Virus record (IMG/VR): IMGVR_UViG_3300048592_000353
Coordinates: 1-34,740 of that record
Origin: a virus
Strand: one strand, 5' to 3'
Length of the DNA stretch: 34,740 nt
Position 1 is the stretch's first letter, and each line of letters opens with the position of its first letter. The notes beneath the pieces are model-generated. The model was not told the DNA's origin, did not search any database, and worked only from the letters and a program-made list of their open reading frames with translations. This document shows positions 1 to 34,740 of the stretch, in pieces. A program made the position numbers and the translations under genes.

Positions 1-1
1 C

Positions 2-739
2 GGGACCGAGTACGAATTCGACGTGTGGATCGAGATGACCATCGACAACGATGGCATTGTCCAGAAGACGCGCTGCCCTGAATTGACCGGCCGCGTGTTC
101 TCGAAGCCCGGCGCAGAAGTCACCGACATCCTGAAAGAGTGGCTCAAAGGCGCTGCGCCGCTCACGCAGGAAGAGTACGAAGCGGCGATGCTTGACGCGA
201 CCGACGCCGGAACGTGGGCCTACAATGCCCACCGCCTGAACGTGGTCAACAGCGTATTTGCCGCGCCGCAGAATCTGATCGACTTTCGCGGCTATCTCGG
301 CGCTGAGGTGTACGGCCGTGGCGACAATGAGCGGGTCTGGTCTGTGCTGCGCAGCTACAGCAATGCCATTCTGGACGGTAGTGACAAGCGCGACGCGGCG
401 GCCGCTGCGCGTATGGCGTGGGCGGCGGATGATCCGACGGTGAAAGCGAAGCCGCAGCCGCAGGCGAATGGGCAGGTGAAGGCGGAAGCGCAGTCAAAGG
501 CAAAGGCGGGACCGGTGGAGGACGAACCGAAGCCTGCCGCTGCCTCCACCGCCGCGGCTGTTCCTGCCACGCCCACGACCCCCGCGCGGATCGGCAAGGA
601 CCCCGCCGAACTGCTGAAAGCGACCGGAACCGAGATCGACGCCGACATGCTGAGCGGCGGTGATGACGGGGAAGGTGAAGACGACGATCTTGATTACGCT
701 TTTGCGAGCGAAGACGATTTCGCAGAGGCCGGAAACTAG
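2..739 (+). CDS. Sak4-like phage AAA ATPase, C-terminal part (5' partial)
   Basis: The frame is open from the first bases of the window, so the N-terminal ATPase core lies to the left. The first visible residues (GTEYEFDVWIEM, then VQKTRCPELTGRVFSKPG) resemble the end of the RecA-like fold in Sak4/AAA_24 phage nucleotide-binding proteins, which assist single-strand annealing recombination or replication. The GTG at base 23 is a possible start but cuts into this conserved stretch, so it is probably internal. After about residue 130 the chain becomes an Ala/Pro/Lys-rich linker and ends in a strongly acidic tail rich in Asp and Glu, as in proteins that bind a partner or mimic DNA. Walker motifs are not in the window, so the family call rests on the C-terminal pattern only. 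Confidence 0.6.
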   Translation, partial: GTEYEFDVWIEMTIDNDGIVQKTRCPELTGRVFSKPGAEVTDILKEWLKGAAPLTQEEYEAAMLDATDAGTWAYNAHRLNVVNSVFAAPQNLIDFRGYLGAEVYGRGDNERVWSVLRSYSNAILDGSDKRDAAAAARMAWAADDPTVKAKPQPQANGQVKAEAQSKAKAGPVEDEPKPAAASTAAAVPATPTTPARIGKDPAELLKATGTEIDADMLSGGDDGEGEDDDLDYAFASEDDFAEAGN

Positions 740-740
740 C

Positions 741-1115
741 ATGGCCGGGCAACGAGATAACGTGTCTCGCGCTGCCAAAGTGGCAGCGCCGCTCTTGGTC
801 TTTGACGAAAGACCGGTTGCGGAGCGGCGCTATCTTATCCGAACGGTGCTGCCATATGACGCAGAGCAGGAAGGGAAGCTGGTCACGATGACGCGAGTAG
901 GGCACACAGTTTGCGGGTTCGTTGATGCCGACGGTGTGAGTCACGAGCGGGAATTTGTGATCTGGAACGATGATCCAAGCTGGATAATCTACCTGCTTAG
1001 CATTTTCTTCGTGACCTTCATGTCAGCGGGCGCGGTTACGGCCGTGCTGTTGACCGGATTCATCGCCGTCGCGTTGGTGGTACTGCGCATCGGAGTGGCG
1101 CGTCGTGGCCGGTAG
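741..1115 (+). CDS. small membrane protein of unknown function
   Basis: A 124-residue protein whose ATG follows the upstream stop by one base. An in-frame ATG at 660 would overlap the acidic tail of the previous gene and is not preferred. Residues 1-80 are polar and mixed. The C-terminal 45 residues contain two hydrophobic segments (around IIYLLSIFFVTFM and AVLLTGFIAVALVVL) followed by a basic end, RIGVARRGR, typical of a cytoplasmic membrane anchor. The gene overlaps the next by 11 bases, so it is co-translated with the recombination genes. I do not recognise a family. A membrane-associated partner of replication or recombination proteins is possible but is only inference. Confidence 0.6.
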   Translation: MAGQRDNVSRAAKVAAPLLVFDERPVAERRYLIRTVLPYDAEQEGKLVTMTRVGHTVCGFVDADGVSHEREFVIWNDDPSWIIYLLSIFFVTFMSAGAVTAVLLTGFIAVALVVLRIGVARRGR

Positions 1116-1569
1116 CAGCAGCAAGCGCATCGGCGCGCGTAACCAGCGCGTCGGCAAGGCCGGAGAGCAGGTCGCCGAGATTATGCTGCGACAGGCGGGC
1201 GTGTGCATGGTCGAGCAGATCGCCACGCCCTACGTAATCTACGCCTCGCGCGGCACTGGCCGCAATCGCTGGGTGCAGATGCGCCACACTGTGAAGGTGA
1301 GTGGTGACCGGCGCGGGATCATGCCGGACGGCCGTCGTGTGCTTTGTGAAGTCAAGGTACGCAGCGGCAATCTGCGCAAGTCGGATTTCGAGGCGCATCA
1401 ACTCGCGGCGCTGGAAGAGAACTCGCAACTGAACGGCGTGAGCCTGGTCGCGTGGATTCACCCGGACGAAAGCCTGCTGCTGCGCTGGCCGCTGCCCGGC
1501 TTCGAGAAGGCGCGGGCCAGCATCACGCTGGAAGCAGCGCGCGGACTGCGTTGGGACGGCCGTACATGA
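1105..1569 (+). CDS. RecU-like PD-(D/E)xK nuclease (putative Holliday junction resolvase)
   Basis: A 154-residue protein with a GTG start inside the end of the preceding gene. The PD-(D/E)xK core is visible: an N-terminal helix with Glu21 and Glu25 (GKAGEQVAE), Asp68 in VSGDRRGIMPDG, then Glu82-Val-Lys84 in LCEVKVR, and a following helix KSDFEAHQLAAL with His98-Gln99. This order matches RecU-type resolvases and related phage nucleases, which cut branched DNA at four-way junctions. The protein is shorter than cellular RecU (about 200 residues). Its place beside a Sak4-like ATPase supports a role in recombination or in clearing junctions before packaging. A VRR-NUC or other restriction-like nuclease is the main alternative. 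Confidence 0.6.
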   Translation: MAGSSSKRIGARNQRVGKAGEQVAEIMLRQAGVCMVEQIATPYVIYASRGTGRNRWVQMRHTVKVSGDRRGIMPDGRRVLCEVKVRSGNLRKSDFEAHQLAALEENSQLNGVSLVAWIHPDESLLLRWPLPGFEKARASITLEAARGLRWDGRT

Positions 1570-1631
1570 CTGCGCCTGCTAAAGTTTCATATCGTTTTAT
1601 AGATGTTTGTGAAGTTTGGAGGTGATTGGTG

Positions 1632-2096
1632 ATGATTGAAAAGAATGAACCATTGGCGAGAGTGGATCGGGCGTTGCGGCGGGCGCAGTTGCAGTCGCTC
1701 GGCGCTGGGCCGGAAGCGGGAACGCAGCAGCAACCGGAACCGGTCGATTTGGAGATGTGGATCGCCCTGAACCGCGTCAAGGGCGGGGCGCTGATTTACA
1801 ACGTAGCCAATGACTGGTACATGGCTACGGCGTCGCTGAGCAAGATGGTCCCGAAACTGGTCGGCGCATTGGCCGCCGCCGGTTACATCACGCAGTCCGG
1901 TCCAGGTGTGTACCGGATGAGCGCGAAGGGGCTGCAAGCGTGGGAGGCGTTCCCAACGACAAGCGTGCGCGGCGCCAATGTCGAGGGTATGTGCGACATC
2001 TGTCACGAGGTCACGGATCTGCACGCGGTCTATGAACGGGCAACCGAACGTTACATGTTTCTGTGCGCCGACTGTCACGAATGGGAGCGGATGTGA
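1632..2096 (+). CDS. winged-helix protein with C-terminal zinc ribbon
   Basis: A 154-residue protein from ATG 1632. TTG 1626 and GTG 1629 are also in frame, but the strong GGAGGTGA at 1618-1625 is best spaced for 1632. Residues 38-105 look like a winged helix: helices around DLEMWIALNRVKGG and SLSKMVPKLVGALAAAGYI, then a strand pair GVYRMSAKG. The C-terminal part carries two CxxC knuckles (Cys121/Cys124 and Cys145/Cys148), with His125 and His149 following, so a zinc-binding ribbon. The likely role is sequence-specific DNA binding, perhaps transcription control of the early genes. The exact target cannot be told. The next gene starts two bases after its stop. Confidence 0.55.
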   Translation: MIEKNEPLARVDRALRRAQLQSLGAGPEAGTQQQPEPVDLEMWIALNRVKGGALIYNVANDWYMATASLSKMVPKLVGALAAAGYITQSGPGVYRMSAKGLQAWEAFPTTSVRGANVEGMCDICHEVTDLHAVYERATERYMFLCADCHEWERM

Positions 2097-2097
2097 G

Positions 2098-2376
2098 ATG
2101 GGGACCATCTTCCGAAACAGCTACGTGCCGACAGGGCCAATTGACGAAGCCCCGGCCGTGCTGACCCAGACGCCGCATGAGTGGCGCAATGCTGAGTTTA
2201 CGAACGCGGTGTACCGCACGCCTGACGGCGGCAAGACGGCCGTATCTGACGAGTGGGTAAAGCGCAATCTGCGCTGGTATGGCGGCGGGCACATGCGCGG
2301 CCCGGAGCCGACACTGCCTTACTTCGCGTGGGATGCGCCGTGGGTGACGCGCGGCTTCAAAAGGGGGACCGCATGA
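2098..2376 (+). CDS. small protein of unknown function
   Basis: A 92-residue protein. The start was set at ATG 2098, just after the stop at 2094-2096, because upstream in-frame starts lie inside the zinc-ribbon gene. The sequence is rich in Trp, Tyr, Pro and Gly (for example RWYGGGHMRGPEPT and FAWDAPWVTRGF), which suggests a compact fold or an interaction patch. It has no hydrophobic segment and no metal-binding cluster. It overlaps the following gene by an ATGA. No family recognised. Confidence 0.5.
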   Translation: MGTIFRNSYVPTGPIDEAPAVLTQTPHEWRNAEFTNAVYRTPDGGKTAVSDEWVKRNLRWYGGGHMRGPEPTLPYFAWDAPWVTRGFKRGTA

Positions 2377-2645
2377 GATACGACATCACGCTCAGGACAC
2401 AGGTGGAGATTGCCGACGACGCCGCGCAGCCGGTACGCCCGCTAAAGCTGGCCGAACTGCTCAAGGATGCGGTCACGCGCACGGCCGTCTTCCAGCAGAT
2501 CGCGTTCAGTGAACCGCTCGACGTGAAGGTGACGCGGGTGAAGGAAGAGGGACAGGGCGGGTCGGAGACGGCCGTGGCGGAAACGCCGGGAAAGGCTGCG
2601 CCAAAAGCCAAAACGAAAACAACGCCGGATGCACCGGCGTCATAG
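2373..2645 (+). CDS. small protein with basic disordered tail, unknown function
   Basis: A 90-residue protein starting at the ATG of an ATGA overlap, with AAGGGGGA as a ribosome site just upstream. Residues 1-55 alternate strands and one helix (DITLRTQVEIADD, then LKLAELLKDAVTRTAVFQQIAF). From about residue 56 the chain becomes Lys/Ala/Pro/Thr-rich with no predicted structure (KAAPKAKTKTTP). A tail like this often contacts nucleic acid or a partner protein. The family is not recognised. Confidence 0.5.
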   Translation: MRYDITLRTQVEIADDAAQPVRPLKLAELLKDAVTRTAVFQQIAFSEPLDVKVTRVKEEGQGGSETAVAETPGKAAPKAKTKTTPDAPAS

Positions 2646-2663
2646 CAGAAACAGGAGATAGAC

Positions 2664-3074
2664 ATGGTTGACAACATTGACAACATGATTATTGAACATG
2701 GCGGGAAGACGTTCGATATCAGAGCGATGGACAGGGGCGAGCTGCTGCTGCTCAAAATCTCCATTGAGAGCGACATCGACGCGATCAAGTCACAAATCAG
2801 GGAAGCACAGAACCGCGTCGCTGTGGAGCACGAGTACGCGGACCGCGACTGGTATCGTCGCGCCAACGACGCGGCGAAGATCAAGGGGCGGCAGGGGCAG
2901 CTCATTCAGGCGCGGCTCGGCATCCTGAAACAGCAGGAGAGGGAAGCTCGCCTGAGCAGCCTGCCGCGCCGGTTCATGGACGCGGCTTATGAACTGCTGG
3001 ATTTGGAAACGTATCAGCGCATTAACGACGAAGCGCACGCGGCGTTGCGGCGTGAAGGGTTGTTGGAGGATTGA
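2664..3074 (+). CDS. helical coiled-coil protein, unknown function
   Basis: A 136-residue protein with a well-spaced AGGAGA site before ATG 2664. After a short strand region (IIEHGGKTFDIRAM) it is almost entirely helical, with heptad-like Leu/Ile spacing in residues 25-100 (ELLLLKISIESDIDAIKSQI and onward) and many charged residues, so it probably dimerises through a coiled coil. It has no membrane segment or cysteine cluster. The RNA-ligase gene begins two bases after its stop, so the two are likely translated together. Function unknown. Confidence 0.55.
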   Translation: MVDNIDNMIIEHGGKTFDIRAMDRGELLLLKISIESDIDAIKSQIREAQNRVAVEHEYADRDWYRRANDAAKIKGRQGQLIQARLGILKQQEREARLSSLPRRFMDAAYELLDLETYQRINDEAHAALRREGLLED

Positions 3075-3075
3075 C

Positions 3076-4050
3076 ATGGCGAACGATCAAAAGGTCGATG
3101 TAATGAGCGAACTAATGAGCTGCGCGCTAGGAACCGCGATCAGCAGCTACCCCAAGGTCATGGCGTTGGGGCATAAGATGCTTGGCCGCGAGTTTCTTGT
3201 CGGCCAGGTGGTGGTCGAGGAAAAGATCGACGGCAGTCAGTTCTCTTTCGGTACGCGCGACGGGGAGCTGCTATGTCGCAGTAAGAACGTGCAAATCGAC
3301 CTTGCCGATCCGGGCATGTTTGCAAAGGCGGTCGCGACCGTGCGCGAGATTCAGCACCGGCTCGTGGACGGCTGGATTTACCGCGCTGAATTCCTCAGCA
3401 AGCCGAAACACAACACATTGAAATACGGCCGTGTGCCGGAGTACTACCTGATCGGCTTCGACGTAGAGGTCGCGCCGTCTGAATTCCTGCGCGAGGCGGC
3501 CAAGCACATCGCCTTTGAAGAGATCGGCATGGAAGTGGTTCCGCTGTTTTGGCGTGGGCTGGGCAGCGACCTGACACAGGACCTGATCGACAAGTGCCTT
3601 CAAGAAGAGTCGATTCTCGGCGGCGCGCTGGTCGAGGGTGTGGTTATTAAGAACTATGACCAGTTCACGCCGGATGGCAAGATAGCGATGGCGAAGGTTG
3701 TCTCTGAGGCGTTCAAGGAAAAGCACGCGACCGACTGGAAGCAGCGCAATCCGAGCGGTAAGGACGTGATCGTGCTGCTGGCGAACCAGTACGCCACTGA
3801 AGCGCGTTGGCGCAAGGCGGCGCAGCATTTGGCCGAAAGTGGAAACCTTGACGGCTCCCCGCGTGATATCGGCCCGCTCATGAAAGAGGCGCAGCAGGAT
3901 TTGCGCAGTGAAGAAGAAGACGCGATCAAGGCCGCGCTGTTCAAGCACTTCTGGCCGCAGATTGCGAAGGGCGCGACGCGCGGCTTGCCGGAGTGGTACA
4001 AGGACGAACTGGCACAGGCGATGTTCGCGGCAATGGGCAAGGAGGATTGA
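3076..4050 (+). CDS. RNA-ligase-family nucleotidyltransferase
   Basis: A 324-residue protein with TTGGAGGA before ATG 3076. It has the covalent nucleotidyltransferase motifs in order. Motif I is EEKIDGS with nucleophile Lys50, Asp52 and Gly53. A motif III-like YYLIGFDVE follows near 123-131, motif IV is EGVVIKNY at 187-194, and motif V is MAKVVSE with the lysine at 207. ATP-dependent RNA ligases of the Rnl2/RNA_ligase type use these to form an enzyme-AMP and seal 3'-OH/5'-phosphate ends. A helical C-terminal part of about 110 residues follows. No OB-fold is evident, which favours RNA ligase over replicative DNA ligase. It could repair host tRNA or mRNA nicks made in antiphage defence, but no polynucleotide kinase is seen in the window. 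Confidence 0.75.
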   Translation: MANDQKVDVMSELMSCALGTAISSYPKVMALGHKMLGREFLVGQVVVEEKIDGSQFSFGTRDGELLCRSKNVQIDLADPGMFAKAVATVREIQHRLVDGWIYRAEFLSKPKHNTLKYGRVPEYYLIGFDVEVAPSEFLREAAKHIAFEEIGMEVVPLFWRGLGSDLTQDLIDKCLQEESILGGALVEGVVIKNYDQFTPDGKIAMAKVVSEAFKEKHATDWKQRNPSGKDVIVLLANQYATEARWRKAAQHLAESGNLDGSPRDIGPLMKEAQQDLRSEEEDAIKAALFKHFWPQIAKGATRGLPEWYKDELAQAMFAAMGKED

Positions 4051-4051
4051 C

Positions 4052-4504
4052 ATGATTTTCAAAGACCTGCCCATTGGCGCACTGTTCCAGGTAGAACACG
4101 AAGACCCGCGCCTGCTGCTGTGCAAGACCGAACCGCAACAGAAGAAGATCGGTCGCCGCCTGTGCGTCTTTAACGCGAAAGTGGTCGGAGCGCCGTCCGA
4201 TCTGTTCAGCGTTGACGCCTACGATTCAGTTATCGTGGTCGATCCCGAAGACGAGCAGATCGTGGCTGAACGCAAGCTGCTGTGCCTGCTGGATACGGCC
4301 GTGGACGCGCTATTCGAGCAGATGGAGCCGCCGCCCGCGTGGGCGCAGCAGTTGCGCGTGGTCGCCTACTGGGAAGATCGCGACGCGGTGATGCGGGCTA
4401 TACAGCCGTACAAGGGCGAGGTGCGGCCGTTAGTGCACCAGCCGATCAGCTCATCCGCCGGTGAAGCGATAGTGGAGATTGCGCGGGATGAGGTGCGCGA
4501 GTGA
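4052..4504 (+). CDS. protein of unknown function (150 residues)
   Basis: Starts at ATG 4052 with GGAGGATT directly upstream. It opens with [18 protein letters not shown], a phrase of the kind found at the start of small phage and bacterial proteins with a short beta-barrel fold. A strand-rich region then reaches about residue 70 ([14 protein letters not shown]), followed by a helical half ([16 protein letters not shown] and beyond). No catalytic signature is visible. It overlaps the ParB-methyltransferase gene by GTGA, so it may be translated with it and act with it. That link is inference only. Confidence 0.5.
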
Positions 4505-5868
4505 ACGAACAGGAGCGCGAATACCATCCGGCAGCCAACATATTCCCGCTGATGCAAGGGGCGGAGTACGAAGACCTGAAAGCCGACATCGCTGCCAATG
4601 GCCTGCGGGAAGCTATCTGGCTGCACAAAGACGGCCGTATCATCGACGGGCGTAATCGGCATAGGGCGTGTCTGGACACCGACACGCTGCCGCAATTCAG
4701 GACGTGGGGCGGGAAAGGGTCGTTGGTGTCGTTCGTGGTGTCGCTGAACTTGCACCGGCGGCATCTGAGCAGCAGCCAGCGCGCGGCCGCGGCGATTGAA
4801 ATGTTACCGCTGTACGAAGCTGAGGCGAAAGAGCGGCAAGTGACGCTGGCTGGTACGCGCCGGAACGATGAAGCAGACCTTCCGCAATTAATTGCGGAAG
4901 GTGCAACCGGTGAAGCGCGCGACATTGTTGCGCAAGACTTCGGCACGAACCGGCAATACGTTTCCGACGCCAAGCGCCTGAACGAAGAGGCGCCTGACAT
5001 TTTTGAGCGAGTCAAATTAGGAAAGACCACAATCCCGAAGGCGAACAAGGAACTGAAAGAGCGCAATCAAGCCCCTCGTCATTTGACAATCCCCTCCCTC
5101 GCTGAAGAGATGATCGGCCTACCCGATCAAGAACGCTTCGAGCGGCTCGGCTGGGGTCTGCGCACATGGGATGACTGGCGCTTCGACAAGTGCGATGAAC
5201 GCTTTGGCGACGACTGGCCCGGCCGCATTCCCGCGCAATTAGTCGCTCACACGCTGTTCTACTTTACTCGCGAGGGAGACAGAGTGCTCGATCCAATGGC
5301 GGGCGGCGGCGTGGTGCCGGATGTGTGCAAGGTGTTCGGACGGCCGTGTGATGCCTTCGATCTGGCGACACGGCCGGAGCGACCGGAGATCCGTAAGCAC
5401 GTCTGGAATCCGGCGTCTCCACAGTGGCCCGCGGACACCGAGCCGCCGGACCTTATCTTCTTCGACCCGCCTTACTTCAGCAAGAAACAGAGCGAGTACG
5501 CAGACAAAGCCGGAGCCGGAGAAGTGCCGATCAGCGACCTTGACCGGCGCGCCTACCTGGACTTCTTTGCCCGCTTCTTCCGGCTGGCACGCGCACGATC
5601 CGGACATGGCACGCGCATGGCGTTTCTGAACGCGGATTGGCGCGACTTTCAGGGCACTCCCGCGGTTGATGAAGCGCACTATGAGGCGATCACGCTGCTG
5701 GATTACGCCGACCTGCTGAAGCGCAACGGCTGGAACATCACGCACCTGATCGACGCGCCGATGTCAACCGAACGCTTTAACGCCGGGGTTGTGTCAGCGA
5801 TGCAAAAGCGGCGCATCCTCGGCGTCGTGCGCAGGACACTCATCATGGCGGTGGCGACGAATGACTAA
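4501..5868 (+). CDS. ParB-like domain fused to DNA methyltransferase (DPPY type)
   Basis: A 455-residue fusion starting at GTG 4501. Residues 1-60 are a ParB/Srx-like N-terminal domain, with the [10 protein letters not shown] signature at 49-58. Residues 125-190 hold a KorB/ParB-like helix-turn-helix ([20 protein letters not shown]). Residues 240-450 are a methyltransferase: motif [10 protein letters not shown] at 262-270 binds S-adenosylmethionine, and motif IV FDPPY at 321-325 is the catalytic loop of amino-methyltransferases acting on adenine-N6 or cytosine-N4. No partner restriction endonuclease is adjacent, so this is best read as a solitary phage methyltransferase that may protect viral DNA or mark sites. 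Target specificity cannot be read from the sequence. Confidence 0.8.
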
Positions 5869-6574
5869 CATCTGGTTCGTGAAGCACAGCGAAGTGCTTT
5901 ACAAATTGCAGCAGTCCGGTATCAAGTATCCGACCTTCAAGCGCACCGGCATGCACATGCGCGACATCAATGCCGGATACAAAAACGCGCCGGTGATCCC
6001 GCTGCTGTATGGCTACGTGCAAACGCAAGGCCGCCTGCCCGCGCCGGAACTGTGCGCGCGCTGGCTGTACGATAACCACGCCGACGAAACAGAAAAGCGC
6101 ACAGAGCGCAAAGAGGTTATCCAGCGCACGATCAAGCTGGTACTGGACTTCTATCGCGAGCTGCACACGTTCGGCCTGCTGGCATCCAATGACTTCTTTG
6201 GCGTGGTTCGTTATGCCAAAGTTGACGACATCGATCTGGGCGTCGATTACACGGCCGAAGTGAGCGAGGCGCAGCAGCTCATCACACTGGACAAGATCGG
6301 CGTACAGGCGGCAATCGGTGACGCCCGCGCCTACACGCGGGAAGGGTACTTTCAGCCGGTGAAGGCGGCGCGGAAACTGACACGTACCGGCGGCGCGCTG
6401 AAGTGGGACGGCCCAATCCACTGGCTGACAAATGAGTTTCGGCGCGCGGCCTACGAGCCGGTTAGCGGCACGTTGTTGTTCACTGAAGCGCACGTCGCCG
6501 ATCTTGTCGAAGAGGTAGCCGGGCAAGGTATTGTGCGCACGGCCGTGCAAGCGGACGCGGACACGCCGGAGTAG
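5861..6574 (+). CDS. protein of unknown function next to methyltransferase
   Basis: A 237-residue protein whose ATG 5861 lies eight bases inside the end of the methyltransferase gene. The N-terminus is basic and polar ([20 protein letters not shown]). Residues 75-110 form a charged helix ([20 protein letters not shown]), and the C-terminal half has helix/strand alternation including [13 protein letters not shown]. It has no membrane segment, metal cluster or recognisable active site. The overlap suggests translational coupling with the methyltransferase. It could be a specificity or accessory subunit, but nothing in the sequence proves that. Confidence 0.5.
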
Positions 6575-6638
6575 GCGCAGGCATGAAAGCGTGCACAGGT
6601 GCAACAGGGTGCTAGGCACTCAAAGGTAAGGTATCACA

Positions 6639-6836
6639 ATGGAATTTGTTCAAAGCCCACTATTCACGATGTACCTGTTCGTTGGCGCATTGCTTGGCGC
6701 GGCGATTGTGGTGAAGAAGACCGGACGCGGCGACGGTCTTGGTTCCTGTCTGGCCTACGGCCTTATCGCCGCGCTTGTCTGGCCGCTGCTGCTGTTTCTG
6801 GCGATTATCGACACGACCAGCAGACCGAGCCGGTAG
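6639..6836 (+). CDS. small two-helix membrane protein
   Basis: A 65-residue protein dominated by two hydrophobic segments, about residues 8-25 (FTMYLFVGALLGAAIVV) and 38-58 (LAYGLIAALVWPLLLFLAII). They are joined by a short basic loop (KKTGRGDG), and the tail ends RPSR. AAGGTA upstream is a weak ribosome site. The gene ends directly in front of a putative terminator. A small membrane protein at the end of an early operon could be a superinfection-exclusion factor or a holin-like protein, but the sequence does not decide. Confidence 0.45.
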   Translation: MEFVQSPLFTMYLFVGALLGAAIVVKKTGRGDGLGSCLAYGLIAALVWPLLLFLAIIDTTSRPSR

Positions 6837-6848
6837 CTCTCTTTTTTC
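6822..6848 (+). terminator. putative intrinsic terminator ending the early block
   Basis: A short stem GAGC(6827-6830)/GCTC(6836-6839) with loop CGGTA can be extended by AGA/TCT across a two-base bulge. It is followed by a T-rich run at 6842-6847. It overlaps the end of the small membrane protein gene. The stem is modest, so this is a weak-to-moderate call. Confidence 0.4.
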
Positions 6849-6894
6849 GGCTTGCATGAAATGATGGATAATGGTAGAGAATGATGAAAAACCA

Positions 6895-6903
6895 TGATAT
6901 ACT
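6895..6903 (+). promoter_or_regulatory. putative extended -10 promoter
   Basis: TGATATACT matches an extended -10 (TGn plus TATACT at 6898-6903) in a locally AT-rich stretch between the terminator-like hairpin near 6840 and the gene at 6942. No good -35 is present at 17 bases upstream, which extended -10 promoters tolerate. The same TGATATAAT pattern occurs in the promoter before the protease gene. Confidence 0.45.
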
Positions 6904-6941
6904 AAACGCAGCCAGACGCGGCCAGCATTAAAGAGAGGAAC

Positions 6942-7334
6942 ATGCCAACGTTACCGGACATTGAAGGGATTCCCGCCGCACAGTTCAAAACGAACGTCAC
7001 CAAGCGCCTTCCGGCACTGGCTAAAGAGCATTATCCAGAGAATCAGCCGCGGCGCGCGGCCGTGCTGCGGCGAGCGCTGCAACTCGCGCCGGAAATGCCG
7101 GAACCGGCCTGGCGCATGGCCAGAGGCGAACACGTCTGGGTTGTCGATCCCAATTACGTCCTGCGCGTGTGGCGTCTGGCGAACAAGCGGTGGTGCTGTC
7201 AGTTGATTGGCGCGACCCCGCTCAGCAGCTACGTATGCTTGCAAGAGACAGCCAGCAGCGGCAAGGCACAACTGGAAGCATATCTGTTATGGCGGGCCGC
7301 AAGCGCGGCCATATTCGACGCAGAGGCCGGGTAG
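6942..7334 (+). CDS. protein of unknown function in a one-gene unit
   Basis: A 130-residue protein with AGAGAGGAA before ATG 6942. It starts with a basic helical part (TKRLPALAKEHY, RRAAVLRRALQLA) and continues with Trp-rich strands (HVWVVDPNYVLRVWRLANKRWCCQL), then a C-terminal Ala-rich helix. No known domain is clear. Its setting is notable: a promoter-like extended -10 lies about 40 bases upstream and a strong hairpin follows at 7402-7439, so it appears to be transcribed on its own. That would suit a regulator or an early host-takeover protein, but this is inference. Confidence 0.5.
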   Translation: MPTLPDIEGIPAAQFKTNVTKRLPALAKEHYPENQPRRAAVLRRALQLAPEMPEPAWRMARGEHVWVVDPNYVLRVWRLANKRWCCQLIGATPLSSYVCLQETASSGKAQLEAYLLWRAASAAIFDAEAG

Positions 7335-7401
7335 GGATTGCATCATGAGAACGTTTGTGCTACCGTCACCGCGTCCGACATCCACGCATTTACCCCTCAT
7401 A

Positions 7402-7446
7402 GAAACGGCCGTCAGCAGACCTCCTCTGACGGCCGTTTCGCATTTT
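7402..7446 (+). terminator. perfect 14-bp hairpin with T-rich flank (terminator-like)
   Basis: The arms at 7402-7415 (GAAACGGCCGTCAG) and 7426-7439 (CTGACGGCCGTTTC) are exact reverse complements with a 10-nt loop, followed by GCATTTTG. Each arm contains one ACGGCCGT palindrome. It lies between the single-gene unit and the next small gene. The T run is short, so it may act as a terminator, an RNA end protector, or a palindrome-derived structure. Confidence 0.6.
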
Positions 7447-7469
7447 GGGGCCGGAAATGGGGGTAGGCT

Positions 7470-7733
7470 ATGCCGAGAATAGTCAAGAACAGATCATCGG
7501 AACCATCTGAGCCGGTCAAGCCGCCAATCGTGGCCAACGAAGTGAACGCACTCGCGGCCCGCATCTCCCGCAAATATGGGGACGTGCCCGGCGCGGTCGT
7601 GGCCCTGATCGTCGCGCACGACGGGCCGGTCCAGTGCTGCATACAGGTCGGTGGCTTTGAGGTCGCGTATCAGACGGCCGCCACGATTGCCGAGGCTATG
7701 GCGCTGGCTGAAGCGGAAGCGTGCAACACATGA
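7470..7733 (+). CDS. small protein of unknown function
   Basis: An 87-residue protein with GGGGGTAGG ahead of ATG 7470. After a basic, Pro-rich start (RIVKNRSSEPSEPVKPP) it has helix-strand-strand-helix alternation (NALAARISRKYG, AVVALIVAHDG, QCCIQVGGFEVAYQT, AEAMALAEAEAC), which resembles a small alpha/beta fold. No family recognised. It overlaps the zinc-ribbon gene by ATGA. Confidence 0.5.
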   Translation: MPRIVKNRSSEPSEPVKPPIVANEVNALAARISRKYGDVPGAVVALIVAHDGPVQCCIQVGGFEVAYQTAATIAEAMALAEAEACNT

Positions 7734-8341
7734 GCGAGAAGAAGGTCAAGTGCTCACGCTGCGGCGCGCTGACAAAGCATCGCCAACTGTGCGACCAGTA
7801 CCCGCCGCCGCGCGATCTGGTCATGCTGCTCATTGAAACGCCGATGCTTATGAGCGATTACGAGCGCGAATTCCTGCGCGCCGGATCGCGTTATTTCATT
7901 TACACCCGCTACAACCTGGGTCTTGCCATTTTGGAGCAGGAAAACCCGCAGTTGTTGGCGCGCTGGCATTCGTGGCGCGTCGATGAAACGAACAAGCGCA
8001 GGTTGAAGGGGCAAAGAAACAGCGGGAGGTACGGCGTCAACGCCAAGTACTGCGCCTGCTGCGAGGCAAAGCTGAGTAGTAAGCGCCTGCTGAAAGCAGC
8101 CGGGGTCTATGGCGATTATTGCGGGTGGTGCGTCGCTGAGCTGCGCTACAAGGCGGTATGCAGCGGCGACGTTCCCGAAGATATGCCGCTTGCTGAATTC
8201 GCCGAAGTGCTGGCAAAAAGTGGGACCGTGGCGGCGATGCAGAAGCGCCGCGAGTGGGTCAGCAAGGCCGCCGGAAAAGAGAGTAAACATCGGCCCGGCG
8301 CGAAAGCGATTGCGGGGCAGAACGTGCCAGCCTTCGCATAA
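7730..8341 (+). CDS. zinc-ribbon protein of unknown function
   Basis: A 203-residue protein. ATG 7730 in an ATGA overlap is preferred to the in-frame GTG at 7721, which lies further inside the previous gene. Two cysteine sets are visible: KCSRCG near the N-terminus with a later Cys, and CACC followed about 30 residues later by CGWC, consistent with two zinc-binding knuckles. The C-terminal part is basic (KRREWVSKAAGKESKHRPGA), suggesting contact with nucleic acid. It precedes the terminase genes and could be an HNH-less packaging accessory or a transcription regulator. The role is unknown. Confidence 0.5.
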   Translation: MSEKKVKCSRCGALTKHRQLCDQYPPPRDLVMLLIETPMLMSDYEREFLRAGSRYFIYTRYNLGLAILEQENPQLLARWHSWRVDETNKRRLKGQRNSGRYGVNAKYCACCEAKLSSKRLLKAAGVYGDYCGWCVAELRYKAVCSGDVPEDMPLAEFAEVLAKSGTVAAMQKRREWVSKAAGKESKHRPGAKAIAGQNVPAFA

Positions 8342-8436
8342 CCATTAGTGAAAATCACGGCAAGTTTTCAGGAAGGAAAGAGTAAAACGCAGGATCAGCG
8401 AAGGTATGCATATGCGGGGGTCGGTTTCGTGCGCTC

Positions 8437-8449
8437 GCGAACGTTTCGC
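8437..8449. promoter_or_regulatory. short inverted repeat before the terminase operon
   Basis: GCGAA and TTCGC flank a CGT centre inside the 128-bp gap before the terminase genes. The core AACGTT also recurs in the leader elements at 14990-15035 and 21212-21272. It may be an operator, but no convincing promoter was found in this gap (8342-8469). Confidence 0.25.
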
Positions 8450-8469
8450 AAAGGTTTACAGGGTTTTCT

Positions 8470-9183
8470 ATGGGTAGTCGCAACTACGCCGAACTAATCC
8501 AGCAAGAGCTGGACGCGCTGGATCACCTCAATTCCAGACGCTCGATGCGCGACAAGACGTTGCTCGCCGTCGCCGCTGCGGTTGTGGACGGCCGTTCGAT
8601 CAACTCCGTGCTCGGCACAGGCGGTGCGGTGCGAGAATCCACCTACTACAGCAAGAAAAAGGACTGGCACAACAACAGGGACTTTAAGCGCGCGCTGAAC
8701 AACATTATCGCGCTGTACCGCCAACGCGACACTGAGATGCGTGAAGCGGCGGAAGCGGAAGCGCGAGAGAAGCGGCATCGGGAGCGGGCGCGCCTGATCG
8801 ATGAGGGCAAGGCGATCTTGACCTCCCTCATCGCCGAACAGCTTCACCAAGCGGAGCTAATCAAGCTCAGAGCGCAAGACGCGCTGGAGAACGGGGAAGT
8901 GCCGCAGTCGGTCGGCTTGGAAGCCAGGCTCGACGAATTGACCCGCTTCATGAAAGTCATCTTTTCCGAAGAGCGTACCGAGTTCGACGAGACACCGGCC
9001 AGCAAGATACAAGCCGAATTTGATTGGCGCGCCAATTTGCCGGATGGGGTCACGCCGTCGGACGCGGACGAGGCTCTGAATCAGTTTGCGGAGATCATTG
9101 TCAGGCAGCAGCTACAAAACGTACTAGACGGCCGTCTCGGAGCCGACGACGAGAGCTTCACAGACGCGGACGGTGCCGACTGA
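8470..9183 (+). CDS. putative terminase small subunit
   Basis: A 237-residue protein directly upstream of the large terminase gene, overlapping it by one base in TGATG. The N-terminal 80 residues look like a helix-turn-helix DNA-binding region (KTLLAVAAAVVDGRSINSVLG, then ESTYYSKKKDW and FKRALNNII). A long charged helix follows (residues 85-130, rich in Arg/Glu), suited to oligomerisation. The C-terminus is acidic. Small terminases recognise the packaging site and recruit the motor, and they are poorly conserved. The call therefore depends on position and architecture rather than a signature. Confidence 0.6.
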   Translation: MGSRNYAELIQQELDALDHLNSRRSMRDKTLLAVAAAVVDGRSINSVLGTGGAVRESTYYSKKKDWHNNRDFKRALNNIIALYRQRDTEMREAAEAEAREKRHRERARLIDEGKAILTSLIAEQLHQAELIKLRAQDALENGEVPQSVGLEARLDELTRFMKVIFSEERTEFDETPASKIQAEFDWRANLPDGVTPSDADEALNQFAEIIVRQQLQNVLDGRLGADDESFTDADGAD

Positions 9184-10916
9184 TGGACGCCGCCTACGCG
9201 CCGCTCATTCGCCAACTATGGGGCGACAACGCCCCGCCTGCGCTGCAAGAGGCGATCACCGGCGAACTGCAAGCGCGGGTTGCCCTGCTCATGCAAGAGG
9301 AAGCGCGGTCGCACGAACTGCTGCGGGATTGGCGCAAGTGGGTCACGTCGATGTTCCCGACCTACGCTTCCAAGCCTTTTGCTGATCATCACGTCGATTT
9401 CTGGCGCTGGGTGTGGGATATAGAAGAGGGTGTCCGGCCACGGCCGTTCGTGGCTATCTGGCCACGTGGCGGGGGAAAGTCTAGTTCGGCTGAAATGGCC
9501 TGTGTCGCTATCGGCGCACGCAAGGTACGCAAGTACGTCTGGTACATCGGCACGACCCAGGATCAGGCGGATAAGCACGTCGAGAACATCGCCGACATGC
9601 TGGAAAGCAGCGAGATAGCCGCCAATCACCGGCTGCTGTCGCAGCGGGAGATCGGCAAGTATGGCAACTCACGCGGCTGGCGCCGCAGCCGCCTGCGCAC
9701 GGCCAGCGGTTTCACTGTTGACGCTATCGGCCTCGACACTGCGCGGCGTGGTTCGCGTGTGAAGGACGCGCGGCCGGACGTACAAATTTACGACGACATC
9801 GACGAGAAGCACGACACAGCCAAGACCATCGAGAAGAAGATACAGATCATCACCACGTCGCTGCTGCCGGCCGGTTCCAACGATCTGGCGGTCATGATGG
9901 TACAGAACCTGATCCACCCGGACAGCATTTTCGCGCAGCTCGCCGACGGCCGGGCCGGATTCCTGTACGACCGCGAAGTGTCCGGCCCACATCCGGCCGT
10001 GCGCGGCCTGACCTATGAAGAGCGCCCCGGCGGCGGATACGTCGTGACCGGCGGCGTGCCGACGTGGGAAGGGCAGGGGCTTGCCACGGTACAGGAGCAG
10101 ATCAACGAGTGGGGCATCTCCGCATTCGAGGCCGAAGCGCAGCACGAAGTCGCCGCGCCGCTCGGCGGCATCTGGGATCACGTCATCTTCCGGCACGTCA
10201 CGCACGACAAAGTACCGGGCATCGTGACCGGCTGCGTCTGGGTCGATCCGGCCGTGACGGAGACAGACAACAGCGACAGTCACGCCATTCAGGCCGACGG
10301 CATCGCCGCCGACGGTACGATCTACCGCTTCTTCTCGTGGGAGCAGGTCACGTCGCCGGAAGAAAGCATTTGGCGGGCGGTATTGAAGGCGGTCGAACTT
10401 GGTTTTGTGACCGTCGGCATTGAGACGGATCAGGGCGGCGACGCATGGCGGTCGGTGTATCGCTACGCCACGAACAGCATGCGCGAGATTTCGACGGCGC
10501 TTGTGGCATTGGAGCAGGGCGGGCTGGAACAGGACGCGGGTAAAGACGACAAGTATCAGCAGTTGCGCGCCCTGTCACCGGAAGACGCGGCGCGGCACAC
10601 GGCCGTGCTTGCCGCGCATGACGAGACGAAGGTCGGGCAGGTACGGCCGTATGCGGCCGGTATCGTTTACGGCAATATCATGCTGCCGCGCTTCAAGTCA
10701 GCAAAGGCCGGGGCAGGGCATGGCAGCAAAGTGGAGCGCAACGCGCGCATGCTGACAGATTACGAGCGTGGGCGCGTGGTGCATGTGACCGGCACACACG
10801 AGGCGTTGGAAAAGGCATTGAAGCGTTTCCCGAAGGCGAAACCGTTCGACCTGGTGGACGCGGCATATTGGGGTTGGGCTGACCTTCGCGGCGTGTCGAA
10901 GGGCGTATATATCTAG
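9183..10916 (+). CDS. terminase large subunit
   Basis: A 577-residue packaging motor and nuclease. The ATPase half shows a Walker A of the PRGGGKS form at 94-100 and a Walker B region VQIYDDIDE at 200-208, followed by a segment ending ITTSLLPAGSND. The RNase H-like nuclease half shows acidic residues expected for metal binding: Asp355 in CVWVDPAVTE, Glu414/Asp416 in VGIETDQGGD, and an aspartate in DLVDAAYWGWADL near the end. ATG 9183 is chosen because the longer frame to 9024 lies inside the small-subunit gene. The enzyme translocates DNA into the prohead and cuts concatemers. Length and domain order fit siphovirus terminases. Confidence 0.9.
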   Translation: MDAAYAPLIRQLWGDNAPPALQEAITGELQARVALLMQEEARSHELLRDWRKWVTSMFPTYASKPFADHHVDFWRWVWDIEEGVRPRPFVAIWPRGGGKSSSAEMACVAIGARKVRKYVWYIGTTQDQADKHVENIADMLESSEIAANHRLLSQREIGKYGNSRGWRRSRLRTASGFTVDAIGLDTARRGSRVKDARPDVQIYDDIDEKHDTAKTIEKKIQIITTSLLPAGSNDLAVMMVQNLIHPDSIFAQLADGRAGFLYDREVSGPHPAVRGLTYEERPGGGYVVTGGVPTWEGQGLATVQEQINEWGISAFEAEAQHEVAAPLGGIWDHVIFRHVTHDKVPGIVTGCVWVDPAVTETDNSDSHAIQADGIAADGTIYRFFSWEQVTSPEESIWRAVLKAVELGFVTVGIETDQGGDAWRSVYRYATNSMREISTALVALEQGGLEQDAGKDDKYQQLRALSPEDAARHTAVLAAHDETKVGQVRPYAAGIVYGNIMLPRFKSAKAGAGHGSKVERNARMLTDYERGRVVHVTGTHEALEKALKRFPKAKPFDLVDAAYWGWADLRGVSKGVYI

Positions 10917-10931
10917 GGGCAGGGGAAGATT

Positions 10932-12968
10932 ATGGCAGTTAGACGATGGTGGCGCGGGTTTGGAGAAGGGAGCAACAAGGCACGCTCCGGTCCGCCGACA
11001 GAACAGAAGATGTCATTGAGTATCACGTCAACCGGCGTGCAGAAAGTGGCGAATTTGCCGGATACCGGCGCGGGCGCGTTGGTGGCCGCGTACCGGCACA
11101 ACCAGCTCGTGCGCGCCTGCGTGGACATTCTCGCTAACAGTGCGACCGATCCGCGCCTGATCGTGCAGGCCCGCGACAAGGACGGCGACTGGAACGAGGT
11201 TATGGGCCACCCGTTCCGGCGGCTGCTCATGCGCCCGAACAGCTACATGGATGAAGCGATGTTTATCTCCTTCGCAGAGATGAGCATCGAGGTCATGGGC
11301 GTGTTCTACTGCGAGATTGTGCGCTCACGCGGCAAAGTGCCGGTGGAGCTGCATCCGCTGCAACCGCAGCTCGTAACGCCGCAGTATCGCACGCTGCGCA
11401 ATGGCGAGAAGGAGCTGACGCACTATCTGTACAAGGATGGTCTGTACGAGCAGAAGTTTGCGCTGGAAGAAATGCTTGTGCGCGATGACAAAATGCTTGG
11501 CGGCCGATTGTCGCCGTTAGCATCTGCTATGCGCGCCATCGACAGTGACAACGCGCAAACCGACTACGTGCGTGCCTTCTTCGGCAACGCCGGTGTGCCG
11601 TCCGGTTTGTTGAAAATCCACAACCGCACGATTGACCAGGACGAGAGCCGCCGCCTGCAAGACCAGTGGGACGCGCGGTACAGTCTCGCGGGCGGCGGGG
11701 CGAATGGCACGGCCGTGCTCGACGAGAACGCGGATTACCAGAAGATCGGCGCGAATCTGAACGAACTGGACAGCCAGACGCTGCGCGGCTTCGACGAGAG
11801 CCGGATCACAATGGCCTTCGGGGTCCCGCCCCTGATCGTTTACGCCTATTTCGGCCTCATGCGCGCGACGTACAGCAATCTGAAGGAGGCTTGGTCGCAG
11901 TTCTGGCAGACGACGATGAGCAGCAAGCTAAAGGGCTGGCGCAGCTTTTTCACAGTCAATCTGTTGCCTGCGTTTGAAGACCAGAACGCGATCCTTAATG
12001 AGCAGACGCGCCTGTTTTGGGACATCTCGCAAGTCGGAGCGCTGCAAGAGAACGTGGACGCCGCCAATGATCGCGCGCGCAACAACTTCACCGCCGGTGG
12101 CATGACCTTGAACGAGTTCCGCGCGGCGGTCGGGTTGCGCGACTTCCCGGAACCCGACCTGGGCGACATGATCTACTTCCAACTGCGCGCCGCATCCGGT
12201 CTTTCCGGCATGTCGCCTCTGGCTGCTCTATCCGACGCGCAGACAGAAGCGGACGTTGCCAAGATTCTGAGCGAAGGCTTTGCGCGGCTGGAATTGGCAC
12301 AGGGGGGAGCGCGGGAGGGCGGTAGTACGGCCGTCCAAACTACTCCGTCCGCTTCCAAGTGGCAGCTCGTTCGGCCGCAAGACGCGAAGATGCGGCAGGC
12401 GGAACAGCAGCGGCTTAAGCAGTATGGCGATGAGTTGTACGCATTAGCGGACAAGGCGCGGCAAGGGCAGATCGACAAGGAGCAGTTTGTCATCGACCTG
12501 AAGGCCCTGAGCCGCGACAGTCTCGTCGCTGCCTACGTGCTCGGTATGCTGCTCGGTGACGACGAGTTAACCGACGAGGAATTCGCGTCGGTGTACACGC
12601 ACATTCAAAAGGCCGAAGAGAGCGCTGCCAATCTCGGTGAGGACATCTATGCCGGTCGTTATGGCGGGGTGCATCGGGACGAGGAAGACGAGGGCCAACC
12701 GGCCAGCCTGACGGCGCGCACGGCGCTCTGGGTCGGCGCGGCGGCGGCGGTGATCGTGCTCGGCCGGACGTGGCGACGGGATGACCCGGAACTGATGTGG
12801 AGGCGCGGCGCTACCGAAGAGCCGTGCAACGACTGTCTCGCCTTTGAGGGCACGACGATGAAGGCCAGCGTCTGGCGGGCGACGTGGGATGCTGAACGCC
12901 TGCCGCGCGGGCATGGGCTGGAATGCGGCGGCTGGAACTGCGAGTGCGATCTGTATGTGGTGGCGTAG
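10932..12968 (+). CDS. portal protein fused to MuF-like minor head domain
   Basis: A 678-residue protein with GGGGCAGGGGAAG before the ATG. Residues about 30-420 are an HK97/SPP1-type portal: RHNQLVRACVDILANS near the N-terminus, HPLQPQLVTPQYR, then the region ending ITMAFGVPPLIVYAYFG and the helical TYSNLKEAWSQFWQTT. A linker from about 440 to 590 contains a helical part and the hydrophobic stretch ALWVGAAAAVIVLG. The last 60 residues hold CNDCLAFEG, then LPRGHGLECGGWNCEC, the cysteine-rich signature of SPP1 gp7/MuF-like minor head proteins. Separate genes usually encode these two parts. The fusion would fix their stoichiometry at the DNA entry vertex. Confidence 0.8.
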   Translation: MAVRRWWRGFGEGSNKARSGPPTEQKMSLSITSTGVQKVANLPDTGAGALVAAYRHNQLVRACVDILANSATDPRLIVQARDKDGDWNEVMGHPFRRLLMRPNSYMDEAMFISFAEMSIEVMGVFYCEIVRSRGKVPVELHPLQPQLVTPQYRTLRNGEKELTHYLYKDGLYEQKFALEEMLVRDDKMLGGRLSPLASAMRAIDSDNAQTDYVRAFFGNAGVPSGLLKIHNRTIDQDESRRLQDQWDARYSLAGGGANGTAVLDENADYQKIGANLNELDSQTLRGFDESRITMAFGVPPLIVYAYFGLMRATYSNLKEAWSQFWQTTMSSKLKGWRSFFTVNLLPAFEDQNAILNEQTRLFWDISQVGALQENVDAANDRARNNFTAGGMTLNEFRAAVGLRDFPEPDLGDMIYFQLRAASGLSGMSPLAALSDAQTEADVAKILSEGFARLELAQGGAREGGSTAVQTTPSASKWQLVRPQDAKMRQAEQQRLKQYGDELYALADKARQGQIDKEQFVIDLKALSRDSLVAAYVLGMLLGDDELTDEEFASVYTHIQKAEESAANLGEDIYAGRYGGVHRDEEDEGQPASLTARTALWVGAAAAVIVLGRTWRRDDPELMWRRGATEEPCNDCLAFEGTTMKASVWRATWDAERLPRGHGLECGGWNCECDLYVVA

Positions 12969-13217
12969 GTGGACGTGAGCGAGATTGTGATGGACATCGT
13001 TGTGCTGTTCCTGATTGGCAACCAACTCTTTTTCATGGTTCTGGCGCTGTTGTTCGCTCTGGTCCAGAAGGAGCACGGCCGTGCGGGGTGCGACGTAACA
13101 GAGGGCATGTTAGCCGGTGTGCGCGGCGGTGAAGGTCAGGCAGACCGACCGCGTGTGGTGCATAAACGACACAACCGATTCGAGGTGAGATCGACTTATG
13201 GCGACGAGGGAAGATGA
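12969..13217 (+). CDS. small membrane protein, unknown function
   Basis: An 82-residue frame that starts at GTG 12969, directly after the portal stop. Residues 8-33 are hydrophobic (IVVLFLIGNQLFFMVLALLFAL) and the rest is basic and Gly/Arg-rich. It ends 20 bases inside the next gene, which starts at a better ribosome site. Coding status is moderately supported by the tight packing. No family is known to me. Confidence 0.4.
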   Translation: MDVSEIVMDIVVLFLIGNQLFFMVLALLFALVQKEHGRAGCDVTEGMLAGVRGGEGQADRPRVVHKRHNRFEVRSTYGDEGR

Positions 13218-13398
13218 GCTTTTGAGGCGTGAGCAGGCGGCGATCCGGAAGGCGCGTGATGCGCGGCTGGCTCCGTGGCAGGTGCAGGCGGCGTACTACA
13301 TCGCCATGCTGAACAACGCCGCCTTGCGCGACGGTGGGCAGGCAGTGACGTTGACGCTCACGCCGGGCAGCCCGCCGACATTGCAGAAGAGCGAGTAG
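13198..13398 (+). CDS. short protein of unknown function
   Basis: A 66-residue protein with GAGGTGAGA about 8-10 bases before ATG 13198. It is helical and charged in its first half (EDELLRREQAAIRKARDARL), then WQVQAAYYIAMLNNAALR, and a strand-forming end (AVTLTLTPGSPPTL). It belongs to the group of small genes inserted between portal and protease. Function unknown. Confidence 0.5.
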   Translation: MATREDELLRREQAAIRKARDARLAPWQVQAAYYIAMLNNAALRDGGQAVTLTLTPGSPPTLQKSE

Positions 13399-13445
13399 GC
13401 AGGTGGAAATTATCAACCTTTAGCTGGGGAGCCAAAGGGTGTGTA

Positions 13446-13913
13446 ATGATGACTGAGTTGGAAGCTGACAGGATGGTGCAGATTGACGGGGAGGTAACGG
13501 CGCGGGCGCTGCCCATGCGGCCGGATGGGGAAACGTTCAGCGCCGTGTTCGCCCTCCCATCCCGCGAACATGACCCGGAAGGGAAGATAGCGAAGGCGAT
13601 AATTCAGGATGCGAAGATGAACGCCCTGCGCAGGGCGTTCGTAGACAGCGGCGCGATCTGGAACGGCCGTACGTACACGATCCAGTTCGACGAAGAGCGG
13701 GAACGGGTTCCTGAGTTCTACGGCCGTTTTGCGGATGGTGTACGCTTGCATTTATCTGTCCGGCCGGTGGCTCGGAGCGTCTTTGCTTACAACGACTTCA
13801 CCCGCTATGTGACGAAAGACGGCCCGATACAGATGAGGCGCAGAGGTTGGCGCGGCAAGGTGCTGCGAGCGGTTGAACGGTTGCTGAATGTGGGCAGTGG
13901 AGGTGGACGATGA
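13446..13913 (+). CDS. protein of unknown function (155 residues)
   Basis: Two adjacent ATG codons (13446 and 13449) can start it, and the longer frame back to 13275 would overrun the preceding gene. GGGGAGCC and AAAGGG lie upstream. The middle contains an alpha/beta pattern (ETFSAVFALPSRE, AIIQDAKMNALRRAFVDSGAIW, YTIQFDEER). The C-terminus is strongly basic (RRRGWRGKVLRAVERLL), suggesting nucleic acid or membrane contact. No signature is recognised. It overlaps the next gene by ATGA. Confidence 0.5.
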   Translation: MMTELEADRMVQIDGEVTARALPMRPDGETFSAVFALPSREHDPEGKIAKAIIQDAKMNALRRAFVDSGAIWNGRTYTIQFDEERERVPEFYGRFADGVRLHLSVRPVARSVFAYNDFTRYVTKDGPIQMRRRGWRGKVLRAVERLLNVGSGGGR

Positions 13914-14293
13914 AGGGTGGAATGGAACTTGAAACAGTTAATAACATTAAGTGGGATGTGATAAGCGAGCCGTACTTGGGAGGGTACAAGTTATACGGCT
14001 TCATAGACGCAAACATGGGGGGATTCGCCGTCCCCGTCAAGAAAGCGGTCTGGGAGACAAAAGAGGTGGGCACGGTCGTGCCGATTGATGAGGTTGTTCC
14101 ACTCTTGGCCTTGACCCACGAATCCGCCAGCCAGCTCATGGATCAGCTATGGCTGGCCGGTGTACGGCCGTCCAACGGCGCGGGCAGCCAGGCAACGCAC
14201 GAGGCGCTACAGGCTCATATCAAGGATTTGCAGCGCACAATTGAACGGCTCTTTAACGAGATTGAACGGGCCGGGAAGCGGGGTGGCGCGTGA
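13910..14293 (+). CDS. protein of unknown function with C-terminal coiled coil
   Basis: A 127-residue protein from the ATG of an ATGA overlap. The first 70 residues are strand-rich with many Gly and Val (LGGYKLYGFIDANMGGFAVP). Residues 68-85 form a helix (ALTHESASQLMDQLWLAG). The last 35 are a charged coiled coil (HIKDLQRTIERLFNEIERAG), a likely dimerisation element. It overlaps the LexA-like gene by GTGA, so the two may be co-translated. Function unknown. Confidence 0.5.
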   Translation: MKGGMELETVNNIKWDVISEPYLGGYKLYGFIDANMGGFAVPVKKAVWETKEVGTVVPIDEVVPLLALTHESASQLMDQLWLAGVRPSNGAGSQATHEALQAHIKDLQRTIERLFNEIERAGKRGGA

Positions 14294-14895
14294 TCGGGAA
14301 AGACACTCGCTCCGCCGACATTCTGCGCTTCCTGTACGAATACACGGCCGACAATTACGGCCGTTCGCCAAGCTCACGCGAGATCGCAAGCGCGGTCGGC
14401 CTATCCTCCACAAACAGCGTGCATATCTATCTCAAGCGGTTGGTTGAAGCGGGCTACATCGAACTTGTAGACGGCGGCGCGCGCAATATCAGGATCGTCG
14501 GCGCATGGTACAGCAACCCGCCGCTGCCGGATGAACTCGCGGCGCAGTACAACGAAGGCTATACCACGCGCGACCTCGGTGACTTGTACGGCGTGTCGCA
14601 GAGAACGATCACGACTTGGCTGAAACGTTCGCCGGATTACGCGCCGCGACAGAACGGGGTGAAGTGCTCCAAGCTGCTGAGCATGAAACCGCAGCATCCC
14701 TGCGCGGTGTGCGAGATTGACCTCGATCACCCGGACATGATCCGCATTGGGGACAAGTGCCTTTACTGCGCTGAAGAAGAGCTGCGGCAGAAGCTGGCCG
14801 AGGTCATGAGCGACCGCCCCGGCGTCCGCATGTCCGATCTTGACCTCTACCCCGCTAAATTCGCCGTGCACGTCGCACGGAGCCACTCACGATAG
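14290..14895 (+). CDS. LexA-like DNA-binding protein with zinc ribbon, no peptidase domain
   Basis: A 201-residue protein starting at GTG 14290. Residues 8-72 match the LexA N-terminal winged helix (ILRFLYEYTADNYG, then REIASAVGLSS and IYLKRLVEAGYIEL). Residues 88-115 hold a second helix-turn-helix (YTTRDLGDLYGVSQRTITTW). A CxxC pair in CAVC and another in CLYC form a probable zinc ribbon near 137-160. LexA's C-terminal serine peptidase (S24) is missing, so it should not self-cleave. It ends 64 bases before the promoter of the head operon, so it may control that promoter or the leader behind it. This is inference. Confidence 0.65.
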   Translation: MIGKDTRSADILRFLYEYTADNYGRSPSSREIASAVGLSSTNSVHIYLKRLVEAGYIELVDGGARNIRIVGAWYSNPPLPDELAAQYNEGYTTRDLGDLYGVSQRTITTWLKRSPDYAPRQNGVKCSKLLSMKPQHPCAVCEIDLDHPDMIRIGDKCLYCAEEELRQKLAEVMSDRPGVRMSDLDLYPAKFAVHVARSHSR

Positions 14896-14958
14896 ATGCG
14901 ACGCTGTGCGCCGCAAATCGCCGCCTGCGCCATCCTGTGCGGCGTAGCTGACGCAAAC

Positions 14959-14985
14959 TTGACTTCTCAGAAACAATGATATAAT
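14959..14985 (+). promoter_or_regulatory. sigma70-like promoter before the protease/capsid operon
   Basis: TTGACT (14959-14964) and an extended -10 TGATATAAT (TATAAT at 14980-14985) are separated by 15 bases, slightly short. The predicted start is near 14992. It reads into a conserved leader and a terminator before the protease gene. The rest of the 14896-14958 gap holds only a weak CGCCGCA/TGCGGCG inverted repeat. Confidence 0.65.
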
Positions 14986-14989
14986 GGTG

Positions 14990-15079
14990 TAGAACGTTGT
15001 GAAACGTTAGATAACAAATAAATCGAGAAACGTTAGAAACTCGCCGTCGTCAGCATCCTTGCTGGCGGCGGCTTTTTTT
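14990..15079 (+). ncRNA. leader or small RNA, copy A of a repeated element
   Basis: The predicted transcript of about 85-90 nt runs from the promoter at 14985 to the T run at 15079. It shares TTGTGAAACGTT (14997-15008) and an unbroken 28-bp block (15024-15051) with copy B at 21208-21290. CGAG/CTCG can form a small stem around an AAACGTTAGAAA loop, followed by the terminator hairpin. It could be a free small RNA or an attenuator leader for the head operon. Confidence 0.5.
15043..15079 (+). terminator. intrinsic terminator upstream of protease gene (copy A)
   Basis: A 13-bp stem (15043-15055 with 15060-15072, including two G-T pairs) has a TCCT loop and seven T residues at 15073-15079. It lies about 90 bases downstream of a promoter and 20 bases before the next gene, so transcription of the head operon needs readthrough or antitermination unless another promoter exists. 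Confidence 0.8.
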
Positions 15080-15099
15080 GTTTTCCGAGGTGGGGGCCG

Positions 15100-16284
15100 A
15101 TGGCTAAACAGCAAACTGAGTTCAAAAGCGTGCCGCAGTACATCAAGAGCGTGGACGGCCGTACGGTCGAGGGCGTGTTCGGCGTGTTCGGTAATCTGGA
15201 CAGTTACAACGACATCTCGCATCCGGGGTCATTCGCCAAGACCATCGCTGAACGCGGCGGGAAGGTGCTGCATTTGTGGCAGCACGACTTCTGGTCGCCG
15301 CCTACGGCCGTCGTGACCAGTCTGCGCGAGATAGAGCGGCTGGAACTACCGGCTGTGGTACAGGCCAAGTTCCCGGAAGCGACCGGCGGCGCGGCGGTCA
15401 AGCGCACGTACATCGAAAGCCCGCGCGCCGACGAGATTCTGGCCTTGATCAAGGCTGGATCGCCTCTTGAAATGTCCTATGGCTACGACGCGATCCGCGT
15501 CGAGTACGAGGAAACCGAAGATCACGGCACTGTGCGGCACCTGCTGGAACAGCGTCTGTGGGAGACATCGGACGTGCTGTGGGGAGCCAACAGCGCGACG
15601 ACGGTCAGCAAGGCACGGCCGTCTATCCCGCTGGACACGCTGTTGGGGCAGCTTGACAACTACCTCAGCGGCATGAAAGAGGGGCGGCGCAATGCCGAGG
15701 GCGACCTGGAACGCATCAATACCATCGCAACGCTTGCTTATGAACTGGGAGCGACCAGCGTCAAGTTGGTGACCAGTGAAGACGAGAAGGGGAAAGAAGC
15801 GGCGCTTGCTCAGGTAGCAGAAGCGGCAATGGCGGCCGCCACGAAAGAGGGCAAGGCAGAGAGCGAAACGCCGGAAGACGGCGAGCCGAAAGCCGACGCG
15901 CTCATCGTGGTCGTCGATCCGGAGCAGGCTGCTGCGCCTGAGCCGCCCGCCAACGCGGACGCGGATGGAAAGATCGCGGTAGGCGGCAACGTGGCCGAAG
16001 AACCGAAGGCAGAAGCGGGAGACCCCGAAGAAGCGGACAAGCCGGAAGCGGAAAACGCCGCGCCGGAACCGCCCGCCATTGACCCGGAAAGCGCGCCGGA
16101 GCCGGAAGATGCTCCACCCGCTGAGCCGGATAGCACAGACCACGCCGAAACAGAAGACACACACGAAGAAGTAGACGACGAAGCAAAGCAGCGCCGAGCC
16201 GGAGCCGCCGCAAAGGACGAGCAACCACTCACCCTGTTATTCGCTGAACTGGATTTGTTGGAATTGGAAGTTTTTCACCTTTGA
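15100..16284 (+). CDS. HK97-type prohead protease with long acidic C-terminal region
   Basis: A 394-residue protein with CCGAGGTGGGGG before ATG 15100. Residues 10-185 match phage prohead proteases (peptidase U35 / herpesvirus assemblin fold): GVFGVFGNLDSYNDISHPG, then LWQHD with His62, and the SPLEMSYGYDAI strand with Ser126, the expected catalytic His and Ser. The protease matures the capsid by cleaving scaffold and the capsid N-terminus. Residues from about 230 to 370 are very rich in Glu, Ala, Pro and Asp with no evident fold. Because no separate scaffold gene lies between protease and capsid, this tail probably serves as a fused scaffold. That role is inferred. Confidence 0.85.
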   Translation: MAKQQTEFKSVPQYIKSVDGRTVEGVFGVFGNLDSYNDISHPGSFAKTIAERGGKVLHLWQHDFWSPPTAVVTSLREIERLELPAVVQAKFPEATGGAAVKRTYIESPRADEILALIKAGSPLEMSYGYDAIRVEYEETEDHGTVRHLLEQRLWETSDVLWGANSATTVSKARPSIPLDTLLGQLDNYLSGMKEGRRNAEGDLERINTIATLAYELGATSVKLVTSEDEKGKEAALAQVAEAAMAAATKEGKAESETPEDGEPKADALIVVVDPEQAAAPEPPANADADGKIAVGGNVAEEPKAEAGDPEEADKPEAENAAPEPPAIDPESAPEPEDAPPAEPDSTDHAETEDTHEEVDDEAKQRRAGAAAKDEQPLTLLFAELDLLELEVFHL

Positions 16285-16303
16285 GGGAAGTAGGGAGCCA
16301 CTC

Positions 16304-17515
16304 ATGTTAACGAAAGAAGCGAAGTTACAGAAGTTGGTTGCGGACGCGAAGGCGCTCCGTAACACGTTGGAAGAGCGTCAGGAAGCCGGGGGCGATGTCA
16401 CGCAGGAAGAGCGCAATAACCTGCAAGCGATGATCGACGACGGCACGAAACTGAAAGCGCAGATCGAGCAGGAAGCGAAGCTCGATGAGATGGACACATG
16501 GATCAACGCGCCCGCGCACGAACGCCGCTCCAAGCTCGGAGCCGAGGCGCCGCAGCGGGCCAAGTCGTGGGGCACGATGGTCGTTGAATCGAAGGAATTC
16601 GAGTTCGCGTCCGAGAACGGCCGTGGCATGGCTCCGGTAATGGTCAAGGACATTCACGGCCTGGCCGAAGCCGCAGGCGGCGCATTGGTCGAGGCGATGC
16701 GTGATCCGGAACTGGGCATGATTGCCCAGCGTCCGCGCTCCGTGCTGGACCTGATCACCGTCGCGCAGACGAACAGCAACAGCGTGCAGTACGCGCGCCA
16801 GTTGGCGCGCACGAACGCCGCTGCACCGAAGCTGGATTACGACAGCGGCTGGGTGAGCAAACCGGAAAGCAACATCACCTTTGAGTTGAAGACCGCGCCG
16901 GTGGAGACGATCCCGACCTATGTCGAGGCCCATCGCCACATTCTGGCCGACGCGCCACAACTGCGCAGCCTGATCGATTCCGAACTCACGTACATGGTAC
17001 GCAAGGTTCTGGAAGATCAGATCGTTTCCGGCAACGGCACGTCACCGCAGTTCGACGGCTTGACCCACGTCTCCGGCATTCAGACCCGCACGCAGGGAGC
17101 GACCGGGGATCGTGGCGGCGAGACGACCGACACGAAGGCCGACGCGCTGCGCCGCGCGATCACCGACATTCAGCTTGCCTTCTACGAAGTGGACGGCGTT
17201 CTGATCAATCCCGGCGACGCCGAAGACCTGGAATTGGCGAAAGACGCCAATGGCAATTATCTGAACATCTACGATCCGGTCGCGCTGCGCCTGTGGCGTG
17301 TGCCGGTCGTGGAATCGAGCGTGATGACCGCCGGGACTGCGCTGGTCGGCAATTTCCGCATGGGCGCAACCCTGTGGGATCGCCAACAGACGGAAATCCG
17401 CGTCGGTGAGCCGGGCAGCATGTTCCTTCAGAACGCGGTGGCGATTCTGGCTGAGCTGCGCGCTGCCTTCGGCGTGAAGCGCCCGACGGCATTCGAGAAA
17501 GTGACCTTCGCCTAG
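16304..17515 (+). CDS. major capsid protein (HK97 fold)
   Basis: A 403-residue protein directly after the protease. Residues 1-75 are a charged coiled coil like the HK97 delta domain, which the protease removes (LQKLVADAKALRNTLEERQE). The body has family landmarks: a serine/asparagine-rich stretch VAQTNSNSVQYAR, PVETIPTYVEAHRHILADAPQL in the spine region, GNGTSPQFDGLTHVSGIQT in the P-domain, then VDGVLINPGDAEDL and LWRVPVVES, ending with FLQNAVAILAELRAAFGVKRP. It forms the icosahedral shell. AGGGAGCCACTC precedes the ATG, a ribosome-site cassette also seen before the next gene. Confidence 0.92.
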   Translation: MLTKEAKLQKLVADAKALRNTLEERQEAGGDVTQEERNNLQAMIDDGTKLKAQIEQEAKLDEMDTWINAPAHERRSKLGAEAPQRAKSWGTMVVESKEFEFASENGRGMAPVMVKDIHGLAEAAGGALVEAMRDPELGMIAQRPRSVLDLITVAQTNSNSVQYARQLARTNAAAPKLDYDSGWVSKPESNITFELKTAPVETIPTYVEAHRHILADAPQLRSLIDSELTYMVRKVLEDQIVSGNGTSPQFDGLTHVSGIQTRTQGATGDRGGETTDTKADALRRAITDIQLAFYEVDGVLINPGDAEDLELAKDANGNYLNIYDPVALRLWRVPVVESSVMTAGTALVGNFRMGATLWDRQQTEIRVGEPGSMFLQNAVAILAELRAAFGVKRPTAFEKVTFA

Positions 17516-17556
17516 GTCGCTCTGTCATCTCTGGTAAGCGGAGCCAACACTTACCA

Positions 17557-17613
17557 CCTCGCGGGGCCGGGCGGCATGGGGATACCAGTCGCTAACCGCC
17601 CGGCCGTGCGAGG
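17557..17613 (+). repeat. long GC-rich inverted repeat after the capsid gene
   Basis: The arms 17557-17574 and 17596-17613 pair over 18 positions with one mismatch and one G-T pair around a 21-nt loop. There is no T tract, so it is not a classical terminator. In the 143-bp gap between capsid and decoration-like genes it may protect the capsid mRNA 3' end or partly attenuate transcription. Confidence 0.6.
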
Positions 17614-17658
17614 GGACAGACACCGAACGCGAGTAACAGGGGAACAGGGAGCCAACTA

Positions 17659-18060
17659 ATGAGCGTAATCGCTAAACACCAACCTATTGACTATCAGGGC
17701 TTTGCCATCCTCAAAGTCGCGCTTGCCGATGCTGACACAGCGGGTGGCATCGCGGCTGTGGCCAATCCGGCAGGGGAGGCGGCAATCATCCATCGCCTGC
17801 TTATCGACGTTGAAACCGAGTCCACCGGCGCGTGCACTGTTGATGCGGGCGTCGCCGCGGATGCGGAAACCTCATCCGACACGCTGATCGACGGCGCTTC
17901 TGTCGCCGCGGCCGCTTTGCTGAACAACAGCAACAACGCGGGCACGAATGGCAAGGCGGTCGTGGCGTGGGCGGCTGACAAGTTCGTGACGATCAGCATG
18001 GCCACCGGCGCGGCTGCCGATCTGGCCGGGAACGCCTACATCGTCTATTCGCTGGCCTAA
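17659..18060 (+). CDS. putative capsid decoration or head-associated protein
   Basis: A 133-residue protein preceded by ACAGGGAGCCAACTA before ATG 17659. It is rich in Ala, Val, Thr and Gly with short alternating strands (YQGFAILKVALADADTAG, IIHRLLIDVETES, FVTISMATGAAADL), giving an all-beta look, and it ends in NAYIVYSLA. Small beta-rich proteins right after the capsid gene are often decoration or head-fibre proteins that bind the outside of the shell. No specific family signature is visible, so position carries the call. Confidence 0.45.
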   Translation: MSVIAKHQPIDYQGFAILKVALADADTAGGIAAVANPAGEAAIIHRLLIDVETESTGACTVDAGVAADAETSSDTLIDGASVAAAALLNNSNNAGTNGKAVVAWAADKFVTISMATGAAADLAGNAYIVYSLA

Positions 18061-18064
18061 CGCC

Positions 18065-18397
18065 ATGAATCTGAACGAGTACATCCCGGACCATGACATC
18101 ACTGAGAAGCTGCCCGACGGCCGTAACGTGCTGATCTGGGCAGCCGGTAAGCCGATGGACATTGACCGGGCCGTGGCGCTGGGTCTGATCGAGCGCAGGC
18201 AGCCGGTTGTTATACGGCCGTCGGAGACGAAGGCCGAAGCGGAGCCGGAACCTGAACCGCTGCCGCCCGCCGCCGACCGAGCCACACCCGGCGCGTTGGC
18301 GCTGGCTAAAAAGAACAAGCTGGACATCGACGCCCTGGAAGGCACCGGCATCGGCGGGCGCATCACCAAGCGTGACGTGGAGGCGCTGCTCAAGTGA
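18065..18397 (+). CDS. small protein with E3-binding (PSBD-like) domain
   Basis: A 110-residue protein four bases after the previous stop. Residues 1-52 are a small alpha/beta part (LPDGRNVLIWAAGKPMDIDRAVALG). A Glu/Pro linker follows (residues 56-70). Residues 72-110 resemble the peripheral subunit-binding domain of 2-oxo-acid dehydrogenase E2 subunits: ATPGALALAKKNKLDID, then GTGIGGRITKRDV. In E2 enzymes this three-helix domain docks E1/E3. Here it sits between capsid and connector genes, so it probably binds another virion protein. The similarity is clear by eye, and the phage role is inferred. Confidence 0.6.
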   Translation: MNLNEYIPDHDITEKLPDGRNVLIWAAGKPMDIDRAVALGLIERRQPVVIRPSETKAEAEPEPEPLPPAADRATPGALALAKKNKLDIDALEGTGIGGRITKRDVEALLK

Positions 18398-18978
18398 CCG
18401 ACTACGCCTATGTCACCCCCGCTGAGTTCGGCGGCGCTTCCGGTTATCTGAAGCAGATCACCATTACCGACGATGCCACGCTGCTGAAAGTGAACGCGGT
18501 CATTGCGCGGGCACAAGCGGTAGTCGATGGCGTGCTGGAACTGTCCTATGCCGAAGACTACGTGAATGAAGAGCGCCAGGTGCGCTCTTCTCGCGGCGCG
18601 TACTTCACCTTGCCGCCGCATGAAATCGGCAGTGTGTCGCAAGTGACGACGATGGACGGCGGCGACGTGTCGGATTACTTCCAGGAACTGCCTAACGGCG
18701 TCCTGTACGCGGTGGACAGCGGCGGTTACGAAGGCAACTGGGGAGCCGGTATGTATCTCGTGACCGCCGCGTGGGGCTGCGGGCCGGTGCCGCAAGACGT
18801 GAAAGAAGTGACGCTGGAAGTTGCGGTGAATCTTTGGCGCAGTGCCGAGGCGGGCCGCTTCTCCAATGTGATCGGCGCGTCCGATGGCGGCGCGGTCGGG
18901 TACGAAGGCGCGCTCACACCCTTTCAGGTGATGGTGCTGAAAAACGCGCGGCGCAAGTTGGTGCCGCAGGCGGTTTAG
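18394..18978 (+). CDS. head-tail connector (gp6-like adaptor)
   Basis: A 194-residue protein from a GTG in a GTGA overlap. The helical N-terminal part (TPAEFGGASGYL, LLKVNAVIARAQAVVDGVLEL) is followed by a strand-rich centre (YFTLPPHEIGSVSQVTTMDGG) and a C-terminal helix pair (VKEVTLEVAVNLWRSAEAG and LTPFQVMVLKNARRKLV). This pattern, and the place between capsid and tail terminator, fit HK97 gp6/SPP1 gp15-like connectors that sit under the portal. Sequence identity in this family is low. Confidence 0.6.
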   Translation: MTDYAYVTPAEFGGASGYLKQITITDDATLLKVNAVIARAQAVVDGVLELSYAEDYVNEERQVRSSRGAYFTLPPHEIGSVSQVTTMDGGDVSDYFQELPNGVLYAVDSGGYEGNWGAGMYLVTAAWGCGPVPQDVKEVTLEVAVNLWRSAEAGRFSNVIGASDGGAVGYEGALTPFQVMVLKNARRKLVPQAV

Positions 18979-19404
18979 ATGGCTGACAGTGAACTGGACA
19001 CCATCCTGATCGGCTTGCACGAGCGGTTCGCGACAGTCACGGCGCTGGAAGCTCTGTTGGATCACGAGCCGCGCTCGATCCACAACAGCTCGCTGCTGTA
19101 TTCCCTCTACAAGGAAACGCGGCGGGCGCAGCATGGGCAGGTCCTTTCCGAGACACATCAATTCACGCACCGCGCCTGCTTCTCCTACGCCGATCCGCAG
19201 GCTGCGGAAAAGGCGGTCAGAGCAGTGGTTACGGCCGTGCCGCTAAGTGTGGAGCAGGACCCGCAGCTGGGCCGACGCATTACGAGCGGCGGCGCGGTGG
19301 TGGAAGAAGGGCGCGGCGGGTTTGTGCTGATCGACGGCACGGTCTACCGCGTCGTGGACTTCACAAGCACGGTCGTTGTGAAGAGGCCGGTGCAGCGTGC
19401 CTAG
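18979..19404 (+). CDS. putative tail terminator / neck protein
   Basis: A 141-residue protein starting at the base after the connector stop. It has an N-terminal helix (LDTILIGLHERFATVTALEAL), a Pro-containing turn DHEPRSIHNSSLLYSLY as common in tail-terminator proteins, then strands (RACFSYADPQAAEKAVR, GGFVLIDGTVYRVVDFT). Tail terminators cap the tail tube so that the head can join. Gene order supports this. A head closure (stopper) role is the main alternative. Confidence 0.5.
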   Translation: MADSELDTILIGLHERFATVTALEALLDHEPRSIHNSSLLYSLYKETRRAQHGQVLSETHQFTHRACFSYADPQAAEKAVRAVVTAVPLSVEQDPQLGRRITSGGAVVEEGRGGFVLIDGTVYRVVDFTSTVVVKRPVQRA

Positions 19405-19816
19405 TATCGAAGTGCGCGATCTGCCGGATGTGCTGCGCGTGACCTACGACATCGCGCAGGCGATGAAGGCCGGGGAGCTGGGCAAGGTCTACTCGCACGG
19501 CGCGAATCAGGGACGCGGGAATTACGAGTTCTGGGTGCAGAGCGACGAGATGCAGACCTCGCAGCATCAACGCACCGGCTGGCGTACCGACGAGACGGCC
19601 GTGCGCGAATTCGAGCCGAAGGCCGAGCAGATTTTCAACGATGTGATGAAAGACCTCGGCGGCGGCAAGGCCAGCGACCTGCTGCGCGAAGGGACGCGAG
19701 AGCTGCTGAGCCAAATCCTTGAATTCATGGAGTGGTATCCGCCGGAACCGCCGCAATCGACGTATGTGCGCACCGGCACGCTGCACGATAGCTGGGATAT
19801 GGAGCTGAACCTATGA
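19397..19816 (+). CDS. HK97 gp10-like head-tail joining protein
   Basis: A 139-residue protein with GTG 19397 inside the end of the previous gene. The centre is helical and charged (EFEPKAEQIFNDVMKDLGGG, LREGTRELLSQILEFMEWY). The end has the Pro-Thr-Gly segment YPPEPPQSTYVRTGTLHDSW, a hallmark of the HK97 gp10/minor capsid joining family (often seen as YPP...YxRTGxL..SW). These proteins help attach the tail to the finished head. Confidence 0.65.
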   Translation: MPSIEVRDLPDVLRVTYDIAQAMKAGELGKVYSHGANQGRGNYEFWVQSDEMQTSQHQRTGWRTDETAVREFEPKAEQIFNDVMKDLGGGKASDLLREGTRELLSQILEFMEWYPPEPPQSTYVRTGTLHDSWDMELNL

Positions 19817-20049
19817 GCGAGATCGCTTTCTTTTACGACGAAACCAAAAACCAGCAGGGCCGCTTTATTTCCGGCGTGCCGCTGCGGAACCTGACACAAG
19901 ACGAGGTAGACGCGCTGCCGCCGCACAAACAGGCCAGTCTCGCCGCCTCACCGATGTATCTGACTGCGCTGGACGCAGGAGAAGCCGACGTGGCCGATGA
20001 AGTCATCCTGAATGAACTGGATTGGCTCGCGGACGACGAAGAAGAGTAG
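19813..20049 (+). CDS. small acidic protein of the neck region, unknown
   Basis: A 78-residue protein starting at an ATGA overlap. It reads KNQQGRFISGVPLRNLTQDEV then LPPHKQASLAASPMYLTAL, and ends with a strongly acidic tail. The phrase with GVPLRNLT and a following P..Y is of a type found in short head-proximal phage proteins. No function can be given. Positioned between neck genes and the tail tube gene, after which 97 bases are non-coding and hold only a strong ribosome site. Confidence 0.45.
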   Translation: MSEIAFFYDETKNQQGRFISGVPLRNLTQDEVDALPPHKQASLAASPMYLTALDAGEADVADEVILNELDWLADDEEE

Positions 20050-20146
20050 ACGTGAGCCGACGCTGAGGTGTGGAGCCGCCGCAGCAACAGGGCTGAAGCA
20101 ATAGTGCTGACGCGATTGAGCTAAAGCACAGGGGAAGGGGAGACAC

Positions 20147-21160
20147 ATGGCTGAAATAGCTTTTGAATCATTGGCAATGGCGCTGGAAGGGACGACCGGC
20201 ACGGCCGAAACCGCACCGACCAGTTTCATGAATCTGGCTGGTACGTTAGAGCCGGTCATTGAGTATTACGAGCCGGACGAATCCAGCGGCTTGCTGGCTG
20301 CGCGTATGCGCACGAAGCAGACGCGCAAGTATGGCAATTTCGACGCGGATGGTCCGCTGGACCCGAACACGCTCATTGAGTTCCTCTCGATGATCGCCAA
20401 AGGCGGCGTTACTCCGGCGCAGCCTGGCGCCGCGTCGGATACGTATGATTGGGATTTTTCGCCCACGATGGACGCGGACGATCTGAAGTTCGCCACCCTG
20501 TGGTGGGGCGATCCGAACATGACGCATGTCCTGCGCGGCAAGTATGGCTTCATCGACAGTCTCACGATTGCCAGTGATGCTTCCGGTATCGACGGCGCGA
20601 CGCTTTCCATCTCCGGCATGACCAACTTCCCGGAGAAGGTCACGCCGCCGACGTATCCGGATCAGGCATTTGCGCCGCTGATCGCCGGTGTGAACATGCA
20701 GCTCTATCTTGACACGACCAGCGCCATCGGCACGACGGCCGTCACCGGTCGCGTGGTCAGTGCGCAGCATGTGCTCGAATCCGGCATCACGCCGAAGTAC
20801 GTCGCCGCCGGTCCGACGGCCGATTTGTCCTACTCGCGGCATGGCCGTGGCAAGCGCGGCATGGTTACGAGCGTGGTCATGGAGATCCCGGATTACGCGC
20901 AGTATGACATCGCCATGCTGGCCGATACCGTCGCCAAACTGCGCGTCGTGCACAATGGCGCGTTCATCGAAACCGACAGCGTAGCCCTGTACTACGGCGT
21001 GACTGTAGATACCTACGGCGTGCTGCGCTTCGGCGGTTGGGGCGAGCTGGAAGGCACGAACCGCACAGCGACCTTTGAGGTGCACAGCGAGTACAACGCG
21101 GGCGCGGGTGTAGACTGGGCAATCAAGGTCCGCAATAAGGCCGCTGCGCTGGCTGCGTAG
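20147..21160 (+). CDS. major tail (tube) protein
   Basis: A 337-residue protein with CAGGGGAAGGGGAG before ATG 20147. The N-terminus reads ALEGTTGTAETAPTSFMNLAG, a common opening for tube proteins. A beta-rich body follows, with repeated strand-forming segments (YDWDFSPTMDADDLKF, GFIDSLTIASDASGIDGATLS, MQLYLDTTSAIG, LRFGGWGELEGTNRTATFEVHS). It immediately precedes the tail chaperone genes, the usual place. Hexameric rings of this protein form the tail tube. The length is at the upper end for tube proteins, so an Ig-like extra domain may be included. Confidence 0.75.
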   Translation: MAEIAFESLAMALEGTTGTAETAPTSFMNLAGTLEPVIEYYEPDESSGLLAARMRTKQTRKYGNFDADGPLDPNTLIEFLSMIAKGGVTPAQPGAASDTYDWDFSPTMDADDLKFATLWWGDPNMTHVLRGKYGFIDSLTIASDASGIDGATLSISGMTNFPEKVTPPTYPDQAFAPLIAGVNMQLYLDTTSAIGTTAVTGRVVSAQHVLESGITPKYVAAGPTADLSYSRHGRGKRGMVTSVVMEIPDYAQYDIAMLADTVAKLRVVHNGAFIETDSVALYYGVTVDTYGVLRFGGWGELEGTNRTATFEVHSEYNAGAGVDWAIKVRNKAAALAA

Positions 21161-21176
21161 GCGCGGAAAACTGCTC

Positions 21177-21206
21177 TTGACAGTCTTTATCCGGCGGTTA
21201 TATACT
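21177..21206 (+). promoter_or_regulatory. sigma70-like promoter before the tail chaperone operon
   Basis: TTGACA (21177-21182), an 18-base spacer, and TATACT (21201-21206) make a near-consensus promoter. The predicted start is near 21213, inside the TTGTGAAACGTT motif (21208-21219) shared with the element at 14997. It lies right after the tube gene. Confidence 0.75.
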
Positions 21207-21207
21207 T

Positions 21208-21317
21208 TTGTGAAACGTTGCAAAATGATGTGAAACAACATCAAACCCGCAACCGCTCACGCCGAGAAACGTTAGAAACTCGCCGTCGTCAACAGTTCTG
21301 TTGGCGGCGGCTTTTTT
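21208..21317 (+). ncRNA. leader or small RNA, copy B of a repeated element
   Basis: A predicted transcript of about 105 nt starts near 21213 and ends at the T run. It shares the 28-bp block (21263-21290) with copy A (15024-15051). A second TGTGAAAC at 21230-21237 adds to the direct repeats of GTGAAAC. The same two-hairpin order is present: the CGAG/CTCG stem and then the terminator. Confidence 0.5.
21282..21317 (+). terminator. intrinsic terminator upstream of tail chaperone gene (copy B)
   Basis: A 13-bp stem (21282-21294 with 21299-21311) has a GTTC loop and six T residues at 21312-21317. Compared with copy A, the fourth base pair from the loop end region changes from G-C to A-T on both sides (CAGCA/TGCTG against CAACA/TGTTG), which keeps pairing. 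Confidence 0.8.
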
Positions 21318-21351
21318 GTTGTCTGTGAACACAAAGCAAGGAGAGCCGACG

Positions 21352-21780
21352 ATGTTCATTAACCCGCAGGAAACGTTAACCGTACACGACGACAAGGGCA
21401 ATTCCATTGTCATCAAAGCCAAGATGGATTTTGCCGATTACGCCAAAGTCGAAGCCGCGCTCATGCAGTTGAAGTTAAAGAGCGGCACGAATGGCAGCAC
21501 GCGGCCGGCAGACCAGGCCGAGATGGAGATCGACGCGACTGTCACCTACAGCGCGCAGAAGATGGCGCTGCTGAAGGTCTGCATCCGCAGTTGGGATGGT
21601 CCTGATTTCGTCGGTGTGGTGTGCAGCGAAGCCAACATTGCGCGGCTTGACCCGAACGAGCCGCTGGTCGAGAAGGTGCTGGACGTGATTAACCAGCGCA
21701 ACGAAGAGCCGACCAAAGCGCCGCCCGCAGCCCCGGCGCCTGACCCAAACTTCCAGGAGCCGCCTACCTTCGCGGAGTAA
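21352..21780 (+). CDS. tail assembly chaperone (gpG-like)
   Basis: A 142-residue protein with AAGGAGAG before ATG 21352. The longer frame from 21301 would begin inside the terminator. Residues 1-110 form a small alpha/beta domain (LTVHDDKGNSIVIKAKMDFA, KMALLKVCIRSWDG, EPLVEKVLDVINQRNE) typical of tail chaperones that coat the tape measure before tube assembly. A Pro/Ala-rich linker follows. A slippery heptamer CCCAAAC near the 3' end allows a -1 shift into the gpT-like extension. Position between tube protein and tape measure is the classic one for this gene. Confidence 0.75.
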   Translation: MFINPQETLTVHDDKGNSIVIKAKMDFADYAKVEAALMQLKLKSGTNGSTRPADQAEMEIDATVTYSAQKMALLKVCIRSWDGPDFVGVVCSEANIARLDPNEPLVEKVLDVINQRNEEPTKAPPAAPAPDPNFQEPPTFAE

Positions 21781-22013
21781 AAGGCAGGTGGCTGAACCGC
21801 CTGCGCGGCATCCCGTCGCTGTCACCCGCAGGCTATCACGATCTGTGCGTGACGTTGGCGGTGAAGCACAACTGGACGCCGGAACAGATCGGCCGCATGG
21901 ACCCGTATTTCGTGAACGAACTGTTTATGCGGCACGAGGCGGAAGCGGATTATCAGGCGGCTGAGGCCAAGAAGGCGGAACGGAAGAACAGGCGGGGTAG
22001 GAAGGGCAGGTAG
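21352..22013 (+). CDS. tail assembly chaperone frameshift product (gpGT-like)
   Basis: Joined product of the chaperone frame to 21750 (133 residues) and the -1 frame from 21750 to 22013 (87 residues), about 220 residues in all. The extension has no plausible start of its own, which is why simple frame search misses it. It reads WLNRLRGIPSLSPAGYHDLC, then NWTPEQIGRMDPYFVNELFM, and ends in a strongly basic, Lys/Arg-rich tail. The Gly-Tyr-helix then W.P..I..M.P.f...L pattern is what gpT-like extensions look like. In lambda the equivalent product recruits the tube protein to the chaperone-coated tape measure. Efficiency of the shift cannot be read from the sequence. Confidence 0.7.
21744..21750 (+). 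promoter_or_regulatory. programmed -1 frameshift site CCCAAAC
   Basis: The heptamer fits X XXY YYZ with CCA and AAC as zero-frame codons, ten codons before the zero-frame stop at 21778. After slippage the -1 frame is open for 87 codons to the TAG at 22011-22013. Confidence 0.75.
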
Positions 22014-22051
22014 CAGGGTAGGGGACTAGGGGGCAGGGGAGCGCGTAGAGA

Positions 22052-25000
22052 GTGACCGCAGAACTCGCAATCATCGCCAAGCTGGAAGACAACGCAAGCA
22101 AGGGCCTTGCGTCTCTGGACGGCCAGCTGCGCGGGCTGGAAGGCGCGGGCGGTGTCGCGTCCAAGGGGTTCGCCAACCTTGAGACAGTGATGAAGGCGAC
22201 CGCTGTGGCGGGGGTTGCGGCGTTTGCGGCTGTTGGCGCGGGTGCGATAAAGCTCGGCGTAGACGGTGTGAAAGCGTTCGCTGACTTCCAGGGCGGCATG
22301 AACGAAGTGTTCACGCTTATGCCGGGCATGTCGCAGGACGCCATGTCGGCCATGAGCAACGACGTTCTCGCGTTCGGCCAGTCCATCGGTAAAACGTCTG
22401 ACGAAATTATCCCGGCGCTGTATCAGGCTATCTCTGCCGGTATACCAGCAGAGAACGTGTTCACGTTCATGGAGACGGCGAACGCGGCGGCGGTCGGCGG
22501 CGTGACCGATCTGGAAACGGCCGTGGACGGTATCACGTCCGTGGTCAATGCCTACGGCGCTGAGACGATGAGCGCGGCGCAGGCCAGTGACTTGATGTTC
22601 ACGGCCGTGAGGCTGGGCAAGTGCGTCACCGGCGACACGCGGGTACTACTCGCGGACGGCCGTTACGTGCGCATTGACGAGCTGGAAGAAGGCGCGGACG
22701 TGGTGTCTTATGACGGCCGTACATTCCAGGTACGTCCGGCGACGTGGGTGGATCAGGGTACGAAGCCGACTGTGAAGCTGACCACACGCCTGGGCCGCGA
22801 GATCACCACGACATGGAACCATCCCTATCTGGCGCACAAGAAAGGACGCGACATACGCTCCAATGCCCGGCCGGAGTGGACAAAGGTAAGCGACCTTGAA
22901 GTTGGCGACCGCATTGCGGTGCCGACGGCGCTCCCCTACTTCGGTGACGTTGATGTGCCGGAACACGAAGCCGCGTTTCTGGGCTTGTGGCTTGCTGAGG
23001 GCGCTGTACAGAAAGGCTCCGCGAAGATAACCACCACGCTCTACGGCGACCAGATCACGACATGGGCTGACAAGTTCGGCTGCGTCGCCAACAACACTGA
23101 CAAGCGCGAAGGCGCTGCTCCTGTTTACCAGTTCACGAAAGGTTACAGGGGCGGCCGTGAGCGCACACGGCCGCAAGAGCTGCTTATCGAGCTTGGCTTG
23201 GATGACGTGACATCGGCCACGAAGCACATCCCTGAGCAGGTGTTTAGCTGGAAGCGTGAGCGTATCGCTACGATGTTGCACTGGCTGTTCAATGGCGACG
23301 GGTGGCTGAATGACGTGAGGCAGCAAGGGCGCAGCGGCTTCCAGCTTGGCTTTTGCTCCAAGAGCGAGCAGCTAGTGCGCGATGTGAATCACCTGCTTTT
23401 GCGCTTCGGCATTGTGGGGCGCATTCGCCAACGTAAGGATGTCAATGCATGGGTCTGGGAAGTCAACCGGCACTATGAGATTTCGCGCTTCGTGCGCTTT
23501 ATCGGTATCGACCGCCCCGCCGCCGAACGTGTCGCAATCCATGTGCCGGAAAAGCAAAAGGCAAGCTTCGACGTAGTTGAATACGACCGCATTGTCAGCA
23601 TCGAATCCGGGCCAGAACAGCACGTTTACGATCTGTGTGTCGATGAGCTGCATAACTTTGTCGCCAACGACATTGTGGCCCACAACACCGACTTCAGCCA
23701 ACTCTCCGCCTCCCTCTTCCAAGTCACGCCAACCGCCGCCGCCCTCGGTGTCGGCTTCGGTGATGTCACCGCCGCCCTGGCCAGCCTGACCGCGCAGGGC
23801 GTGCCCACCTCTGTCGCTACGACGCAGATGCGGCAGATGTTCATTGAGTTGAGCAAGGAAGGCGGCAAGACTAGCGCCACGTTCCAGGAGCTGGCCGGCC
23901 AATCGTTCAAGGACTTCATCGCTTCCGGCGGTAACGTGGCCGACGCGCTGGAAATGTTGGAAGCATACGCCAAAGAAACCGGCGTCGGCGTAAACGATCT
24001 GTTCGGTTCAGTGGAAGCGGGCGCGGCGGCGCTGGGCCTCACCGGTTCCAGCATGGAAGGCTTCCGCGCCAACCTCGCGGCGATGGACGAATCGGCCGGA
24101 GCGACGCAAGCCGCTTACGAACAAATGAAAACCGGCATGCAGCTCGTCTTCGACATCATCGGCGCGACGGTTGACAACTTCAAGATTCGGATCGGCGCGG
24201 CGCTGGCTCCGTTCGTGGACGAACTCGCTCCGAAGATCGCTGCCTTTGCAGAGCAGGCCCTGCCGAAACTGGAAACGGCGTTCAAGGCGGTCACAGAGGT
24301 GATCGCGCTGTTTACCGGCCTCGGTTCGGATTCCATTGACACGCTGGACAACATGCGCGACGTGCTGTTCGACCTGGGCATGACATCGCCCCAGGTGGAT
24401 GCCCTGGAAACGGCCGTGCGCAACGTGGCCGACGCCATCAAGTCGTTCATCGCCAACCTGCAAGAGGGCATGTCGCCGATGGATGCCTTCATTGAGGCGA
24501 TCTGGGATATGGTTCCGCTAGAGACCGCGATGGCCTTGGCGAACATACGTGATGGGATAAACAGCTTTATCGATGCGGTAAAAACAGCGGTAGAGCCGAT
24601 CACCTCCTGGATTCAGGAGAACGTCAAGCTGCAAGACATCCTCGCCGTCATGGGCCTGGTTGTCGCGTCCGTTGTCCTACCCGCGCTGGCCTCGTTGCTG
24701 GTTACGGTTCTTGGCTTTATTGCGCCAATTGCGGCGCTCGTTCTCGCCGTCGCCGGACTGCGCGTCGCGTGGGAGAGTGACTTCCTCGGCATCCGCACGG
24801 CCGCTGAGGGCGCTTTCGAGTTCTTGCAAGGCGCATTTGAGTCGGTCAAGACGGCTATTGACACGTTCAAAACCGCAATGGCTGACGGCCTCGATCCGGT
24901 TGACGCGCTGCGTGAAGCTATAGGCACGTTTGGCGAAGACGCACAAGGCGTATTCGACAAGGTGATGGAAGCGGTCGGCAAGCTCACAGACTTCTTCGCG

Positions 25001-28000
25001 CCCACTATCGAGCGCATACAGGAAGCGTTCGCCGGATTAGGCGACAGTATGAGCGAAAACAGCGATGTGATCGATGGGCTGAAAGAAGCCTTTGATCGCA
25101 TCGTGCCGATTCTTGAAACAGTCGGCGGAATCATTGGCGGGGCGCTCGTCCTGGCGGTGAAGGTGCTCATGGAAGCCTTCGGGCAGCTAATCGAGAACGC
25201 CGGTCAAATTTTCGGCGGGCTGGTCGAGACTATCACCGGTGCACTGGACACGATTTCCAGCATCGTCGAAGGCGTGATCGGGATCGTTAAGGCGGCCATT
25301 GAAGGCGACTGGACAGGCGCGTGGGAAGCATTCAAGGAAACAGCGTCCGGCGTCATCGAAGGCGTGACAACCATTATTAGCGGGTTGGGGGAGATCGTCG
25401 ATGGTGTCTTCGGCGCAATTTGGGACACGATATCCAATCTCGTCACCGACCTCGGCGGCACGGCCGTCACATGGGATGAGTTCAAAACCAATATCAGCAC
25501 CGCCTTTGAGGACGCCAAGACAGCGGTCACGACAGCGCTCACTGACGCGCTGGCCGCTGTCACCGGCTTTGTGACCGACATCACGCAGGCAGGCCGCGAC
25601 ATCATCAATGGCCTGATCGGCGGTATCGAAGAAAAGAAGGAAGCCGTCAAAACCAAGATAACCGATATCATTGGCAGCATACCGGACGCGGTGAAGAAAC
25701 TGCTCGGCATCGCGTCACCATCTCGCGTCTTCGCCGCTATCGGCAGCTTCATCATGGACGGCCTCGCCATCGGCATTGTCGAAGGCGCTGACGGCCCAGT
25801 CGCGGCCATTCGCACGGCCGTCGGTGACATTAAGCTCACCGCCATGAACGAGATCGCGGAGATGGTCGTCAACGTCACCTCGGCGATCAATCCGGCGATT
25901 AACGCCCTGAACCAGTTGGCGAATTTCAGCGTTGACCCGCGCGTCGGCGAGAACACGAGCCAGTTCATGTTCTATCTGCGGCATCTGGTCGCCTCGGTGG
26001 TTGTCATGGCCTTCGAGCTGGACGGCGCGCGCAACAAGACGCTGAAAATGGCGCAGATCATCAATGAGATCGTCGGCAGTGTCGGCAGCGGAATCACGTC
26101 CTTTAACCAGTTAGCGCGCATGGCCTTCCCGCCCTCGCTATTGCCCAACATCGACCAGTTCGCCGGAGCGGTCGGGCTGTTGGCGTTCCAGTTCGCCTCC
26201 ATCGCTGACCAACTGGAAACCGAGTTGATCGTCAAGGCACAGGCGCTGGCTGAGATGACCGGCGAGTTGTTTGGCGTTATCTCCGAAGTGCTGGACGGCT
26301 CTCGTGCGCTGGCAAACATGGATTTCGCGGCAGTCGTGTCTGGGCCTTACGGCACGCTGGCGAATCAGATCGTTGTTTTCCGCAACATCGTGCGCACGTT
26401 GGTTCGTGAGTTCGCCGAAGCCGCGCTGGAACTTGGCGGCTTTGCCGATTTCGTAAGCGCGTTTGCTGAGGCGGCAGATAAGGTAGTCGGCCTAATCGCT
26501 GAGGCATTGGAAGCGTCATTGGCGCTGGCTCAGACTGACTTCGATGCCTTGGTCAATGGCCCATACAACCATCTGGCGACGCAGATCGTGACGTTCCGCA
26601 ACATCATTCGCACGCTCGTGCGCGAATTCGCCGGAGCAGCGTCAGATTTCAGCGTCGAACTCATGGACAGCGTGAGCGCCTTCGCCGACGCGGCTGGGGA
26701 TATTGTCGGCCTCGTCGCCGACGCGCTGGCTGCAACGACGCTGCTTTCGGAGTTCGACTTCGTAACGGCCGTCGGTGGCATGACGTTGGCAAACAACATC
26801 CTCATTTTCCGCAACATCGTCAATACGCTTGTCGCCCGCTTTGCCGAAGTCGCCGCCGGTTTCACCGACGCTCTGTCGAGCCAGGTGCAGTCGTTTGCCG
26901 ACGCAGCCGAAGCGGTGCTTGACCTGATCGAGCCGGGTATCGAAGCGGTGCGTATTCTGGCCAATGAGAGCATTCCCTCACTGGCCGAAGCCGGAGCCGG
27001 GACTGACACGACGCTCATTCGTTTATCGGACTGGATCAGCCTGATTGCCCAGCAGTTTTCCATGATCGCCCAGGGCATGAGCGAGGAAATGTTTACCAAT
27101 GTTGAGGACTTCACCAACGCGGCGCTGGATTCGATGAGCTTGATCGAGCCTGGTATTGCGGCCGTGCGCACATTGGCTACCGAAACCATCCCGTCCGTTG
27201 CTGAGGCCGGTGCGGGTACTGACACAACACTCATTCGCCTATCGGATTGGGTAAGTCTGATCGCGCAGCAGTTCAGCATGATCGCGCAAGACCTCAGCGA
27301 AGAGGCGGCAACGGCGATCAATCGCTTTGCAACCGCAGCAGAGGCGGTTCTCGGTTTGATTGAACCGGGCATCGCTGCGATTAAGGCGCTTGTTGAATAT
27401 GAAGGGGTAAGCACGCTGAAAGGCAAGGTTGAAACGTTTGCCGATGATTTGAAAACAGCCGTGGTCACGTTGGCGAACAAGCTGAACGAGATTGCTGACG
27501 GGGTGGAAGGCACGCTTACGGATGCGGCGACACTGGCTGGGACAGCTTCCGGCGTGCTGGCGATTGTTGGCCCGGCTATCGACGCGCTGAAAAAGCTGGC
27601 CGAGTACGAAGCTGTCAATAAGTTGCCGGAAAAGATGACTAAGTTCACGACCGACCTTGATACGGCCGTGCGCACGCTATCGGAGAAGCTGAACGCGCTG
27701 GCGAATGACATCGGTGACGAAGTGGCGACTGCCGCCACGTTCGCGGGCAGCGTCACTGCTATCTTCTCGGAAGTGTCGTCGGCGCTTGACGGCCTGAAAG
27801 CTATCGCTGATGCCAAGACTCCCAAGACAGAGCCGAAGATGGAATATCTAGTCGAGCAGGCCAACCTCATCGCCACGACGCTCAGCGGCGCGAATCAGAC
27901 GATCAATGGCACGATTGTTGCGGCCGCCAAAGCATTCGCCGCCGCAGTGAATGAAGTCGTCAGTGAAGTCATCGAGGCGCTGGCAAGCCTGAACCGGCTC

Positions 28001-28687
28001 GTCACCGCCAACACGCCGGGCGGCTTACAAGCGATCCTTGACGCTATGCGCGCGGCGCTCAGTAACCAGATCGGACCGGCGGGGATTATCGGACGCGAAA
28101 TCGGCAACGCTTTTGCGACCGGCCTAATGGCTGAAATGCAAAGCCTGCTCAATCAACTGAGCGGAGCCATGAACACGCTGCTGGCTATTCTGCGCTCCGG
28201 CATTGGCCCGGCGGGGCAGGCGGGAACTGATTTGGGGAGAGCGTTTGCCTCGGCGTTGGCGGCACAGCAAGGGCTGGCGGCTCAGGCCGGTGCGCTTATC
28301 GGCGACGCAGCGGCCAATGGCCTGAAAAACGCGCTGAACAAGCAGGCCGCCAACATCGCCAACGCCGCGCGGGACATGGCGCGGCAGGCAGCGGAATCGG
28401 CGCGGCGGGAGTTACAGATCGCGTCACCATCTAAGGTGTTCACAAAGATCGGCGAGCAAGCCGGTCAAGGGTTCGTGCTGGGCCTGCCGACCATCAACGC
28501 CGCTGCCTTTGCGGGCGCGGGCGCATCTTCTGCCACAACTAACAACGTGCGCCAAGGCGACAACATTTCGATCCACATCTCGGTTGGCGGCAACGTCAGC
28601 GCGTCAACGCTGCGCGACGTGGAGACGGCCGTGCAGCGCGGGCTGAACAGCGCCGGTCGCAGCGCGGAAAGCAGGAGACGGCGATGA
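22052..28687 (+). CDS. tape measure protein precursor with in-frame intein
   Basis: A 2,211-residue frame from GTG 22052, the largest gene here. Residues 1-190 and 546 onward are the tape measure: LEDNASKGLASLDGQLRGLEG, an N-terminal Ala/Gly-rich helical part, and the conserved GFGDVTAALASLTAQGVPTS region after the intein. Residues 191-545 are a complete LAGLIDADG intein, so the mature protein is about 1,856 residues. At about 0.15 nm per residue this predicts a tail near 280 nm. Hydrophobic segments lie at about 863-905. Two SPS(R/K)VF motifs (DNA near 25712 and 28428) flank an array of 72-residue repeats. The protein sets tail length, and its hydrophobic part may enter the host membrane at ejection. 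Confidence 0.9.
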   Translation: MTAELAIIAKLEDNASKGLASLDGQLRGLEGAGGVASKGFANLETVMKATAVAGVAAFAAVGAGAIKLGVDGVKAFADFQGGMNEVFTLMPGMSQDAMSAMSNDVLAFGQSIGKTSDEIIPALYQAISAGIPAENVFTFMETANAAAVGGVTDLETAVDGITSVVNAYGAETMSAAQASDLMFTAVRLGKCVTGDTRVLLADGRYVRIDELEEGADVVSYDGRTFQVRPATWVDQGTKPTVKLTTRLGREITTTWNHPYLAHKKGRDIRSNARPEWTKVSDLEVGDRIAVPTALPYFGDVDVPEHEAAFLGLWLAEGAVQKGSAKITTTLYGDQITTWADKFGCVANNTDKREGAAPVYQFTKGYRGGRERTRPQELLIELGLDDVTSATKHIPEQVFSWKRERIATMLHWLFNGDGWLNDVRQQGRSGFQLGFCSKSEQLVRDVNHLLLRFGIVGRIRQRKDVNAWVWEVNRHYEISRFVRFIGIDRPAAERVAIHVPEKQKASFDVVEYDRIVSIESGPEQHVYDLCVDELHNFVANDIVAHNTDFSQLSASLFQVTPTAAALGVGFGDVTAALASLTAQGVPTSVATTQMRQMFIELSKEGGKTSATFQELAGQSFKDFIASGGNVADALEMLEAYAKETGVGVNDLFGSVEAGAAALGLTGSSMEGFRANLAAMDESAGATQAAYEQMKTGMQLVFDIIGATVDNFKIRIGAALAPFVDELAPKIAAFAEQALPKLETAFKAVTEVIALFTGLGSDSIDTLDNMRDVLFDLGMTSPQVDALETAVRNVADAIKSFIANLQEGMSPMDAFIEAIWDMVPLETAMALANIRDGINSFIDAVKTAVEPITSWIQENVKLQDILAVMGLVVASVVLPALASLLVTVLGFIAPIAALVLAVAGLRVAWESDFLGIRTAAEGAFEFLQGAFESVKTAIDTFKTAMADGLDPVDALREAIGTFGEDAQGVFDKVMEAVGKLTDFFAPTIERIQEAFAGLGDSMSENSDVIDGLKEAFDRIVPILETVGGIIGGALVLAVKVLMEAFGQLIENAGQIFGGLVETITGALDTISSIVEGVIGIVKAAIEGDWTGAWEAFKETASGVIEGVTTIISGLGEIVDGVFGAIWDTISNLVTDLGGTAVTWDEFKTNISTAFEDAKTAVTTALTDALAAVTGFVTDITQAGRDIINGLIGGIEEKKEAVKTKITDIIGSIPDAVKKLLGIASPSRVFAAIGSFIMDGLAIGIVEGADGPVAAIRTAVGDIKLTAMNEIAEMVVNVTSAINPAINALNQLANFSVDPRVGENTSQFMFYLRHLVASVVVMAFELDGARNKTLKMAQIINEIVGSVGSGITSFNQLARMAFPPSLLPNIDQFAGAVGLLAFQFASIADQLETELIVKAQALAEMTGELFGVISEVLDGSRALANMDFAAVVSGPYGTLANQIVVFRNIVRTLVREFAEAALELGGFADFVSAFAEAADKVVGLIAEALEASLALAQTDFDALVNGPYNHLATQIVTFRNIIRTLVREFAGAASDFSVELMDSVSAFADAAGDIVGLVADALAATTLLSEFDFVTAVGGMTLANNILIFRNIVNTLVARFAEVAAGFTDALSSQVQSFADAAEAVLDLIEPGIEAVRILANESIPSLAEAGAGTDTTLIRLSDWISLIAQQFSMIAQGMSEEMFTNVEDFTNAALDSMSLIEPGIAAVRTLATETIPSVAEAGAGTDTTLIRLSDWVSLIAQQFSMIAQDLSEEAATAINRFATAAEAVLGLIEPGIAAIKALVEYEGVSTLKGKVETFADDLKTAVVTLANKLNEIADGVEGTLTDAATLAGTASGVLAIVGPAIDALKKLAEYEAVNKLPEKMTKFTTDLDTAVRTLSEKLNALANDIGDEVATAATFAGSVTAIFSEVSSALDGLKAIADAKTPKTEPKMEYLVEQANLIATTLSGANQTINGTIVAAAKAFAAAVNEVVSEVIEALASLNRLVTANTPGGLQAILDAMRAALSNQIGPAGIIGREIGNAFATGLMAEMQSLLNQLSGAMNTLLAILRSGIGPAGQAGTDLGRAFASALAAQQGLAAQAGALIGDAAANGLKNALNKQAANIANAARDMARQAAESARRELQIASPSKVFTKIGEQAGQGFVLGLPTINAAAFAGAGASSATTNNVRQGDNISIHISVGGNVSASTLRDVETAVQRGLNSAGRSAESRRRR
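22622..23686 (+). mobile_element. LAGLIDADG intein inserted in the tape measure gene
   Basis: A 355-residue insertion at the conserved LGK/T junction of the tape measure. It starts with Cys1 (CVTGDTRVLLADG, block A) and has TWNHPYL (block B) at 65-70, with its Thr and His. The two LAGLIDADG-type motifs are FLGLWLAEGAV (about 119-129, acidic residue Glu126) and LHWLFNGDGWL (219-229, Asp226). It ends VYDLCVDELHNFVAND then IVAHN, followed by Thr as the +1 residue of the C-extein. All splicing and endonuclease residues appear intact. The homing endonuclease would cut intein-free alleles of the same gene. Two ACGGCCGT palindromes lie inside the intein. Confidence 0.92.
25885..27820 (+). repeat. 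array of ~72-residue repeats in the tape measure
   Basis: The segments with G/D-L-I-x-x-x-L start at 26273, 26489, 26708, 26921, 27137, 27353 and 27560, giving steps of 216, 219, 213, 216, 216 and 207 bases, with a further weaker unit near 27770 and two earlier ones from about 25885. Each unit has FA.AA..V..LIE/A....A...LA, then a variable part, then LI.LSDW or FRNI.RTLV..FA. Units at 26921 and 27137 share LIEPGI.AVR.LA, and those between carry GAGTDTTLIRLSDW twice. Confidence 0.8.
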
Positions 28688-29874
28688 GCGAGTACGCAGT
28701 GCTTGAACTCGTCTGCGGGCGCACGACGCTGGACCTGCTGTCTGCGCCTTATGCGCTGGCTGCCAACGGCTACGCTCCGGCCATCGCCTCACGCAGCAAA
28801 GGTGACTTGGGCGGCAAGGGTATCTATAACGATGTGCCGGAAGAGATCATTATCGACATTCACGGCCGTACACCTGCCGAGGTGTATGGCGGGCAGCAGA
28901 ATCTTATCGCCATGCTGGATCGCGCCGACGCATGGGAGAACAGCGGCGCGCGCGAAGCGGTGATCCTGCGTTTCCAGCCGCAGCACAGTTTGCTTGACGC
29001 CCCGCTGGAAAGTCTCGTCGTCGGCAAGACCGGCGACAGTGACGCGCTGCTATCGCTGGCCGCCAACTACAATGACCGCATCCTCATCTACGAGATCGAA
29101 GGGGCGCGCATTGCCTTTCGCCGACGCGGGCAACTGCTCGGCGATGAGGAAACAGCGGAGAGCACAAGCGCGGTCACGCTGCCGGGTGTGGTATCGGCGG
29201 CGGCGCTTTCAGAAACCGACTTCGCTTCGCCGACGGCCGTGGAACTGCTCGGCCTCGGCCTCGGCACGGAGCTGCTCGGCGACGGCTTTCTGGCGTTGAC
29301 TACTGCGCCGGTTGCCAGCGTCAATGGCACGAATTTCGGCATCTTCGCCGTGGCCGACATGACCGGCGACAACTTCGCCTCACAGGACGATTCGGCGAAC
29401 AATGCCTACGGCGACGACATCATGCGCATTGACGCGGCCAGCAATCAGAGCGGCTCGCTCACGATTGACGTGGACAGTGATTATGAGGCGCTGCTGGTCT
29501 ACGTCGCGCTGCGCAATAACGGCGCGACAACGCCGTGGCGCATCCGCGCGCGCTCCACCGGCTATCTGGACACGACCACGCGCTGGCAAGTCGTCGGCAC
29601 AGCTTCGCAGCAGCCGCAGATCGTGGCGCTTGACGTGCTGCGCAGCGTGGCCGACTACCACAAGCGGATCGTGATCGAAGTCGAAACAGCCAAGAGCAGC
29701 GGTACGTTGGACGTGAACTACATCGCCACCGTGCCGCTGGTCGAAGACACGCACGTTATCGCCATCCGCGGCGGCGCGTACACGACGCAGGCGTACACCT
29801 ACGATCTGGTCATTGACCATCAGGCGCTGGCGCGCAAGCGGGCAATCGCTTATTTGAGGGCGGCGCAATCATGA
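28684..29874 (+). CDS. distal tail protein (Dit-like) or tail tip protein
   Basis: A 396-residue protein from ATG 28684, overlapping the tape measure end by ATGA. The N-terminal part (MSEYAVLELVCGRTTLDLL, then EIIIDIHGRTPAEVYGGQQN) and the segment EAVILRFQPQHSLLDAPLES resemble the beta-sandwich of tail-tip proteins that follow the tape measure. Residues 180-330 contain a run of Ser/Thr/Asn-rich strands that look like an added beta-sandwich, perhaps carbohydrate-binding. The end is LAAI-type helix LARKRAIAYLRAAQS. The distal tail call rests on position plus architecture. Confidence 0.55.
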   Translation: MSEYAVLELVCGRTTLDLLSAPYALAANGYAPAIASRSKGDLGGKGIYNDVPEEIIIDIHGRTPAEVYGGQQNLIAMLDRADAWENSGAREAVILRFQPQHSLLDAPLESLVVGKTGDSDALLSLAANYNDRILIYEIEGARIAFRRRGQLLGDEETAESTSAVTLPGVVSAAALSETDFASPTAVELLGLGLGTELLGDGFLALTTAPVASVNGTNFGIFAVADMTGDNFASQDDSANNAYGDDIMRIDAASNQSGSLTIDVDSDYEALLVYVALRNNGATTPWRIRARSTGYLDTTTRWQVVGTASQQPQIVALDVLRSVADYHKRIVIEVETAKSSGTLDVNYIATVPLVEDTHVIAIRGGAYTTQAYTYDLVIDHQALARKRAIAYLRAAQS

Positions 29875-30725
29875 CAACAGTTGTAGAGCTAAACGCAAGT
29901 AAAGACGCCTGGCACGAGGAAAAGCGCGCAAGTACGAAGTTCGGCACTGGCGACGGTTTGCATGTGGCCGTGCCGGGGCGCACAGAGTACGGGCAGCGCA
30001 ATTCGTTCCTGCACTTTGACTTGTCCGGCATTCCCAGCGGCTCGATATGCGAGAGCGCGGTGCTGACGCTGACCAACTACTACAATGGCGCGGGCGGCGC
30101 GTCTATTTCGCTGCATCCGATGCTGTTCGGCTGGTCGGAATCGCAGCTTAACTGGTATCAGTACGACGCCGGATTTAGCTGGCCCGGCGGGGCAGGCGGC
30201 AACAAGGCGGGCGTCGATTACGACAACAGCGTCACCCTCGGCACGTTCACCGGCCCGAACAGCAACTACGCCAAAGCCAGCGTCAACCTGAACCCGACAG
30301 AAGTCGCGAAGTGGTTCGGCGCCGCACCGGCGCGCGCCAACTTCGGCATGACCATGCGCGCAACGGCGCGTGTGAACAATTTCTATGGCAGCGGCGCAAG
30401 CGTAGCCGACCGACGGCCGAAGCTGATCGTCACTTACACCGAAGCGACTGTCGGCAAAGCAGAGGTCGCGGCCACGGCTTACCGCGCAGGCGGGCAGGCA
30501 TTGGCGACGGTTACGACGGCGGTGCAGGAATTTGGCGTGATCCGTCTGCCGCCTATCCCGATCACCACCGGCGGCAATCTGTTCTGGCAAACGCGCGGCC
30601 CGGTCATCTCGGCGGCGCTGTTGATGACGCAGGGCGATATGTGGGTGATGTCCGATGACAGCGACGATCCGCAGACGTTTACGCTGCGGGTGAAGCGCAA
30701 GCGCGCGTATTTGGGGCCGCAATAA
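29871..30725 (+). CDS. DNRLRE-domain tail protein
   Basis: A 284-residue protein starting in an ATGA overlap. Residues 5-190 match the DNRLRE jelly-roll domain: KDAWHEEKRASTKFGTGDGL, FLHFDLSGIPSGSICESAVLT, and RRPKLIVTYTEA at its end. This domain is usually found in secreted bacterial surface proteins. The remaining 95 residues are strands (EVAATAYRAGGQALATVTTA) ending in a basic segment KRKRAYLGPQ. In the tail module it may bind host glycans or stiffen the tip. No signal peptide is seen, as expected for a virion protein. Confidence 0.7.
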   Translation: MTTVVELNASKDAWHEEKRASTKFGTGDGLHVAVPGRTEYGQRNSFLHFDLSGIPSGSICESAVLTLTNYYNGAGGASISLHPMLFGWSESQLNWYQYDAGFSWPGGAGGNKAGVDYDNSVTLGTFTGPNSNYAKASVNLNPTEVAKWFGAAPARANFGMTMRATARVNNFYGSGASVADRRPKLIVTYTEATVGKAEVAATAYRAGGQALATVTTAVQEFGVIRLPPIPITTGGNLFWQTRGPVISAALLMTQGDMWVMSDDSDDPQTFTLRVKRKRAYLGPQ

Positions 30726-32266
30726 TGAGAGTGAGCATTGAACTATACGACGAGCCGCAGGGACGCCTGCTTGAGGACTGGACGGCCGTGGCGGTCGATC
30801 CGGTGATCAAGAGCGACGAGCACGGCTACTGGTCATTCTCGCTTTCTGTGCCGATGTCGCTGCGGGAGGGTTTTGAGTTCTACGCCAACAGCTACCGCCT
30901 ATGGCTGGTCGTCTCATTTGGTGGGCGGGCGATTTGGGAAGGACGCGTGGAGGATGTCAAGCTCTCGGCGGGCATGATCGACGTGGTGGCCTACGGCGCG
31001 TGGAACTACCTGACTGACACGCTCTACACCGCGCTCTGGTCAGATACCGGCTACGGCCGTTGGTTCCTGCTGACCGGCGACGACAGCGCGGCGGCAGGCG
31101 CGGACCGCTGGCAAGCGGACAACAATAACCGCCTCTATGCCGCGCCGATGAAGGATGAGCAGTTCGGCAATGCGGCGCATGTCTGCACCTGGGCCTACGC
31201 CATCCCGCAGAACAGTGAGCGGCAGATTCAGGAGATTGAATTCGACTACGAGATGAAAGGGCCAAGCGGCGACTGGCGTATGCGCGTCTGCCGCGCTGAC
31301 GGCTCGTGGGCGGCCAACCTGACCACGATCTGGCAGCTTGAATCCAACGGCTCGGTGCAGACAGGCAGCGGTGCGGTGGACTGGTCAGCGACGCCGACGG
31401 ATCGCCTGATCGTGCAGATGTTTTACGACGCGGCCGGGCCGACGACGTACACCGGCGAGACCGGTGACGACGTGTATTTCAAACTCACGGCCGTGCGCGT
31501 CAAAAGCTTCACCGCCGACGAGCTGACCGCCGATGTCGTGGTACAGGCGCAGACCGCCTATGCCGCCTCACGCGGCGCGCCGCTGGCAACTGACGCGGCG
31601 CTGATCAGCAGCCCGAACGTGGACCTTGACGATCTGATCATCGAGGACAAGCGGCCCGCGGAGACGATTAGCGAACTGGCCGCGCAGGGCGACGATTCCA
31701 CGCCGCCGCAGAGCTATGAGAGCGGGGTCTGGGAAGACGGCCGTGTTTTCTTCCGGCCACGCATCGCCGCCGACGCCGACGCCGGAGACGGCGATCACAT
31801 GGTTTGGCATCTGTTGGTTGAGGCCATTGAGGCGGAGCGCAGCATCGCTACGCTGGCGAACAGCGTCTATGCCACCTATAGCGAAGACGGCCGTACAGAG
31901 CGGCTCACAGACGCCGACAGCGTGGCCCTGACCGGCGTGCAGCGTGACGAGATGGTCAACGTCAGTACGAGCAGCGCGGCGCGGGCCGAAAACGTGCGCG
32001 CGGCCAAGCTGGTGGACACGTCCGATCTCGAATCGCGCGCGTCGATTCGCATCGGCGCGATCATGGACACGCTCGGCACAGACGTGCCTTACTGGTCGGT
32101 GCGCAGCGGTGACGTGGCCTATCTGACCAACTTGCCGCCGGGCAACCGCTTTCTGGACGGCATCCGTTCGTTCCGGATCAAAACGACTGAATACAACCTT
32201 GCCACCGGCGAGCTGGCATTAACGCCATCAGAACTGCCGCAGCTTGACGTGATTCTGGCGGGATAG
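30725..32266 (+). CDS. baseplate hub / tail-associated protein
   Basis: A 513-residue protein whose ATG overlaps the previous stop by one base. Residues 1-100 show the tail-hub start: MRVSIELYDEPQGRLLEDW, then SFSLSVPMSLREGFEFYA and LWLVVSFGGRAIWEGRVEDV, the type of beta-fold found in gpD/Tal-like proteins. A Trp-rich insertion of about 160 residues (GADRWQADNNNRLYAAP to TADVVVQAQ) looks like a carbohydrate-binding beta-sandwich. The second half returns to hub-like strands, with IRSFRIKTTEYNLATGEL near the end. The protein should close the tube tip and carry the spikes. Confidence 0.6.
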   Translation: MRVSIELYDEPQGRLLEDWTAVAVDPVIKSDEHGYWSFSLSVPMSLREGFEFYANSYRLWLVVSFGGRAIWEGRVEDVKLSAGMIDVVAYGAWNYLTDTLYTALWSDTGYGRWFLLTGDDSAAAGADRWQADNNNRLYAAPMKDEQFGNAAHVCTWAYAIPQNSERQIQEIEFDYEMKGPSGDWRMRVCRADGSWAANLTTIWQLESNGSVQTGSGAVDWSATPTDRLIVQMFYDAAGPTTYTGETGDDVYFKLTAVRVKSFTADELTADVVVQAQTAYAASRGAPLATDAALISSPNVDLDDLIIEDKRPAETISELAAQGDDSTPPQSYESGVWEDGRVFFRPRIAADADAGDGDHMVWHLLVEAIEAERSIATLANSVYATYSEDGRTERLTDADSVALTGVQRDEMVNVSTSSAARAENVRAAKLVDTSDLESRASIRIGAIMDTLGTDVPYWSVRSGDVAYLTNLPPGNRFLDGIRSFRIKTTEYNLATGELALTPSELPQLDVILAG

Positions 32267-32278
32267 GGAGACACAACC

Positions 32279-33193
32279 ATGAAGTGGACGACAAGAGGGT
32301 TACGCAGACTGTTGGGTTATTCGTTTCGCGGCGAGAACGTGCCCGGTAATTTCTATCTGGCGCTCATCACCGCCGCGACGCCGCCGACGGCCGCGACAAA
32401 GAAGCTGAGCGAGCTGACGCAGATCGCCACCGGCTACGGCTACGCCAATGGCGGCGTCGTGCTGACGCGCAGCGATACCGACTTCACCCCGCTGACAGAA
32501 GACGACCTGCGCGGCCGCGCGGTGCTGCGACTGGCGACCAAGACGGTGACCGCAAGCGGCGGCGCGATTCCGGCGAGCGGCAGCCGCCCGCGCTATGTGG
32601 CCCTGACCGGCGACAACGCGACCGTGGCCGACCGTGAGGTGTGGGCCTATTGGGATTTGGGCACAGAAGAGTATGCACCGGCGGGCGCTTCGTTCGACAT
32701 TGAGGCGCTGCGCCTCCTCTTGTCGGCGGAAACGCGGTTCACGGTCGTCGGCCTGGCCGAAATGCTGGACTGGACTTTTCGGGCCGCGACCGCGCCGACG
32801 AACCTGTATATGGCTCTGGTCACGTCGGCCGCCGCGCCGACGGTCGCGACGGAGACGATGAGCGAATTGACGCAGATCGCGGCTGGAAATGGCTACAGCG
32901 CAGGCGGCTATCTACTGGCGCGCAGCGCGGCAGATTTTGACACGCTCAACGAAAGCGATGTAGCAAATACGGCCGTGATCGGGGTGAAGGGCCTGTATTG
33001 GAGTGCGACCGGCGACCCGATACCGGCTTCCGGCGACGGCGTGATGTATGGCGTATTGACCACCGACGAAGGCACAGTCTCGGCGCGCAAGGTGCTGGCG
33101 TGGTGGCCCGTGCCGGATGGTCCGAAGACGGCGTTGGCCGGTAATCAGATCGCCCTGCGCGGCGCGACGGCGACATTCAGCGTGGCAGCGTGA
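32279..33193 (+). CDS. virion structural protein with a tandemly duplicated domain
   Basis: A 304-residue protein with GGGAGACACAACC before ATG 32279. It holds two copies of one domain of about 150 residues. The first has NFYLALITAATPPTAATK, ELTQIATGYGYANGGVVL and AIPASGSRPRYVALTGD. The second has NLYMALVTSAAAPTVATE, ELTQIAAGNGYSAGGYLL and PIPASGDGVMYGVLTTD. The single domain (with the LxxLTxIAxGNGYxxGG pattern) is common among phage structural proteins that sit near the tail tip or decorate the virion. An internal duplication explains the length. Exact location in the particle is unknown. Confidence 0.65.
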   Translation: MKWTTRGLRRLLGYSFRGENVPGNFYLALITAATPPTAATKKLSELTQIATGYGYANGGVVLTRSDTDFTPLTEDDLRGRAVLRLATKTVTASGGAIPASGSRPRYVALTGDNATVADREVWAYWDLGTEEYAPAGASFDIEALRLLLSAETRFTVVGLAEMLDWTFRAATAPTNLYMALVTSAAAPTVATETMSELTQIAAGNGYSAGGYLLARSAADFDTLNESDVANTAVIGVKGLYWSATGDPIPASGDGVMYGVLTTDEGTVSARKVLAWWPVPDGPKTALAGNQIALRGATATFSVAA

Positions 33194-33507
33194 ACGATAT
33201 GGATTTTGGCGCGGTTCTCATTTTTGCTTTGCTCTGGTTTGGTGGGCTGATCTGCCTGCTCAATGCTTGGCTGTACGGTTCGCAGTTCCTGCGCTTGCAG
33301 TTCGTGTCGTTTGCTCTGGCGCTGTTTACCGCCGCGTCATTTTATGGCTATCTGGCCTACGTCAGCTATTCCGGTGCAGAACTGGATATTGAATTCTCGC
33401 GGGTGTGGGCGCGGATTGTTTTCGTCACGATTGGCCTGTTGTTAGGCCTGAACGCGACCGCGTGGCTCGTACTGGCGTGGTCACAGGGACAAGACGTAGA
33501 GACATGA
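33190..33507 (+). CDS. putative holin-like membrane protein
   Basis: A 105-residue protein from GTG 33190 (GTGA overlap). Three hydrophobic segments are visible: about 6-28 (FGAVLIFALLWFGGLICLLNAW), 38-60 (FVSFALALFTAASFYGYLAYV) and 75-97 (FVTIGLLLGLNATAWLVLAW). The chain ends with a short polar tail. Small three-pass proteins among tail-fibre genes are often holins that trigger lysis. No endolysin is in the window, so this role is tentative. Confidence 0.4.
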   Translation: MNDMDFGAVLIFALLWFGGLICLLNAWLYGSQFLRLQFVSFALALFTAASFYGYLAYVSYSGAELDIEFSRVWARIVFVTIGLLLGLNATAWLVLAWSQGQDVET

Positions 33508-33986
33508 GCGCAGAGCAGCAAATCATCTTGGGCATTTTGGCAAGCGGCGCGATGGGCGCGCTTGTCGCCGGTTTCTTTCAGGTGATTAACGCGCACGGCG
33601 CGCGCAAAGCAGACGCGCCGGTTAAGGAAGCTGATGCGGCAAGTAAGCTATCGGATAGTGCCATGAAATTTGCCAATGAGCTGCAAGAAGAGCTAAAGAG
33701 GTTCCAGATCGAAAGAAACGAACTGCAAGAAGAGCTAAAGCGCTTCCAGAGCGAGATACGCGATCTGCAAACCGAGCGGCAAGTAGAGCGACAGGCAGAA
33801 CAGGCCGAGCGCCACGCTGAGCGCGAAGAACTGCTTGGCCGCGTGCGCGTGCTGGAAGCGCGTGTGTCAACACTGGAAGCGGAGAAGGCGGAATTGACTG
33901 TCGAGATTGAACAGTTACGTAACGAGAAAGCCGACAAGCGTCGGCGTGACGATATGGGGCGCTTTGTGCCCGAAAAAGGAGAGTAA
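33504..33986 (+). CDS. membrane-anchored coiled-coil protein
   Basis: A 160-residue protein whose ATG overlaps the previous stop (ATGA). The longer frame from 33405 lies in the holin-like gene. Residues 6-28 are a single hydrophobic anchor (IILGILASGAMGALVAGFFQVI). Residues 55-145 are a long coiled coil with a near repeat of ELQEELKRFQ at two positions 14 residues apart, followed by Glu/Arg-rich heptads. The tail is basic. It resembles an anchored spanin or holin-associated protein in topology, but no lysis signature is present. It could also be a tail-tip trimerisation rod. Confidence 0.45.
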   Translation: MSAEQQIILGILASGAMGALVAGFFQVINAHGARKADAPVKEADAASKLSDSAMKFANELQEELKRFQIERNELQEELKRFQSEIRDLQTERQVERQAEQAERHAEREELLGRVRVLEARVSTLEAEKAELTVEIEQLRNEKADKRRRDDMGRFVPEKGE

Positions 33987-33989
33987 GTA

Positions 33990-34739
33990 ATGTTAACCGA
34001 TTGGCAGTTTTTCAAGCACAGCGGCAACCCCTCCGGCATACAGGACGGAGATGTATTCAGCATCTCCACCGATGGCGGGGAGAGGGGCACTTTTTTCAGA
34101 TATCTGGAAGGCGTCACGGCCGGCCAGTTGGTGCGCTATACAGGCGGCTCAAGCGGCAGTACGCCGCAGACAAAGGTTCTGTTCTATAAAGGGAATACGT
34201 ACACAAATAAAAGTGTCGATGTCGAGAGCGGCAATGTCGTCACTGTGCCCAGTGGCGTGAATAAGCTGCGTCTTGATCTGCGCAACTGGGGCGGCGGCGG
34301 CACGGCCGTTTGGGAGAATCCGCAGCTCGCGCTTGTTGACGATCCTGAACCTGAGCCGCCGACAGAGCCGGATGAGCCGGAACCCGATCCAGTTCCCGAT
34401 CCACAGCCGGAACCGGAGCCTGACCCTGAACCGGAGCCGCAACCCGATCCAACCCCTGAGCCACCGACGGGGCCGGTCTACTTTGTAGCCACAAATGGCA
34501 ACGACAGCGTGAGCAAAGAAGCTAACAGCATCGACCGGCCGTGGAAAACGCTGCACCTGAGCGCCGCCAAACTATCGGCAGGTGACACGCTGTACGTGCG
34601 TGGGGGCACGTACGCGCTCCCGGTTGATGGCGAGATAGCTATCAAAAAATCGGGCGTTACCATGTCCGCATATGACAATGAGACAGTCATGATTGATGGG
34701 CGTGCTACTTTCCACCAGGCGCTTGGCATCAATTCCAGG
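33990..34739 (+). CDS. tail spike with beta-helix domain (3' end beyond window)
   Basis: The frame opens at ATG 33990, with AAGGAGAG upstream, and stays open for 250 codons to the window end. Residues 1-116 form a beta-sandwich-like head (FFKHSGNPSGIQDGD, KLRLDLRNWGGGGTAVW). Residues 117-162 are a long Pro/Glu/Asp linker (repeats such as PEPEPDPEPEP). From residue 163 the chain reads VYFVATNGNDS, then RPWKTLHLSAAKLSAGDT and LYVRGGTYALP, the start of a right-handed parallel beta-helix (pectate-lyase-like). Such proteins are tail spikes that bind or cleave host surface polysaccharide. Catalytic residues lie beyond the window. Confidence 0.75.
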   Translation, partial: MLTDWQFFKHSGNPSGIQDGDVFSISTDGGERGTFFRYLEGVTAGQLVRYTGGSSGSTPQTKVLFYKGNTYTNKSVDVESGNVVTVPSGVNKLRLDLRNWGGGGTAVWENPQLALVDDPEPEPPTEPDEPEPDPVPDPQPEPEPDPEPEPQPDPTPEPPTGPVYFVATNGNDSVSKEANSIDRPWKTLHLSAAKLSAGDTLYVRGGTYALPVDGEIAIKKSGVTMSAYDNETVMIDGRATFHQALGINSR

Positions 34740-34740
34740 G

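Follow-up and report, generated by a model that had tools for sequence, protein, structure and literature searches.

The question raised by this locus is what a promoter that runs straight into a strong intrinsic terminator is doing directly in front of late genes, and why the arrangement stands twice in one virus. The window, meaning the whole stretch of DNA analysed (34,740 nt, positions 1 to 34,740 of IMG/VR record IMGVR_UViG_3300048592_000353), is part of a 70,608-base contig from a sister sample, the two being 1 base apart, and the virus is here called virus A. Its head module is of the HK97 type (terminase, portal, protease and capsid), its tail module includes a tape measure gene, and the rest of the contig specifies a tyrosine integrase, a ParA-like ATPase, an anti-repressor and a DnaA_N-type replication protein. 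From this gene content, virus A is judged to be a temperate siphophage-like virus. A Chloroflexota host, prompted by the DnaA_N-type protein, was also considered, but a sample of 400 Chloroflexota genomes gave it no support: it yielded one distant terminase only, and the RNA model matched just ordinary terminators.

The two elements, E1 and E2, and the late genes described with them are on the + strand. E1 stands between the gene for a LexA-type helix-turn-helix regulator (14290-14895, with a LexA DNA-binding domain), directly upstream, and the head maturation protease gene (15100..16284; PHROG 80, E 1.7e-25; Peptidase_S78, E 5e-11), which begins ~20 nt past the E1 T run; the same operon includes the gene for the HK97-type major capsid protein (16304..17515; PHROG 10, E 1.3e-52). 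E2 lies between genes for a probable tail-tube (major tail) protein (20147..21160; 72% in virus B, described below) and a probable tail assembly chaperone-like protein (21352..21780; 56% in virus B), and its operon includes the tape measure gene (22052..28687; PHROG 1272, E 1.6e-74), which carries intein and LAGLIDADG domains. Neither of the genes flanking E2 gave a family match, and both assignments come from position, that of the chaperone-like gene from its place between tail tube and tape measure.

The E1 promoter (14959..14985) consists of TTGACT (14959-14964), a 15-nt spacer and TATAAT (14980-14985), with 11/12 consensus bases and an extended -10, TG-A-TATAAT (TGATATAAT). It is followed by a leader (14986..15023) with a hairpin predicted by folding (AACGUU-GUGA-AACGUU), the conserved motif CGAGAAACGTTAGAAACTCGCCG (15024..15046), and an intrinsic terminator (15043..15079) with a 13-bp stem, a 4-nt loop and seven T. 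The E2 promoter (21177..21206) is, as the preliminary description had it, close to consensus: TTGACA (21177-21182), an 18-nt spacer and TATACT (21201-21206), again 11/12. The E2 leader upstream of the motif (21207..21262) carries GAAACGTT at 21212-21219 and is predicted to form the hairpin GAUGU-GAAACA-ACAUC enclosed by GUUGC/GCAAC, a sequence that is not conserved, the virus B copy having another hairpin. The motif (21263..21285) touches the terminator (21282..21317; GCCGTCGTCAACAGTTCTGTTGGCGGCGGC + TTTTTT), which has a 13-bp stem, a 4-nt loop, six T and a fold z of -3.1 to -3.7. The whole leader is ~75 nt, and the tail gene starts ~35 nt past the terminator (~34 nt past the T run).

Both terminators thus have the G+C-rich hairpin and following U run of the intrinsic type (13-bp stems with 8-9 G-C pairs, then 6-7 T). 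When a strong terminator is taken as 10 or more perfect pairs plus TTTTT, they are the sole ones on the + strand of the 70.6-kb virus A genome, and both have a promoter matching at least 10/12 positions within 120 nt upstream. In 88 dinucleotide shuffles the mean number of such terminators was 0.011, and the joint promoter-terminator case occurred in none. A covariance model found no third copy in the 70.6-kb genome, no Rfam family passed its gathering cut-off in the window, and the element DNA had no real match among named phages. A tiny reading frame, (A/G)TG AAA C, is possible near the expected RNA 5' end in three of the four leaders now available (e.g., GTG AAA CGT TAG; sites at 14999-15010, 21210-21233 and near 5664 of virus B contig L160), which may be chance.

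A terminase search led to a relative, L027 (66% amino-acid identity), and an alignment-based capsid search to L160, its continuation; these contigs share a 1,957-nt overlap at 99.95% identity and so represent one virus, here virus B. Its E1 homolog (L027:9031-9164) lies before the protease gene and its E2 homolog (L160:5633-5794, with the promoter at L160:5633) between the tail-tube and chaperone-like genes, so that in both viruses both copies occupy the boundaries between late gene blocks that had been described for the first genome. Aligned head and tail proteins of the two viruses are 57-72% identical, which indicates that the elements have been maintained over a long time. All four share the same order, i.e., promoter, leader, motif, hairpin, T run, a gap of ~20-40 nt and a start codon. 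The genes 5' of E1 have been replaced in virus B (by a methyltransferase and others), and the element still adjoins the protease gene.

The exchange of a G-C for an A-T pair in the upper terminator stem, from CAGCA/TGCTG in E1 to CAACA/TGTTG in E2, is indeed present. The rest of the block had been thought identical, but the loops differ at 4/4 bases as well (TCCT in E1, GTTC in E2), giving 6 differences and 89% identity over the 55 nt from 15024-15078 and the matching part of E2. Selection on RNA structure had been claimed from this exchange, but a lone double change in a pair of copies is little proof of it; the alignment of four copies makes the far better case. Over the four homologous blocks, the 13-pair stem is 92.3% paired, with five pairs invariant, two variable on one side and four changed on both sides while pairing is kept; two inner pairs are lost in virus B. 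Neither the pairing nor the covariation was equalled in any of 500 shuffles, and pairing in slid controls dropped to 19-60%. Covariation among relatives, proposed earlier as the appropriate check, therefore favours selection on the hairpin structure, and this evidence, coming from four sequences of two viruses and one tree, is supportive, not overwhelming.

More of the conservation lies outside the hairpin. The 23-nt motif CGAGAAA-N4/5-GAAACTCGCCG abuts its 5' side and is invariant in 4/4 elements apart from the central 4-5 nt, leaving ~19 invariant bases upstream of the hairpin. The CGAG and CTCG of the motif never vary, and could pair around a 12-13-nt loop. Identity of the motif is 100% within virus A, 87% within virus B and 74-82% between the viruses (82% between the two E1 copies). 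Such likeness within each virus would be expected if both copies answer one factor or have been homogenised; read from the alignment, it reflects homogenisation or co-evolution with a common factor, and gene conversion can also produce it. Among 2.9 million viral contigs scanned for GAGAAA-N4-AGAAACTCGCC, only virus A and virus B carried it ahead of a terminator; the remaining matches had none following. Among the matches listed from 84,980 bacterial genomes, those inspected had no matching terminator.

The preliminary description had looked instead to GAAACGTT as the target of a trans-acting factor. This repeat occurs nine times in the window against 1.0 expected, with 5/9 sites in or beside the two elements; it overlaps the expected E2 start and is also found in the E1 leader. 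In part it is simply the virus A version of the variable motif centre; a further copy lies close to the start point. It is absent from the virus B elements and has no occurrence in L027, whereas the motif is kept, and a functional role for the repeat was therefore set aside. The shorter GAAAC occurs on the sense strand 3, 4, 1 and 2 times in the four leaders and is clearly enriched in virus A only.

We propose that E1 and E2 are promoter-leader-terminator switches through which read-through into two late operons is regulated, a reading we hold at about even confidence. Host RNA polymerase would initiate at the sigma70-type promoter of either element, make a leader of ~85-105 nt carrying CGAGAAA-N4/5-GAAACTCG just before the hairpin, and be halted by the strong intrinsic terminator. 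Only polymerase passing that terminator would transcribe the head operon (E1) or the tail operon (E2); late in infection, a factor or an RNA state at the promoter or leader would raise read-through at both sites. The promoters, terminators, structural conservation and motif, and the absence of space for a further promoter, can be read directly in the DNA. Because only ~20-40 nt separate the T run from the start codon in 4/4 elements, too short a distance for another promoter, the late genes would need read-through, either from the element promoter or from upstream, and this step is close to established from the layout. Beyond this we infer regulation of the read-through, recognition at the motif and action late in infection. 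Conservation of the motif argues for the switch, as simple termination works without it, and so does retention of the element at the protease gene when the genes upstream were replaced. The compensated stem, the uniform order of parts in both viruses, the likeness of the motif within each virus and the unrelated units ahead of the head protease region in two more distant viruses count on the same side. Coordination of two late operons by the pair, suggested from the first genome, is plausible.

Several considerations weigh against the proposal: a terminator that simply leaks in part, without regulation, would give this same picture; were antitermination from E1 processive, there would be no obvious need for a second unit at E2; no antiterminator was recognised among the proteins scanned; and gene conversion could also account for the likeness of the motif within each virus. 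The terminators might be nothing but punctuation, ending most upstream transcripts, leaking at a fixed rate and being topped up by the promoters, with a leader that senses nothing. E2 fits this well, as it directly follows the tail-tube gene, which is probably highly expressed, and a drop before the low-copy tape measure would be useful; the terminator, together with its A-rich upstream arm pairing with the U tract, could account for part of the motif, and fixed partial read-through of a leader terminator is documented for IsrK (PMC4825925). The gene before E1, however, is not one for which high expression would be expected, the ~19 invariant bases exceed what termination needs, and in 4/4 copies the promoter lies upstream of the terminator and so feeds the terminator and not the gene, for which reasons we consider fixed-rate punctuation somewhat unlikely.

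It is less likely still that the units are genes for a small non-coding RNA of ~85-105 nt that acts in trans, their placement before late genes being secondary. Each unit has its own promoter and strong terminator as such a gene would, and in a distant relative (L196:18540-18800) tandem units occupy a gap without an evident forward gene after it. It is the terminator-proximal part of the RNA, however, that is conserved between the viruses, the 5' part being poorly so, no known RNA family was matched, and the units always abut a late gene start with no space for a further promoter. Lowest of all we place a DNA-binding repressor or activator, such as the LexA-type protein encoded at 14290-14895, that would use the GAAACGTT sites and the motif as operators or stoperators. 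The position of its gene directly upstream of E1, its LexA DNA-binding domain, and the excess of GAAACGTT (nine against one expected, with sites at the expected E2 start and in the E1 leader) would suit this, but the virus B version is 85% identical over the first 90 residues and yet no GAAACGTT occurs in L027. In addition, 4/9 of the sites lie elsewhere, three of them inside genes, and LexA-type GAAC-N4-GTTC sites are absent from the genome, so that direct control of this kind appears very improbable.

The regulated switch can be compared with several known systems. The layout of sigma70 promoter, short leader and intrinsic terminator before the first late gene, found at both elements in both viruses, is that of lambda Q and phage 21 Q (pR'-tR') and of the Q-like AlpA of Pseudomonas aeruginosa, where terminators lie just upstream of the first gene and two such operons are controlled (PMC7969949). 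Unlike in those systems, the E1 spacer (15 nt) and the E2 spacer (18 nt) differ in length and sequence, no shared element is evident between -35 and -10, and the motif adjoins the terminator instead of lying in the promoter. The proteins scanned included none recognisable as Q, N or another antiterminator, Q families being diverse. A zinc-motif protein of no recognised family (7730-8341; 203 aa, with CxxC pairs, 34% conserved in relative L026) was, for its size and position, tried as a Q-like factor and rejected, its low-confidence model having a mean pLDDT of 65.6 and no fold match.

As with lambda nut and HK022 put, there are two related cis sites per genome in transcribed leaders ahead of terminators; putL and putR are likewise similar in sequence, each located 3' of its promoter (PMC9378689). 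Unlike them, E1 and E2 serve late and not early operons, and the motif, with a putative role in antitermination, is only ~23 nt long and directly abuts the terminator. Inspection of the leaders revealed no boxA-like sequence, nor the boxA plus boxB hairpin of nut, and in place of the ~70-nt put RNA with two stem-loops the elements conserve one hairpin and the 23-nt motif; the hairpin further upstream in the leader varies from copy to copy, and none can be made out in the E1 of virus B. By analogy, IsrK of Gifsy-1 is also a short RNA made by leader termination, with partial read-through into downstream phage genes (PMC4825925), but by its description it is set apart as a single copy, with different genes and translation-based control. 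A further analogy may be drawn with GafYZ of the Caulobacter gene transfer agent, in which head and tail genes are expressed only once polymerase passes a terminator, which GafZ bypasses (PMC11150451), but there the first gene precedes the terminator, and the site bound by the anti-terminator lies between -35 and -10. Lacking the spacer element, the put fold, boxA/boxB and a recognised antiterminator, E1 and E2 are best described, as far as can be judged from their bases, as promoter-proximal terminator leaders outside the Q, put and nut classes.

It could be speculated that a new nut/put-like antitermination system, with its own phage factor, loads at CGAGAAA-N4/5-GAAACTCG and licenses the head and tail operons separately, site and factor co-evolving in each virus of an uncultured temperate phage lineage; this more specific version is doubtful at present. 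If read-through is regulated, the elements constitute a late-gene switch with two matching copies per genome, in a group of viruses of which the collections searched contain few relatives. Having two copies and a related virus opens the recognition site to direct testing.

More distant relatives separate layout from sequence. Five contigs (L193-L196 and L198), whose tail-tube proteins are 38-42% identical, have abutting tail-tube and chaperone-like genes and no E2 element. Absence of the element without effect on gene order had been named beforehand as a finding that would refute the first interpretation, and at this distance that is partly what was found; among the viruses sampled E2 is confined to the A/B lineage, and the order of genes is independent of it. 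It presumably arose in the A/B ancestor as a copy of E1. Before the head protease region, L195 and L196 carry an extended -10 promoter (TGCTATAAT), ~45 nt and an 18-bp terminator, unrelated in sequence to E1, and the start codon comes 18 nt past the point where the T run begins. In L157 a very strong terminator occupies the matching position, without a clear promoter. The layout ahead of the head operon thus recurs where its sequence does not, and a promoter facing a terminator at this position hints at a common control logic.

Other units of this kind were seen in the same contigs. The two tandem units at L196:18540-18800 each have a TATAAT promoter and then a strong terminator ~47-49 nt on, and are possibly small RNA genes. 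At L157:755-845, a TTGACA-17-TACACT promoter is followed by 15 nt, a 12-bp terminator and then ATG, and the terminator 3' arm is repeated just downstream, so that two alternative hairpins could form.

Some features of the virus A genome lie apart from the elements. An RNA ligase gene (PF09414, PHROG 548) is found at 2989-4050, upstream of the terminase. The tract 13422-14530 shares 94% DNA identity with L027:5007-6143 in virus B, while neighbouring genes share ~70%, a contrast that points to recent exchange; the tract takes in a small gene together with the regulator's LexA-type domain, whereas the C-terminal part of the regulator differs. The tape measure intein (Pfam Intein_splicing, E 9e-17, residues 199-545, plus a LAGLIDADG domain) apparently has a counterpart at the same place in virus B. 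Lastly, the palindromic octamer ACGGCCGT, which did not reach comparable density in the 400 sampled Chloroflexota genomes, is present in 99 copies in the 70.6 kb of virus A (L019-L022), where ~2 would be expected from base composition, and in 56 copies in 20.5 kb of virus B (L027 and L160), a density that resembles that of a HIP1-type highly iterated palindrome.
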